Made by a program: the position numbers and the translations under genes. This document shows positions 1-64,000 of a DNA stretch of 64,000 nucleotides, one piece after another. This DNA is from Actinoplanes sp. NBC_00393 (GTDB taxonomy: Bacteria > Actinomycetota > Actinomycetes > Mycobacteriales > Micromonosporaceae), in the NCBI RefSeq assembly GCF_036053395.1, contig NZ_CP107942.1:9084001-9148000 (forward strand), in the 5' to 3' direction. Below the pieces are notes generated by a model. It had not been told where the DNA came from, made no database searches, and saw nothing but the letters and a program-made list of their open reading frames with translations. Position 1 is the first letter of the stretch. Each line of letters opens with the position of its first letter.

Positions 1-1
1 G

Positions 2-214
2 GTGGCCCGGATGCACTCGGTCGCCGACGACGAGTCCAGCCACGATCTGGTGGATTTCTCCACCGAGGAGGCGATCGTCGCGGCGGTCGACAAGGACGAG
101 GCCGGTTTCGTCCGGCACCTGGTGGAATTCGCGCACAGGTACGGTGACCAGGCCCGCGAGGACCACCAGGACTTCGTCGACGTGTTCCGCAACGGCCGCC
201 TCCCCGGCCTTTGA
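2..214 (+). CDS. C-terminal fragment of a DUF2252-like protein
   Basis: Only the last 70 codons lie in the window; the reading frame is open at base 2 and ends in TGA at 212-214, so the true start is upstream. The residues A-R-M-H-S near the left edge and the closing pattern YGDQAREDHQDFVDVFRNGR resemble the end of DUF2252 proteins, which commonly finish with a Y-[AG]-D-Q-x-x-x-D-[HY] segment after an ARxH motif. DUF2252 is an uncharacterised family with a kinase-like fold. The assignment rests on a short tail, so it is tentative. The downstream neighbour is convergent, with a one-base gap. Confidence 0.5.
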   Translation: MARMHSVADDESSHDLVDFSTEEAIVAAVDKDEAGFVRHLVEFAHRYGDQAREDHQDFVDVFRNGRLPGL

Positions 215-215
215 G

Positions 216-1190
216 TCAGTAGCGTTCGAGCACCGTGGCCACCGCGCTGCGGTGCCGGGCGCCGGCGTCCGGCGTGACGTCGTAGTAGAGGCCCTTCGAC
301 GACGCGGTGTAGGTGACCGACCCAGCGCTGGGTGCGTCCGGCGAGCAGCTCACCGCGACCTCGTCCGCATACTCGGGGAACCCGCCGCCTGCCGCCGGGC
401 CGACGGAGAGCTCAACCGTCCCGAAGCCGATGCAGACCGCCCGGACCCGATATCGACCCGGTTCGATGTCAGGCTGTTCGTAGCCCGTGCCGCCATCCGA
501 CAGGAACTCCGAGCCACTGCCGATGGACGCGCTCGTATCGTCGCCGAAAGCCTTGCCCGCCTGCTGCTGCCAGTAGGACTTGTCGGACTGCGCCAGTTCG
601 GCCTGCCAGCCGAAAGCGGCCCGACCCGGCCCGGCCACGTCCGGCACGACCTGCACCATCAGCGTGCTGCTGGCCCGGGCCAGCACCACCGGCACAGTCA
701 GGACCGTTTCCCTGGTGTTCTCGCAGGGCACGGGCGTCACGACCGCCGCCGGTTCGCTGCCGACGTTGCCGCTGATCACCGAGACCTCCATCGAGCCGGT
801 CCCGTAGCAGACCATCCGTACGTCGTAGGTGCCCCCGAGCACCGCCCCGCTGAACTGCTTGGGCCCGGAGCCGGTGTCGGTAATGATCTCGCCGAGCCCC
901 GGCGCGTCCGGTTCGCTGATGTCAAGAGCCTGCGCGACCCGCAACTTCAGCTGCTCGCTCGAGTACGTGGGCGCCTCGGACGCCGGTGTCACCGCCGGCA
1001 TCGGGCTCTCCGCCGGCCGGATCACCGCGACCAGCCCGGCCACCGCGAGCACCGCGATCGCCGTGGCGCCGGACAGGACGGCCCGACGCCGCCGGACGGC
1101 CTTGCGCAGCGGTTCGGTGCCCGGCGGACGGACCGTGGGCAGAGTCTCGGCTCGCAGGTCCGCGAAGAGTTCCTCGATCTGATCGGTCAT
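216..1190 (-). CDS. Membrane-anchored protein coupled to a SigE-family sigma factor (possible anti-sigma or sensor)
   Basis: A 324-residue protein with a short basic cytoplasmic N-terminus (residues 1-37, ending KAVRRRR), one membrane helix at about 38-60, and a long extracytoplasmic part. The outer part seems to hold two copies of one beta-rich unit: GTYDVRMVCYGTGSMEVSV and GRYRVRAVCIGFGTVELSV, each followed by a second Cys (CENTRE, CSPDAP), suggesting a disulfide per unit. The ATG overlaps the sigma gene's TGA (ATGA at 1187-1190), so the two are translationally coupled. Genes in this position after actinobacterial SigE-family sigma factors often encode membrane regulators, but no zinc-binding anti-sigma motif (HxxxCxxC) is visible; an anti-sigma role is inference from position. 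Confidence 0.75.
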   Translation of the reverse strand: MTDQIEELFADLRAETLPTVRPPGTEPLRKAVRRRRAVLSGATAIAVLAVAGLVAVIRPAESPMPAVTPASEAPTYSSEQLKLRVAQALDISEPDAPGLGEIITDTGSGPKQFSGAVLGGTYDVRMVCYGTGSMEVSVISGNVGSEPAAVVTPVPCENTRETVLTVPVVLARASSTLMVQVVPDVAGPGRAAFGWQAELAQSDKSYWQQQAGKAFGDDTSASIGSGSEFLSDGGTGYEQPDIEPGRYRVRAVCIGFGTVELSVGPAAGGGFPEYADEVAVSCSPDAPSAGSVTYTASSKGLYYDVTPDAGARHRSAVATVLERY

Positions 1191-1732
1191 CGCGCACCCC
1201 CGGCGTTGTCGGAGAGGTCGAGTTCGGCGGCGAGCGCGGCCCGCCCCCGGTGCAGCCAGGATTTGACGGTTCCGATGGCGACTCCCTCCCGCTGGGCGAT
1301 CTCGGCAAGCGGCAGATCGGCCATGTAGTGCAGCACCATCGCCCGGCGCTGGTTGTCCGGCAGCGTGCCGAGCGCGGCGACCAGGGCGACCCGTTCCGGG
1401 CCGGGCCCGGCGGTCTGCGGTTCGATCCGGCGCTGTTTACCGAGGAAACTCAGCGCGGTACGCGCCTTGCGCCACCGGCTGACCGCCAGGTTCCACGCGA
1501 CCCGGCGGACCCAGGCGACCGGGTCGTCGTACCCGGCGACGCTGTTCCACTTGATCAGCGCCCGGTAGAACGCCTCCTGGACGACGTCGTGCGCCTCCTG
1601 GCGGTCACCGAAGTAGGCGTAGAGCTGCACAGTGAGGTCGGCATAGTGCGCGGCGTAAACCTCATCGAACGACGGCGGGTCGTGATGCACGGCGATCCGC
1701 GTCTCCGATCCAGGCTCGGCGAGGGCTGTCAC
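1187..1732 (-). CDS. SigE-family RNA polymerase sigma factor (ECF type)
   Basis: A compact group IV sigma factor. Region 2 is visible in DEVYAAHYADLTVQLYAYFGDRQEAHDVVQEAFYRALIKW (core binding and -10 recognition) and region 4 in LPDNQRRAMVLHYMADLPLAEIAQREGVAIGTVKSWLHRGR, a helix-turn-helix for the -35 element. It matches the SigE family of SigK/SigE-like actinobacterial sigmas of about 170 residues, without sigma regions 1 and 3. The GTG at 1732 gives 181 residues; a GTG at 1690 (167 residues, starting just before HHDPPSFDEVY) has a GGAG 12 bases upstream and is a real alternative. Long upstream extensions in frame are open only because of GC content. Its stop overlaps the start of the membrane protein. 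Confidence 0.85.
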   Translation of the reverse strand: MTALAEPGSETRIAVHHDPPSFDEVYAAHYADLTVQLYAYFGDRQEAHDVVQEAFYRALIKWNSVAGYDDPVAWVRRVAWNLAVSRWRKARTALSFLGKQRRIEPQTAGPGPERVALVAALGTLPDNQRRAMVLHYMADLPLAEIAQREGVAIGTVKSWLHRGRAALAAELDLSDNAGGAR

Positions 1733-1866
1733 GGCGACTACACGCCGACGCCCGGTGACCGGTTGCGCCCGGCCGCCGGCAATTCTCCCGCGTACTCGCC
1801 GCGGTCCGCGTCGTATCGACCACACGCCTGTGCCCCGGCGGAACGTTGCGTAGACGGATCGGACCA

Positions 1867-1883
1867 TAGGATGACCCCCATGA
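1867..1883 (+). promoter_or_regulatory. Start region of nuoC: SD AGGA or -10 TAGGAT
   Basis: TAGGAT at 1867-1872 can be read in two ways. As AGGA (1868-1871) it is a Shine-Dalgarno sequence 8 bases before the ATG at 1880. As TAGGAT it resembles a -10 hexamer whose +1 would fall on about base 1880, giving a leaderless message, which is common in actinobacteria. The first reading favours 1880 over the in-frame ATG at 1871. No convincing -35 is seen (CGTTGC lies 17 bases upstream). Confidence 0.4.
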
Positions 1884-2572
1884 CGCCCGAAGAGGTCGGT
1901 GACCGGCTGGTCGCCCTGCTGGCGACGGACGATCCCGACACCGGCGCGGTCACCGCCGAGGTCTCCGGTGGCGGCCCCGGCCACGCCCGTGCCGTGGTCG
2001 ACGTGCCGGTGGCCCGCTGGTGGTTCGCCGCCGAGGCGGCCCGCGACGCCGGTGCGCTGGGCTGCGACTTCTTCGACTGGCTCTCGGCGGTGGACGAGCT
2101 CGACGACGGGTTCGCCGTGGTCGCCCACCTCTGGTCGACGCGCCGCCGGCACGGGCTGCTGCTGCGCACCCGGGTGTCCCGCGAGGACCCGGTGGTCGAG
2201 TCCCTGGTGGACCTCTATCCGGGCGCTGCCTGGCACGAGCGCGAGACGCACGAGATGTTCGGCATCGCCTTCTCCCGCCACCCCGATCTGCGCCCGCTGC
2301 TGCTGCCGCCGGAGTTCGAGGGGCATCCGCTGCGCAAGGAGTTCGTGCTCGCCTCCCGGGTGGCCAAGCCGTGGCCGGGCGCGAAGGAACCGGGGGAGTC
2401 GGAGGCCGGCGCCGCGAAGCGAGCCCCGATGCGCCCACCCGGCGTCCCCGACCCGAACGAGTGGGGGCCGCTGAAAGGCAAGGTGCCGCCGCCCGAGAAA
2501 CCGGCAAGGCCGGCCCGGGCCCCGCGCGCCACCCCGGCCGGGCCCCCGAAGACCGATGGGGAGACCGCCTGA
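1880..2572 (+). CDS. nuoC: NADH-quinone oxidoreductase subunit C (NuoC-like)
   Basis: A 230-residue protein of the NuoC/30-kDa subunit family, part of the peripheral connecting module of complex I. The family signature lies in the middle: DLYPGAAWHERETHEMFGIAFSRHPDLRPLLLPPEFEGHPLRKEF, where W-x-E-R-E-x-x-[ED]-[ML]-[FY]-G and the G-H-P-L-R-K-[DE]-[FY] end are diagnostic. After this comes a Pro/Ala/Lys-rich tail of about 60 residues that ordinary NuoC proteins lack and that is probably disordered. The stop shares one base with the nuoH ATG (TGATG). It is the only peripheral-arm subunit besides NuoI in this cluster; its usual partners NuoB and NuoD are not next to it. Confidence 0.88.
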   Translation: MTPEEVGDRLVALLATDDPDTGAVTAEVSGGGPGHARAVVDVPVARWWFAAEAARDAGALGCDFFDWLSAVDELDDGFAVVAHLWSTRRRHGLLLRTRVSREDPVVESLVDLYPGAAWHERETHEMFGIAFSRHPDLRPLLLPPEFEGHPLRKEFVLASRVAKPWPGAKEPGESEAGAAKRAPMRPPGVPDPNEWGPLKGKVPPPEKPARPARAPRATPAGPPKTDGETA

Positions 2573-3528
2573 TGCCGCTCTGGCTCGATCTGCTGATCCG
2601 GGTCGCGGCCGTCATGGTCGGCTTCCTGGTGCTGCCCCTGGTCGTCGGCCAGGCCGAACACAAGGTGATGGCACACATGCAGGGTCGCGTCGGCCCGATG
2701 TACGCCGGCGCCTTCCACGGCTGGGCACAGCTCATCGCCGACGGGGTGAAGTTCGTCCAGAAGGAGGACATCACCCCACGGGACGCCGACCGGACGGTTT
2801 TCCGCCTCGCTCCGATCGTGGCGCTTTTCCCGTACCTTGTGGTGATTTTGACCATCCCGCTCGGCCCGAACCTGGTCGCTCAGAGCTTGGACATCGGCCT
2901 GTTCCTGGTCCTCGCCGTCCTCGGCATCGGCGTGGTCGCCGTCCTGATGTCCGCCTGGGCCTCGGCCAACAAGTACAGCCTGCTCGGCGGCGTCCGCGGC
3001 GCCGCGCAGCTGCTCGGTTACGAGCTGCCGCTGGTGCTGGCCGCGGCCAGCGTCGCGATGGCCGCCGGCACGCTCAGCCTGCCCGGCATCGTGGAGGCCT
3101 GGCAGCCCTGGTGGCTGCTCTGGCAGGCCCCGGCCGCGCTGGTCTTCTTCATCGCCGGCCTGGCCGAGATCCGGCGTCCCCCGTTCGACATGCCGATCGC
3201 GGATTCCGAGCTGGTCTTCGGCTACATGACCGAGTACACCGGCCTGCGTTTCGCGTTCTTCCTGCTCGCCGAGTACGTGGGCATCGTGGTGATCGCGGCC
3301 CTGACCACCGTGCTGTTCCTGGGTGGCTGGCACGGCCCGTTCGAGGAGCAGCTCGGCTGGCTGTGGACCCTGCTGAAGATCTTCGCGCTGTCCTTCGTGA
3401 TCATCTGGTTCCGGGTGTCCTACCCGCGTCTGCGCGAGGATCAGCTGCAGCGCCTCTGCTGGCTGATTCTGGTCCCGGTGGCCCTGGCTCAGCTGGTCCT
3501 CACCGCCGCAGTGAAGGCCGCGCTCTAG
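2572..3528 (+). CDS. nuoH: NADH-quinone oxidoreductase subunit H
   Basis: A 318-residue multi-helix membrane protein of the NuoH/ND1 family, which forms the quinone-binding chamber where the membrane and peripheral arms meet. Diagnostic segments are [18 protein letters not shown] (the conserved E-x-[RK]-x-x-[AG]-x-x-Q-x-R-x-GP pattern), [17 protein letters not shown], and [30 protein letters not shown], corresponding to the ND1 loop with E-x-x-R-x-P-F-D. About eight hydrophobic segments are visible, the usual number for the family. The length is a little short but both signature loops are intact. It starts on the ATG overlapping the nuoC stop. A 55-base gap then leads to nuoI. Confidence 0.95.
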
Positions 3529-3583
3529 ACCTTTGGCGGGGCGAGGTCGCGTCGAGCGGCATGACCGGGCAGGATATGCGCTT

Positions 3584-4210
3584 GTGAGTGAGAACGGCGA
3601 CCGCATCGCGCCCGGCAAGGGCCTGCTCGACGGGCTCGCGGTCACCTTCAAGACGATGACCCGGCGCTCCACCACCCAGCAGTACCCCGACGTCGAGCCC
3701 GATCTCCCACCGCGCTCCCGCGGTGTGATCGCGCTGCTCGAGGAGAACTGCACGGTCTGCATGCTCTGTGCCCGTGAGTGTCCCGACTGGTGCATCTACA
3801 TCGACTCGCACAAGGAGGAGGTCGTCGTTCCGGGCGCCGCGCGGGCCCGCCAGCGCAACGTGCTGGACAAGTTCGACATCGACTTCTCCCTCTGCATGTA
3901 TTGCGGGATCTGCATCGAGGTCTGCCCGTTCGACGCGCTGCACTGGACCCCCGAGTTCGAGTACGCGGAGACCGACGTCCTCTCGCTGCTGCACGACAAG
4001 GACCGGCTGGGCGAGTGGATGCGCACGGTTCCTCCGCCGCCGGCTCACGACGTGCTCGGCGAACCTTCCAAGGAGGAGGCAACCGCAGCCCGCAAGGCCG
4101 CAGGCCCGGGCGCGGCAACAGCCGCAAAAACCGCAAGACCCGCCTCGGTACGGGCTACGCCATCTCGCCCGGCGCAAGAGGTCGAACCGGCTCCGGAGCC
4201 GGAGCAGTGA
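3584..4210 (+). CDS. nuoI: NADH-quinone oxidoreductase subunit I (two 4Fe-4S clusters)
   Basis: A 208-residue ferredoxin-like subunit that carries iron-sulfur clusters N6a and N6b and passes electrons toward the quinone. Both motifs are complete: C56-x2-C59-x2-C62-x3-C66-P and C104-x2-C107-x2-C110-x3-C114-P. The GTG at 3584 is chosen because AGGA (3571-3574) sits 9 bases upstream and the protein then begins close to the conserved GLAVTFKTM segment. Residues after about 155 form an Ala/Pro/Lys-rich tail like that of the NuoC here; shared low-complexity tails may be a local lineage trait. The GTG start of nuoJ overlaps its TGA. Confidence 0.95.
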
Positions 4211-4728
4211 CCGTCGCGGACGTGCTGCTGCTGGCCCTCGGCGCCGTGGCAGTCGGTTCCGGCGCGCTCGTCGTCACCAGCAGCCACCTGGTCCGCTCCG
4301 GCCTCTACCTGGTCGTCAGCCTGGGCGCGATCGCCGGCCTCTACCTGGTCCTCGGCGCCGAGCTGGTCGCCTGGGTGCAGGTGCTCGTCTACGTCGGCGC
4401 GGTCGTCGTGCTGCTGCTGTTCGCGGTGATGCTGACCCGCGCCCCGATCGGCCCCTCCACCGACCTGGACCGTCCCGCTCTCCCGGCCGCCCTGATCGGC
4501 GGCGGCGTCGGGATCGGCCTGACCGCGCTCTTCATCGACGCCTTCCGCTGGGTGAAGTACCCGAGCCCGGAACCCGGCACCGCGGAACGGCTCGGCGAGC
4601 AGATCTTCGGCGCCTGGGTGCTCCCGTTCGAGGTGCTCTCGATCCTGCTGCTCTCCGCGCTGGTCGGCGCGATCATCCTGTCCCGCCCCGACCTGGGCGC
4701 CCGGAGCGCGGACGAGGAGCACGCCTGA
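4207..4728 (+). CDS. nuoJ: NADH-quinone oxidoreductase subunit J
   Basis: A 173-residue membrane subunit (ND6 homologue) of the proton-pumping arm. The family core is the stretch around [25 protein letters not shown], which forms the discontinuous third helix with the conserved V-Q-[VI]-[LI]-[VI]-Y-x-G-A pattern. Five membrane helices fit the hydrophobicity. The GTG at 4207 overlaps the nuoI stop (GTGA), and its TGA shares one base with the nuoK ATG, so the gene is tightly coupled on both sides. Confidence 0.94.
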
Positions 4729-5045
4729 TGCACGTCGTCATCCCGTACGTGGTGGGCGCGCTCCTGTTCGCCCTGGGCGTCTACGGCGTGCTGCGCCGCC
4801 GCAACGCGATCCTGGTGCTGATGGCGGTCGAGCTGATGCTCAACGCGGTGAACCTGATCCTGATCACCGCCGACGTCTCGCTGCGGGCCGTCACCGGCGG
4901 GGTCTTCACGCTCTTCGTGATCGTGCTGGCCGCCGCCGAGGTGGGTGTCGGGCTCGCCATCGTGCTGCAGTACTACCGGATGCGCCGGGCCGTCGCGATC
5001 GACGAGGTGCCGCTGGCCGCCGACGAGGAGCGGGTGACCGGGTGA
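4728..5045 (+). CDS. nuoK: NADH-quinone oxidoreductase subunit K
   Basis: A 105-residue, three-helix subunit (ND4L homologue). The diagnostic second helix LVLMAVELMLNAVNLILI contains the conserved glutamate and the M-x-x-E-[LI]-M-L-N-A-[VA]-N pattern; the second conserved acidic residue is in helix 3 (AAAEVGVGLAIVL). Both glutamates are part of the proton path in characterised enzymes. The length is standard. It starts at the ATG in TGATG and its stop overlaps the nuoL GTG (GTGA). Confidence 0.96.
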   Translation: MHVVIPYVVGALLFALGVYGVLRRRNAILVLMAVELMLNAVNLILITADVSLRAVTGGVFTLFVIVLAAAEVGVGLAIVLQYYRMRRAVAIDEVPLAADEERVTG

Positions 5046-6976
5046 GCGTCGACACTCTTGGGCCGCTGCTGCCGCTCGTACCCCTGCTTGCGGGCCTGAT
5101 CGGTCTCCTGCTGCGGCCCGGCGACGGCGATGCCGGGCGGCGCCGGCTGGCGGCCGCGCTCGGTGTCGCGGGCGCCGGTCTGGCCGTGCTCTTCGCGTTC
5201 ATGGTCGCGCTGGACCCGGCCGAACCGTCCGGCGATCCCTTCATCGATCCCTACGACACCGGCCTCACTCTGGGCGCCTTCGGCGAGCTGACGATCCGGT
5301 TCAGCACGATGATCGGGCCCGGCGCGGCCTATGTGGCGCTGGCCGTCGCGGTGGTCGCGCTGCTCGTGCAGGTCTACTCGATCGCTTACCTGCACGACGA
5401 CCCGCGCTACGCGCCGTACGCGGCCCAGATCAGCCTCTTCACCGGCGCGATGCTCCTGGTCGTCACCACCAGCGACCTGATCGTGCTGCTGATCGGCTGG
5501 GAGGTGATGGGCGCCTGCTCCTACCTGCTGATCGGGCACGACCGGCGGCTGCCCGAGGCCCCGGCCGCCGCGGTGAAGGCGTTCCTGGTCACCCGGGTGG
5601 GTGACGTCGGCTTCCTGCTCGGCATCGCCGTGCTGATCTCGGACGCCGGCAGCACGTACCTCGGCACGGTTCTGGCCCACGACTACTCGGCCGGAACGCT
5701 GACCGCCGCGCTGCTGCTGATCCTGGCCGGGGTGGCCGGCAAGAGCGCGCAGTTCCCGCTGCACACCTGGCTGCCGGACGCGATGGCCGGCCCCACCCCG
5801 ATCTCCGCGCTGATCCACGCGGCGACGATGGTCGCGGCCGGCGTCTACGTCGTCTTCCGCCTCTACCCGCTGTTCGAGCAGTCGCCGACCGCGCTCGCCG
5901 TCCTCGGCGTGCTGGCCGCGATCACCATCCTGCTCGGCGCCCTGTCCGCGACCGCCCAGGACGACCTGAAACGGGTGCTGGCCTGGTCGACGGTCTCCCA
6001 GATCGGCTACATGACCGGTGCGCTGGCCGTCGGCTCGCCCGCCGCCGCGCTGTTCCACCTGCTCACCCACGCCGCGTTCAAGGCGCTGCTGTTCCTCGCG
6101 GCGGGCGCGGTGATCCACGCAGTCGGCACCAACCTGCTGTCCCGGATGGGCGGCCTGCGGGAGCACATGCCGGTCACCTTCTGGTCGTTCGTGATCGGCC
6201 TGGGCGCGCTGGCCGGCGTCCCACCGCTGGCCGGCTTCTGGTCCAAGGAGACCGTGCTGACCGCGGCCGCGCACGCCACCGAGGGCGGCGAGCCGGTGCC
6301 GGCCTGGGCCGGGTGGGTGGTCTGGCTGGCCGCGCTGCTCGCCGTGGGCATCACGGCGTGGTACGCGACGCGCCTCCTCCTGCGAGCCTTCTTCGGGGTC
6401 TCCCGCGCCCACGGTGTCGACGGGCCGGACTGGGAGATCGGTTTCGACGATGCGCGCTACCACCGGCCGGCCGTGCCGCACGACCCGCCCTCACTGATGC
6501 TCGTCCCGTTGCTGGTGCTCTGCATCCCGTCCGCGCTGCTCGGCCTGGCCGCCTTCGCGCCCGGCTTCCGCACCGGCCTGGAGCTCGAGGAGCCCCACCT
6601 GGGCGTCGCGATCGCGCTGCCGATGCTGCTGCTGGTGACCGGTGTCGGCACCGCGTGGTGGCTCTGGCGGGCGGTGCCCGGCGTCGACCCGGCACTGGCC
6701 CTGGGCCGGGCCGGGCCGTTCTTCGCCGCCGGGTTCCGGCTCGACGACGTGCAGCACCGCCTGGTCGTGGTCCCGGTCCGCGCGCTGGCCCGGCTGGTCA
6801 CCGCCACCGACGAGCGGGTGGTCGACGGCGCGGTGATGGGCGCCGGCTCCTCCACCCGTCGCCTCGGCGGCCTGCTCGCCGGCGCACACCGGGTGGCCCT
6901 GCCGGCCGCCGCCGTCGCCGTCTGCACCGGCGCTCTCGTGCTCGCCGCCGTCGCGTGGTTGGGAGCCCTGGCATGA
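5042..6976 (+). CDS. nuoL: NADH-quinone oxidoreductase subunit L
   Basis: The distal antiporter-like subunit of complex I, 644 residues. Family marks include WEVMGACSYLLIG (conserved E and the C/S-Y-L-L-I pattern), KSAQFPLHTWLPDAMAGPTPISALIHAATMVAAGVYVVFR with the channel lysine and histidines, and the HAAFKALLFLAAG segment. A C-terminal extension of about 130 residues corresponds to the lateral helix and last membrane segment expected for NuoL. The GTG start overlaps nuoK; the ATGA overlap with nuoM couples the next gene. Confidence 0.96.
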   Translation: MSVDTLGPLLPLVPLLAGLIGLLLRPGDGDAGRRRLAAALGVAGAGLAVLFAFMVALDPAEPSGDPFIDPYDTGLTLGAFGELTIRFSTMIGPGAAYVALAVAVVALLVQVYSIAYLHDDPRYAPYAAQISLFTGAMLLVVTTSDLIVLLIGWEVMGACSYLLIGHDRRLPEAPAAAVKAFLVTRVGDVGFLLGIAVLISDAGSTYLGTVLAHDYSAGTLTAALLLILAGVAGKSAQFPLHTWLPDAMAGPTPISALIHAATMVAAGVYVVFRLYPLFEQSPTALAVLGVLAAITILLGALSATAQDDLKRVLAWSTVSQIGYMTGALAVGSPAAALFHLLTHAAFKALLFLAAGAVIHAVGTNLLSRMGGLREHMPVTFWSFVIGLGALAGVPPLAGFWSKETVLTAAAHATEGGEPVPAWAGWVVWLAALLAVGITAWYATRLLLRAFFGVSRAHGVDGPDWEIGFDDARYHRPAVPHDPPSLMLVPLLVLCIPSALLGLAAFAPGFRTGLELEEPHLGVAIALPMLLLVTGVGTAWWLWRAVPGVDPALALGRAGPFFAAGFRLDDVQHRLVVVPVRALARLVTATDERVVDGAVMGAGSSTRRLGGLLAGAHRVALPAAAVAVCTGALVLAAVAWLGALA

Positions 6977-8526
6977 GTTACGAATCCTTCAGCACCACCG
7001 GCACGGTCTGGCCGGGGATCCTCCTCGCGGTGCTCCTGGTTCCGGCTCTCGGTGCTGCCGTCGTCGCCCTGATGCCGCGACGTGGCGACGACCGTTCGGC
7101 CCGTGTGGTGGCGACGGTGTTCGCCGCAGTCACCTTCCTACTCACGCTGACCCTGGGCCTGCCGGTCGGGGAGACCGAGTTCGGCTGGTTCACCTACGGT
7201 CCGGGCGGGCCGGCGCTGATCCCGTGGCTCGATCTGCAGTTCGACTGGGTGCCGGCGCTCGGGCTCTCCTTCCACCTCGGGGTGGACGGGATCTCGTACC
7301 CGTTGGTGGTGTTGACCGGGCTGCTCACGCTGCTCTGCTGCGCGTACACGATCAAGAAAGTGCCGGACGGCGGCTCCGGCCGGAGCCTGGCCGCGTTGCT
7401 GCTGGTCCTCGAGGTCGGCATCCTCGGCACCTTCCTGGCCCTGGACCTGATCCTGTTCTTCGTCTTCTTCGAGATCGTCCTGCTGCCGATGTACGCCGTG
7501 ATCGCCGGCTGGGGCGGCCCGAACCGGCGCGCGGCGGCCCGCAAATTCGTCCTCTACACCCTCGCCGGCTCAGTCCTGCTGCTGCTCGGCGTGGTCACCG
7601 TGGTCGCCGACGCGGGCACCGGCGACCTGATGGAGCTGACCGGCGCCAGCCCGCTCGGCCGGACCACCCAGGCGATCGCGTTCACCCTGCTGCTGCTGGC
7701 CTTCGCGGTGAAGGCGCCGCTCTGGCCGCTGCACAGCTGGCTCCCGGACGCGCACACCGAGGCGCCCACGGTCGGCTCGGTGATCCTGGCCGGCGTGCTG
7801 CTCAAAATGGGCACCTACGGCCTGATCCGGGTCGGGCTCGGCGTGGCCCCGGACGCCGCCGAAGCGGCCGGCCCGATCCTCGGCCTGTTCGCCGTCCTCG
7901 CGATCATCTTCGGCTCGCTGATCTGCCTGCGTCAGTTCGAACTGAAACGCCTGATCGCCTACTCCAGCGTCGGCCACATGGGTTTCGTCCTGCTCGGCAT
8001 CGCCACCTTCACCGAGGCCGGCATCCAGGCCGCGCTGATCGGCAACATCGCGCACGGCCTGATCACCGGCCTGCTCTTCTTCCTGGTCGGCACGATCAAG
8101 GACCGGGCCGGCACCGGCTCGCTGAACCAACTGAGTGGCCTTCGCGAGTCCGCCCCACGCCTGGCCGGCCTGCTCGGCTTCGCCGCGATCGCCTCACTCG
8201 GCCTGCCCGGCTTGGCCGGCTTCTGGGGCGAGGCGTTCGCCGTCGTCGCCGCCGTCCAGGTCGGCGGGCCGTACTGGCTCACCCTGGCCGCCATCGCCGC
8301 CGTCGGCGGCGCGCTCACCGCGGCCTACTTCCTGCGCCTGCTGCGGCAGGTCACCCACGGTCCAGCCACCCCCGAGGTACGCGCATTGCGCCCCTCGATC
8401 ACCGGCAGCGAGTGGTTCGCGTGGGCGCCGCTGATCGCGCTCACCCTGGCTGTCGGCCTGGCCCCGGCGCTGGTGCTGGCGAACACGTCCGCGCCGATCC
8501 TCGGAATCCTGGCAGGTACACCGTGA
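6973..8526 (+). CDS. nuoM: NADH-quinone oxidoreductase subunit M
   Basis: A 517-residue antiporter-like subunit (ND4 homologue) with about 14 membrane helices. Signature segments are LHLGVDGISYPLVVLTGLL near the N-terminus, FFEIVLLPMYAVIAGWGG with the conserved glutamate, AFAVKAPLWPLHSWLPDAHTEAPTVGSVILAGVLLKMGTYGL, and LKRLIAYSSVGHMGFVLLG. These are the classic NuoM motifs and separate it from NuoL and NuoN. The ATG at 6973 overlaps the nuoL stop, and the TGA overlaps the nuoN GTG. Confidence 0.96.
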   Translation: MSYESFSTTGTVWPGILLAVLLVPALGAAVVALMPRRGDDRSARVVATVFAAVTFLLTLTLGLPVGETEFGWFTYGPGGPALIPWLDLQFDWVPALGLSFHLGVDGISYPLVVLTGLLTLLCCAYTIKKVPDGGSGRSLAALLLVLEVGILGTFLALDLILFFVFFEIVLLPMYAVIAGWGGPNRRAAARKFVLYTLAGSVLLLLGVVTVVADAGTGDLMELTGASPLGRTTQAIAFTLLLLAFAVKAPLWPLHSWLPDAHTEAPTVGSVILAGVLLKMGTYGLIRVGLGVAPDAAEAAGPILGLFAVLAIIFGSLICLRQFELKRLIAYSSVGHMGFVLLGIATFTEAGIQAALIGNIAHGLITGLLFFLVGTIKDRAGTGSLNQLSGLRESAPRLAGLLGFAAIASLGLPGLAGFWGEAFAVVAAVQVGGPYWLTLAAIAAVGGALTAAYFLRLLRQVTHGPATPEVRALRPSITGSEWFAWAPLIALTLAVGLAPALVLANTSAPILGILAGTP

Positions 8527-10160
8527 GCAGCCAGTCCATCGACCACGCCGCGCTGCTCCCGCTCTACGCCGCGGCGGCCACCGCGCTCCTCGCCTTCCTG
8601 ACCGACCTGTTCATCGCCAGGCGCCCCGCCGTCCTAGCGGTCACCGCCCTGGGCACCCTCGCCACCGCAGCCGGCGCGCTGCTCACCGGCGACCGCTCCG
8701 GCACGTTCTGCCTGGCCGGCGCCGAGGCCTGTTCCTGGGTGCCGACTTGGCCGGCCGCAGTGACCGCAGTGCTCTTCGCCGGCCTGACCGCCGGCGTCCT
8801 GGCCCTCTCCGCGCCGGCCCTACGCCTGGGCGTCGCACCGGCCGGCGAGTTCTGCTTCTTGCTGGCCTGCTCCATGACCGGCGGCGTCACGGTCGCCTAC
8901 GCGGGCGACCTGATCACCCTGATCGTCGGCCTGGAGACCCTGACCCTCCCGCTGTACGTACTGGTCGGCCTCCGCCGCTTCGCCCCCGGCGAGCGGGTCA
9001 CCACCGACGCCGCCTCCGCCTCGGTCACGTTCTTCCTGATCAGCGTCGTCTCCACCGCGATCGCCCTGCTCGGCGCCGCCCTCACCTACGCCTCCACCGG
9101 AGCCGTCCACCTGGCCCTCCTCGGCACACCGCCCCCCACCACCGCCGGCGCCGCGCCGGGTGCCGTCGCGCCGGGTGCCGTCGCGCCGGGTGTCGTCGCG
9201 CCGGGTGCCGTCGCGCCGGGTGTCGTCGCGCCGGGTGCCGTCGCGCCGGGTGCCGTCGCGCCGGATGCCGTCGCGCCGGGTGCCGCCGCGCCCGGCGGGC
9301 TGGAAGCGCTCCCCGGTGGCGCTGTGCCCGCCGGGCTGGAAGCAATCGCCGCAGTCGGTGCGGCCCTGCTGGTGATCGGCCTGGCCTTCAAGGTCGCCGC
9401 GGTGCCGCTGCACGCCTGGGCCCCCGCCACCTACGACGGCGCCCCGGTCCCGGTAGCCGCCTACCTCTCCACCGCCTCCAAACTCGGCGGCATCCTGGCC
9501 CTGGCCGCCATCGTGTCCCGTCTGGACACCGCTATCGTCGTCGCCGTACTCGCCGTACTCACCATGACCGTCGGCAACCTGGTCGCCCTCCGCCAGACCC
9601 GGATGGTCCGTCTGCTCGCCTGGTCCTCGGTAGCCCAGGCCGGCTACATCCTGGCCGCCCTGGCCCTCGGCGCCGCCGGAGTGGTGGCCGCCCTCGCCTA
9701 CGCCGCCTTCTTCGTAGTCCTCGAACTCATCGCCTTCGGCGTGGTAGTGGCGCTGCGCCCGCCCACAGCCGACGGCGGCGAACTGACCGACTACCGCGGC
9801 GCCGCCCGCCGCTCCCCGTGGCTGGGCGCCGCCATGGTGCTGGCCCTGGCCGGTCTGGCCGGCCTCCCCCCGGGCCTGGCCGGCCTGTTCGCCAAACTCT
9901 TCGTAGTCGAAGCCCTGGTCCAGGAGAACTGGACCTGGCTGGCCGGCGTAGTCCTGATCAACGCAGTGATCGCCCTGGCCTACTACGTCCGGGTAGGCGC
10001 CCTCCTCTACACCGCCCCCGCTCACGCGGACCCGGTCCCCGCACCCACCCGCCCCGCCCTACCGGTGCCCCGCCCCGTAGCCGCCGCCCTGATCGGCGCC
10101 GTAGCCGTCGCCGTCCTGCTCGGCTTCGCCCCCCAACTCCTCTTCAACAGCCTGACCTGA
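8523..10160 (+). CDS. nuoN: NADH-quinone oxidoreductase subunit N with an internal pentapeptide repeat
   Basis: A 545-residue antiporter-like subunit (ND2 homologue). Core segments are DLITLIVGLETLTLPLYVLVGLRR, LAFKVAAVPLHAWAPATYDGAPVPVAAYLSTASKLGG and RLLAWSSVAQAGYILAALALG, matching the usual L-E-T-x-[ST]-[LI]-[PA]-L-Y and K-[VI]-[AS]-[AV]-x-P-[FL]-H-x-W-x-P-D/A-x-Y patterns. Between two membrane helices (about residues 205-260) there is an inserted loop made of AVAPG/VVAPG pentapeptides, encoded by a 15-bp tandem repeat at 9148-9296. The reading frame is kept throughout, so the gene appears intact. It is the last gene of the run. Confidence 0.93.
   Translation: MSSQSIDHAALLPLYAAAATALLAFLTDLFIARRPAVLAVTALGTLATAAGALLTGDRSGTFCLAGAEACSWVPTWPAAVTAVLFAGLTAGVLALSAPALRLGVAPAGEFCFLLACSMTGGVTVAYAGDLITLIVGLETLTLPLYVLVGLRRFAPGERVTTDAASASVTFFLISVVSTAIALLGAALTYASTGAVHLALLGTPPPTTAGAAPGAVAPGAVAPGVVAPGAVAPGVVAPGAVAPGAVAPDAVAPGAAAPGGLEALPGGAVPAGLEAIAAVGAALLVIGLAFKVAAVPLHAWAPATYDGAPVPVAAYLSTASKLGGILALAAIVSRLDTAIVVAVLAVLTMTVGNLVALRQTRMVRLLAWSSVAQAGYILAALALGAAGVVAALAYAAFFVVLELIAFGVVVALRPPTADGGELTDYRGAARRSPWLGAAMVLALAGLAGLPPGLAGLFAKLFVVEALVQENWTWLAGVVLINAVIALAYYVRVGALLYTAPAHADPVPAPTRPALPVPRPVAAALIGAVAVAVLLGFAPQLLFNSLT
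9148..9296 (+). repeat. 15-bp tandem repeat inside nuoN
   Basis: About ten consecutive 15-bp units, consensus GCCGTCGCGCCGGGT, run from about 9148 to 9296. Units at 9192 and 9222 carry GTC instead of the first GCC, the unit at 9252 ends GGAT, and the outer two are degenerate. Because 15 is a multiple of three the array is read as Ala/Val-Val-Ala-Pro-Gly pentapeptides. Near-identity of the units suggests recent slippage or recombination, so copy number may vary between strains. It is not a CRISPR array: there are no spacers. Confidence 0.95.
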
Positions 10161-10167
10161 CCCACCA

Positions 10168-10350
10168 GCAGTGGCAGCCGGTGTGGCCGACGGCTGGCGG
10201 GGCTCAGCCGTAGCGCATGCAGGTTTTCGGGCGCTGGTAGCCGGCATGGCCGACGGCTGGCGGGGCTCAGCCGTAGCGCATGCAGGTATTCGGGCGGTGG
10301 TAACCGGCATGGCCGACGGCTGGCCGCGCCCAGCCGTAGCCCATCCAGGC
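10168..10350 (+). repeat. 63-bp tandem repeat with an internal hairpin, downstream of nuoN
   Basis: Just under three copies of a 63-bp unit are found; the anchor GGCCGACGGCTGG begins at 10185, 10248 and 10311. Each copy contains an inverted repeat ACGGCTG...CAGCCGT (10190-10211, 10253-10274, 10316-10337). Copy three changes the G-T closing pair of the other copies to G-C, keeping the stem. The unit also holds GCATGC followed by AGGT and TCGGGCG. The frame starting at 10171 stays open through the array (a 21-residue repeat) but has no Shine-Dalgarno sequence. The surrounding 10161-10538 region has no supported gene. Confidence 0.9.
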
Positions 10351-10367
10351 AAACAAGCCGCCACAGC

Positions 10368-10405
10368 CAGCCCGAGCGACGGCTAGCAGCCCGAGCGACG
10401 GCTAG
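10368..10405 (+). repeat. Two adjacent copies of a 19-bp direct repeat
   Basis: The 19-mer CAGCCCGAGCGACGGCTAG occurs at 10368-10386 and again at 10387-10405. It shares the GACGGCT core of the 63-bp units just upstream, so it may be a decayed derivative of the same array. Confidence 0.85.
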
Positions 10406-10538
10406 GCCAAGCGGCCCGCAGACCAGACCAACTTCTCCGGCCATGACCTCGCGCGAAGCGCCAGCCCCAACGCCGCGACCCACCCGCGCCCCAGCCGCAC
10501 CGACCCCCACGGCTCAGCAACGCCGCCCACCCGGCATT

Positions 10539-10602
10539 CATTGATCAACTACCTACAGCGAACTCACAGCGCATTCCCGGATGAACACGCAGTTGATCAA
10601 TG
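10539..10602 (+). promoter_or_regulatory. 12-bp inverted repeat upstream of htpX (candidate operator)
   Basis: CATTGATCAACT at 10539-10550 and its exact reverse complement AGTTGATCAATG at 10591-10602 are separated by 40 bases. Each arm contains the palindrome TTGATCAA, so this could also be two dyad binding sites 52 bp apart, about five helical turns. It is AT-rich against a very GC-rich background, which suggests selection. The bound regulator is unknown. Confidence 0.6.
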
Positions 10603-10604
10603 TT

Positions 10605-10640
10605 CCTTTGAGTGCGGGCCACAAGCCCGCAAGTCAAAGG
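10605..10640 (+). promoter_or_regulatory. Hairpin that sequesters the htpX Shine-Dalgarno sequence
   Basis: CCTTTGA (10605-10611) pairs with TCAAAGG (10634-10640), and inside it TGCGGGC pairs with GCCCGCA around a CACAA loop. The 3-prime arm ends in AAAGG, which is part of the ribosome binding site AAGGAG (10637-10642), 6 bases before the TTG start at 10649. If transcribed, the stem would hide the start site, as RNA thermometers and other translational switches do. A DNA operator reading is also possible. Confidence 0.55.
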
Positions 10641-10648
10641 AGTGAACG

Positions 10649-11524
10649 TTGCACAGCCACCACAATGGCCTGAAAACCGCCGCTCTACTGGGTCTGCTCA
10701 CAGGCCTGATCCTGGCCGTGGGTTACTGGCTCGGTGGCAGCGCCGGCCTGATCATCGCCGTGCTCATCTCGCTGGCGACGAACGCCGTCAGCTACTTCTA
10801 CTCCGACAAGATCGCGCTGCGGTCGATGCGCGCACAGCCGGTCAGCGAGGCCGAGTTCCCCGAGCTCTACCAGATCGTCCGCGAGCTGGCGACCGAGGCC
10901 GGGCAGCCGATGCCTCGCCTCTACGTCTCCCCGTCGATGCAGCCCAACGCTTTCGCGACGGGACGCAACCCGCAGCACGCCGCGGTCGCGGTGACCGTCG
11001 GAATCACCCGCATCCTCACCCTGCGTGAGCTGCGCGGTGTCATTGGCCACGAGCTCTCCCACGTCTACAACCGCGACATCCTGATCTCCAGTGTCGCGGC
11101 GGGCCTGGCCGGCATCGTCACGATCTTCGCCCAGCTGGCGATCTTCCTGCCGTTCGGCGGTTCGGATGACGAGGACGGCCCGAACCCGGCCGCCGCGCTG
11201 ATGATGCTGATTCTCGGCCCGCTGGCCGCGTCCATCATTCAGCTGGCGATCAGCCGGAACCGTGAGTTCCAGGCGGACGCCTCCGGCGCCACGCTGACCG
11301 GCGATCCGCTCGCCCTGGCCAGTGCCTTGGAGAAGATCCATTACGGTACGCAGCGCGCGCCGCTGCCGGCCGACGGTCAATTGACCAGCACCGCCCACCT
11401 GATGATCGCCAACCCGTTCCGCGGCGGTGGCCTGTCGTCGATGTTCGCGACGCACCCGCCGATGGCGGAGCGGATCCGCCGCCTGCACCAGCAGGCCTCG
11501 CTGACCTCTCCTCGCGTGCGCTGA
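10649..11524 (+). CDS. htpX: Zinc metalloprotease HtpX
   Basis: A 291-residue integral membrane M48 protease that degrades misfolded membrane proteins. Two N-terminal hydrophobic helices (about residues 8-45) are followed by the catalytic domain with the zinc motif H134-E-L-S-H138 and the downstream ligand E206 in [10 protein letters not shown]; two more hydrophobic stretches lie between (about 147-195). The length equals that of typical HtpX. Start codon TTG at 10649 with GGAG 6 bases upstream; no better start exists. HtpX genes are often stress-induced, which fits the unusual leader structures upstream. A strong terminator follows, so it is probably monocistronic. Confidence 0.96.
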
Positions 11525-11542
11525 CCCCCCGGGCGCACCCAC

Positions 11543-11581
11543 CGGCTCACCGTCCCGTTCCCCCGGCGGGACGGTGAGCCG
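11543..11581 (+). terminator. Terminator after htpX
   Basis: A perfect 15-bp stem: CGGCTCACCGTCCCG (11543-11557) and CGGGACGGTGAGCCG (11567-11581), with a 9-base loop. It has no U tract, as is usual for actinobacterial terminators. Confidence 0.8.
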
Positions 11582-11672
11582 CGTGACATCCGGCCCTGTT
11601 TCAGGGCTGTTAACAGAACCTCCGGCGTTAGCATCGGGAGCCGTTTCACTCGTTACCGCTGGAGGTTCCCCC

Positions 11673-12914
11673 GTGACCGCATTGCGTCAGTACCTTGGCG
11701 TGTGGCAGATGCCGGGCGGTCGGGTTCTGCTGGTGGTCGGCATCCTGGCCCGGCTCGGCATCGGGATGACCCCGCTCGCACTTCTCCTGCTCGTCGAGCA
11801 GACCACCGGGCGGTATGCGGCGGCCGGTCTGGCCGGCGGCGTCTACGCGCTGGCCGGGGCAGCGGTGAGCCCGATCGCGGGCCGGCTGGCCGACCGGATC
11901 GGGGCGGCTCCCATCCTGCTCGCGACGGCCGTGCTCCACCCGCTGGCCCTGGCCGCTCTGCTGCTGGCCAGCCGGGGCGGAGCCGACGCCCTCGAGTGGA
12001 TCTTCGTGGCCTCCGCGGCGGCCGGCGCGACGTACCCTCCGTTGACCGCGGCGATCCGTCGCGCCTGGACCGACATGACCGCGGCCGGCAGTGGCCGGCA
12101 CGGCCTGCGCCCGGCCGCCCTGGCCGCCGAGACCTCGCTGTTCGAGCTGGTCTTCGTGCTCGGCCCGATGCTCGTCTCGGCGTTCCTGGTGATCACCGGT
12201 CAGCCCGGCTCGGCGCTGATCAGCGCCGCGGTGGCCACCCTGGTCGGCACCGCCTGGATCGCCCGCCTGCCGGTGATGCGGCACCGCGGTGCACACCCGG
12301 ACGAGCACACCGCCAAGGGTCTGGGCCCGCTGCGGGTCGGCGGCTTCCCGGCTCTGCTGGTCTGTGTCACCGCCCTCGGTGTCGCGTTCGGCGCGGCTGG
12401 CGTGATCGTCCCGGCGTACGCGTCGGAGCACGGCGGCGGCGAGGCGCTCGGCGGCGTACTCCTCGGTGTCTGGGGTCTGGGCAGCGCTGTCGGTGGTATC
12501 TGGTTCGGCACCCGGCGCCCGGCGATGACCCTGACCCGCCAGTTTGCCTGGCTGCTCACCGCGGTCTCGGCGAGCTTCCTGGTGCTGGCGTTCATGCCGA
12601 GCCCGTTCTATCTCGGGCTGGCGCTGGTTCTCGGCGGCGCGACCATCGCGCCGGCGCTGACCGTGGAGAACAACCTGGTCGGCCGGATCGCTCCGGCGGG
12701 CATGCTGAACGAGGCGTACACCTGGATGGTGACTGTGTCGGTCTCCGGCAGCGCGGCCGGCGGCGCGCTGGCCGGCGTGATCGTCGACCAGCCGGGCGGG
12801 CTGCCGTGGGCGTTCGCTTTCGCGGCCGGAGTGCTGCTGATCGGGGCCGCGGTCGCCGCGCTTCCGGAGGGCTCGATGGCCCGCGCCGATCAGCGAGCGG
12901 CGGAGCTGGTGTGA
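11673..12914 (+). CDS. MFS transporter
   Basis: A 413-residue protein with about 12 hydrophobic segments in two halves. The loop between helices 2 and 3 reads [15 protein letters not shown], matching the MFS signature G-x-[LF]-[AS]-D-R-x-G-[RK]-[RK]. The second half begins with [17 protein letters not shown]. Substrate cannot be told from sequence; the overall look ([32 protein letters not shown]) resembles the actinobacterial family of putative drug-efflux MFS proteins lacking a known substrate. The GTG at 11673 is preceded by GGAGG with a 7-base spacer, and the protein then starts directly before helix 1, so longer in-frame starts are rejected. Confidence 0.88.
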
Positions 12915-12964
12915 CGGTTGCCACATTCGGGATCCGGTATCCGCAGAGCTGACTTGTACCGAAT

Positions 12965-13978
12965 ATGACCGCTCCGAACCGCGTCCCGCTCTCCGTGCTC
13001 GACCTGGCCACCGTCCGCGAGGGACATGGCAGCGCCGACGCGTTGCGCGGCACGATCGAGATCGCCAAGACCGCCGACGAGCTCGGGTACGCGCGATTCT
13101 GGGTCGCCGAGCACCACAACATGCCGGCCGTCGCGTCCACCTCGCCGCCGGTCCTGATCGGCGCCGTCGCTGCCAATACCCGTCAGATCCGGGTCGGCTC
13201 CGGCGGCGTGATGCTGCCGAACCACATGCCGTTCGTGGTCGCCGAGCAGTTCGCCCTGCTGGAGGCGCTCTACCCGGACCGGATCGACCTCGGCATCGGG
13301 CGGGCGCCGGGCACCGACCAGGCGACCGCGGCCGCGCTGCGAGGCGTCTCGCCCTATCTGACCGTCGAGCAGTTCCCGGAGCACCTGCAGACGCTGCTCG
13401 GCCTGCTCGGCGACGAGCGCGTTCCGGAACCGCCCCGGCTGAAGGCGACGCCGGCCGCGGAGACCTTCCCCGAGGTGTGGATGCTCGGCTCCTCGACGTA
13501 CGGGGCGCAGGTCGCCGCCGCTCTCGGGCTGCCGTTCTGCTACGCGTACCACTTCGCGATGAGCTCGGACGTGGACGGCGCGCTGCGCCTCTACCGGGAC
13601 GGTTTCCAGCCCTCACCCCGCTACCCACGACCGCACGCCATGGTGAGCGCCTCGGTGATCGCGGCCGAGACCACCGAGGAGGCCCAGTATCTGGCCGGTC
13701 CGAGCCGGATCATGGCGTTGAGCCTGCGTACCGGCCGGCTCGGCCCGATGGTCTCGCCGGAGACGGCCGCCCGCGCCGAGCTCTCCGACCTGGACCGGGC
13801 GATGCTCGAGTCGCTGCCCGGGACCCAGTACGCGGGCACCGCCGAGGAGGTCGTGGCCGGCCTCGACGCCCTGGTGCAGCGCACCGGAGCCGACGAGTTG
13901 ATCCTGGCCGGCTCGGCGTACGACCCGGCCACCCGGCAGGAGAGCCTGGCCCGGATCGCCAAGGTGTGGGGTCTTTAA
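12965..13978 (+). CDS. LLM-class flavin-dependent oxidoreductase
   Basis: A 337-residue member of the bacterial luciferase-like (LLM) superfamily, a TIM-barrel enzyme using reduced FMN or F420. Typical segments are VPLSVLDLATVREGH at the N-terminus, ELGYARFWVAEHHNMPAVASTSP, RIRVGSGGVMLPNHMPFVVAEQF and LYPDRIDLGIGRAPGTD. These place it in the MsnO8/YhbW-like subgroup found across bacteria, whose natural substrates are unknown. The ATG at 12965 lies 50 bases after the MFS gene with no clear Shine-Dalgarno sequence, so translation may be leaderless. Confidence 0.9.
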   Translation: MTAPNRVPLSVLDLATVREGHGSADALRGTIEIAKTADELGYARFWVAEHHNMPAVASTSPPVLIGAVAANTRQIRVGSGGVMLPNHMPFVVAEQFALLEALYPDRIDLGIGRAPGTDQATAAALRGVSPYLTVEQFPEHLQTLLGLLGDERVPEPPRLKATPAAETFPEVWMLGSSTYGAQVAAALGLPFCYAYHFAMSSDVDGALRLYRDGFQPSPRYPRPHAMVSASVIAAETTEEAQYLAGPSRIMALSLRTGRLGPMVSPETAARAELSDLDRAMLESLPGTQYAGTAEEVVAGLDALVQRTGADELILAGSAYDPATRQESLARIAKVWGL

Positions 13979-14017
13979 TCGAATGCGGGCGATGTCGTGG
14001 GCGGACAGGATGAGGCG

Positions 14018-14860
14018 ATGGCCTGGACGCTGACCACGGATCTCGAGCAGTTCATCGCGACCGCAGGGAGATTCCTGCGGTCCGAGCCGGTCCGGCACAC
14101 CGTCTTCCTCACCCTGATCGAGGGCTTGCGGTCGCAGGGCCCGCATGTGTACGGACCTCAGGCGCCCCATTTCGGCTGGTGGAGCCCGCCTGCCGACGAG
14201 GTCTGCGGTGCTCTGATCCACACTCCGCCGTTCCCGGTCATGTTCACCGAGCTGCCCGCGGAAGCCGTTCCGGCCGCCGTCGGCGCGCTCGCGGGTCATC
14301 CGCTGAGCGGAGCCAACCTGCTTGCCGGTGACGTCGCCGCGTTCACCGCCGGCTGGCAGGAGCGGACCGGGGTGAAGGCGAGCGCGGGTATGCGTACCCG
14401 ACTGTTTCGTCTGGATCGTCTGATCTCGCCGGACCCGGCGCCGACCGGCGGAGCGCGCCCCGCCACCGAGGCCGACCGGGCCCTGCTGATCGACTGGCTC
14501 GACACCTACCACGAGTACATCGGTGAGCAGCCGCCCGACCTCGAGGCCATGGTCGACGCCCGCCTGGAGTCCGGTGGCGTCACGCTCTGGGAGGACGGGG
14601 GAGTGCCGGTCGCCCTGGCGATCCGGTCGCGCCCGGAGGCCGGCATGGTCCGGATCCAGACCGTCTACACCCCGGCCGAACACCGTCGGCGCGGATACGG
14701 CGCCGGAGTCACCACAGCCGCCACGCAGGCCGCCCTGGATGCCGGGGCGACCGATGTCGTGCTCTTCACCGACCTGGCCAATCCGACCAGCAATGCCCTC
14801 TACCCCCGGCTGGGCTACCGGCCGATCGAAGACCGAGCGGTGGTGAAATTCCCGTCATGA
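14018..14860 (+). CDS. GNAT-family N-acetyltransferase
   Basis: A 280-residue protein. The C-terminal half (about 150-280) has the GNAT acetyl-CoA site VYTPAEHRRRGYGAGVTTAATQAAL, matching V-x-T-x-P-x-x-R-x-[RK]-G-[YH]-[GA], followed by DVVLFTDLANPTSNALYPRLGYRPIED, the usual Y-x-x-[LI]-G-[FY] end. The N-terminal half is a divergent, possibly degenerate GNAT-like domain, a layout seen in many actinobacterial two-domain acetyltransferases. The substrate is unknown. The ATG at 14018 has AGGA 7 bases upstream. Its TGA overlaps the next ATG (ATGA), so it forms an operon with the MOSC gene. Confidence 0.88.
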   Translation: MAWTLTTDLEQFIATAGRFLRSEPVRHTVFLTLIEGLRSQGPHVYGPQAPHFGWWSPPADEVCGALIHTPPFPVMFTELPAEAVPAAVGALAGHPLSGANLLAGDVAAFTAGWQERTGVKASAGMRTRLFRLDRLISPDPAPTGGARPATEADRALLIDWLDTYHEYIGEQPPDLEAMVDARLESGGVTLWEDGGVPVALAIRSRPEAGMVRIQTVYTPAEHRRRGYGAGVTTAATQAALDAGATDVVLFTDLANPTSNALYPRLGYRPIEDRAVVKFPS

Positions 14861-15531
14861 CCAGCGGAATCGTCCTGTCCCTCAACGTCGGGTCAGCCGA
14901 GCACAACCCGGCCAAACCGGTGGGCAAGACCGGTATCGGCAAGCAGCCGGTCGACTACGCGGTGGCCGTCCGCCCGCCCGGTCCGAAGACCACCGGCCTG
15001 CACAGCGGCCTGGTCGGCGACTTCATCGGGGACATCAAGCACCACGGCGGTGACGACCAGGCGGTGTACGCGTACGCCATCGAGGACTACGCCTGGTGGG
15101 CCACCGAGCTGGGCCGGGACGACCTGGTGCCGGGCCTGTTCGGGGAGAACCTGACCACCGAGGGCATCGACGCCAACGACGCCGTCATCGGCGAACGCTG
15201 GCACATCGGCGCCGACCTGGTCCTGCAGCCCACCTTCGGCCGCATCCCGTGCGCCACCTTCCAGCACCGGATGGGCGAGCGGCGCTGGATCAAGCGCTTC
15301 GCCGAGGCCAACCGCACCGGCGTCTACCTGCGCATCGTGACGCCGGGGGAGGTGCGCGCCGGCGATCGCATCGAGGTGACCGACCGCCCGGCGCACGGCC
15401 TCACCATCGGCGAGGCGTTCGGCATCTACATGCACGACTCGTCCCGCCTCGCCCGGCTCCTGGACGCTGAGGAACTGCCGGACGGCATGCGCGACGAGAT
15501 CGAGAAGCGCCTGGCCCGCTCACCTCAGTAA
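14857..15531 (+). CDS. MOSC-domain protein (YiiM-like)
   Basis: A 224-residue protein of the MOSC family, the molybdenum-cofactor-binding beta-barrel domain also found at the C-terminus of Moco sulfurases. Family marks are DIKHHGGDDQAVYAYAIEDYAWWA, PGLFGENLTTEGID and IGERWHIGADLVLQPTFGRIPCATF; in MOSC proteins the final Cys (here in RIPCATF) is the conserved one. YiiM-type relatives take part in reduction of N-hydroxylated compounds. The gene starts in ATGA overlap with the acetyltransferase and ends 12 bases inside the convergent asparagine-synthetase-like gene. Confidence 0.92.
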   Translation: MTSGIVLSLNVGSAEHNPAKPVGKTGIGKQPVDYAVAVRPPGPKTTGLHSGLVGDFIGDIKHHGGDDQAVYAYAIEDYAWWATELGRDDLVPGLFGENLTTEGIDANDAVIGERWHIGADLVLQPTFGRIPCATFQHRMGERRWIKRFAEANRTGVYLRIVTPGEVRAGDRIEVTDRPAHGLTIGEAFGIYMHDSSRLARLLDAEELPDGMRDEIEKRLARSPQ

Positions 15532-17373
15532 CCTGCGGGCGGTCCGCCACAGCCGGGTCCGGCGTAGCCACGGCACCGATTTGACGGGCTTGGCCGGCTT
15601 GGCCGCGGGCGGGGCGGTGACCCGGGTGTAGGTCGCGGTGGTCACCGGCCCGACCGTCTTGGGCTCCAGCTGCTCCGACGCCACCGCCAGATAGGTGAAC
15701 TGCCGCAGCACGCCCTGGTCGGCGCGACCCTTGCGGACCGCGCTGGTCAGGGCTTTCTCGACCGCATCCCGGCGGATCAACCGGGCGATCGGCCCCTGCG
15801 CGGTGTCCACCAGGTCGGCGATCACCCGCACGCCGTCGCCCTCCCAGATCCGGGTAGCGGTCGACCTACCCGTGGTCACGCTGACGAACGGCACCTCGGC
15901 CCACTCCGGGACGAGGCGTGCGATCAGGCCGTTGTGCAGCAGCCGCTCGCGCTTCTGCTCCGCGGTCAGCCCGAACGTGGCGGCGACGAAACCGGGCGAC
16001 AGGAACGGGGTGACCGAGCCGATCGAGTACGCCGACGTGTACCACCGGCGGACCCGCTCGACGAGGTAGATGTAGTCGATCAGGTGCAGGCCGCTCAGCC
16101 CGATCTCTTTCGCGTGGTCCAGCAGGCCGGTGATCCGTTGGTGTTCGGCGGCGTACGCGCTCTCCGCGACGAGGTCCTTCGACACCGCACCCATCAGCCG
16201 GGCCAGCGCCTCCTCCTCCGGCGTGCGGCTCCCGTCGGCCGGATACCAGTACCCCGAACTGAGCTCACCCGCGGCACCGGAGAACCGGGCCGCCGGGGCG
16301 TCGTCGCCGAGCCGGTCCCGCACGGCGGCCCTTACGAGGAACGTCGCCGGGAACTGGTAGTCGTACAGGCGCTGCAACCGTTCCGTACGCTCGCGCAGCC
16401 CGCTTTTCAGGACATTGGCCGGAGCACCCGACTTGAACAGCCGGTGCTCCACCTCCATCCCGCGTTTCTCCCGCAGAATCCGGACCAGCTCGCACGCGAC
16501 CTCGCCCTCGGCCACGGTGTCCTCGTTGGTGGAGAGCCGCGGCAGCCGCCCGGCCGCGATCAGTGACGCCGCGATGAGCCGCGAGTCCTTGCCACCGGAC
16601 AACCCCATCGAGATCGGGTCGGTGAACAACTCGCTGATGCTGCCCGCGGTGTGGACGATCGACTCCGCGGCCAGATCCAGCGACTCCGCGAGCGGCCGTC
16701 CCTGGCCCGCGTACCCGGCCAGCACCACGTCATCGACGCTGTACCTGTTCTCGGTGACCAGATCCCACCCACCACCGGCCCGCCGCTGTCCGGTGACCCG
16801 CTCGCCCGGCCGCAACAGCCGCGCACCCCGTACGGGCGAATAGTCGCCGCCGAAGTTCCCGCACACCGCGTAGGACCCCCAGGCGTCGAGATCGGGTTCC
16901 ACGCTGCCGTGCAGGAAGGCCGCCAGCAGCCCGGGCCGGCTGCAGAACGCTGTGATCCCGTCAGCCGTCCCGGTGAACAGGCGGCACATCCCGATCCAGT
17001 CCTGCTGCACCGCGAACCGCTGATCCCCGTCCAGAGCGACCAGCCCGAACGGCGGAACCACGTCCCGGTGAATGTCCACCCCGGCGAGCAGCTGCCGGGC
17101 CAGCCCGACCGGCCCACCGGCGACCTCCACGCCGACCGGCAGACCCAGCGACAACGCGGTGACACTTCCGTCGGTAGCGCACAGCGGCCACTGGTAGCCC
17201 CCGTGCTCACTGCGATGCAGGAAGGTGACGCCCCAGTCCACACCACCGAACTCCCGGCTGACGTACGTCTCCGGCACCAACGCCGAAACAGCTGCTCTAA
17301 AGCGGTCCTGAGCAGCGCGAACGGCGCCCTCGGACAGCTGGCCCCGGCGGAACCAGGCAAGGACTACGTACAT
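15520..17373 (-). CDS. Asparagine-synthetase-like ATP-dependent amide ligase lacking the glutaminase Cys
   Basis: A 617-residue protein with an AsnB-type architecture. The C-terminal half has the PPi-loop motif S259-G-G-K-D-S264 in MGLSGGKDSRLIAASL, which binds ATP and forms acyl-adenylates in asparagine synthetase and beta-lactam synthetase. The N-terminal half resembles a class II glutamine amidotransferase fold (SLGLPVGVE, GLVALDGDQRFAVQQDWIGMCRLF) but begins M-Y-V-V, so the catalytic Cys2 is absent and glutamine hydrolysis is unlikely. This pattern is known in lasso-peptide cyclases and beta-lactam synthetases. No precursor peptide or partner protease is visible nearby, so its product is unknown. 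The C-terminus has a basic tail (WLRRTRLWRTARRLLR). Confidence 0.82.
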   Translation of the reverse strand: MYVVLAWFRRGQLSEGAVRAAQDRFRAAVSALVPETYVSREFGGVDWGVTFLHRSEHGGYQWPLCATDGSVTALSLGLPVGVEVAGGPVGLARQLLAGVDIHRDVVPPFGLVALDGDQRFAVQQDWIGMCRLFTGTADGITAFCSRPGLLAAFLHGSVEPDLDAWGSYAVCGNFGGDYSPVRGARLLRPGERVTGQRRAGGGWDLVTENRYSVDDVVLAGYAGQGRPLAESLDLAAESIVHTAGSISELFTDPISMGLSGGKDSRLIAASLIAAGRLPRLSTNEDTVAEGEVACELVRILREKRGMEVEHRLFKSGAPANVLKSGLRERTERLQRLYDYQFPATFLVRAAVRDRLGDDAPAARFSGAAGELSSGYWYPADGSRTPEEEALARLMGAVSKDLVAESAYAAEHQRITGLLDHAKEIGLSGLHLIDYIYLVERVRRWYTSAYSIGSVTPFLSPGFVAATFGLTAEQKRERLLHNGLIARLVPEWAEVPFVSVTTGRSTATRIWEGDGVRVIADLVDTAQGPIARLIRRDAVEKALTSAVRKGRADQGVLRQFTYLAVASEQLEPKTVGPVTTATYTRVTAPPAAKPAKPVKSVPWLRRTRLWRTARRLLR

Positions 17374-17466
17374 GGCCCCCTACAACCCAAAGATTGATAG
17401 TGGTGATCGGGCACATGAACGTAGTGTTTCGCCGCAACTTTTACTGCCCCGCGGCGCGGGCCTCAA

Positions 17467-17521
17467 GGCACGAAAATGGCCCCTCCCTGCCGGACCGGCT
17501 GGTGAGGGGCCTCTCGTGCCT
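17467..17521 (-). terminator. Terminator after tRNA-Tyr
   Basis: Outer arms GGCACGA/TCGTGCC and inner arms GGCCCCTC/GAGGGGCC form a long hairpin with a T-run (ATTTT on the minus strand) near its 3-prime side. It lies just downstream of tRNA-Tyr on the minus strand, between it and the leftward asparagine-synthetase-like gene. Confidence 0.7.
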
Positions 17522-17523
17522 GT

Positions 17524-17607
17524 TGGTGGCGGGTAGAGGATTCGAACCTCTGTAGCTTTCGCGACGGATTTACAGTCCGCTCCCATTGGCCGCTCGGGCA
17601 ACCCGCC
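17524..17607 (-). tRNA. tRNA-Tyr (GTA)
   Basis: An 84-base type II tRNA with a long variable arm. The acceptor stem GGCGGGT pairs with ACCCGCC, the anticodon loop CTGTAAA gives GTA, and the T arm GAGGTTCGAATCCTC is canonical. CCA is encoded (17524-17526), unlike the three other tRNAs in the window. Confidence 0.97.
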
Positions 17608-17754
17608 TGGGCAACCACCGCGGTTCCCCGCGGCAGCGGACATCAGAATAGCCGTACCGCGGACCGCCTCCGCAACCGGGTACGGTCGGCATGTCGCGGG
17701 GCCGCGAAGTCCCGCCGCACACATCGATTGAAGCCCAGCCGCAGGAGTCTGATC

Positions 17755-18246
17755 ATGGCAGCCAACCCGTCGTTCGACATCGTGAGCAAGGTCGACCGGC
17801 AGGAGGTCGACAACGCTTTCAACCAGGCGGAGAAGGAGCTGAGCACCCGGTTCGACTTCCGGGGCACCGGCACCGCTCTCGCCAAGTCGGGGGAGGCGTT
17901 CACCATCACCTCGGAGACGGAGGAGCGGGCCACCGCCGCGCTCGACGTCTTCAAGGAGAAGCTGGTGAAGCGGAACATCTCGCTGAAGTCCCTGGACGCG
18001 GGGGAGCCGCGCCAGTCCGGCAAGACCTACAAGATCGACCTCAAGGTCGTCGAGGGCATCGAGACCGACAAGGCCAAGGCGATCAGCAAGAAGATCCGTG
18101 ACGAGGGTCCGAAGGGTGTGCAGGCCCAGATCCAGGGCGACCAGCTGCGGGTCACCGGCAAGAAGCGGGACGACCTGCAGGCCGTGATCGCCCTGCTGAA
18201 GCAGGAGGACTTCGGCGTCGCCCTGCAGTTCACCAATTACCGCTGA
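17755..18246 (+). CDS. yajQ: YajQ-family nucleotide-binding protein
   Basis: A 163-residue protein of the YajQ (DUF520) family, which binds cyclic di-GMP in Xanthomonas and nucleic acids or nucleotides in other species. The whole length matches: it opens with [35 protein letters not shown] and ends [16 protein letters not shown], both near-invariant. AGGAG 7 bases before the ATG at 17755 sets the start. It probably stands alone, divergent from tRNA-Tyr. A GGDEF/EAL protein gene lies about 2 kb downstream, but no direct link is shown. Confidence 0.95.
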
Positions 18247-18276
18247 CCGGAGCCGGCCGGCCCGCACACTGGGCCC

Positions 18277-18564
18277 ATGGGTTCCGCGGTGCTGGGCGGC
18301 GTTCTCGGGCTGGCGCTGGTGGTGTTCGGCGCGCGGATGCTGATGACGAGCCGCGCGCCCGCCATGCTCGAGCGGTCGTTCCGGACCGCTCGGGAGGCCG
18401 GCTCCTATCACCTGCTCTTCGGGGCCGCTCTGCTGATTTTCGTGGTCGGCGCGCGGCTGCCCGGCGCGCGCACCGGGTCGGTTACCGCTACGTTCGCTCT
18501 GGTGCTGGTCGCTGTCGCCGTGGTGCGGTTCCGGCCGCGCGGCCGGAGACGGGACGACGAGTGA
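18277..18564 (+). CDS. Small three-helix membrane protein
   Basis: A 95-residue protein with three hydrophobic stretches (about residues 4-24, 44-60 and 66-83) and a basic tail (RFRPRGRRRDDE). I do not recognise a family. It starts at ATG 18277, 30 bases after yajQ, and ends 16 bases before the sulfurtransferase GTG, so it may be cotranscribed with both. Codon use is like its neighbours, which supports it being real. Confidence 0.6.
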   Translation: MGSAVLGGVLGLALVVFGARMLMTSRAPAMLERSFRTAREAGSYHLLFGAALLIFVVGARLPGARTGSVTATFALVLVAVAVVRFRPRGRRRDDE

Positions 18565-18580
18565 CGGCTGGGAGGCCTTG

Positions 18581-19390
18581 GTGATCGACCCGGTGGTGGA
18601 CGAGCAGTGGGTGCGGGCCCAGGGTGACGCCGTGGTCCTGGCCGACGTCCGGTGGTATCTGGACGGGCGGTCCGGCCGTGCGGCGTACCAGGAAGGGCAT
18701 CTCCCCGGCGCCGTCTTCATCGACCTGGACACCGCGCTGGCCCGCCCGGCCTCGCCGGCCGAGGGCCGGCATCCACTTCCGGATCCGGGGACTTTCGCGG
18801 CAGCGATGGCTGCGGCCGGCATCGGCGACGACAACCCCGTGATTGCGTACGACGACGCGGGCGGAGTGGTCGCCGCAAGGCTGGTCTGGATGCTGCGATC
18901 GATCGGGCACGACGCCGCGCTGCTCGACGGTGGCCTGACCGCCTACTCCGGCGCCCTGACCACCGAAGTCCCGGTGCGCCCCGCGGCCACCTTCACCACC
19001 CGCGACTGGCCGGCCGACCGTCTGGCGTCGCTGGACGAGGCAGCGAACGGCCCCGCCGTGGTGCTGGACGCCCGCGACCGTCCCCGCTTCCGCGGCGACA
19101 CCGAGCCGGTCGACCCGCGCCCCGGCCACATCCCCGGCGCCCGCAACCTGCCCTGTCGGGAGAACGTCGGCGCAGACGGCCGCTTCCTGCCCGTCGAACA
19201 GCTCCGCGAACGTTTCGCCGAGGTCGGCGCCGACGGTAGTTCTGAAGTCATCTCCTACTGCGGCTCCGGTGTCACGGCCTGCCACAACCTGATCGCGCTG
19301 GAACACGCCGGCCTCGGCGCCGGCCGCCTCTACTCCGGCTCCTGGTCGCAGTACAGCCACACCGACCGCCCAGCCGCCCTCGGCGACTGA
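18581..19390 (+). CDS. Thiosulfate/3-mercaptopyruvate sulfurtransferase (two rhodanese domains)
   Basis: A 269-residue two-domain rhodanese that moves sulfane sulfur to thiophilic acceptors such as cyanide. Domain 1 (about 1-130) begins VVLADVRWYLDGRSGRAAYQEGHLPGAVFIDLD; domain 2 (about 150-269) contains VVLDARDRPRFRGDTEPVDPRPGHIPGARNLP and the active-site loop C227-GSGVTAC, as in actinobacterial SseA-like enzymes. The closing GSWSQYS is also conserved. GGAGG lies 5 bases before the GTG at 18581, which is preferred over the TTG at 18578. It is convergent with, and directly abuts, the next gene. Confidence 0.93.
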   Translation: MIDPVVDEQWVRAQGDAVVLADVRWYLDGRSGRAAYQEGHLPGAVFIDLDTALARPASPAEGRHPLPDPGTFAAAMAAAGIGDDNPVIAYDDAGGVVAARLVWMLRSIGHDAALLDGGLTAYSGALTTEVPVRPAATFTTRDWPADRLASLDEAANGPAVVLDARDRPRFRGDTEPVDPRPGHIPGARNLPCRENVGADGRFLPVEQLRERFAEVGADGSSEVISYCGSGVTACHNLIALEHAGLGAGRLYSGSWSQYSHTDRPAALGD

Positions 19391-19723
19391 TCACTCCGCG
19401 GTCTCGGCCCAGCCCTGATCCGCGAGCCACCGCTGGTGCGCCTCCCAGGCGGCCTGCTTCGTGGTGCCCAGCGCAGTCCCGATCTGCGTCCAGGAGGCCC
19501 CGGCCGCACGCGCCGCGCGCACGGTCGCCTGCCGCCCATAACTGGCTTTGCGCACCAGCACCTCACTGAGCGCCAGCATTTCCAGCGTCTCGTCGAGATT
19601 CAGGCCGGGTGTCGCAGTTCCCGGGCGCACAGAAGTGACAGCGTTCTGCATTCGTAGCTCGTTGTATCGAGCGGTGGCAGAGGCGAGGGTGTGCCGCTGC
19701 TCCAACTCCTCCGGGATCGTCAT
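19391..19723 (-). CDS. Small helix-turn-helix protein
   Basis: A 110-residue protein. The C-terminal half reads VRAARAAGASWTQIGTALGTTKQAAWEAHQRW, a recognisable helix-turn-helix related to region 4 of sigma factors and found in many short actinobacterial proteins of unknown function. The N-terminal part is helical. DNA binding is inferred, and no target is known. The stop codon directly follows, on the other strand, that of the sulfurtransferase gene. Confidence 0.7.
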   Translation of the reverse strand: MTIPEELEQRHTLASATARYNELRMQNAVTSVRPGTATPGLNLDETLEMLALSEVLVRKASYGRQATVRAARAAGASWTQIGTALGTTKQAAWEAHQRWLADQGWAETAE

Positions 19724-19978
19724 GCAGGCATGCTGTCGTCAAGCCAGCCTGACGTCAAGGCCGCATGACACCGGAGTGCGAATTGCCCTCACTTCTGCGC
19801 CTAAATCAGGCAGAAAGCCATCAATCCTTGGGGTAGGCGGGGTCGCTGAGACTCAGCCGTTCGGCCATTGTTTGCCGCAGCGGCGGTTCGACCCGCCATT
19901 GGACATCCCCAGTCGCACAATTGGTGTGGCAACATCAGTGCCACCGGATCAGAACCCCACGCGCCCTAGGAGCGAATC

Positions 19979-20119
19979 ATGTCTGCACGGAAGGCGAGCC
20001 GCATGGCCGGCATGGTTCTGACGCTCGCCGCGCTGCTGGGTTTGGCGGGGCTCGGATTTGCCGACGCCGGCGATCCGACCGCCGCGGTGTACGCGACGCT
20101 TGAGTTCCACTGGACCTAG
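19979..20119 (+). CDS. 46-residue exported or membrane peptide
   Basis: A short gene with AGGAG 6 bases before its ATG. It encodes a basic start (MSARKASR), a hydrophobic core MVLTLAALLGLAGLGF and an ADA motif that could be a signal peptidase I site at about residue 30, leaving a mature peptide of about 16 residues ending TLEFHWT. It lies 59 bases upstream of, and in the same direction as, the GGDEF/EAL gene. The ribosome site and the signal-like composition argue that it is real. The 255 bases before it (19724-19978) hold no other supported gene. Confidence 0.6.
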   Translation: MSARKASRMAGMVLTLAALLGLAGLGFADAGDPTAAVYATLEFHWT

Positions 20120-20178
20120 ATCGCAGGAGCGACGGCCACCGAGGTTCGCTTGGAGGCGCTGATCAGCGAAGGAGCGCC

Positions 20179-22707
20179 ATGGCCGGTCGTTCGCGATCAG
20201 TGCGGCGGTCCGCGCAGTATGCCTGGCTGATCACCAGCCCGTTGGGCTTATTTGCCCTGATTTGTGCCGTCGCGTTCGGTATCGCGTACCCCCAGTGGTA
20301 CCACGACTGGTTCAGCGGACTGCTGATCCTGGTTCTCTATGTGGTGGCCTCCCTCGCCGTCTTCAACATCGTCATCCGGCGAAGTTCGTTCGACGTGGCG
20401 GTGACCGAGGTTCCACTGGTCCTGGGTCTCTTCTACCTGTCACCGTTGATGATGTTGCTCGTCATCACGGTCGGCATCCTCCTGGTGCAGGGGTCGTCGT
20501 CTTTCACCCCGGTGAAGATGTGGTTCAACGTCGCCAAGGCGGCGGCCGGCATCGCGGCGGCGCTCCTCGTGATCGAGGCCTTCCCGCCGGTCCGCGGTGC
20601 CGGTCCCGGCACCTGGGGGATTCTCTTCACGGCAGCAGCCGTGACACTGCTCGTGCAGTTGGCCGGGGTCGCCGGTGTGGTGGCTCTCACGCAGGGTGCC
20701 CGCGCCGGTCAGGATGTCCTGAAAGCCGGGATGCCCGGGCTGGTCATCTCCGGCATCAACCTGGCTGTCGGGCTTCTCTTCCTGATCGCGCTCGAGGCGA
20801 CGAAGTGGTCCGCGCTTCTGCTGGCGGTCCTGGTCGTCGCCCTGATCCTGGTGCTGCGTTCCTTCGCCGGGTTCTTCCGGCAACATCGCACGCTCGCCGA
20901 TGTGTACGAGCTGACCCAGGCGATCCGGAAGGAGAGCTCGGACAGCGGTCTGCCGGATGTGCTTCTCGGCCGGGTGCGAGCGTTGATGCGTTCGGAATAC
21001 GCGACCATCTGGCTCGCGCCGCAAGGCCGGTATCCCGAGGTGCTACTCACTGCTCAGGTGGACAACAAGGGCCTGCTGGACGTGTCGCCCGTGCCGGCTG
21101 AGGTTCGCGACCTCGCGATGCGCGAGCAGCGGCCGGTTGCCGTCGGACCGCAGAACAATGAGGCTGAGTACCTGCGGGAATCGCTGCGGGCGGCGCATGT
21201 GAAAGACGCCGTCGTCATCCCGCTGCGTTCGGGACAGACGACGATCGGCACACTCGAAACGGTCAACCGGATCGGTGAGGGCCGCGCGTTCCGAGGCAGT
21301 GACGTGCAGGTGCTGGAGACGATCGCGGCGCACGTGGCGGTGGCGGTGGAGAACTCCCGCCTTGTCGACCGGCTGCGCCACGACGCTTACCACGACCGTC
21401 TGACCGGTATGCCGAACAGGCGCCGGATCGTCGACGCGCTCGCGGAGTCGACGACCGTCCGGGCCGAGGGCGAAGTAGTCGCGGTGATGCTCTTCGACGT
21501 CGACGGGCAGCGCAACGTCAACGAGTCGATGGGCCACGCGGCCGGCGACAAGCTGCTCGCCGAGGTGGCCGCCCGGCTGCGCGGGATCGCGGGTTCCGGC
21601 GCTCTGGTCGGGCGGATCGGTGGGGACGAGTTCGTCGTCACCCTGCGGGCCGAGAGCATCGAGGCCACCATCGACATCGCCACCCGGATGCGCGAGCGCC
21701 TGCGCGGCCCGATGGCTGTCGGCTCCCTCACCCTGGATGTGGACACCGCGGTCGGCGTGTCGGTCTACCCCGACCACGGCACCGACCCGGAGACGCTGCT
21801 CCAGCGGGCCGAGCTGGCCGCCAACGCCGCCAAGGTGCTGCCGTACGGTGTGCAGCCCTTCCACCCGGCCCTGGAGTCCCGCGCCGTCCGCCGTCTCGGG
21901 ATCGCCGCCGACCTGCGGCGCGCTCTGGACAACGGGCAGCTCGAGGTCTACTTCCAGCCCAAGGTGACGCTCGCCGACCGGCACGTCCTCGGCGTCGAGT
22001 GCCTGGCCCGCTGGGTGCACCCGGCGCACGGCGAGGTCGCGCCGGAGGACTTCGTGGCGGTCGCCGAGCACACCGGTCAACTGGCACGGCTCACCGAGGT
22101 GGTGCTCACCGCCGGCCTGCGCCGGTGCCGCGAGTGGGCGGACGCGGACCGGCCGCTTTCGGTCGCGGTCAACCTGTCCGCTCGTACGCTGCTTGATTCT
22201 CGTTTCCCTGATCTGGTCGAGGAGCTGCTGACCGAGCATCGGGTCGGTCCCGGCCAGTTGACCTTCGAGATCTCCGAGCCGGGCATGCTCAGCGACATCG
22301 AGCGGGTTCTGCCCACCCTTTACCGGCTGCGTGACCTGGGCGTCCGGCTCAGCGTCGACGATTTCGGGACGGGCGCCTCGTCGCTGGCGTACCTGCGGCA
22401 GTGGCCGGTGCACGAGGTGAAGATCGACGACAGCTTCGTGCAGGGGATGGCGACCGACTCGGGTGACCTGGCGATTGTCCGGGCCGTGATCGGTCTCTCC
22501 CGCGAGTTCGGTCTCACCGTGGTGGCCGAGGGCGTGGAGAGCGAGCTCACCCTGGATCTGCTCGAGGAGATGGGCTGCGAGATCGGCCAGGGTTACCTGT
22601 TCAGCCGCCCCTTGCCGTACGAACGGTTGGAGGCCTGGTTGAGCGCCCAGACCGAGCCGGAATCGACTCCCACGGGTGAGGTCCGAAGGCTCCGCGCAGT
22701 GATCTGA
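20179..22707 (+). CDS. Membrane GGDEF-EAL cyclic di-GMP enzyme with a GAF-like domain
   Basis: An 842-residue protein. About nine hydrophobic segments (residues 15-235) form a MASE-like membrane sensor. A GAF-like domain follows (about 255-390, LPDVLLGRVRALM to HVAVAVENSRLVDRL). The GGDEF domain has an intact G481-G-D-E-F485 in RIGGDEFVV, so diguanylate cyclase activity is plausible, though the usual FKxVND segment is changed to GQRNVNE. The EAL domain keeps the catalytic glutamate as E607-C-L, plus VNLSART, DDFGTGASSL, KIDDSFV and AEGVES, so phosphodiesterase activity is possible. The FEISEPGM segment departs from the usual EITES. Which activity dominates cannot be judged. Confidence 0.93.
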   Translation: MAGRSRSVRRSAQYAWLITSPLGLFALICAVAFGIAYPQWYHDWFSGLLILVLYVVASLAVFNIVIRRSSFDVAVTEVPLVLGLFYLSPLMMLLVITVGILLVQGSSSFTPVKMWFNVAKAAAGIAAALLVIEAFPPVRGAGPGTWGILFTAAAVTLLVQLAGVAGVVALTQGARAGQDVLKAGMPGLVISGINLAVGLLFLIALEATKWSALLLAVLVVALILVLRSFAGFFRQHRTLADVYELTQAIRKESSDSGLPDVLLGRVRALMRSEYATIWLAPQGRYPEVLLTAQVDNKGLLDVSPVPAEVRDLAMREQRPVAVGPQNNEAEYLRESLRAAHVKDAVVIPLRSGQTTIGTLETVNRIGEGRAFRGSDVQVLETIAAHVAVAVENSRLVDRLRHDAYHDRLTGMPNRRRIVDALAESTTVRAEGEVVAVMLFDVDGQRNVNESMGHAAGDKLLAEVAARLRGIAGSGALVGRIGGDEFVVTLRAESIEATIDIATRMRERLRGPMAVGSLTLDVDTAVGVSVYPDHGTDPETLLQRAELAANAAKVLPYGVQPFHPALESRAVRRLGIAADLRRALDNGQLEVYFQPKVTLADRHVLGVECLARWVHPAHGEVAPEDFVAVAEHTGQLARLTEVVLTAGLRRCREWADADRPLSVAVNLSARTLLDSRFPDLVEELLTEHRVGPGQLTFEISEPGMLSDIERVLPTLYRLRDLGVRLSVDDFGTGASSLAYLRQWPVHEVKIDDSFVQGMATDSGDLAIVRAVIGLSREFGLTVVAEGVESELTLDLLEEMGCEIGQGYLFSRPLPYERLEAWLSAQTEPESTPTGEVRRLRAVI

Positions 22708-22801
22708 CCTGCGATTTCAGGGGAAGGGGGGTACTGATTTCACGCCCGCCGACCGGCCGTGTAGTCTTACTCCTGCAGCGAGCGAGTGATCGCAAGCGCA
22801 A

Positions 22802-22874
22802 GCCCCCTTAGCTCAGTCGGCAGAGCGTCTCCATGGTAAGGAGAAGGTCTACGGTTCGATTCCGTAAGGGGGCT
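22802..22874 (+). tRNA. tRNA-Thr (GGT)
   Basis: 73 bases. Acceptor arms GCCCCCT/AGGGGGC, D arm GCTCAGTCGGCAGAGC, anticodon stem TCTCC/GGAGA around the loop ATGGTAA (anticodon GGT) and a normal T arm. CCA is not encoded. Paired with tRNA-Met 48 bases downstream. Confidence 0.97.
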
Positions 22875-22922
22875 CTACCGGGTTCGTTCCCGCCCCGCCG
22901 GCGATGAACTTGAGCCTGGCTC

Positions 22923-22995
22923 GGCGGTGTAGCTCAGATGGCAGAGCAAGCGGCTCATAATCGCTGTGTCGCCGGTTCAAGTCCGGCCACCGCTA
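22923..22995 (+). tRNA. tRNA-Met (CAT), elongator
   Basis: 73 bases with D arm GCTCAGATGGCAGAGC, anticodon loop CTCATAA (CAT) and T arm GCCGGTTCAAGTCCGGC. The anticodon stem lacks the three G-C pairs of initiator tRNA, so it is an elongator. The first acceptor pair reads as a G-T wobble. CCA is not encoded. Confidence 0.95.
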
Positions 22996-23026
22996 CTTTT
23001 CGTGAGACCCCACCCGGGGCCCCACT

Positions 23027-23056
23027 TTGCAGAGCGACGGTCTGTGCGTCTACGCT
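23027..23056 (+). promoter_or_regulatory. Candidate promoter for rpmG
   Basis: TTGCAG (23027-23032) and TACGCT (23051-23056) are separated by 18 bases. Both resemble sigma-70 type hexamers; the predicted start is about 23063, some 40 bases before rpmG. Confidence 0.5.
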
Positions 23057-23101
23057 GGTTCGTCGTCAGTTAGAACCCCGTTAGCAGGAAGGCACCCCGC
23101 C

Positions 23102-23269
23102 GTGGCCAAGGCGACCGACGTCCGTCCGAAGATCACCCTGGCGTGTACGGAGTGCAAGGACCGGAACTACATCACCAAGAAGAACCGGCGTAACGACCCC
23201 GACCGCATTGAGCTGAAGAAGTTCTGCCCGCGCGACGGGAAGCACACCCTGCACCGCGAAACGCGCTGA
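23102..23269 (+). CDS. rpmG: 50S ribosomal protein L33
   Basis: A 55-residue L33. The sequence [29 protein letters not shown] and the HRETR end are typical. Zinc-type L33 proteins have two CxxC pairs; here the first pair is present (C15, C18) but the second reads C42-P-R-D45-G-K-H48, so one Cys is replaced by Asp. Metal binding may be altered or use H48. GTG start at 23102 with AAGG 9 bases upstream. It opens the conserved actinobacterial rpmG-hadA-hadB-trpT-secE-nusG block. Confidence 0.95.
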
Positions 23270-23341
23270 GCGTACAAAAACTCAAGATCTTCCCTGCGCC
23301 GTCCAGATCTCGATCTGGGCGGCGCAGAGTAGTTTGTGGGC

Positions 23342-23791
23342 ATGCCTCTGGACCAATCCTTTGTGGGCCGCTCCTGGCCGCCCACCGAGCCCTACCTCGT
23401 GGGCCGCGAGAAGATCCGTGAGTTCGCCCGGGCGATCGGCGCCACCGAGGCGGAGTATCACGACCCCGAGGCGGCTCGGGCGCTCGGTTACGCGGATGTG
23501 GTGGCCCCGCCCACCTTCCCGGTCGCGATCACGATGGCGGCCAGCCGGCAGGTCATCGCCGACCCGGCGCTCGGTCTGGACTACAGCCGGGTCGTGCACG
23601 GCGACCAGAAGTTCGCCTACACCCGGCCGGTCGTCGCCGGCGACACTCTGGTCTGTGTGAATTCGGTCGACGAGATCACCAGCCGGGGCGGGCACTCGTT
23701 CATCACCACCCGCACCGACGTGACCACCGAGGCCAGCGAGCCGGTCGTCACGGTCTGGTCGAAGCTGGTCCAGCGCGGCGAGGAGGCGTGA
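23342..23791 (+). CDS. hadA: MaoC-like dehydratase, HadA-type subunit
   Basis: A 149-residue single hot-dog-fold protein. Residues REKIREFARAIGATEAEYHDPEAARALGYADVVAPPTFPV resemble the N-terminal MaoC dehydratase domain of mycobacterial HadA, the non-catalytic, substrate-holding partner of HadB in (3R)-hydroxyacyl-ACP dehydration. Its place between rpmG and hadB is the same as in mycobacteria and Streptomyces. An organism of this type need not make mycolic acids, so the natural substrate is unclear. ATG at 23342 is favoured over GTG at 23336 by analogy; no strong Shine-Dalgarno sequence is present. Confidence 0.85.
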   Translation: MPLDQSFVGRSWPPTEPYLVGREKIREFARAIGATEAEYHDPEAARALGYADVVAPPTFPVAITMAASRQVIADPALGLDYSRVVHGDQKFAYTRPVVAGDTLVCVNSVDEITSRGGHSFITTRTDVTTEASEPVVTVWSKLVQRGEEA

Positions 23792-24186
23792 TGACGGACG
23801 TTTCGGAGCCGCAGACCTTCCGGGTGACCCGGGCGGATCTGGTCCGCTACGCGGGTGCCTCGGGGGACTTCAACCCGATCCACTGGAGTGACCGGATCGC
23901 CACCGGCGTCGGGCTGCCGGGTGTCATCGCCCACGGCATGTTCACCATGGCCCTGGTCGGTCGCGCCGTGACCGCGTGGGCCGGCGCGGCGGACGCGGTC
24001 GTCGAGTTCAGCGTGCGGTTCAGCCGCCCGGTTCCGGTGCCGGACACCGACGAGGGCACCGAGGTCGTCGTGACCGCGGCGGTCAAGGAGGTGACCGCCG
24101 AGGGACACACCCGGCTGAGTCTCACTGCCACGTGCAACGGCGACAAGGTACTGTCCTTGGCGCAGGCGCTTGTCAGGAAGCGGTAG
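23791..24186 (+). CDS. hadB: MaoC-like dehydratase, HadB-type catalytic subunit
   Basis: A 131-residue hot-dog protein with the hydratase-2 motif Y-A-G-A-S-G-D26-F-N-P-I-H31, where Asp and His form the catalytic dyad, followed by GVIAHGMFTMALVGR. It should pair with the upstream subunit as a heterodimer. The start is the ATG at 23791, sharing one base with the hadA stop (TGATG), with GGAGG 4 bases upstream. It ends about 80 bases before tRNA-Trp. Confidence 0.9.
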   Translation: MTDVSEPQTFRVTRADLVRYAGASGDFNPIHWSDRIATGVGLPGVIAHGMFTMALVGRAVTAWAGAADAVVEFSVRFSRPVPVPDTDEGTEVVVTAAVKEVTAEGHTRLSLTATCNGDKVLSLAQALVRKR

Positions 24187-24192
24187 CCCGGG

Positions 24193-24222
24193 TTGGGAGA
24201 ACGCCGGGCGTACCCGTACACT
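24193..24222 (+). promoter_or_regulatory. Candidate promoter for tRNA-Trp and secE-nusG
   Basis: TTGGGA (24193-24198), an 18-base spacer and TACACT (24217-24222). It lies directly after hadB and about 46 bases before the tRNA-Trp 5-prime end. Confidence 0.5.
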
Positions 24223-24267
24223 GGTGCGCCGTGGGGCTCTGAGTCGTAACTGACGCAGGTCTCGCAA

Positions 24268-24340
<73 letters not shown>

Positions 24341-24447
24341 CGCAATCCTCCTCGACGTGCCCGCCCGGTGCGCGGTTCGCACAAATTCCGCGTCCGGTCG
24401 AGCGCTGACGGGAACATCAGTACCACCGACGACGGAAGTAGGGCGAA

Positions 24448-24828
24448 GTGGCCGAGAAGGACCGGCCCGGTGACGACGTCCCGGGCGACGACGAGGTGCT
24501 CGCCGACGCCGCCGCCGGCGGTGACGTGCCTGATGACGACACCGACGACGCGCTGGTGAGCCGTGGCGGCGGGACCGCCGTCGCTGAGCGCACCAAGGAC
24601 GAGAGCCCGAAGGCCCGCAAGTCGGGCCGGCGTTCCGGTGTCTTCGGCCGGATCGGTGGCTTCTTCCGCGAGGTCGTGAGCGAGCTCCGCAAGGTCATCT
24701 GGCCGACCCGCCGTGAGCTGCTGACCTACACCAGCGTCGTGATCGTCTTCGTCGTGGTGGTGACCACCCTCGTGGTGTCGCTGGACTACGCCTTCGGCAA
24801 GGGCATCCTCTGGGCGCTCGGCAGCTAG
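24448..24828 (+). CDS. secE: Preprotein translocase subunit SecE
   Basis: A 126-residue SecE. The conserved cytoplasmic amphipathic segment FFREVVSELRKVIWPTRRELLTYTSVV precedes the single membrane helix VVIVFVVVVTTLVVSLDYAF (about residues 97-116). The first 60 residues form an acidic, low-complexity extension (DDD, AAAGGD) typical of actinobacterial SecE. It clamps SecY in the SecYEG channel; secY is also in this window. GTG start at 24448. Followed by nusG after 43 bases. Confidence 0.96.
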   Translation: MAEKDRPGDDVPGDDEVLADAAAGGDVPDDDTDDALVSRGGGTAVAERTKDESPKARKSGRRSGVFGRIGGFFREVVSELRKVIWPTRRELLTYTSVVIVFVVVVTTLVVSLDYAFGKGILWALGS

Positions 24829-24871
24829 CCGGCGACCTGAACTGAAGAGACTTATCTGGAAGTGAGCGAGC

Positions 24872-25585
24872 GTGCCTGAGTACGACGACGAGACCGCGCA
24901 GTCTGCTGACGAGCAGTCGTCGCCGGACATCGACGAGTCGGTGGAGACGGTCGACGTTGCGGCCGTGGCCCAGGCGCCCGAGGCTGACGAGGACTACGAC
25001 CCCGTCAAGGAGCTGCGGCAGAAGCTGCGCTACGCGCCCGGCGACTGGTACGTGGTGCACTCCTACGCCGGTTACGAGAACAAGGTCAAGACCAACCTCG
25101 AGACCCGCATCACGAGCCTCGACATGGAGGACTTCATCTTCCAGGTCGAGGTTCCGACCCGCGAAGAGGTCGAGGTCAAGAACGGCAAGCGCAACCAGGT
25201 GCAGGCCAAGGTCTTCCCCGGTTACATCCTGGTCCGGATGGATCTGACCCCGGAGTCGTATTCGTGCGTGCGCAACACGCCCGGTGTGACCGGCTTCGTG
25301 GGCGCCACCGACCGGGTCGACCGGCCGGCTCCGCTCTCGCTCGACGAGGTGCTGAAGTGGCTGGCCCCGGCCGTCCAGGCCGAGGAGAAGAAGGCGAAGC
25401 CCGAGGTCAAGGTCCTCGACTTCGAGGTCGGCGACTCGGTCACGGTCACCGACGGCGCGTTCGCCTCGCTGCCGGCCTCGATCAGCGAGATCAACGCCGA
25501 CCAGCAGAAGCTCAAGGTCCTGGTTTCGATCTTCGGCCGGGAGACTCCGGTCGAGCTGAACTTCAACCAGGTCACCAAGATCTGA
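24872..25585 (+). CDS. nusG: Transcription termination/antitermination protein NusG
   Basis: A 237-residue NusG. An acidic N-terminal extension of about 55 residues precedes the NGN domain ([49 protein letters not shown]), and the C-terminal KOW domain reads [54 protein letters not shown]. It binds RNA polymerase and links it to Rho or the ribosome. The GTG at 24872 is in frame with the whole domain set. Normally rplK and rplA follow; here only rplA does. Confidence 0.97.
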
Positions 25586-25635
25586 TCGCCGGACAGCCGG
25601 CGATTCACGTGGGAGGGGCCGTATTCGGCGGCCCC
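25585..25635 (+). promoter_or_regulatory. Two hairpins in the nusG-rplA gap, where rplK is expected
   Basis: ATCGCCGG/CCGGCGAT (25585-25604, loop ACAG) starts on the last base of the nusG stop codon. A second stem GGGGCC/GGCCCC (25615-25635) lies just before the rplA ribosome site. The first looks like a terminator or attenuator; the second could relate to L1 autoregulation, which in other bacteria acts upstream of rplK-rplA. The whole gap is 77 bases. Confidence 0.5.
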
Positions 25636-25662
25636 GCCATCTACCACAGGAGTAATTGAGAA

Positions 25663-26382
25663 ATGGCACAGCGCAGCAAGGGCTACCGCAAGGCAGCCGA
25701 GCAGATCGACGCGTCGAAGCTCTACGAGCCCGCCGAGGCGGTCAAGCTCGCCAAGGAGACCAACCCGGTCAAGTTCGACGCCACCGTCGAGGTCGCGATG
25801 CGCCTCGGTGTCGACCCCCGTAAGGCCGACCAGATGGTCCGCGGCACCGTCAACCTGCCGCACGGCACCGGTAAGACCGCCCGCGTGATCGTGTTCGCCC
25901 AGGGTGCGAAGGCCGAGGAGGCCGTCGCGGCCGGCGCCGACGAGGTCGGCACCGACGAGCTCGTCGCCCGGATCCAGGGCGGCTGGCTGGACTTCGACGC
26001 CGCGATCGCGACGCCGGACCAGATGGCCAAGATCGGCCGGATCGCCCGGATCCTCGGCCCGCGTGGCCTCATGCCGAACCCGAAGACCGGCACGGTGACC
26101 ATGGACGTCACCAAGGCGATCAACGAGATCAAGGGCGGCAAGATCACCTTCCGGGTGGACAAGCACTCCAACCTGCACGTGATCATCGGCAAGGCGTCCT
26201 TCTCGGCCGACCAGCTGGTCGACAACTACGCCGCCGTGCTCGACGAGATCCTGCGGGCCAAGCCGTCCGCCGCCAAGGGTAAGTACCTGAAGAAGGTCAC
26301 CATCGCCACCACGATGGGCCCCGGCGTCCCGGTCGACCCGAACGTGCAGAAGAACCTCCGCGCCGAGGGTGCCGACGCCTGA
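25663..26382 (+). CDS. rplA: 50S ribosomal protein L1
   Basis: A 239-residue L1, full length. Typical segments are [57 protein letters not shown] (the signature around [10 protein letters not shown]) and GPGVPVD at the end. L1 builds the mobile stalk at the E site and often represses its own operon. AGGAG lies 10 bases before the ATG. The gene follows nusG directly, without the usual rplK between, and ends at a strong terminator. Confidence 0.98.
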
Positions 26383-26404
26383 CGGTCCGGCTCGCATCAG
26401 CGTA

Positions 26405-26440
26405 AGAAGGCCCCCGGGGACAACCCCGGGGGCCTTCTCT
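26405..26440 (+). terminator. Terminator after rplA
   Basis: GAAGGCCCCCGGGG (26406-26419) and CCCCGGGGGCCTTC (26424-26437) form a perfect 14-bp stem with an ACAA loop, followed by TCT. Confidence 0.9.
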
Positions 26441-26456
26441 GTGGCAGGCTTCCGCA

Positions 26457-27200
26457 GTGCGTTTCGATGGGATCTGGTTTCGGTACGCCCGACGCGCCGG
26501 CTGGACGCTGCGGGCGGTGGACGCGGCTGTCGAGCCCGGCCAGACGGTCGTGGTGCTCGGCCACAACGGCGCCGGCAAGTCCACGCTGCTGCAACTCGCC
26601 GCCGGCGTGCTGCGGCCGACCCGTGGCGCGGTCCGCGACCGTCCGGCGGTGGTCGGCTGGGTCCCGGAGCGTTTCCCGGCCGCGCAGCCGTTCACCGCGC
26701 TGGGATACCTGCGCGCGATGTCCGACCTCCGCGGTCTCCCGGCCGGGGCGGCCGACCACTGGATCGAGCGCCTCGGTCTGACCGAGCACACGCACACCCC
26801 GCTCGGTGACCTCTCCAAGGGCACGGCTCAGAAGGTCGGCCTGGCCCAAGCTCTGCTCACCCCACCCGGTCTGCTCGTGCTCGACGAGCCCTGGGAGGGC
26901 CTGGATGCCGCCTCCCGCCAGCTCGTCCCGCAGATCGTCGCCGAGGTCACGGCGGCCGGGGGAGCGGTTCTGGTCAGCGACCACCGCGGCGAGATCGCCG
27001 GCCTTCCGGGTGCGATCCACTGGACGGTCCGGGGCGGTGAGCTGCACGAGGATCCGGCCGAGCCGGACGCGGTGGACGAGGTGATCGTGGAGGTCGCCGT
27101 CCGGCGGCACGAGGCCGCCGAAGCGGTGGTCCGGCTGCGTGCCTCCGGTCACCGTGTCTTGGGTGTACGCGAGAACGCCGCTCCCGAGGAGACCCGATGA
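26457..27200 (+). CDS. ABC transporter ATP-binding protein
   Basis: A 247-residue ATPase. Walker A is G35-HNGAGKST43, the signature motif is degenerate as LSKGTAQKV, Walker B and the catalytic glutamate are LLVLDEP, and the H-loop is VSDHRGE. This looks like the ABC-2 exporter class. Its GTG is 17 bases after the rplA terminator, and its ATGA overlap with the permease shows the pair is one unit. The transported substrate is unknown. It interrupts the stretch between rplA and rplJ. Confidence 0.92.
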   Translation: MRFDGIWFRYARRAGWTLRAVDAAVEPGQTVVVLGHNGAGKSTLLQLAAGVLRPTRGAVRDRPAVVGWVPERFPAAQPFTALGYLRAMSDLRGLPAGAADHWIERLGLTEHTHTPLGDLSKGTAQKVGLAQALLTPPGLLVLDEPWEGLDAASRQLVPQIVAEVTAAGGAVLVSDHRGEIAGLPGAIHWTVRGGELHEDPAEPDAVDEVIVEVAVRRHEAAEAVVRLRASGHRVLGVRENAAPEETR

Positions 27201-27895
27201 CCGCCCTGATCCGGATGCGTCTCGCCGGCTTCGTGCGCAGCGGCCGCGCCCTGGCCCCGCTGATCGCCGCGCTGGTGCTCCTCTCCGTCCTCTACGGCGG
27301 CGGCGCCTCCCTGGCCGCCTCGGCCTACGGCTACTCGGCCGTGATGCTCTTCCCGGTCCTGGCCTGGCTCACCAAGCTGATCCTGGACGCCGAGCCGGAC
27401 ATCCAGCGCCAACTGGCCCGCCTCAGCGTCGGCCCGGTGCGCGAGTCCGCCGCCGGCCTGCTCGCCGCTCTGCTGCTCGGCGGCGTCGTGTGCGTCCTCG
27501 CGATGCTGGCGCCGGTGCCGTTCGGCGCCATCCGCGGACCGAACCCGGGCACCACGGAGGCCTCGCTGACAGCCGGCGTCCTGCTGGGTGTCCTTGCTCA
27601 CCTCTTCGCCCTGCTGGCCGCCGTGTCGCTGGGCGCGCTGGCGGGCCGGGCGATCACCCGTCGCGTGCTGCCGGGCGTGGCGGTCCTGGCGACCGGATCG
27701 GTGCTGGCGATCGTGCTCGGCCTGCGCGGTTCGATCGCGCCGTGGCTGGTCCCGCCCGTGATGGCCACCGCCCGGGAGCTGAGCGCGGAGGCAGCGCCGG
27801 CGGTCGGCACATTGGTCCTGCTCAGCGGCTGGACGATCGGCTGGTGCGCGGCTGCCCTGGCCGTCTACGCCGTGCTGCGCCGCGCGCGGGCGTGA
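27197..27895 (+). CDS. ABC-2-like transporter membrane subunit
   Basis: A 232-residue protein with about six hydrophobic segments (for example LAPLIAALVLLSVLYGG, AAGLLAALLLGGVVCVLAML, LLGVLAHLFALLAAVSLGAL, VLATGSVLAIVLGL, GTLVLLSGWTIGWCAAALAVYAVL). It overlaps the ATPase gene by four bases (ATGA) and should form its channel. No substrate-binding protein gene is nearby, which fits an exporter. Confidence 0.85.
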   Translation: MTALIRMRLAGFVRSGRALAPLIAALVLLSVLYGGGASLAASAYGYSAVMLFPVLAWLTKLILDAEPDIQRQLARLSVGPVRESAAGLLAALLLGGVVCVLAMLAPVPFGAIRGPNPGTTEASLTAGVLLGVLAHLFALLAAVSLGALAGRAITRRVLPGVAVLATGSVLAIVLGLRGSIAPWLVPPVMATARELSAEAAPAVGTLVLLSGWTIGWCAAALAVYAVLRRARA

Positions 27896-27911
27896 CCCGG
27901 GACGCTCCGAT

Positions 27912-27940
27912 TTGGTTTCCGTGGCGCGTACGCGTACTGT
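27912..27940 (+). promoter_or_regulatory. Candidate promoter for rplJ-rplL
   Basis: TTGGTT (27912-27917), a 17-base spacer and TACTGT (27935-27940). The predicted start of about 27947 leaves a leader of some 220 bases before rplJ, consistent with an L10-type leader. Confidence 0.6.
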
Positions 27941-27946
27941 TGCTTC

Positions 27947-28160
27947 TCGAAGTTCCACCCATAGACCGCTGGTCGCCGCAGCGACCGTCGTCAGACGGAC
28001 GTCGCGGCCGAAGGTTCCGCAGAGAGCGGGCGACCTGCGCAGGGCGAACGGTTGTGATTCGTGGCGCGCCTCCGGGTGTGCCTGATCCCGCCCCGTGCCC
28101 CTGCGCCGGGGCGTTTTGCTTTGTGCGGACCCCTCTCGACCAGTGGCTGAGCACTGAGAG
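27947..28160 (+). promoter_or_regulatory. Ribosomal protein L10 leader with terminator-like hairpin
   Basis: The long 5-prime region before rplJ contains several pairing segments (for example GGTCGC/GCGACC around 27971-27986) and the stretch AGAGAGCGGGCGACC, in the place where bacterial L10 leaders bind the L10-L12 complex. Near the 3-prime end GCCCC/GGGGC (28097-28112) is followed by GTTTTGCTTT, an intrinsic terminator. The arrangement suggests attenuation by L10(L12)4, as known for the family; the exact fold is not established here. Confidence 0.65.
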
Positions 28161-28169
28161 AGGAGGGAC

Positions 28170-28715
28170 ATGGCGGACAAGCCGGTCCGGGCCGACAAGG
28201 CGTCGGCCGTTGCCGAGCTCACGGACCACTTCCGTGGCTCGACGGCCACCGTGTTGACCGAATACCGCGGCCTCACCGTGAAGGAGCTCACTGAGCTCCG
28301 TCGCGCGCTGGGCACCGAGGCGAAGTACGCGGTCGCGAAGAACACTCTCGCGAAGCGTGCGGCGACTGACGCGGGCATCGAGGGCCTCGACGCTCTGTTC
28401 ACCGGTCCTACCGCGCTCGCCTTCGTGAAGGGCGATGTGGTCGAGGCGGCCAAGGGCCTTCGTGCCTTCGCCAAGGCCCACCCCGTTCTCGTCATCAAGG
28501 GCGGTGTCTTCGAGGGCAAGGCTCTCACGGCGGACGAGGTCAACAAGCTTGCTGACCTCGAGTCCCGTGAGGTGCTGCTGGCCAAGCTGGCCGGCGCTCT
28601 GAAGGCCGGCCTCAGCAAGGCCGCTGCCACGTTCCAGGCGCCGCTCTCGCAGGCGGTGCGCACCGTGGACGCCCTTCGGGCTGAGCGTGAGAAGGACGGT
28701 TCGGCCGAGGCCTGA
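28170..28715 (+). CDS. rplJ: 50S ribosomal protein L10
   Basis: A 181-residue L10, the base of the L7/L12 stalk. The N-terminal domain reads [41 protein letters not shown], followed by [14 protein letters not shown]; the C-terminal helix that binds L7/L12 dimers ends [15 protein letters not shown]. L10 also contacts L11 at the stalk base, which matters because rplK is missing from its usual place. ATG at 28170 with AGGAGG just upstream. Cotranscribed with rplL after 54 bases. Confidence 0.97.
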
Positions 28716-28769
28716 TGCCTCGCTCGAACCTGTAAACGTCAAGCAAGTACTTAGGAAAGGTTGCCAGAC

Positions 28770-29153
28770 ATGGCGAAGCTCAGCACCGACGAGCTGCTCG
28801 ACGCGTTCAAGGAAATGACCCTGATCGAGCTCTCCGAGTTCGTGAAGCAGTTCGAGGACGTCTTCGACGTCAAGGCCGCCGCCCCGGTTGCGGTCGCCGG
28901 CGTTGCCGCCCCCGGCGCTGCTGCCGAGGCCCCGGTCGAGCAGGACTCCTTCGACGTCGTTCTGGAGAGCGACGGCGGCAAGAAGATCCAGGTCATCAAG
29001 GTCGTGCGTGAGCTGACCGGCCTGGGCCTCAAGGAGGCCAAGGACGCCGTCGAGGCCGCCCCCAAGGCGATCCTCGAGGGTGTCAACAAGGAGAAGGCCG
29101 AGGCCGCCAAGGCCAAGCTCGAGGGCGAGGGCGCCAAGGTCACCCTCAAGTGA
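28770..29153 (+). CDS. rplL: 50S ribosomal protein L7/L12
   Basis: A 127-residue L7/L12. The N-terminal dimerisation domain ([31 protein letters not shown]) leads through an Ala/Pro/Val-rich hinge to the C-terminal factor-binding domain [49 protein letters not shown]. It recruits EF-G, EF-Tu and IF2. AAAGG 9 bases upstream supports the ATG at 28770 over the TTG at 28761. Confidence 0.98.
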
Positions 29154-29178
29154 TCTAACGCTCTACAGCGTTTTCCGT

Positions 29179-29213
29179 CGATGGCGGCGATCCGTTCGGG
29201 GTCGCCGCCATCG
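29179..29213 (+). terminator. Terminator after rplL
   Basis: A perfect 12-bp stem, CGATGGCGGCGA (29179-29190) and TCGCCGCCATCG (29202-29213), with an 11-base loop. No U tract. Confidence 0.8.
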
Positions 29214-29556
29214 GTGTTCCTGCAGGTCATGAGGTCCGCATCGCAGGACCCGCAAAGCCTGCCAAAGCTCGTTATTCATGCGTTAAGGTCCTTTGGTGCG
29301 CCAGCCGGATGACCGCCGCAGTCCGACCCGCGGCACAGCCCTTGACTGTGTGTCCCCTGACAGGCACGCTGACATCAGCAAGTTTCCGCGCTTGCGACAG
29401 CCACGCTGTGGGTAATCGGTGCATTGCCGATCCTCACAGACCGGCACCCGAGGAGAGTCGCCGCGTTTCTGAGCGGCCCCGCCACCGGCGCTGACCAAGA
29501 ATGCGCAGGTCAGCAGCGGCGGGGACACGTTCCGCGAGCCATCTCAGGGTGCGGGC
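29214..29556 (+). other. Gene-free stretch upstream of the rpoB promoter
   Basis: No supported gene is visible. The sequence is less GC-rich than the flanks. A second, weaker promoter candidate is TTGACT (29342-29347) with CACGCT 17 bases later (29365-29370). A short frame on the + strand (29309-29494) and one on the - strand (29283-29528) lack ribosome sites and family resemblance. Confidence 0.5.
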
Positions 29557-29585
29557 TGGACAGCGGTTAGCCGAGCGGCTACACT
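29557..29585 (+). promoter_or_regulatory. Promoter of rpoBC
   Basis: TGGACA (29557-29562), exactly 17 bases, then TACACT (29580-29585). Both hexamers are close to the principal-sigma consensus. The predicted start is about 29592, leaving a leader of about 135 bases. Confidence 0.65.
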
Positions 29586-29726
29586 GCTAGTTTGCGCTGC
29601 CTTCTGTCTTGATGCCTGTCGGGATATCCATGTGGATAACTTCCCGGGGGCTCATTGGAGTGCACGCAGACCAGTTGCATCAGCAACTCAGCCGCATAGC
29701 AGCACCGGTCCTCGGAAGGACGCATC

Positions 29727-33167
<3,441 letters not shown>

Positions 33168-33172
33168 CGGAA

Positions 33173-33207
33173 AGTGGTCCCCGGTGTTTCACACACCGGG
33201 GACCACT
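33173..33207 (+). terminator. Hairpin between rpoB and rpoC
   Basis: AGTGGTCCCCGGTGT (33173-33187) and its exact complement ACACCGGGGACCACT (33193-33207) form a 15-bp perfect stem with a TTCAC loop. No U tract follows. It could be a partial terminator, a processing site or a stabilising structure; rpoC needs transcription through it, or a promoter of its own. Confidence 0.6.
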
Positions 33208-33256
33208 CCGCCGGCCTTGAATTCACCCGAGCAACGAAACACGAGGGATAGACCAA

Positions 33257-37147
<3,891 letters not shown>

Positions 37148-37161
37148 GGGTTGCTCTCCAC

Positions 37162-37205
37162 ATGGGGCGGTCGCGCATGGCGCGGCCGCCCCATCGGGCT
37201 TTCTA
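37162..37205 (+). terminator. Terminator after rpoC
   Basis: ATGGGGCGG (37162-37170) pairs with CCGCCCCAT (37186-37194), with a second pairing CGCGC/GCGCG inside, followed by GGGCTTTCT. Confidence 0.8.
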
Positions 37206-37215
37206 GAATGGCCGG

Positions 37216-37563
37216 GTGACGCTTCCTGCGGTGCCTACCCGCCATCCGATGGATCCGGAGCCGGTGCCGGCCACGAAGGCCCGTGCCGTCTTCGCGCTCG
37301 GCCTGGTGGGGCTGCTCACCGCGGTCTTCCTGGGCGGCGTGATTCCGGCCACGATCGCTCTGCTGCTGGCCCGGCAGAGTCACCGGGAGGCGTACGCGGC
37401 GGATGGCTACCTGACCGGCTCGGTGTGGCTGCGCCGCGGCCGCAAACTCGCCTGGGCCGCCCTGGTGCTGGCCCTGACATCGCTGGTGGTGGCTGTGATT
37501 GCCGGCCTGCTGCACCTGGCCACGGTCCCCGGCGGACAGGACTTCGCGCCCGGCACGGACTGA
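37216..37563 (+). CDS. Small membrane protein with two helices
   Basis: A 115-residue protein with a short Pro-rich N-terminus and two hydrophobic stretches (about residues 24-51, ALGLVGLLTAVFLGGVIPATIALLLA, and 78-102). The spacing and the ARQSHREAYAADGYLTGS loop recall DUF4190-type proteins, but it is not a clear member. GTG start at 37216 sits shortly after the rpoC terminator. The next gene encodes another Pro-rich membrane protein in the same direction. Confidence 0.65.
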   Translation: MTLPAVPTRHPMDPEPVPATKARAVFALGLVGLLTAVFLGGVIPATIALLLARQSHREAYAADGYLTGSVWLRRGRKLAWAALVLALTSLVVAVIAGLLHLATVPGGQDFAPGTD

Positions 37564-37629
37564 TCCCGCCCACCCGGCGCCGCCTCGGCCGGGCTGCGCG
37601 CCGGCTCGTACGGGTGACATGCTTTCCCT

Positions 37630-38181
37630 ATGACCCAGTACCCGGGGACCGCCTACCCGCCGCCCCCGCACCAGCCGGGCGGTCATCCCGGCCAGGTGCC
37701 GCCCCCGCAGTTCGGCCCCCCGCCGTACGGCGCTCCCCAGCAGTTCGCGCAGCCGCCGATGGTGCCGCCGCCCTCCGCGAGCTGGGAGCTGGAGCGGGTC
37801 GACATGGTCGGCGGGACCGAGTTCGGCCTGGCCCAGCTACGTGTTCCCCCGATCACCTCGGGTCTGGCGATCGGTTCACTGGTCGCCGGGATCGGCGCCA
37901 TCCTGGTGTCGTTCGTGGCCGGTTGCTTCGGCCTGCTCGGCGGCGGGGAGGACTGGGGAGCGCTGGTGACCGGCGCGTTCACACTGCTCTGCGTGCTCGC
38001 CGGCGGCGGGGCGATCACCGCCGGCGTGATCGCGCTGCGGCAGATCCGCCGCTCCGGCCAGACCGGCCGGGTGCGTTTCACCGGACGGGGCCTGGGTATC
38101 GCCGGGATCATCTGCGGCGGGATCGGTGCGGGAATCGGTTTGCTCGCGTTGTTGTTGGGATTGGTGTTGCAGGTGTCGTGA
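37630..38181 (+). CDS. DUF4190-like membrane protein with a proline-rich N-terminus
   Basis: A 183-residue protein. Residues 1-50 are rich in Pro, Gln and Gly (YPPPPHQPGGHPGQVPPPQFGPPPYG), a probably disordered cytoplasmic tail common in actinobacterial membrane proteins. Three hydrophobic segments follow (about 80-100, 112-138, 156-182), with a GVIALRQIRRSGQTGRVRFTGRGLGIAGI loop typical of DUF4190. Function unknown. The ATG at 37630 is the only good start. Confidence 0.7.
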   Translation: MTQYPGTAYPPPPHQPGGHPGQVPPPQFGPPPYGAPQQFAQPPMVPPPSASWELERVDMVGGTEFGLAQLRVPPITSGLAIGSLVAGIGAILVSFVAGCFGLLGGGEDWGALVTGAFTLLCVLAGGGAITAGVIALRQIRRSGQTGRVRFTGRGLGIAGIICGGIGAGIGLLALLLGLVLQVS

Positions 38182-38302
38182 TCGGCCTGCGCGATATCGG
38201 GATCCGGCACCGCGACGATGTCGCGCTGGGCTACCCGGTACACTGGTATACGGAGATGTCCATCGTGGGAGCCCCGGCCAATTAGTGAAGCATGGCCTCG
38301 TT

Positions 38303-38331
38303 TTGACCTGGGTGCTTGCGGTGGGTACGCT
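38303..38331 (+). promoter_or_regulatory. Promoter of the str operon
   Basis: TTGACC (38303-38308), 17 bases, then TACGCT (38326-38331). A good principal-sigma match. The predicted start is about 38338, which puts the palindrome at 38341-38360 at the very start of the transcript. Confidence 0.7.
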
Positions 38332-38340
38332 TTCCCCTCG

Positions 38341-38360
38341 TGCCCGGGCTAGCCCGGGCA
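38341..38360 (+). promoter_or_regulatory. Perfect 20-bp palindrome at the str promoter start site
   Basis: TGCCCGGGCTAGCCCGGGCA is its own reverse complement over all 20 bases. It begins about 10 bases after the -10 hexamer. It may be an operator overlapping the initial transcribed region, or a very stable 5-prime hairpin in the mRNA. Confidence 0.6.
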
Positions 38361-38613
38361 ACTCGTGCGTGCACCCGAATCGGTAGGTACGACGGGTATT
38401 GCGGCACGACGGCCGGGAGTTCGGTGAGAACTCCAGGCACAGAGAGAACAAGACCCGATGCGTGTGACCTTCACGCGCGGCGGGACCGTGAGCCGGACGA
38501 CACGCCCGACCGCGGGTGCGGGACCTTCCCATCCGGGAGGGGCCGGCACACAGAGGCAGAAAAACACGGTGCGGCCGTAAACAGGAAGCGGCCGAAGGGA
38601 GCGGAGAAACCCG
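38361..38613 (+). promoter_or_regulatory. Leader of the rpsL operon
   Basis: About 250 bases of untranslated leader. It contains the hairpin GGAGTTC/GAACTCC (38416-38434) and an 18-base motif at 38499-38516 that is identical in the rpsJ leader (43231-43248) and one base different upstream of infA (56883-56900). A further stem, CCTTCCC/GGGAGGG, follows the motif. An operon-specific protein-binding role is plausible but unproven. Confidence 0.55.
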
Positions 38614-38988
38614 GTGCCCACGATCCAGCAGCTGGTCCGCAAGGGCCGCCAGGCGAAGACGAGCAAGACGAAGACGCCGGCGCTGAAGGGAAGTCCTCAG
38701 CGGCGCGGCGTGTGCACGCGCGTGTACACCACCACCCCCAAGAAGCCCAACTCTGCGCTGCGCAAGGTCGCTCGTGTGAAGCTCAGCAGCCAGATCGAGG
38801 TCACGGCGTACATCCCGGGCGTCGGCCACAACCTGCAGGAGCACTCGATCGTGCTCGTGCGTGGCGGTCGTGTTAAGGACCTCCCGGGCGTCCGCTACAA
38901 GATCGTCCGCGGTTCGCTGGACACCCAGGGTGTCCGCAACCGCAAGCAGGCCCGCAGCCGTTACGGCGCGAAGAAGGAGAAGAGCTGA
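38614..38988 (+). CDS. rpsL: 30S ribosomal protein S12
   Basis: A 124-residue S12 of the decoding centre. The streptomycin loops are wild type: TTTPK43K44PNSALRK and [14 protein letters not shown]. The basic N-terminus ([14 protein letters not shown]) and C-terminus ([15 protein letters not shown]) are complete. GTG start at 38614 with GGAG upstream. It leads the str operon; rpsG begins one base after its stop. Confidence 0.99.
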
Positions 38989-38989
38989 C

Positions 38990-39460
38990 ATGCCGCGTAA
39001 GGGACCCGCTCCGCGCCACCCTGTGGTCGCAGACCCGGTGTACAACTCCCCGCTGGTAACGCAGCTGGTCAACAAGATCCTCATCGGCGGAAAGCGTCAG
39101 CTCGCCGAGCGCATCGTGTACGGCGCCCTCGAGGGCTGCCGCGAGAAGAGCGGCACCGACCCGGTGGTCATCCTCAAGCGCGCGATGGACAACGTGAAGC
39201 CGACCCTCGAGGTCCGCAGCCGCCGTGTCGGTGGCGCGACCTACCAGGTGCCGGTCGAGGTCCGTACCCCGCGGCAGACCACTCTCGGCCTGCGCTGGCT
39301 GGTCCAGTACTCCAAGGCCCGCCGCGAGAAGACCATGATCGAGCGCCTTCAGAACGAGCTGCTCGACGCCAGCAACGGCCTCGGCGCTGCGGTGAAGCGG
39401 CGTGAGGACACCCACAAGATGGCGGAGTCCAACAAGGCCTTCGCGCACTACCGCTGGTAA
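38990..39460 (+). CDS. rpsG: 30S ribosomal protein S7
   Basis: A 156-residue S7, the organiser of the 30S head. It starts [31 protein letters not shown] and contains [36 protein letters not shown], the rRNA-binding region, ending in the usual NKAFAHYRW. The ATG at 38990 lies just after the rpsL stop, so translation is likely coupled. Longer in-frame starts inside rpsL are rejected. Confidence 0.99.
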
Positions 39461-39544
39461 GACCCTGCTGCGGGCCCGGCATCCGCCGGGCCACGGCAGT
39501 CGTACCGGTCCACGAGACGACGACGAAGAAAAGTAGGGATGGAA

Positions 39545-41641
39545 GTGGCCGCCGCAGACGCGCTCGCCAAGGTACGCAACATCGGCATCATGGCGCACAT
39601 CGACGCTGGTAAGACCACGACGACTGAGCGGATCCTGTTCTACACCGGCATCACGTACAAGATCGGTGAGGTCCACGAGGGCGCTGCCGTCATGGACTGG
39701 ATGGAGCAGGAGCAGGAACGCGGTATCACCATCACCTCCGCCGCCACCAAGTGCGAGTGGAAGGGTCACACGATCCAGATCATCGACACGCCCGGCCACG
39801 TCGACTTCACGGTCGAGGTCGAGCGGTCGCTGCGTGTGCTCGATGGTGCGGTCGCGGTGTACGACGGTGTTGCCGGCGTCGAGCCGCAGACCGAGAACGT
39901 CTGGCGTCAGGCCGACAAGTACAACGTTCCCCGGATGTGCTTCGTCAACAAGCTCGACCGGACCGGTGCCGACTTCTTCCGCTGCGTGCAGATGATGATC
40001 GACCGGCTGAACGCCACCCCGCTGGTCCTCCAGATCCCGATCGGGCTCGAGGGTGACCACATCGGCGTCGTCGACCTGATCGAGATGCGCGCGCTCACCT
40101 GGCGTGGGGAGACCCAGAAGGGTGAGGACTACGCGATCGAGGAGATCCCGGCGGACCTCGCCGACTCCGCGGCCGAGTGGCGCGAGAAGCTCATCGAGAC
40201 CCTCGCGGACGTCGACGACGCCGTGATGGAGAAGTACCTCGAGGGCGAGGAGCTGTCGGTCGACGAGATCCGGGCCGCCATCCGGCGCGCCACGATCGCC
40301 AGCAAGGCCAACCCGGTGCTCTGTGGCTCGGCCTTCAAGAACAAGGGTGTGCAGCCGATGCTGGACGCCGTCGTCGAGTTCCTGCCGTCGCCGCTGGACA
40401 TCCCGGCCATCGAGGGCACCGCGACCGACGGTGAGACCCCGCTGCTGCGTAAGCCGTCGAACGACGAGCCCTTCTCGGCGCTGGCTTTCAAGATCCAGAC
40501 CGACAAGCACCTCGGCAAGCTGACGTACGTCCGCGTCTACTCGGGCACGCTCGAGACCGGTACCCAGGTGATCAACTCCACCAAGGACCGCAAAGAGCGG
40601 ATCGGCAAGATCTACCAGATGCACGCGAACAAGCGTGAGGAGCGCAACACCGCGCAGGCCGGCGACATCATCGCCGTCCAGGGTCTGAAGCAGACCACGA
40701 CCGGTGACACGCTCTGCGACCCGGCGAAGCCGGTCATCCTCGAGTCGATGACCTTCCCCGAGCCGGTCATCCAGGTGGCCATCGAGCCGAAGACCAAGTC
40801 GGACCAGGAGAAGCTGGGCACCGCGATCCAGCGCCTGGCCGAGGAGGACCCGACCTTCCGCGTCTTCAACGACGAGGAGACCGGCCAGACGATCATCGCC
40901 GGCATGGGCGAGCTCCACCTGGACATCCTGGTGGACCGCATGCGCCGCGAGTTCAGCGTCGAGGCGAACATCGGTAAGCCGCAGGTCGCGTACCGCGAGA
41001 CCATCCGTGGCACGGTGGACAAGATCGACTACGTCCACAAGAAGCAGACCGGTGGCTCGGGTCAGTACGCGAAGGTCATCGTCAAGGTCGAGCCGCTGCC
41101 GCTCGACGCCGACGGCCCGACCTACGAGTTCGTGAACGCCGTCACCGGTGGCCGGATCCCCAAGGAGTTCATCCCCTCGGTGGACGCGGGCGCGCAGGAC
41201 TCCCTGCAGTACGGCGTGCTCGCCGGCTACCCGCTGGTGGGTGTGAAGTTCACGCTCCTGGATGGTCAGTACCACGAGGTCGACTCTTCCGAGATGGCCT
41301 TCAAGATCGCCGGCTCCATGGCGATGAAGGAAGCGGCCCGTCGGGCCGACCCCGCTCTCCTGGAGCCGATGATGGCCGTTGAGGTCACCACCCCTGAGGA
41401 CAACATGGGTGACGTCATCGGCGACCTCAACTCCCGGCGTGGCATGATCCAGTCGATGGAGGAGCGCCACGGCGCTCGCGTCGTCAAGGCTCTCGTTCCG
41501 CTGTCGGAGATGTTCGGCTACGTCGGCGACCTTCGGTCGAAGACTGCGGGCCGGGCGAGCTACAGCATGCAGTTCGACTCCTACGCCGAGGTTCCGCAGA
41601 ACGTGGCGAAGGAGATCATCGCCAAAGCGACAGGTGCCTGA
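39545..41641 (+). CDS. fusA: Elongation factor G
   Basis: A 698-residue translational GTPase that drives translocation. G motifs: [15 protein letters not shown] (P loop), [23 protein letters not shown] and [10 protein letters not shown]. The later domains are complete to [24 protein letters not shown] is 5 bases before the GTG at 39545, giving the usual [16 protein letters not shown] start; the ATG at 39539 would overlap that ribosome site. It follows rpsG after 84 bases. Confidence 0.98.
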
Positions 41642-41662
41642 CATCTGAGCTTGATCGATGAG

Positions 41663-41693
41663 GCACGTGCGGTCCGTCGAGGGCCGCACGTGC
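41663..41693 (+). terminator. Hairpin between fusA and tuf
   Basis: GCACGTGCGG (41663-41672) and CCGCACGTGC (41684-41693) form a 10-bp stem with an 11-base loop. No U tract. It may partly separate tuf from the upstream genes. Confidence 0.6.
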
Positions 41694-41771
41694 ACGAGCA
41701 GTCGACAGAGTCCTGAGCGCCTTATCGGCGTGCCGGGCGAAAAGTAATGATCAGTCCACAGGAGGACACCA

Positions 41772-42965
41772 GTGGCGAAGGCGAAGTTCGAGCGGACTAA
41801 GCCGCACGTCAACATCGGCACCATTGGTCACATCGACCACGGTAAGACGACGCTGACTGCGGCCATCACGAAGGTCCTGCACGACGAGTTCCCCGAGCTG
41901 AACCCGTACACCCCGTTCGACGAGATCGACAAGGCGCCGGAGGAGAAGGCCCGCGGCATCACGATCTCGATCGCGCACGTCGAGTACCAGACCGCGGCGC
42001 GTCACTACGCGCACGTGGACTGCCCCGGCCACGCCGACTACATCAAGAACATGATCACCGGTGCTGCCCAGATGGACGGCGCGATCCTGGTCGTGGCCGC
42101 CACCGACGGCCCGATGCCGCAGACCAAGGAGCACGTCCTCCTGGCCCGCCAGGTCGGCGTTCCGTACATCGTCGTCGCCCTGAACAAGAGCGACATGGTC
42201 GAGGACGAGGAGCTCCTGGAGCTCGTCGAGCTCGAGGTCCGCGAGCTGCTCAGCACCTACGAGTTCCCGGGCGACGACCTGCCGGTCGTGCGCGTGTCGG
42301 CGCTCAAGGCGCTCGAGGGCGACCCGGAGTGGACCGGCAAGCTCATGGAGCTGATGAACGCGGTCGACACCGCGATCCCGCAGCCCGAGCGTGAGACCGA
42401 GAAGCCGTTCCTCATGCCGATCGAGGACGTCTTCACGATCACCGGTCGTGGCACCGTGGTGACCGGTCGCGCCGAGCGCGGCATCCTCAAGCCGAACGAG
42501 GAGGTCGAGATCGTCGGTATCCGCGAGAAGTCGACCAAGACCGTTTGCACCGGCATCGAGATGTTCCGCAAGCTGCTCGACGAGGCCCGCGCGGGTGAGA
42601 ACGTCGGTCTGCTGCTCCGCGGCATCAAGCGCGAGGACGTCGAGCGCGGCATGGTCGTCGTGAAGCCGGGCACCACGACTCCGCACACGGAGTTCGAGGG
42701 CCAGGTCTACATCCTCTCCAAGGAGGAGGGTGGCCGGCACACCCCGTTCTTCCAGAACTACCGGCCGCAGTTCTACTTCCGCACCACCGACGTCACCGGT
42801 GTCGTCACGCTGCCCGAGGGCACCGAGATGGTCATGCCGGGCGACTCGACCTCCATGTCCGTGAAGCTGATCCAGCCGATCGCCATGGAGCAGGGCCTGA
42901 AGTTCGCGATCCGTGAGGGTGGCCGCACCGTCGGCGCCGGAACGGTCACGAAGATCAACAAGTGA
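41772..42965 (+). CDS. tuf: Elongation factor Tu
   Basis: A 397-residue EF-Tu that brings aminoacyl-tRNA to the ribosome. G motifs: [50 protein letters not shown] and NKSDM. Domains 2 and 3 end [17 protein letters not shown]. Residues near known elfamycin sites ([19 protein letters not shown]) are ordinary. GTG start at 41772 with GGAGG 6 bases upstream. The gene ends at a strong terminator. Confidence 0.99.
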
Positions 42966-42969
42966 TAGC

Positions 42970-42999
42970 CGGCCGTCACAGCGATTGCTGTGACGGCCG
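42970..42999 (+). terminator. Terminator after tuf
   Basis: CGGCCGTCACAGC (42970-42982) and GCTGTGACGGCCG (42987-42999), a perfect 13-bp stem with a GATT tetraloop. Confidence 0.9.
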
Positions 43000-43025
43000 T
43001 CATCGCGGTGACCCCGATTAGCGTT

Positions 43026-43049
43026 GCCGGAGAGAATCCGGCATACTAG
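43026..43049 (+). promoter_or_regulatory. Candidate promoter of the S10 operon
   Basis: TACTAG at 43044-43049 is a good -10; the matching -35 is weak (GCGTTG 17 bases upstream, or TTGCCG at 14). The spacer region contains a small dyad GCCGGA/TCCGGC (43026-43042). The leader to rpsJ would be about 285 bases. Confidence 0.4.
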
Positions 43050-43230
43050 TCAGGTTGCGTCCGCGCGGGGTGGGTGACGGTCGGCAGGTAACACTGCTCG
43101 TTCAGTTACCCACCCTCGCCGGGTGTCCGGGTGTGGTTCTTCGCCGCCCGACACCCTTAGATCCCCGCGATCGATCCGCTTCAGGCAACTGGGGCGGAAT
43201 CAGAGTGCCCAGCATTCTGAGACAAGGCGC

Positions 43231-43298
43231 GACACGCCCGACCGCGGGGGTCGGACAACGCAGGATCAACGGTCCTGCGGGCTGCGGAGGCCACCCGC
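43231..43298 (+). promoter_or_regulatory. Structured S10 operon leader carrying the shared 18-base motif
   Basis: Starts with the 18-base motif GACACGCCCGACCGCGGG (43231-43248). Three short hairpins are possible: CCGACC/GGTCGG (43238-43254), GCAGGA/TCCTGC (43260-43278) and GCGGG/CCCGC (43277-43298). The last two share bases 43277-43278 and so compete, as in a regulatory switch. The S10 operon is autoregulated (by L4) in gammaproteobacteria; whether that applies here is unknown. Confidence 0.5.
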
Positions 43299-43340
43299 TT
43301 TCGCACGTAGCGGCATCGAGAGAAGGAAACAGAAGCCACC

Positions 43341-43649
43341 ATGGCGGGACAGAAGATCCGCATCCGGCTCAAGGCCTATGACCACGAGGTCGTCGACTCC
43401 TCGGCGCGGAAGATCGTCGAGACGGTGACGCGTACCGGGGCGCAGGTCGCGGGCCCGGTGCCGCTGCCCACGGAGATCAACCGTTTCTGCGTGATCCGTT
43501 CGCCGCACAAGTACAAGGACTCGCGCGAGCACTTCGAGATGCGCACGCACAAGCGTCTGATCGACATCATCGACCCGACTCCGAAGACGGTCGACTCGCT
43601 CATGCGCCTCGACCTGCCGGCTGGCGTCGACATCGAGATCAAGCTGTAG
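43341..43649 (+). CDS. rpsJ: 30S ribosomal protein S10
   Basis: A 102-residue S10 (also NusE). It is standard from [45 protein letters not shown] to [16 protein letters not shown]. Besides its 30S role, the NusE surface joins NusB and NusG in antitermination. First gene of the S10 cluster; rplC follows after 10 bases, its ribosome site overlapping this stop codon. Confidence 0.99.
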
Positions 43650-43659
43650 GGACCGGACA

Positions 43660-44313
43660 ATGGACAGGCAAGTAAAGGGGATCCTGGGCGCCAAGCTCGG
43701 CATGACCCAGGTCTGGGACAACAACAAGGTCGTCCCGGTAACCGTGGTGCAGGCCGGCCCTTGCGTCGTGACCCAGGTCCGTACCGATGAGAAGGACGGC
43801 TACTCCGCGGTCCAGCTGGCGTACGGCGCGATCGACCCGCGGAAGGTCAACAAGCCGGAGAGCGGCCAGTTCGCCAAGGCGGGTGTGTCGCCGCGGCGCC
43901 ACATCGTGGAGCTGCGCACCACCGACGCCGGCGAGTACGAGCTCGGCCAGGAAGTCACCGTCGAGGCGTTCGCGGCGGGTACGCCGATCGACGTCACCGG
44001 TAAGACCAAGGGCAAGGGCTTCGCCGGTGTCATGAAGCGGCACGGCTTCCACGGTCTGCGCGCCAGCCACGGTGTCGAGCGCAAGCACCGCTCGCCCGGT
44101 TCGATCGGCGCCTGCGCGACCCCCGGCCGCGTCTTCAAGGGCGTCAAGATGGCCGGTCGCATGGGTGGCAAGCGCTTCACCGTGCAGAACCTGGTCATCC
44201 AGGCGGTCGACACCGAGCGCAACCTGATCCTGGTCAGGGGTGCGGTGCCCGGTCCCAAGGGCGCGCTGATCCTGGTCCGTACCGCGGCGAAGAAGAAGGG
44301 CGGTGCCAAGTGA
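43660..44313 (+). CDS. rplC: 50S ribosomal protein L3
   Basis: A 217-residue L3. The N-terminus [36 protein letters not shown] and the W-finger-side segment [53 protein letters not shown] are characteristic. It reaches toward the peptidyl-transferase centre. Its TGA overlaps the rplD GTG. Confidence 0.99.
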
Positions 44314-44960
44314 GCTCGGTTGACGTGATCAACGCTGAGGGCAACAAGGCCGGCTCTGTCGACCTGCCCGCCAACGTCTTCGACGTCCAGGCGAACATCC
44401 CGCTGATGCACCAGGTCGTCGTGGCGCAGCTCGCCGCGGCCCGGCAGGGTACGCACAAGGCGAAGACTCGTGGCGAGGTCGCCGGCGGCGGCAAGAAGCC
44501 GTACAAGCAGAAGGGCACCGGTCGCGCCCGTCAGGGCTCGATCCGCGCGCCGCAGTTCACCGGTGGTGGCGTCGTGCACGGCCCCGTGCCGCGCGACTAC
44601 AGCCAGCGGACCCCCAAGAAGATGAAGGCTGCCGCGCTGCGTGGCGCCCTCTCGGACCGGGCCCGGGACGGCCGCGTGTTCGTCGTCGAGTCCTTCGTCA
44701 GCGGCGAGAAGCCGTCGACCAAGGCCGCCGTCGCGACGCTGCGCAAGGTCGCCCAGACCACCAAGGTTCTCGTCGTTCTGGACAGCCAGGACGAGCTGAA
44801 CTGGGTGTCGCTGCGCAACGAGCCGACCGTGCACCTCATCGAGGCCGGCCAGCTGAACACCTACGACGTGCTGGTCGCCGACGAGGTGGTCTTCACGAAG
44901 GTTGCGCTCGACGAGTTCCTGGGCGGTTCCGCCGAGAAGTCCGAGGAGGGCGACAAGTGA
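44310..44960 (+). CDS. rplD: 50S ribosomal protein L4
   Basis: A 216-residue L4. The exit-tunnel loop [38 protein letters not shown] is present and unchanged at the usual macrolide-linked K/G positions. L4 is the autoregulator of the S10 operon in E. coli. GTG start overlaps rplC (GTGA), and its own TGA overlaps the rplW GTG. Confidence 0.98.
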
Positions 44961-45259
44961 GCACGATCGCCGACCCGCGCGACATCATCGTCGCCCCGGT
45001 GGTCTCCGAGAAGAGCTACAGCGTTCTCGACCAGAACTGGTACACGTTCGAGGTCCGGCCGGACGCGAACAAGACCCAGATCAAGATCGCGATCCAGCAG
45101 ATCTTCAACGTCCGCGTGCTGACCGTGAACACCGCGAACCGCGAGGGCAAGCGCAAGCGCACCCGCTCCGGCTGGGGGCAGCGCAAGGCCACCAAGCGCG
45201 CGATGGTGAAGCTGGCTGACGGTGACCGTATCGAGGCCTTCGGCGGCCCGGTCAGCTAA
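44957..45259 (+). CDS. rplW: 50S ribosomal protein L23
   Basis: A 100-residue L23 at the tunnel exit, where SRP and trigger factor dock. Features: [45 protein letters not shown], the [26 protein letters not shown] tunnel loop. GTG overlaps the rplD stop. Standard length. Confidence 0.98.
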
Positions 45260-45273
45260 GGGGTTTGTGAATC

Positions 45274-46113
45274 ATGGCAATCCGTAAGTACAAGCCGACC
45301 ACGCCGGGCCGTCGTGGCTCCAGCGTCGCCGACTTCGCCGAGATCACCCGGTCGACGCCGGAGAAGTCTCTGCTGGTTCCGCTGCCCAAGAAGGGTGGTC
45401 GCAACGTCCACGGCCGCATCACCACGCGGCACCAGGGCGGTGGCCACAAGCGGCAGTACCGGCTGATCGACTTCAAGCGGAACGACAAGGACGGCGTGCC
45501 GGCCAAGGTCGCTCACATCGAGTACGACCCGAACCGCACCTCCCGCATCGCTCTGCTGCACTACGCCGACGGCGAGAAGCGCTACATCCTCGCGCCGAAG
45601 GACCTCAAGCAGGGCGACCGGGTCGAGTCGGGCGTCGGCGCGGACATCAAGCCGGGCAACAACCTGCCCCTTCGTAACATCCCGGTCGGTACGACGGTCC
45701 ACGGTGTGGAGCTTCGTCCCGGCGGTGGCGCCAAGCTGGCCCGTTCGGCCGGCGTCGGTATCCAGTTGCTCGGCCGTGAGGGCGCCTACGCCACGCTGCG
45801 TATGCCTTCCGGTGAGATTCGTCGCGTCGACATCCGCTGCCGCGCGACGGTCGGCGAGATCGGCAACGCCGAGCAGTCGAACATCAACTGGGGTAAGGCC
45901 GGCCGTATGCGGTGGAAGGGCAAGCGCCCGACCGTCCGTGGTGTCGCCATGAACCCGATCGACCACCCGCACGGTGGTGGTGAGGGTAAGACCTCGGGTG
46001 GTCGCCACCCGGTGAACCCGGCGGGTAAGCCCGAGGGCCGTACCCGTCGCAAGGGCCAGCCGAGCGACAAGCTGATCGTTCGCCGCCGCTACGCCACCCG
46101 CAAGCGCGGGTAA
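45274..46113 (+). CDS. rplB: 50S ribosomal protein L2
   Basis: A 279-residue L2, needed for subunit joining and peptidyl transfer. It shows [46 protein letters not shown] and the key [34 protein letters not shown] loop with the conserved histidine. ATG at 45274. Confidence 0.99.
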
Positions 46114-46125
46114 CGGGAGTAGAAG

Positions 46126-46407
46126 ATGCCTCGCAGCCTGAAAAAGGGCCCGTTCGTCGACGACCACCTGATCAAGAAGGTGGAAGTCCAGAACGAGAAG
46201 AACTCGAAGAACGTCATCAAGACCTGGTCGCGGCGCTCGACGATCATCCCCGACATGCTCGGGCACACGATCGCCGTGCACGACGGGCGCAAGCATGTCC
46301 CGGTGTTCATCACCGAAGCCATGGTCGGGCACAAGCTCGGCGAGTTCGCTCTGACCCGCACGTTCAAGGGTCACGAGAAGGACGACCGCAAGAGCCGTCG
46401 TCGCTAA
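46126..46407 (+). CDS. rpsS: 30S ribosomal protein S19
   Basis: A 93-residue S19 of the 30S head. Reads [22 protein letters not shown] through [50 protein letters not shown]. Complete. Next gene rplV after 37 bases. Confidence 0.99.
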
Positions 46408-46444
46408 GCAGATACACGGATTAGAGGAATTAGGAGCTACAGCG

Positions 46445-46888
46445 ATGCCAGTTAAGGGCGACGCTCCGGTGCTTCCGGGCGCGCGGGCGGTTGCGCGGCA
46501 CGTGCGCATCTCGCCGAACAAGGCGCGCCGGGTGGTCAACCTCGTCCGCGGTCTGCCCGCGAAGGAGGCGCTCACCGTCCTGCAGTTCGCGCCGCAGGCC
46601 GCCAGCGAGCAGGTTTACAAGGTGCTCGCCAGCGCCATCGCGAACGCGGAGAACAACGAGCGGCTCGACCCCGACGCTCTCCTCGTCAGCGAGGCGTTCG
46701 TCGACGAGGGTCCGACGCTGAAGCGGTTCCGTCCGCGGGCGCAGGGCCGTGCGTACCGGATCCGCAAGCGCACCTGTCACATCACCATCGCGGTCGAGGC
46801 GGTCCAGGTGGCCCGCCCGGCGAAGAAGGCCGCCGCCAAGAAGGCGGCGCCGCAGGCCGAGTCCCAGAGCACGGAGGGTGCCGAGTAA
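46445..46888 (+). CDS. rplV: 50S ribosomal protein L22
   Basis: A 147-residue L22. The core ([81 protein letters not shown]) contains the exit-tunnel hairpin. The last 25 residues form a Lys/Ala then Gln/Glu-rich extension common in actinobacteria. Its TAA shares one base with the rpsC ATG (TAATG). Confidence 0.98.
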
Positions 46889-47745
46889 TGGGTCAGAAGG
46901 TTCACCCCACCGGGTTCCGCCTCGGCATCTCCACCGACTGGAAGAGCCGCTGGTTCGCGGACAAGCTCTACAAGGACTACATCGGCGAGGACGTCAAGAT
47001 CCGCCGCATGATGTCCAAGGGCCTTGAGCGCGCCGGCATCTCCAAGGTGGACATCGAGCGGACCCGCGACCGGGTTCGGGTCGACATCCACACCGCCCGG
47101 CCGGGCATCGTCATCGGCCGTAAGGGTGCGGAGGCCGACCGGATCCGCGGCGAGCTCGAGAAGCTCACCGGCAAGCAGGTCCAGCTGAACATCCTCGAGG
47201 TGAAGAGCCCCGAGTCGGACGCTCAGCTCGTGGCGCAGGGCGTCGCCGAGCAGCTGTCCAGCCGGGTCAGCTTCCGCCGGGCGATGCGCAAGGCCATGCA
47301 GTCGGCCATGAAGAACCCGATCTGCAAGGGCATCCGGGTGCAGGTCTCCGGCCGTCTCGGCGGCGCGGAGATGAGCCGCACGGAGTTCTACCGTGAGGGT
47401 CGCGTTCCGCTGCACACGCTGCGCGCCAACATCGAGTACGGCTTCTTCGAGGCGCGTACCACGTTCGGCCGGATCGGCGTGAAGGTCTGGATCTACAAGG
47501 GCGACGCCGTTCCGGGTCGTGAGGTCGTCACCGAGACGGCCGCGCGTCCGCGCCGCGACCGTGCCGACCGGCCCGAGCGTCCGCGCCGTGGCCGTTCCGG
47601 CTCGTCCGGCACGACCGCCGGCGGTACCGAGGCCGGCCGCGCTGCGGCGCAGTCGCGGGGTGGCGACACCCCGACCGGCGAGAACACGAACGACGCCGCG
47701 GTCGCCGCGGCTCCGGCTCAGGCCGAGACGCAGCAGGAGGGCTGA
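46888..47745 (+). CDS. rpsC: 30S ribosomal protein S3
   Basis: A 285-residue S3. KH domain segments [44 protein letters not shown] and the C-domain [55 protein letters not shown] are normal. The C-terminal 60-70 residues are an Arg, then Gly/Ala/Thr-rich extension. It lines the mRNA entry channel. Starts in TAATG overlap with rplV. Confidence 0.98.
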
Positions 47746-47748
47746 CAC

Positions 47749-48174
47749 ATGCTGATGCCGCGTAAGCCCCCGAAGGGCTTCCGCAAGCCGCACCACCCGG
47801 ACCGCCACGGCGCGTCCAAGGGCGGCAACCGGGTGGTCTTCGGCGAGTTCGGTATCCAGGCGCTGGAGCCCGCGTACGTGACGAACCGGCAGATCGAGTC
47901 GGCGCGTATCGCGATGACCCGTCACATCAAGCGTGGCGGCAAGGTCTGGATCTCGATCTTCCCGGACCAGGCCCTGACCAAGAAGCCGGCCGAGACCCGC
48001 ATGGGTTCCGGTAAGGGTTCTCCCGAGTGGTGGGTGGCGAACGTCAAGCCGGGTCGGATTCTCTTCGAGATGTCCTTCCCGAACGAGACGGTCGCGCGTG
48101 AGGCGATGCGCCGCGCGATCCACAAGCTCCCGATGAAGTGCCGCATCGTGACGCGCGAAGTGGGTGAAAGCTGA
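47749..48174 (+). CDS. rplP: 50S ribosomal protein L16
   Basis: A 141-residue L16 close to the A-site tRNA elbow. [95 protein letters not shown] is characteristic. ATG at 47749, 3 bases after rpsC; a second ATG at 47755 is less likely. TGA shares a base with the rpmC ATG. Confidence 0.98.
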
Positions 48175-48407
48175 TGGCAGCGGGCGTTAAGGCAGCCGAG
48201 CTGCGCGAACTCTCCGAAGAGGAGCTGGTTTCGCGGCTGCGGGAGGCCAAGGCGGAGCTGTTCAACCTTCGTGTGCAGCGCGCGACCGGCCAGCTCGACA
48301 ATCACCGTCGGCTGCAGGTCGTCCGCAAGGACATCGCGAAGATCTACACGATCATGCGTGAGCGCGAGCTGGGGCTCTCGGTTGCGCCGGATGAGGTGAC
48401 AGCATGA
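48174..48407 (+). CDS. rpmC: 50S ribosomal protein L29
   Basis: A 77-residue L29, two helices at the tunnel exit: [67 protein letters not shown] start overlap with rplP and ATGA end overlap with rpsQ. Confidence 0.98.
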
Positions 48408-48676
48408 GTGAGAACGCGACTGCACCGCGCGCCCAGCGCAAGGTGCGCGAAGGTCTCGTGGTCAGCGACAAGATGGACAAGACCGTCGTCGTCGAGGTCG
48501 AGGACCGGGTCAAGCACGCGCTGTACGGCAAGGTCATCCGTCGTACCCGCAAGCTGAAGGTTCACGACGAGCAGAACGCGGCCGGTATCGGTGACCGCGT
48601 CCTGCTGATGGAGACCCGCCCGCTCTCCGCCACCAAGCGCTGGCGGATCGTGGAGATCCTCGAAAAGGCCAAGTGA
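48404..48676 (+). CDS. rpsQ: 30S ribosomal protein S17
   Basis: A 90-residue S17, a primary 16S rRNA binder. [75 protein letters not shown] is complete. Last gene of the S10 unit; a hairpin separates it from rplN. Confidence 0.99.
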
Positions 48677-48679
48677 GTG

Positions 48680-48707
48680 CGCTGGGCCGGTTTCGGCCGG
48701 CCCAGCG
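48680..48707 (+). terminator. Hairpin between rpsQ and rplN (S10/spc boundary)
   Basis: CGCTGGGCCGG (48680-48690) pairs with CCGGCCCAGCG (48697-48707), an 11-bp stem with a 6-base loop. It marks the classical S10-spc boundary and may be a partial terminator or processing site. The spacer to rplN is 94 bases. Confidence 0.6.
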
Positions 48708-48770
48708 GACCATCGTTCCGCCAAGCTTCGGGCACGCTGCCCGGAGAACTGGCAGACATAGGAGACAGAC

Positions 48771-49139
48771 GTGATCCAGCAGGAGTCGCGACTGCGCGTC
48801 GCCGACAACACGGGTGCCCGGGAGATCCTGTGCATCCGCGTGCTCGGCGGCTCCGGTCGCCGTTACGCGAGCATCGGCGACGTCATCGTGGCCACGGTCA
48901 AGGACGCCATTCCCGGTGCCGGTGTGAAGAAGGGTGACGTCGTCAAGGCGGTCGTCGTCCGCACCGCCAAGGAGAAGCGGCGCCCGGACGGCTCGTACAT
49001 CCGTTTCGACGAGAACGCCGCCGTCATCATCAAGGACGGCGGGGACCCCCGCGGCACCCGCATCTTCGGCCCGGTCGGGCGCGAGCTGCGCGACAAGCGG
49101 TTCATGAAGATCATCAGCCTGGCGCCGGAGGTGCTCTGA
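48771..49139 (+). CDS. rplN: 50S ribosomal protein L14
   Basis: A 122-residue L14 at the subunit interface: [65 protein letters not shown] is near the universal consensus. GTG start at 48771. First gene of the spc cluster; rplX follows after 2 bases. Confidence 0.99.
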
Positions 49140-49141
49140 CC

Positions 49142-49456
49142 GTGAAGATCAAGAAGGGCGACACGGTCGTCGTCATCGCCGGCAAGGACAAGGGTGCCAA
49201 GGGCAAGGTCATCGCGGCCTTCCCGCGGCAGGACAAGGTCCTGGTCGAGGGCGTCAACCGCGTCAAGAAGCACGAACGCATCCGCACCACCCAGCGTGGT
49301 TCGAAGACCGGCGGCATCGTGACCCAGGAAGCCCCCGTCCACATCTCGAACGTGCAGGTGCTGGACGACCAGGGCAAGCCGACCCGGATCGGCTACCGGA
49401 TCGACGAGAACGGCAACAAGGTCCGCATCGCGCGTACGACCGGTAAGGAACTCTGA
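49142..49456 (+). CDS. rplX: 50S ribosomal protein L24
   Basis: A 104-residue L24, an early 50S assembly initiator. KOW motif [43 protein letters not shown] and the end [22 protein letters not shown] are typical. GTG start; the TGA shares one base with the rplE ATG. Confidence 0.98.
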
Positions 49457-50025
49457 TGACTGCCGCCACCGAGACCAAGACGCTGCCGCGCCTCAAGACC
49501 AAGTACCGCTCCGAGGTCATCCCGGCCATCCAGGAGCAGTTCCAGTACGCCAACCCCATGCAGATCCCCGGCCTGGTCAAGGTCGTCGTGAACATGGGTG
49601 TCGGCGAGGCTGCCCGGGACGCCAAGCTGATCGACGGCGCGGTCCGCGACCTGACCACCATCACCGGTCAGAAGCCGCTGGTTCGCCGGGCGACCAAGTC
49701 GATCGCGCAGTTCAAGCTGCGTGAGGGCATGCCGATCGGCGCGAAGGTCACCCTCCGCGGCGACCGGATGTGGGAGTTCCTGGACCGGCTGCTGTCGATC
49801 GCGCTGCCGCGTATCCGTGACTTCCGCGGCCTGGACGGCAAGAAGCTGGACGGGCACGGCAACTACACCTTCGGCCTGACCGAGCAGTCGGTGTTCCACG
49901 AGATCGACCAGGACAAGATCGATCGGCCGCGGGGCATGGACATCACGGTGGTCACCACGGCCACGACCGACGACGAGGGCCGGGCGCTGCTGAAGCTCCT
50001 GGGCTTCCCGTTCAAGGAGAACTGA
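49456..50025 (+). CDS. rplE: 50S ribosomal protein L5
   Basis: A 189-residue L5, binding 5S rRNA and P-site tRNA. Segments: [85 protein letters not shown] and [17 protein letters not shown]. Starts in TGATG overlap with rplX. Confidence 0.99.
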
Positions 50026-50027
50026 GC

Positions 50028-50213
50028 ATGGCGAAGAAGGCGCTGATCCTGAAGGCTGCCGCGAAGCCGAAGTTCGCTGTGCGTGCCTACACCCGCTGCC
50101 AGAAGTGCGGTCGTCCGCACTCGGTCTACCGCAAGTTCGGCCTGTGCCGGGTCTGCGTGCGGGACATGGCCCACCGTGGTGAGCTGCCCGGCGTGTCCAA
50201 GGCCTCCTGGTAA
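50028..50213 (+). CDS. rpsZ: 30S ribosomal protein S14, zinc type
   Basis: A 61-residue short S14 with the zinc ribbon C-Q-K-C...C-R-V-C ([38 protein letters not shown]). This is the C+ (type Z) form; a longer zinc-free paralogue, common elsewhere in actinobacterial genomes, is not in the window. ATG at 50028, 2 bases after rplE. Confidence 0.98.
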
Positions 50214-50241
50214 CCATCCAACCGCCCCACCCGCCGCCCTA

Positions 50242-50310
50242 AAGCGGTCTGAAGGCTGGTTCACAAGTAATACCGCTTCGCCGTAGGCCTGGTCCTACCG
50301 GGAACCCCGG
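50242..50310 (+). promoter_or_regulatory. Structured spacer between S14 and rpsH
   Basis: The 119-base spacer can form AAGCGGT/ACCGCTT (50242-50278), GTAGG/CCTAC (50283-50298) and CCGGG/CCCGG stems. S8 controls spc-operon translation in E. coli by binding an mRNA mimic of its rRNA site; a similar role here is only a guess. Confidence 0.35.
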
Positions 50311-50332
50311 CGAGAAAGGTTGACGAATACCC

Positions 50333-50740
50333 ATGACGATGACGGACCCGATCGCAGACATGCTCACGCGTCTGCGTAACGCCAACCAGGCGTACCACGA
50401 CAAGGTGACGATGCCCTACTCGAAGATCAAGGCGAACATCGCCGAGGTCCTCAAGGCTGAGGGTTACATCGCCTCGTGGACGTCTGAGGAGCCCGAGGAG
50501 GGCGCGGTCGGCAAGCGTCTGGTCGTTGAGCTCAAGTACGGCCAGAACCGCGAGCGCAGCCTCGCCGGCATCAAGCGCGTCTCGAAGCCCGGCCTGCGGG
50601 TTTACGCCAAGTCCGACGAGCTGCCGCGAGTGCTCGGCGGCCTCGGTGTCGCGATCATTTCGACGTCCCAGGGACTGCTGACCGACAAGCAGGCCCGCAA
50701 GCGGAGTGTTGGCGGGGAAGTCCTCGCCTTCGTCTGGTAA
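50333..50740 (+). CDS. rpsH: 30S ribosomal protein S8
   Basis: A 135-residue S8, binding 16S helix 21. It reads [44 protein letters not shown] and ends [47 protein letters not shown], the universal C-terminus. ATG at 50333 has a distant AAAGG; the ATG at 50339 would be two residues shorter. Confidence 0.98.
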
Positions 50741-50754
50741 CTGGAGACTTAGAC

Positions 50755-51294
50755 ATGTCGCGAATCGGACGTAAGTCGATCCCGGTGCCGGCCGGTGTCG
50801 ACGTCACCATCACGGGGCAGACCGTCAAGGTCAAGGGCCCCAAGGGCGAGCTCTCGCACACCGTCGCCGAGCCGATCACGGTCTCGAAGGACGGCAGCGA
50901 GCTGGTCGTCAACCGCCCCAACGACGAGCGTAAGGCCAAGGAACTGCACGGCCTCTCGCGGACCCTCGTCGCCAACATGATCGTCGGTGTCACCGAGGGC
51001 TACAAGAAGGTCCTCGAGATCAACGGCACCGGTTACCGCGTCACCGCCAAGGGCAAGGACCTGGAGTTCGCTCTCGGGTTCTCGCACCCGGTGAACATCG
51101 TGCCGCCGGCGGGCATCACCTTCTCGGTGGAGAAGCCGACGCAGTTCACCGTGACCGGCATCGACAAGCAGCTGGTCGGTGAGGTCGCCGCGAACATCCG
51201 CAAGATCCGCCCGCCGGAGCCCTACAAGGGCAAGGGCGTCAAGTACCAGGGCGAGGTCATCCGCCGCAAGGCTGGAAAGGCAGGTAAGAAGTGA
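50755..51294 (+). CDS. rplF: 50S ribosomal protein L6
   Basis: A 179-residue L6 near the sarcin-ricin loop. [37 protein letters not shown] and [27 protein letters not shown] are diagnostic. The TGA overlaps the rplR GTG. Confidence 0.99.
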
Positions 51295-51686
51295 CCGCCA
51301 CGCTGCTCAAGCGCCGCAACGGCGGCGGCTCCGCCGCCAAGCGTGCCGTCGGCAAGGCGCGTCGGCACTTCCGGGTCCGCAAGAACGTTCGTGGTACGGC
51401 CGAGCGTCCGCGCCTGGTCGTCACCCGGTCCTCGCGGCACATCACTGCGCAGATCATCGACGACCTCAAGGGCCACACGCTGGCTTCGGCCTCCACGCTC
51501 GACACCTCGATCCGGGGTGGCGAGGGCGACAAGAGCGCTCTGGCCGGCAAGGTCGGCGCGCTGGTCGCCGAGCGGGCCAAGGCGGCGGGCATTTCCAAGG
51601 TCGTCTTCGACCGCGGTGGCAACAAGTACGCGGGCCGGATTGCCGCGCTTGCGGATGCCGCCCGCGAAGCCGGACTCGAGTTCTAG
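51291..51686 (+). CDS. rplR: 50S ribosomal protein L18
   Basis: A 131-residue L18, binding 5S rRNA. The basic N-terminus ([52 protein letters not shown]) and [29 protein letters not shown] are typical. GTG start overlaps the rplF stop. Confidence 0.98.
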
Positions 51687-51699
51687 GAGGGATTGACCA

Positions 51700-52320
51700 A
51701 TGCCTGGTCAGCAGCGCCGAGGCGGCGGGTCCGGCGGTAACACCGAGGGTGGCAACCGCAGGGACAACCGCCGCGAGGGCGGTCGTAACGCGCCCGTCGA
51801 GAAGACCCCGCACCTCGAGCGGGTCGTCGCGATCAACCGTGTCGCGAAGGTCGTCAAGGGTGGTCGTCGCTTCAGCTTCACCGCCCTGGTGATCGTCGGC
51901 GACGGTGACGGCACCGTGGGTGTCGGTTACGGAAAGGCCAAGGAGGTGCCCGCGGCCATCGCCAAGGGCGTCGAGGAGGCCAAGAAGCACTTCTTCAAGG
52001 TTCCGCGGATCGGTGCGACAATTCCGCACCCGATCACCGGTGAGGCTGCCGCGGGTGTCGTCCTGCTCAAGCCGGCGTCGGCCGGTACCGGTGTTATCGC
52101 CGGTGGCCCGGTGCGTGCCGTGCTCGAGTGCGCGGGTATCCACGACATCCTGTCGAAGAGCCTCGGCTCGTCGAACCCGATCAACATCGTGCACGCGACG
52201 GTGGCCGCTCTGAAGGGCCTCGAGTCGCCGGAGGACGTCGCGAAGCGTCGTGGCCTCCCGGTCGAGGACGTGGCGCCGGCGGCCATGCTGGCGGCGCGTG
52301 CGGAAGCGGCGGTGCACTGA
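51700..52320 (+). CDS. rpsE: 30S ribosomal protein S5
   Basis: A 206-residue S5. A Gly/Arg-rich N-terminal extension of about 30 residues precedes [58 protein letters not shown], which holds the spectinomycin-loop lysine and glycines in wild-type form (VKGGRRF). AGGAGG before ATG 51700. TGATG overlap with rpmD. Confidence 0.99.
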
Positions 52321-52502
52321 TGGCGCGCTTGAAGGTCACCCAGATCCGGTCCGGTATCGGCCGTAAGCAGAACCAGCGGGACTCCCTGCGGTCGCTCGGC
52401 CTGAAGCGGATCAACGATGTGGTGGTCAAGGAGGACCGTCCCGAGATCCGGGGCATGATCTTCGCCGTGAACCACCTCGTCACTGTCGAGGAGGTCGAGT
52501 AA
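52320..52502 (+). CDS. rpmD: 50S ribosomal protein L30
   Basis: A 60-residue L30: [60 protein letters not shown]. The ATG at 52320 shares a base with the rpsE stop; rplO begins immediately after its TAA. Confidence 0.98.
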
Positions 52503-52952
52503 ATGGCGATCAAGGTCCACCACCTGCGTCCGGCGCCGGGCGCGAAGACCGCGAAGACCCGTGTGGGTCGCGGTGAGGGCTCCAAGGGCAAGACCGCCGG
52601 TCGCGGTACCAAGGGCACCGGCGCCCGGAAGAACACTCCGGCATCGTTCGAGGGTGGGCAGATGCCCATCCACATGCGCCTGCCGAAGATGAAGGGCCTG
52701 CGCAACAAGCCGCGCAACAAGGTCGTCTTCCAGGTCGTCAACCTGGACCGCCTCGCCGAGCTGTTCCCGAACGGCGGCGAGGTCGGCCCGGCCGAGCTGG
52801 TCGAGGCCGGCGCTGTCCGCAAGGGCCAGCCGGTCAAGGTCCTGGGCTCCGGCGAGCTGGGCGGCGTGTCGCTGACTGTTTCGGCGCACGCGTTCAGTGA
52901 GTCCGCCAAGGAGAAGATCGCCGCTGCCGGTGGCTCTGCCACCCAGCTGTAA
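52503..52952 (+). CDS. rplO: 50S ribosomal protein L15
   Basis: A 149-residue L15, a central 50S assembly protein. [60 protein letters not shown] is the Gly-rich N-terminal signature; the C-terminal globular domain ends [16 protein letters not shown]. Followed by a strong terminator, so secY is probably transcribed separately. Confidence 0.99.
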
Positions 52953-52965
52953 GTCGTGAAGCGGT

Positions 52966-53013
52966 CGAAGGCCGCGGCACCGGGACACCCGGCGCCGCGG
53001 CCTTCGTCGTTTC
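52966..53013 (+). terminator. Terminator after rplO
   Basis: CGAAGGCCGCGGC (52966-52978) and GCCGCGGCCTTCG (52994-53006), a 13-bp stem with an inner CCGGG/CCCGG pair, followed by TCGTTT. Confidence 0.85.
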
Positions 53014-53478
53014 CGCGGTAGGGGGTTCCGGGGGAGCGGAAACCGGGACGGCGATGCGCAAACGGCCCTGTACGCCGCGTGAGGGCGCGTTCGGCCCCAG
53101 GAGGCACTCGACCCACCCGCCGGCTGGTCGGCGTGCTCAGCGGCGCTCAGGCGGGCTCGCCGGCCGATTCGAAAGATCGAAAGACATCGAGTGACCGGGA
53201 TCCGCCCGGACGTACCGTATTGTGGGACCCGGCTCGGGCGCGGGGGTGACCGGGCCCGGTGCAACGCGGCTTGCCGATCGTGGCGTAAGCAGACGGTTCA
53301 GCCACTAAGCCGGACAGTTGTGTTGTACTGGGGCATCGGCCCGTGCGATGCCGGTGGTTGCGCTGTCCGCCTTGCTGATACAGTGCTCCGCTGGCGGCCT
53401 CTATGGCTGCTCAATGATGTGTGCCCGAACTTCGGGGATACCGCAACCCAGAGTGTGGCGACCACGCAGGAGGATCAG
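53014..53478 (+). promoter_or_regulatory. Upstream region of secY with a candidate promoter
   Basis: No gene is supported here, although the secY frame stays open to 53191. TACAGT at 53379-53384 is a good -10; possible -35 elements are TTGCGC (53358, spacer 15) or GGTTGC (spacer 17). The predicted leader is about 90 bases. AGGAGG (53468-53473) is the secY ribosome site. Confidence 0.4.
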
Positions 53479-54819
53479 TTGTTGTCCGCCTTCTCGAGCG
53501 CGCTTCGGACGCCTGACCTGCGGAAGAAGCTACTCTTCACGGTAGCGATTATTGCGATCTACCGTCTCGGCGCCACATTGCCCAGTCCCGGTGTGTCCTA
53601 CTCCAACGTGCAGAACTGTTTGGAGCTCACCGAGAGTGCGGGCAACAGCGTCCTGAACCTGTTGAACCTGTTCTCCGGCGGCGCGCTGCTCCAGCTCTCC
53701 GTTTTCGCGCTGGGCATCATGCCGTACATCACGGCCTCGATCATCCTGCAGCTGCTGACGGTGGTCATTCCCCGTCTCGAGCAGCTCCGCAAGGAGGGCC
53801 AGTCCGGCCAGGCGAAGATCACGCAGTACACCCGGTACCTGACGCTGGGCCTCGCCGTCCTCCAGGCCTCCGCGTTCGTCGCGCTCGCCCGGACCGGCCA
53901 GCTGTTCGGCAACATGTGCGACCAGGACAACCCGGCGTACCAGATCATCCCGGAGAACACCGGGCTGCCGATGTGGCTGACCCTGACCGTCCTGGTGATG
54001 ACGATGACCGCCGGCACCGGCGTGGTCATGTGGCTCGGCGAGCTGATCACCGACCGCGGCGTTGGCAACGGCATGTCCGTCCTGATCTTCACCTCGATCG
54101 CGGCCCGCCTCCCCGGCGAGGGCTGGAGCATCAAGGAGTCCAGCGGCACCGGCAAGTTCCTGCTGGTCATCGGTCTGGTCCTGGTCATCATCGGTCTGGT
54201 CGTCTTCATCGAGCAGGCGCAGCGCCGCATCCCGGTGCAGTACGCGAAGCGGATGATCGGCCGGCGGATGTACGGCGGCACCTCCACCTACATCCCGCTG
54301 AAGGTCAACCAGGCGGGTGTCGTACCGGTCATCTTCGGCTCCTCGCTGCTCTACCTGCCGCAGCTGTACCTGCAGTTCTTCGACCAGAACAACCTCAAGG
54401 GCTACCAGATCTGGATCCAGAACAACCTGGCGGATCCGACCAGCCCGATCTACATCGGCCTGTACTTCCTGCTGATCATCTTCTTCACGTACTTCTACGT
54501 GTCGATCACGTTCAACCCGACTGAGGTCGCGGAGAACATGAAGAAGTACGGTGGGTTCGTTCCGGGTATCCGTCCGGGCAAGCCGACCGCCGACTACCTC
54601 GACTTCATCCTCAGCCGGATCACCCTGCCGGGTGCGCTGTACCTCGGTCTGATCTCGGTTCTGCCGAACTTCTTCTTCATCTGGCTCAACCAGGACCAGT
54701 ACATGAACTTCCCGTTCGGTGGTACCGCGGTGCTGATCATGGTGGGTGTGGGTCTGGAGACGGTGAAGCAGATCGAGAGCCAGCTCATGCAGCGGAACTA
54801 CGAAGGGTTCCTCCGCTAG
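53479..54819 (+). CDS. secY: Preprotein translocase subunit SecY
   Basis: A 446-residue, ten-helix channel protein for protein export. It begins with the amphipathic segment ALRTPDLRKKLLFTVAIIAIYRLGATLPSPGV, then LNLLNLFSGGALLQLSVFALGIMPYITASIILQLL (helix 2a plug region). The cytoplasmic loops RRIPVQYAKRMIGRRMYGGTSTYIPLKVNQAGVVPVIF and FNPTEVAENMKKYGGFVPGIRPGKPTADYLDFILSRITLPG are the ribosome/SecA contacts. TTG start at 53479, 5 bases after AGGAGG; the next TTG (53482) is an alternative, and longer upstream starts are rejected. Confidence 0.95.
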   Translation: MLSAFSSALRTPDLRKKLLFTVAIIAIYRLGATLPSPGVSYSNVQNCLELTESAGNSVLNLLNLFSGGALLQLSVFALGIMPYITASIILQLLTVVIPRLEQLRKEGQSGQAKITQYTRYLTLGLAVLQASAFVALARTGQLFGNMCDQDNPAYQIIPENTGLPMWLTLTVLVMTMTAGTGVVMWLGELITDRGVGNGMSVLIFTSIAARLPGEGWSIKESSGTGKFLLVIGLVLVIIGLVVFIEQAQRRIPVQYAKRMIGRRMYGGTSTYIPLKVNQAGVVPVIFGSSLLYLPQLYLQFFDQNNLKGYQIWIQNNLADPTSPIYIGLYFLLIIFFTYFYVSITFNPTEVAENMKKYGGFVPGIRPGKPTADYLDFILSRITLPGALYLGLISVLPNFFFIWLNQDQYMNFPFGGTAVLIMVGVGLETVKQIESQLMQRNYEGFLR

Positions 54820-54893
54820 TGGGTACGCGGGGCCGGGGGGCTCTGCCGTCGACGGTGGGCGTGGTTTCTCCTGACCGAAGCGAGGCGATGTAG

Positions 54894-55547
54894 GTGCGGC
54901 TGGTACTGGTGGGCCCTCCGGGGGCCGGCAAGGGGACCCAGGCTGAGTTCATCGCCGCCCATCTCGCCGTACCGAAGATCTCCACCGGGGACATCTTCCG
55001 CGCCAACGTCTCGCAGGGCACCCCGCTCGGTGTCGAGGCCAAGCGATACATGGACGCCGGGCAGCTGGTACCGGACGAGGTGACCATCAACATGGTGCGC
55101 GACCGGCTCGCTGAGCCGGACGCGAGCGATGGTTTCCTGCTGGACGGGTTCCCGCGTACCGTGCCGCAGGCCTCGGCCCTGGACAAGCTCCTGGCCGACC
55201 TGGGCACCGCTCTGGACATCGTGATGGAGCTCGTGGTCGACGACGACGAGGTGATCCGGCGGCTCTCCGGCCGCCGGACCTGTCGTGGGTGCGGCAAGAT
55301 CTGGCACGTCGAGTTCGACCCGACGAGCAAGGACAACATCTGCGACCGCTGCGGCAGCGAGCTGTTCCAGCGTGACGACGACAAGGCCGAGACGATCGCG
55401 AACCGGCTGGTCGAGTACGCGGACAAGACCGCGCCCCTGGTCGACTTCTACGGTGCCCAGGGCAAGCTGGTGGGCATCGACGCGACCGGCCCGGTGGAGG
55501 ACGTCACGGTGCGCGCGATCGACGCTCTGCGGTCCTACGGCGGCTGA
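54894..55547 (+). CDS. adk: Adenylate kinase
   Basis: A 217-residue kinase converting AMP + ATP to 2 ADP. P loop [13 protein letters not shown] site [17 protein letters not shown] and [13 protein letters not shown]. The long LID domain carries a zinc site, C130-x2-C133 and C150-x2-C153, as in Gram-positive enzymes. GTG start at 54894 with GAGG 8 bases upstream. Classic secY-adk-map order. Confidence 0.98.
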
Positions 55548-55548
55548 C

Positions 55549-56379
55549 ATGGCTCGTCAGCAGGACATCCAGTTCAAGACGCCCGAGCAGATCGAGAAGA
55601 TGCGGGCCGCCGGCCTGGTGGTGGCGGCCGCCCTCGACGCGATGCGGGACGCGGTGGCGCCCGGGGTGTCGACCGCCGACCTCGACGCGGTCGCGGAGAA
55701 GGTGATCCGGGACGCCGGCGCGGTGCCGTCGTTCAAGGGCTACCACGGCTTCCCGGCGTCGATCTGCGCCTCGGTGAACGAGCAGGTGGTGCACGGCATC
55801 CCGAACGCGAAGCAGATCCTGCAGGAGGGCGACCTCATCTCGCTCGACTGCGGCGCGATCCTGGACGGCTGGCACGGCGACTCGGCGATCACGGTCGGCG
55901 TCGGCGAGACCGATCCGGCACTGCTGCGGATGGCCGAGGTCGCCGAGGAGGCCATGTGGGCCGGCATCGCTGCCGCGGCCCGCGGCGCGGCGAACGGCCG
56001 GGGCCGGCTCACCGACATCTCGTTCAACATCGAGAAGGTGATCCGCAAGGCCGGGCGGTACGGGATCGTGGACGGCTACGGCGGCCACGGCATCGGCACC
56101 GAGATGCACCAGGACCCGCACGTGCTGAACCACGGGAAGCCGGGCCGCGGCGTACGGGTGGTCCCGGGCATGGCGCTCGCCATCGAGCCGATGATCACCA
56201 TGGGCTCCCCGCGCACCGTGGAGCTCGACGACGGCTGGACCGTGGTGACCCGGGACGGGTCCCGGGCCGCGCACGTGGAGCACACCATGGCGCTGCTGGA
56301 CGACGGCGTCTGGGTGACCACCGCGCCGGACGGCGGCCGTGCGAAGCTCGGCGATCTGGTCACCGCCCGCCAGCCGTAG
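55549..56379 (+). CDS. map: Methionine aminopeptidase, type I
   Basis: A 276-residue metallopeptidase removing the initiator Met. Metal ligands lie in LDCGAILDGWHGDSAITVGVG (Asp, Asp), GYGGHGIGTEMHQDP (His), LAIEPMITMGS (Glu) and HVEHTMAL (Glu region); the substrate His is in GYHGFPASICASVNEQVVHGIP. ATG at 55549, one base after the adk stop. Confidence 0.97.
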   Translation: MARQQDIQFKTPEQIEKMRAAGLVVAAALDAMRDAVAPGVSTADLDAVAEKVIRDAGAVPSFKGYHGFPASICASVNEQVVHGIPNAKQILQEGDLISLDCGAILDGWHGDSAITVGVGETDPALLRMAEVAEEAMWAGIAAAARGAANGRGRLTDISFNIEKVIRKAGRYGIVDGYGGHGIGTEMHQDPHVLNHGKPGRGVRVVPGMALAIEPMITMGSPRTVELDDGWTVVTRDGSRAAHVEHTMALLDDGVWVTTAPDGGRAKLGDLVTARQP

Positions 56380-56413
56380 CCGTCGGTGGTGCCCGGCTGC
56401 CATGCTGTGACGC

Positions 56414-56854
56414 ATGGGGCAGGAGGGCATGCGGGCCAGTGACGGTGACCGGCAGAAGGTCGCCGATCAGCTGAAGGCGGCGCTCGACGAGGGCCGGCTC
56501 GACCTGAACGAGTACGACGAGCGGGTGCAGAGGGCGTACGCGGCCAGGACGTACGGGGACCTGGACGGCCTGCTCGACGACCTGCCCGGCGCGATCCCGG
56601 TGCAGCGGGCCCGGATCCAGCCGTACCAGCCGCCGGCCCCGGTTTCACCGCATGTGGAGCCGCATCCGGCGCCGCATGGTGGACGGCCGAGGGTGGCGCC
56701 GGCGCTGGGCGCGTTCGTGCTCTGCACGGTGATCTGGGCGATCATCAGCCTGACCTCGGGTGAGCTGCACTACTTCTGGCCGGCCTGGGTGCTGATCCCG
56801 GTCGCGGTCGCGGTGCTGGCGCACTTCGCCGACCGCAACAAGCGCCGGGACTGA
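56414..56854 (+). CDS. DUF1707-domain membrane protein
   Basis: A 146-residue protein. Residues 5-55 form a DUF1707 (SHOCT-like) domain, [53 protein letters not shown], widespread in actinobacteria with unknown function. A Pro/His-rich linker leads to two hydrophobic helices (about 95-113 and 119-138). ATG at 56414; the ATG at 56429 (just before RASDGDR) is an alternative. Confidence 0.88.
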
Positions 56855-56882
56855 GGCGATATTGTCGGGTATGTCCGGCACA

Positions 56883-56911
56883 GACACGCCCGACCCCGGG
56901 TTGCGGAACCC
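56883..56911 (+). promoter_or_regulatory. Third copy of the shared 18-base motif, upstream of infA
   Basis: GACACGCCCGACCCCGGG at 56883-56900 differs by one base from the rpsL and rpsJ leader motifs. It is followed by the small hairpin GGGTT/AACCC (56898-56911). Here it lies upstream of the candidate infA promoter, not inside a leader, unless another promoter exists further up. Confidence 0.5.
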
Positions 56912-56916
56912 TCGGT

Positions 56917-56945
56917 TTGGCGTCGCTGTTACGGGCGCGTAGACT
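56917..56945 (+). promoter_or_regulatory. Candidate promoter of infA and the alpha operon
   Basis: TTGGCG (56917-56922), 17 bases, then TAGACT (56940-56945). The predicted start near 56952 leaves about 140 bases of leader before infA. Confidence 0.55.
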
Positions 56946-57090
56946 GGCTTGCTGGCGCGCAGCGTCCACTCCTTCATGTCCTCACGCGCTTCGAGGACCG
57001 GGGGAGCCGCGGCTGGTCCGAGCCTTTTCAGGCCCGGGTAAGACGTTGCGAAAGCCTGCCCCACGAACCCGATGTCAGGTAGCGGAGGAC

Positions 57091-57312
57091 ATGCCTAAGA
57101 AAGACGGAGCCATCGAGATCGAAGGCCGAGTGATCGAGCCCCTGCCGAACGCCATGTTCCGCGTCGAGCTCGCCAATGGTCACAAGGTCCTGGCACACAT
57201 CTCCGGGAAGATGCGCCAGCACTACATCCGCATCCTTCCCGAGGACAGGGTCGTCGTCGAACTCTCGCCGTACGACCTGACCCGTGGGCGAATCGTCTAC
57301 CGCTACAAGTAA
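57091..57312 (+). CDS. infA: Translation initiation factor IF-1
   Basis: A 73-residue OB-fold factor: [73 protein letters not shown]. Full length and near consensus. GGAGG lies just before the ATG. Heads the infA-rpmJ-rpsM-rpsK-rpsD-rpoA-rplQ unit. Confidence 0.99.
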
Positions 57313-57363
57313 GCGGGTCGCGGGGTGGTTCCCATCCCGTCTGACTGAGAGTTAAGGCAAACC

Positions 57364-57480
57364 GTGAAGGTCAAGCCGAGCGTCAAGCGGATCTGCAACA
57401 ACTGCCGGGTCATCCGGCGGCACGGCCGGGTCATGGTCATCTGCAGCACCGACCCGCGCCACAAGCAGCGCCAGGGCTGA
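57364..57480 (+). CDS. rpmJ: 50S ribosomal protein L36
   Basis: A 38-residue zinc-type L36: [11 protein letters not shown]11-NNC14, then C27 and H33 as the remaining ligands, ending KQRQG. It is one residue longer than the usual 37 because ICSTDPRHK replaces the common ICxNxRHK. GTG start at 57364. The gene is very short, but its position between infA and rpsM and its ligands are decisive. Confidence 0.97.
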
Positions 57481-57642
57481 CACAGCCTCAGCGTAAGGAT
57501 CCGTACCACAGCACAAGCTCGTTCCAGCCGCCAAGCATGCGCTTGAGCGGCCGCACCCCCGGTCGGAGGCCGGGGCCCGCCCGGGCAGGCGGGGTGGAAT
57601 GGGCACAGACCTCCGTGAGACACCTGAGGAGTACGCCCACTT
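57481..57642 (+). other. Spacer between rpmJ and rpsM
   Basis: 162 bases without a gene. CCCCCGGTCGGAGGCCGGGG (57557-57576) can form a hairpin. GAGGAG lies 11-16 bases before the rpsM ATG. Confidence 0.4.
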
Positions 57643-58023
57643 ATGGCTCGACTCGTCGGCGTGGATCTTCCCCGCGAAAAGCGGATGGAGATCGCGCTCA
57701 CCTACATCTTCGGCATCGGTCGCACCCGTGCCGTCGAGGCACTGACTGCTACCGCGATTGACCTGAACAAGCGCGCCAAGGACCTCAGCGAAGAGGAGCT
57801 GGTCCAGCTCCGGAACTACATCGAGGCCAACTTCAAGGTTGAGGGCGACCTGCGCCGCGAGGTCGCTGCGGACATCCGCCGCAAGGTTGAGATCGGTTGC
57901 TACGCCGGTATCCGCCACCGCAAGGGCCTGCCCGTGCGTGGACAGCGGACCCGGACCAACGCTCGTACCCGCAAGGGTCCGAAGCGCACGGTCGCCGGTA
58001 AGAAGAAGCCCGGTCGGAAGTAA
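57643..58023 (+). CDS. rpsM: 30S ribosomal protein S13
   Basis: A 126-residue S13 of the 30S head: [35 protein letters not shown] and the tail [42 protein letters not shown] that reaches the P site. Standard. Confidence 0.99.
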
Positions 58024-58040
58024 TAGGAGCGCACTGACTT

Positions 58041-58448
58041 ATGCCACCGAAGGCACGCGCTGGGGCCGCCGTCAAGAAGGTCCGGCGCAAGGAACGCAAG
58101 AACGTCGCCCACGGGCAGGCGCACATCAAGAGCACCTTCAACAACACCATCGTGTCGATCACCGACCCGACCGGTGCTGTGATCTCCTGGGCCTCGTCCG
58201 GCCAGGTGGGCTTCAAGGGCTCCCGCAAGTCGACCCCGTTCGCCGCGCAGCTCGCTGCCGAGGCGGCCGCCCGTCGTGCCATGGAGCACGGCATGCGCAA
58301 GGTCGACGTGTTCGTCAAGGGTCCGGGCTCCGGCCGGGAGACCGCCATTCGTTCGCTGCAGGCCGCCGGCCTCGAGGTCGGACAGATCTCCGACGTCACG
58401 CCGCAGCCGCACAACGGTTGCCGTCCGCCGAAGCGTCGCCGGGTCTGA
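58041..58448 (+). CDS. rpsK: 30S ribosomal protein S11
   Basis: A 135-residue S11 of the platform: [83 protein letters not shown] and the end [16 protein letters not shown]. Standard. Confidence 0.99.
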
Positions 58449-58461
58449 GGGAGATCTAGAG

Positions 58462-59088
58462 ATGGCTCGTTACACAGGTGCGGACTGCAAGCGCTGCCGC
58501 CGCGAGAAGATGAAGCTGTTCCTCAAGGGCAGCAAGTGCGACGGGCCGAAGTGCCCGTTCGAGTCGCGTCCCTTCCCGCCCGGCCAGCACGGCCGCGGTC
58601 GGACCAAGGAGACCGAGTACCTGCTCCAGCACCGCGAGAAGCAGAAGGCCCGCCGCGTCTACGGCGTGCTCGAGAAGCAGTTCCGCGGTTACTACGAGGA
58701 GGCTGTCACCAAGCCCGGCAAGACCGGTGAGGTGCTGCTGCAGATCCTCGAGTCGCGGCTCGACAACGTCGTCTACCGGGCCGGCTACGCCGCGTCCCGT
58801 GACGCCGCCCGGCAGCTGGTCAAGCACGGCCACTTCCTGGTCAACGGCGTCAAGGTCGACATCCCGTCGTACCGGGTGAAGGACCACGACATCGTCACGC
58901 TGCGGGAGAAGTCGAAGGAGATGACCCCCTTCGTCGTCGCCCAGGCTCAGGCCGGTTCCCGGCCGGTGCCGGCGTGGCTGGAGCCGATCCCGAGCGAGAT
59001 GAAGATCCTGATCCACTCGCTCCCGGCCCGCGCTGTCATCGACACGCAGGTCCAGGAGCAGCTGATCGTCGAGCTCTACTCCAAGTAG
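58462..59088 (+). CDS. rpsD: 30S ribosomal protein S4, zinc-ligand form
   Basis: A 208-residue S4 that initiates 30S assembly. It has the C-x2-C...C-x4-C ligands (CKRCRRE, CDGPKCPF) of the zinc-binding S4 type, then the S4 RNA-binding domain ESRLDNVVYRAGYAASRDAARQLVKHGHFLVNGVKVDIPSYRVKDHDIV. In E. coli S4 represses this operon. ATG at 58462; the earlier open frame inside rpsK is not used. Confidence 0.98.
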   Translation: MARYTGADCKRCRREKMKLFLKGSKCDGPKCPFESRPFPPGQHGRGRTKETEYLLQHREKQKARRVYGVLEKQFRGYYEEAVTKPGKTGEVLLQILESRLDNVVYRAGYAASRDAARQLVKHGHFLVNGVKVDIPSYRVKDHDIVTLREKSKEMTPFVVAQAQAGSRPVPAWLEPIPSEMKILIHSLPARAVIDTQVQEQLIVELYSK

Positions 59089-59097
59089 TGGCTCATG

Positions 59098-59123
59098 GGG
59101 CGCCGGCTTCGCAGCCGGCGCCC
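59098..59123 (+). terminator. Hairpin between rpsD and rpoA
   Basis: GGGCGCCGGCT (59098-59108) and AGCCGGCGCCC (59113-59123), an 11-bp perfect stem with a TCGC loop. No U tract; rpoA probably receives read-through, so this may tune expression or guide RNA processing. Confidence 0.6.
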
Positions 59124-59177
59124 TGATCCAACGGACGGCCATCAAATAGTGGGTGGCCTGACAGAAAGAAGAACAGC

Positions 59178-60200
59178 GTGCTCATCAGCCAGCGGCCGAC
59201 CCTCTCGGAGGAGTCGCTCAGCGAGACCCGCTCCCGGTTCACCATCGAGCCCCTGGAGCCGGGTTTCGGCTACACCCTCGGTAACTCGCTTCGCCGTACC
59301 CTGCTGTCGTCCATCCCGGGCGCGGCCGTCACCAGCATCAAGATCGACGGCGTGCTGCACGAGTTCACCACGATCCCCGGTGTCAAGGAGGACGTGGTCG
59401 AGCTGGTCATGAACGTCAAGGAACTGACCGTCAGCTCGGAGCACGACGAGCCGGTCAGCATGTACCTGCGCAAGCAGGGCCCGGGCGACGTGACCGCCGG
59501 AGACATCCAGCCGCCGGCCGGTGTCTCGGTGCACAACCCGGATCTGAAGCTGGCGACGCTGAACAGCAAGGGCCGGCTCGACATGGAGCTGACCGTCGAG
59601 CGGGGTCGTGGCTACGTCACGGCGGCGCAGAACAAGAACGCGGGCGCGGAGATCGGCCGGATTCCGGTGGACTCCATCTACTCGCCGGTTCTCAAGGTCA
59701 CCTACCGCGTCGAGGCGACCCGTGTCGAGCAGCGCACCGACTTCGACCGTCTGATCATCGACGTCGAGTCGAAGGCGTCGATCTCGCCGCGGACCGCGCT
59801 GGCGTCGGCCGGTTCCACCCTGGTCGAGCTCTTCGGGCTCTGCCGGGAACTGGACGAGACCGCCGAGGGCATCGACATCGGCCCGTCGCCCCAGGACGCG
59901 CAGCTCGCTGCCGACCTGGCGCTCCCGATCGAGGAGCTGGACCTCACCGTCCGTTCGTACAACTGCCTCAAGCGCGAGGGCATCAATAGCGTGGGCGAGT
60001 TGATAGGGCGTACGGAGGCCGACCTTCTGGACATCCGGAACTTCGGCCAGAAGTCCATCGACGAGGTCAAGATGAAGCTCGCCGGAATGGGCCTAGGGCT
60101 GAAGGACAGCGCGCCGTCCTTCGACCCGGCGCACGTCGTGGACTCGTTCGGCGACGTGGACTACGACACCGACGACTACCGCGAGACCGAGCAGCTGTAA
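59178..60200 (+). CDS. rpoA: DNA-directed RNA polymerase subunit alpha
   Basis: A 340-residue alpha subunit. [47 protein letters not shown], used in assembly with beta and beta-prime. [60 protein letters not shown], with two helix-hairpin-helix motifs that bind UP elements and activators. An acidic tail follows. GTG start at 59178. Confidence 0.99.
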
Positions 60201-60235
60201 CTAGCTGTCCGGCGCCATAACCAAGGAGCATCGGA

Positions 60236-60802
60236 ATGCCCACGCCCACCAAGGGTGCCCGCCTCGGCGGCAGCCCGGCGCACGAGAAGCTCATCCTGGC
60301 CAACCTGGCCACCGAGCTCTTCCGGCACGGGAAGATCAAGACCACCGAGTCGAAGGCCAAGCGGCTGCGCCCGCTGGCCGAGCAGCTCGTCACGAAGGCC
60401 AAGCGCGGCGACCTGCACGCCCGTCGCCGGGTGCTGACCGTCGTGAAGGACAAGGACGTCGTGTACGCCCTGTTCGAGCAGATCGCTCCGCGGTACACCA
60501 ACCGCCCCGGCGGCTACACCCGGATCACCAAGATCGGCCCGCGCAAGGGTGACGCCGCTCCGATGGCCGTCATCGAGCTGGTCGAGGAGCTCCAGGTCGC
60601 GGCCACCACGGCCCCGTCGAAGGAGTCGCGCAAGGCCGCCGCGCAGCAGGCCAAGGTCGAGGCGCTCGCGCCCGAGGAGGAGGTGCCCGCCGCCACCACC
60701 TCCGACGACCAGGACGCCGAGCCGCCGGTCAGCGCTTCCGGTGACAAGGGCGCCGAGGGCGACAAGGCCGAGGGCGACGACGACGCCACCACGAAGGCCT
60801 GA
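60236..60802 (+). CDS. rplQ: 50S ribosomal protein L17 with an acidic C-terminal extension
   Basis: A 188-residue L17. Residues 1-118 are the conserved part ([81 protein letters not shown]). The last 65 residues are an Ala/Glu/Asp-rich tail, seen in other actinobacterial L17 proteins. AAGGAG precedes the ATG at 60236. A terminator ends the unit. Confidence 0.98.
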
Positions 60803-60814
60803 TTTAGCCAGGTG

Positions 60815-60850
60815 AAGGCCCGGCATCCTCTTCGGAGGTGCCGGGCCTTT
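60815..60850 (+). terminator. Terminator after rplQ
   Basis: AAGGCCCGGCA (60815-60825) and TGCCGGGCCTT (60839-60849) with an inner CCTC/GAGG pair, followed by TCCTGTGTT. Confidence 0.85.
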
Positions 60851-60883
60851 CCTGTGTTCTGAGCAAGAGGAGCATGCTGCGGG

Positions 60884-61711
60884 ATGACCGATTCCATTCG
60901 GCTACGGCTGGACGTGTCGTACGACGGCGCCGAGTTCTCGGGATGGGCGGCGCAGCCCACCCGGCGTACCGTCGCGGGGGTTCTCACCGAGGCGCTCGGC
61001 CGGCTCGTCGGGGCGGAGACCGCTCTTGGTTTGACCGTTGCCGGGCGTACCGATGCCGGGGTGCATGCGACCGGTCAGGTCTGCCACATCGACCTTCCTG
61101 CGGACCGTTACGCCGAGCTTGCGGGGTCTCTGCTGCGCCGCCTGGCGGCGCTGATGCCGCCGGACGCCCGCGTCCGTGCGGTGACGCCCGTGCCGGCCAG
61201 CTTCGATGCGCGTTTCTCTGCGACCTTCCGCCGGTACGAATACCGCGTCTCCGACGACCCGTGGGGCCCGGAGCCGCTGCGCCGCCTCGACACCCTCGGC
61301 TGGCTGCGCCGGCTCGACCTGGACCGGCTCAATGCCGCCGCGGCCGGGCTGGTCGGGGAGCACGACTTCGCGGCGTTCTGCAAGCGCAAGGAGCACGCCA
61401 CCACGATCCGGGCGATCACCCGGCTGGACTGGCGCCGCGACCCGGACCGGATCTGCGTGGCCACCGTGCAGGCGGACGCGTTCTGCCAGGCGATGGTTCG
61501 CAGTCTGGTGGGCGCGATGCTGACCGTGGGTGACGGGCGCCGGGAACCGGACTGGCCGGCCCGGCTGCTGACGCAGCGGGAACGCTCCAGCGAGGTGACG
61601 GTCGCGCCGGCGCACGGGCTGACGCTGGTCGCGGTCGGCTATCCCGAGGAGACCGAGTACGCCGCCCGCGCCGAAGCCACCCGTCGGCTGCGCGAGATCC
61701 CGGCTGGTTAA
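60884..61711 (+). CDS. truA: tRNA pseudouridine synthase A
   Basis: A 275-residue enzyme that makes pseudouridine at tRNA positions 38-40. The catalytic Asp lies in TVAGRTDAGVHATGQV; other family segments are RLDVSYDGAEFSGWAAQP, DARFSATFRRYEYRV, LVGEHDFAAFCKRKEH and QADAFCQAMVRSLVGAMLTVGDG. ATG at 60884, after the rplQ terminator. Its TAA overlaps the opposing gene's TAA within TTAA. Confidence 0.97.
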   Translation: MTDSIRLRLDVSYDGAEFSGWAAQPTRRTVAGVLTEALGRLVGAETALGLTVAGRTDAGVHATGQVCHIDLPADRYAELAGSLLRRLAALMPPDARVRAVTPVPASFDARFSATFRRYEYRVSDDPWGPEPLRRLDTLGWLRRLDLDRLNAAAAGLVGEHDFAAFCKRKEHATTIRAITRLDWRRDPDRICVATVQADAFCQAMVRSLVGAMLTVGDGRREPDWPARLLTQRERSSEVTVAPAHGLTLVAVGYPEETEYAARAEATRRLREIPAG

Positions 61712-62433
61712 CCAGCTGCGGGCACGGTGTTCAGGACGTCCTGGGCGGCGCGCTGGACGCCTGGGTCGTCGGCTGGGACCAGTTCGCCGGCCGGGCCGGT
61801 GATCACGCAGTACACCAGGTAGCGGCCGTGGGTACGCCAGACGACCGGGGTGCCGGGGCCGGACTCCAGGCCGCTCATCTGGGCGAATCCGCCGTCACCG
61901 GTCTCGACCAGGGATCGGAGCTGATCGCCGACGGCCACCGCGCCGGTGATGTCGGGTAGGTCCAGGACGCCGGCGGTGATCCGGAAGTCGGCGTAGGGGA
62001 CGGTCAGGGCGGCGCGGATCGCCTGTGTGCACCCGTACCGTTGCAATGTCGTGCGCAACGTGCCGGTGACCGCGACCGTGCAGTCGGCCGAGAGGTCGGT
62101 GCGCTGGACCCGGAAAGCCCCGGAGCCGGCCGGAAAGGCCTCGGCCGCGGTCAGCGGCGCGGTCCGTGCCGCGGTGGCCGGGCCGGGGCCGTCATCGGCG
62201 ACGATGAGAATGCCCAGCATGATGCAGATGCCGAGCACGATCAGGGCGGCCAGGCCGAGGGTGAGCAGGTGGGCGGTTCGGCGCGGATCCCGCCGGAGGT
62301 GCCGTTGCGGACCCGAGCGGACCCCCGCGGGGTGGCGATGCTGACCGGTGAAACCCGGATGCCTCACCAGCAGCAGAAGGCCGCCGGCCGGAGTGGCGCG
62401 GTGGGCGGAGCGCGTAGGGGTGGCGTACCGCAT
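61708..62433 (-). CDS. Single-pass membrane protein of unknown function
   Basis: A 241-residue protein with a basic, His- and Arg-rich cytoplasmic N-terminus (about 1-52), one membrane helix (HLLTLGLAALIVLGICIMLGILIV, about 54-78) and an extracytoplasmic domain of about 160 residues with three cysteines (SADCTVAV, YGCTQAI, VYCVITG). I do not recognise a named family. The ATG at 62433 is chosen as the start; the frame stays open much further upstream only because it runs antisense to the methyltransferase and ABC-F genes. Confidence 0.75.
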   Translation of the reverse strand: MRYATPTRSAHRATPAGGLLLLVRHPGFTGQHRHPAGVRSGPQRHLRRDPRRTAHLLTLGLAALIVLGICIMLGILIVADDGPGPATAARTAPLTAAEAFPAGSGAFRVQRTDLSADCTVAVTGTLRTTLQRYGCTQAIRAALTVPYADFRITAGVLDLPDITGAVAVGDQLRSLVETGDGGFAQMSGLESGPGTPVVWRTHGRYLVYCVITGPAGELVPADDPGVQRAAQDVLNTVPAAG

Positions 62434-62529
62434 GGGCCCCAAGCTAGGCGCGCATGCTGATCTATTAACGCACAGCCTGTCCGCCACCCCGCCGGGTGAC
62501 GCCTGACCCGGCGGCGGGAGACTTGCCGG

Positions 62530-63147
62530 GTGACCGCCGACCATTACTTCACCGCCGAGCCGGACGCGCCGTTCCGCCGGGGCGAGATCGAGTTCAACGT
62601 CGCCGGCCGGGACTACCGGCTGGCGGTGGCGTCCGGGGTGTTCTCGGCCGGGCGCCTGGACCCGGGCACGGCCGTGCTTCTGCGCAAGGCCGAACTGCCC
62701 GGTGCCGCCACCGAGGGGACGCTGCTCGACCTGGGCTGCGGGTACGGGCCGATCGCCAACGTGCTGGCCAGCGAGGCGCCGCAGGCCACGGTCTACGCCG
62801 TCGACGTGAACTCGCGCGCCCGCGAGCTGACCACCGAGAACGCCGCGGCGCTCGGTCTGGCCGGCCGGATCCGGGTCGCCGCACCCGACGAGGTTCCGGA
62901 CGACGTGACCTTCACCGAGATCTGGAGCAACCCGCCGACCCACGTCGGCAAGGCCGAACTGCACGCGATCATGGAGCGCTGGCTGCCCCGCCTCGCCCCG
63001 GGCGGCATTGCCTGGCTGGTGATCAACCGGAACCTCGGTGGTGATTCGCTGCACACCTGGCTGGTCGCCGGCGGCTGGACGGTCGAGCGGGTGGCCAGCC
63101 AGAAGGGGTTCCGGGTGCTTCGGGTCACCCGAAATTCGGCTGACTAG
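62530..63147 (+). CDS. RsmC-like class I SAM-dependent methyltransferase
   Basis: A 205-residue methyltransferase. Motif I is TLLDLGCGYGPIANVLA, the acidic residue of motif II is in VYAVDVNSRARELTTENA, and the catalytic NPP motif is EIWSNPPTHVGKAELHAIMERWLPRLAPGGIAWLVINRNLGGDS. The arrangement matches RsmC/RlmG-type enzymes, which make m2G in rRNA; the actinobacterial single-domain form is half the length of E. coli RsmC. GTG at 62530 follows a GCCGGG stretch, without a strong ribosome site. Confidence 0.9.
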   Translation: MTADHYFTAEPDAPFRRGEIEFNVAGRDYRLAVASGVFSAGRLDPGTAVLLRKAELPGAATEGTLLDLGCGYGPIANVLASEAPQATVYAVDVNSRARELTTENAAALGLAGRIRVAAPDEVPDDVTFTEIWSNPPTHVGKAELHAIMERWLPRLAPGGIAWLVINRNLGGDSLHTWLVAGGWTVERVASQKGFRVLRVTRNSAD

Positions 63148-63174
63148 TTCCGGGCAGGCAGGGAGGATGCCGGC

Positions 63175-64000
63175 ATGGGTTACGTGGATGTCGCCGGTGC
63201 CGGCTTCGTGCTTCCGGACGGGCGGGAGCTCTTCGCCGACGTTTCGTTCCGGGTCGGTGAGGGCGCCAAGGTGGCGCTCGTCGGGCCCAACGGCGCCGGC
63301 AAGACGACGCTGATGCGGATGGTGGCGGGCGACATCCCGGCCCAGAGCGGCTCGATCGCGCGGTCCGGCGGGCTCGGCGTCATGCGGCAGTTCATCGGGA
63401 TGATCGGCGATGACCGTACCCTGGAGGATCTTGCACTTTCCCTGGTGACGCCGGCGCTGGGCGCGGCAGGTGAGCGGCTGCGTGCCGCGGCCGCGGCCCT
63501 CGACGAGACCGAGAAGACCCAGATTGCGTACGCCAACGCGCTCGCTCACTGGGGCGAGACCGGGGGGTACGAGGCGGAGGTGCTCTTCGACACGGTCGCG
63601 GTGTCGATCCTGGGCAAACCGTGGGACGAGGTGCGAGACCGGGTCGTGCGCACGCTGTCCGGCGGTGAGCAGAAGCGGTTCGCGCTGGACCTGCTGCTCC
63701 GCGGCACCGACGAGGTGCTGCTGCTCGACGAGCCGGACAACTTCCTCGACGTGCCCGCCAAACGCTGGCTCGAGCAGCGGCTGCGGGAGTCGTCGAAATC
63801 GGTGCTCTACGTCTCGCACGACCGGGAACTGCTCGCCCAGACCGCCAACCGGGTGGTCGCTGTGGAGGGTGGCAGCGCGTGGACGCATCCGGGCGGGTTC
63901 GCGTCCTGGCACGAGGCCCGGCTGCACCGGCACGACCGGATGGAGGAGAACCGGCGGCGCTGGGACGAGGAACACGAGAAGCTCAAGGAGCTCGTCTTCA
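63175..64000 (+). CDS. ABC-F family ATPase (N-terminal part, cut by window end)
   Basis: 275 residues are visible, with no stop before the window ends. Walker A G37-PNGAGKTT45, signature LSGGEQKRFALDLLL, Walker B with catalytic Glu LLLLDEPDNFLD, and H-loop VSHDRELL belong to the first ATPase domain; the charged stretch RRRWDEEHEKLKELVF begins the inter-domain linker of ABC-F proteins. These lack membrane domains and act on ribosomes or give antibiotic resistance. GGGAGG is 8 bases before the ATG. Without the linker and second domain the subgroup cannot be set. Confidence 0.93.
   Translation, partial: MGYVDVAGAGFVLPDGRELFADVSFRVGEGAKVALVGPNGAGKTTLMRMVAGDIPAQSGSIARSGGLGVMRQFIGMIGDDRTLEDLALSLVTPALGAAGERLRAAAAALDETEKTQIAYANALAHWGETGGYEAEVLFDTVAVSILGKPWDEVRDRVVRTLSGGEQKRFALDLLLRGTDEVLLLDEPDNFLDVPAKRWLEQRLRESSKSVLYVSHDRELLAQTANRVVAVEGGSAWTHPGGFASWHEARLHRHDRMEENRRRWDEEHEKLKELVF

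Follow-up and report, generated by a model that had tools for sequence, protein, structure and literature searches.

Ribosomal protein L11 (uL11), encoded by rplK, is among the most conserved of the ribosomal proteins, and the gene order in which rplK is found is close to universal. The loop of eukaryotic cytosolic uL11 is without the prolines that are changed in thiostrepton-resistant L11 mutants, and, to our knowledge, those mutants carry single substitutions in the native gene and none is a separate protein that became fixed across a genus. According to the accessible sections of one source, thiostrepton sits between H43/H44 of 23S rRNA and the uL11 prolines, changed prolines reduce binding and give resistance, and the natural thiostrepton resistance of 80S ribosomes is attributed to the uL11 sequence (PMC5960728). 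A second L11 is described, in the available part of another source, in the form of TclQ, an alternative L11 that protects micrococcin producers against the thiopeptide (PMC9927498). The L11 of an S. hominis thiopeptide plasmid, which is taken here for TclQ, keeps PAPPVG, scores 187 bits on TIGR01632, and lies inside the cluster.

The locus examined here is in the window, which is the whole 64,000-nucleotide stretch of Actinoplanes sp. NBC_00393 that was analyzed (C1:9084001-9148000 of the closed genome). The nusG gene (24872..25585, + strand), whose product is 94.5% identical to A. sandaracinus NusG and 84.6% identical to that of M. rosaria, is followed by rplA (25663..26382, + strand), and the two are separated by a 77-base gap (25586..25662, + strand) at the place where rplK is expected. 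No L11 reading frame is present in or across this gap among the listed open reading frames, and the earlier note on this DNA was right that rplK is absent between the nusG stop at 25585 and the rplA start at 25663. The ribosomal protein genes further downstream are ordinary rplJ (L10; 28170..28715, + strand), which has 72 to 92% identity in 17 of 18 Micromonosporaceae loci and no match in L014, and rplL (L7/L12; 28761..29153, + strand), which is present and was identified from its own sequence alone. Between rplA and rplJ the window also contains an ABC transporter pair (26457-27895), and because 14 of the 18 Micromonosporaceae loci have the same pair, it is ordinary for the family.

An L11 gene stands immediately 5' of rplA in 71 of 80 named rplA loci (70 full-length and one cut by a contig end), with NusG matched in 69 of the 71, and the nine loci without it comprise seven Actinoplanes, Paractinoplanes, or Amorphoplanes records, Sciscionella marina, and Allokutzneria sp. 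Within the genus, L11 is missing between nusG and rplA in 30 of 30 loci read, which are a subset of the 67 found, and the gap measures 66 to 135 bases, an upper bound because it takes in the first rplA codons at loci whose rplA match started at codon 3, and part of nusG at loci whose nusG match stopped early (e.g., L248). The comparison with relatives that the earlier note had suggested thus yields a gap that is common to all 30 genus loci and the seven named relatives, and its recurrence in 30 of 30 loci excludes an assembly error and speaks for more than chance.

Most of the gap corresponds to what was once the rplK-rplA spacer, now abutting the nusG stop. A GTGGGAGGG-hairpin-CCGCCAnnnACCAC motif precedes rplA and is common to the rplK-rplA spacers of Micromonospora and Catenuloplanes, where rplK is present; it can also be read as GTGGGAGGG, a variable hairpin, and CCGCCAnnnACCACAGGAG 5' of rplA, and it is recognizable in all 30 genus loci read. 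The two hairpins reported earlier inside the gap are indeed there. The second (25609..25647, + strand) is a conserved rplA leader RNA with a GUGG/CCAC outer stem and an inner variable hairpin, and in the folding of 14 sequences (10 from the genus and four from other Micromonosporaceae) the outer stem was invariant and compensatory two-sided changes were found in three of 10 pairs. An Rfam search of the gap matched no known RNA family. This element is a conserved RNA and probably the site of rplA autoregulation by L1. The first hairpin (CGCCGG/CCGGCG; 25587..25602, + strand) occurs in only part of the genus, and a similar hairpin follows nusG in M. rosaria, so that it is possibly left over from the nusG-proximal hairpin of the old nusG-rplK spacer. 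The suggestion that the two original spacers survive in these hairpins is therefore plausible, with a clear match of hairpin 2 to the Micromonospora rplK-rplA spacer on one side and the absence of hairpin 1 from part of the genus on the other. Since the gap is mostly the old rplK-rplA spacer with the rplA leader, rplK appears to have been lost together with its own upstream leader, while the rplA leader stayed.

The whole-genome L11 search that the earlier note had called for, performed with PF00298, found exactly one L11 gene, which lies ~1.34 Mb away from the gap; the genome is closed and 11.43 Mb in size. This sole rplK (C1:10451850-10452272, with the PF00298 match at C1:10452060-10452266) encodes 141 amino acids. 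Of the two outcomes considered earlier, loss of L11 is contradicted by this gene, and relocation holds only in the sense that L11 is encoded elsewhere, because the protein belongs to a separate clade and is only 47.5% identical to L11 of M. rosaria, compared with 84.6% for NusG and 90.7% for RplA. Both uL11 Pfam domains are over their cut-offs (PF03946, 51.3 bits against 32.9; PF00298, 96.0 bits against 21.4), and relative to canonical L11 (51 versus 96 bits for PF03946 and 96 versus 103 bits for PF00298) the shortfall is mainly in the N-terminal domain, with the RNA-binding domain close to normal. On TIGR01632 the protein scores 133.9 bits, under the cut-off of 141.85, with M. rosaria L11 at 198.3, and three further members of its clade score 136.4, 125.7, and 142.0, the last, an accessory copy (L150), being just over the cut-off. 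With the Pfam domains matched and the TIGR01632 cut-off missed, the protein is a member of the uL11 family and not the canonical equivalog. Compared with 122 canonical L11 sequences it averages an identity of 0.40 over the N-terminal domain and 0.55 over the C-terminal one, and canonical pairs average 0.80 and 0.72, respectively (1055 pairs sampled).

A structure model of the Actinoplanes protein, built on an alignment that included canonical L11s, fits the L11 fold with a TM score of 0.93, and the fold and rRNA-binding domain are accordingly predicted to be retained. The gene is under purifying selection (median dN/dS 0.18, with 0.15 for rplA, the latter based on the 14 of 30 loci found by motif), and as the only L11 of the genome its product would be expected to be incorporated into the 50S subunit. 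In the genus, typA is beside L11 in 21 of 21 loci examined and terC in 20 of 21. A promoter-like region 5' of the distant rplK is conserved in 20 aligned loci, an alignment without L172, whose start-codon pattern did not fit, and an automatic promoter scan found nothing. Between the promoter-like hexamers and the rplK start there are ~70 conserved bases (L001 1205-1290), with GAGCTGC...GCAGCTC in many species, which might be a new regulatory leader; despite the sequence conservation, none of 15 predicted pairs of such a structured leader had two-sided changes. A ClpP-like protein adjoins rplK in 17 of 21 Actinoplanes loci and, judged by eye in our genome, seems to be without the catalytic serine and histidine, and a ClpP with intact-looking motifs stands beside the sole L11 of Allokutzneria in a different orientation (the ClpP-like frames beside L11 are L082 10310-11011 and L297 1608-2171).

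At the four columns of the canonical loop prolines, the Actinoplanes L11 has M, a deletion, D, and K, which in E. coli numbering we take to be P20 to M, deletion of P22, P23 to D, and P26 to K. Among 206 distinct aligned L11 sequences, 122 keep prolines at the first three positions with P or T at the fourth, 83 have M/V/I, a deletion, D/E, and K, and a single metagenome row is intermediate. The intermediate row is from a Pseudonocardiales metagenome bin (L045 2424-2849), in which L11 is at the canonical place, one loop residue is deleted, and one of the four prolines is kept; as the tree places it among canonical L11s, its loop change looks independent of the proline-less clade. The M-deletion-D-K loop was found in 67 of 67 genus genomes. 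The set of loops read is without L070, whose L11 is cut by a contig end. Twelve sites are fixed differently between the proline-less and canonical L11, most of them outside the four proline positions. In the case of the rRNA half of the drug site, a short-pattern search located an intact site whose 23S H43/H44 core matches M. rosaria at every position, the one difference lying further upstream of the core. The short 23S pattern was not found in A. sandaracinus, whose draft is perhaps without rRNA. The TSNR methylase domain PF04705 is absent from the Actinoplanes genome, and of 14 control genomes only Deinobacterium chartae matched.

The single L11 of each of the 67 genus genomes is 85 to 100% identical to that of our strain. 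A tree of 76 L11 proteins unites the proline-less forms in one clade (100/100, branch length 1.29), leaving out only the intermediate metagenome row, and separates them from the canonical L11 of actinomycetes, Bacillota, and Aeromonas, although branches within the clade are partly weak and long; another L11 tree is without P0128 and P0135. Among 300 genomes of the family, 18 of the 233 from other genera have two L11 matches, the better of which is proline-less (55 to 69% identity), and the four two-copy Micromonosporaceae that were checked all have, as their other copy, a canonical L11 located between nusG and rplA. In G087, a genome from another genus, the proline-less L11 is the only one, and the protein equals that of Spirilliplanes yamanashiensis. 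The outliers are G317 with two matches (loops unread), G121 with a weak match, and G084 and G151 with none (80 and 87% complete), and the remaining other-genus genomes have a single L11 match, at 49 to 53% identity among the matches listed.

The proline-less form extends beyond the family. Of 21 Pseudonocardiaceae isolates, a set from which the metagenome bins L021 and L051, named Pseudonocardia, were excluded, eight have both forms, two have the proline-less form only, and 11 have one match, the canonical copy before rplA; proline-less L11 is the sole L11 in Sciscionella and Allokutzneria, both draft genomes. Among 60 relatives, G039 from another family of the order has two L11, one of them proline-less, and in a class sample of 394 genomes, which includes our genome and two of its family, four have two L11 matches, and the two extra copies that were read are both proline-less. 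As the proline-less protein is the sole L11 in Actinoplanes and in Sciscionella and Allokutzneria, canonical rplK has been displaced in at least two families. Where the proline-less L11 stands alone, the proteins of the two families share a subclade (99/90) that also contains one accessory copy; with moderate internal support in the tree, this grouping hints at transfer of the proline-less L11 between families. No close relative of the Actinoplanes L11 was found on plasmids, where all 78 matched records were <60% identical. Plasmids of Clostridioides difficile of about 97 to 150 kb carry an annotated rplK (H26-H36).

Several accessory copies have recurrent neighbors. In Prauserella, Amycolatopsis (3), and Qaidamihabitans (L316-L320) the accessory L11 occupies a stable chromosomal position, flanked by a gamma-carbonic-anhydrase-like gene and, on its downstream side, by glyA and then ppa, these genes being named by eye. 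A small frame like a CGNR zinc finger is directly 3' of the accessory L11 in seven of 18 Micromonosporaceae (L144, L147, L150, L154, L156, L157, and L159), and by eye the same frame is found in three of eight Pseudonocardiaceae accessory loci (L316, L317, and L318). One of two zinc-finger-like members scanned matches PF11706 and the other matches nothing, and a search run without a positive control found no relative of this partner in the Actinoplanes genome.

With the four loop prolines gone, the surface on which the thiazole rings stack should be removed, which is why we lean, slightly beyond an even chance, toward an Actinoplanes ribosome that would be insensitive or less sensitive to thiostrepton-type thiopeptides, a prediction from the protein sequence. 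The thiopeptide resistance that the earlier note predicted thus becomes more plausible, on other grounds than the note gave. In the accessible text of PMC3897980, A. teichomyceticus received a vector said to confer resistance to thiostrepton on actinomycetes, and its use suggests that A. teichomyceticus, whose L11 sequence is outside this comparison, can be thiostrepton sensitive. In the screen of PMC9290621, as far as the part available goes, A. friuliensis is shown without an rplK hit. Apart from the PMC3897980 vector use, we found no thiopeptide phenotype for Actinoplanes in the literature, some of which was available in part. Six S. hominis thiopeptide-plasmid proteins had no relatives near L11 in 25 stretches, our own being 20 kb round rplK plus 7 kb before it, nor in the stretches of the eight Pseudonocardiaceae accessory L11; the sole positive control was the S. 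hominis plasmid itself, and distant clusters could be missed. As for stringent signaling, the genome has a RelA/SpoT domain in an 853-amino acid frame, and the domain recurs in two other frames. The presence of a Rel-type frame and two synthetase-domain frames indicates that the stringent machinery is not lost, and Rel coupling to the proline-less L11 may differ.

We consider it very probable that the genus as a whole has replaced canonical L11 by a distinct proline-less uL11 class and that this replacement recurred in a second family. In an ancestor shared by Actinoplanes and close genera, the canonical rplK of the nusG-rplK-rplA operon would have coexisted with a second L11 gene, for an accessory, proline-less uL11 that was acquired or kept elsewhere in the genome; the accessory protein would have taken over as the only L11, and canonical rplK and its leader would then have been deleted, leaving the rplA leader RNA in place. 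What we observe is the present state, and the order of these events is our reconstruction. Had the native rplK simply moved and then diverged fast in place, a single copy and the loss from the operon would look alike in one genome, but in the trees the Actinoplanes L11 is placed apart from the canonical L11 of Micromonosporaceae, among Pseudonocardiaceae proteins and the accessory copies from genomes in which canonical rplK is still present. Such divergence is thereby very improbable, and plain relocation was rejected. For an assembly deletion or a true absence of L11 speaks the empty gap; the chance of either is negligible, since an L11 gene lies elsewhere and the same gap is found in all 30 genus loci read and in the seven named relatives, and both loss of L11 and assembly error are thereby ruled out.

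What drove the replacement is less certain. Thiopeptides in soil would be a reasonable selective cause of the takeover, and we give this a little better than even odds. Going further, and tentatively, as a reading whose chance falls somewhat short of even, the proline-less uL11 may be a second functional class that moves among antibiotic-producing actinomycetes as an accessory gene and that has fully taken over the ribosome at least twice, leaving whole genera, with Actinoplanes as the first example, with a thiopeptide-blind GTPase-associated center and a naturally relC-like stalk base. A doubtful but substantial alternative is that the proline-less uL11 is a protein of alternative ribosomes selected for other reasons (EF-G, IF2, or Rel coupling, or stress), with thiopeptide insensitivity as a side effect or absent. 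The position of five of eight Pseudonocardiaceae accessory copies at the same unremarkable chromosomal site ahead of glyA and ppa (named by eye), the lack of thiopeptide-cluster relatives near the 33 stretches tested, the small zinc-finger-like frame directly downstream in 10 of 26 accessory loci, the 12 class-fixed sites that are mostly outside the four proline positions, and the thiostrepton-marker vector in A. teichomyceticus, as far as the accessible text of PMC3897980 goes, are all consistent with selection of this other kind; set against them, it is precisely the antibiotic-contact loop that bears the most radical shared change, and the rRNA half of the site is unaltered. It is the A. 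teichomyceticus vector and the lack of thiopeptide genes near the L11 copies that leave this alternative with about a third of the weight.

We found no published account of an L11 swap in a literature that was mostly outside subscription journals. A genus-wide swap to a variant without the drug-contact loop means that the stalk base is exchangeable in nature, and it provides a natural experiment on the role of the loop prolines in factor binding and stringent signaling. It also predicts antibiotic behavior for a genus with industrial uses (acarbose, teicoplanin), and gene markers based on L11, like genetic tools that rely on thiostrepton, may not perform in Actinoplanes as they do elsewhere. 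Accessory L11 copies may, in turn, mark actinomycetes that are exposed to thiopeptides.

In comparison with canonical uL11 (rplK, PF03946 and PF00298, TIGR01632), the Actinoplanes L11 is similar in its two domains, predicted fold, length, and GTARSMG C-terminal motif and in being the only L11 of its genome, but it is without the loop prolines, has a one-residue deletion, falls under the TIGR01632 cut-off, and is encoded outside the rplKA operon. Unlike the TclQ type, which is the nearest case known, it is without PAPPVG, under the TIGR01632 cut-off, and has no thiopeptide cluster nearby as judged by similarity to the six plasmid proteins, and whereas TclQ-type L11 is an extra protein beside canonical rplK, the Actinoplanes L11 is alone in all 67 genus genomes; the accessory proline-less copies of other genera resemble the TclQ type in that they also sit beside canonical rplK. 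With the thiostrepton-resistant L11 mutants it has in common that the same prolines are changed. Eukaryotic cytosolic uL11 is not close in sequence to the Actinoplanes L11, and any resemblance of their loops would be convergence.
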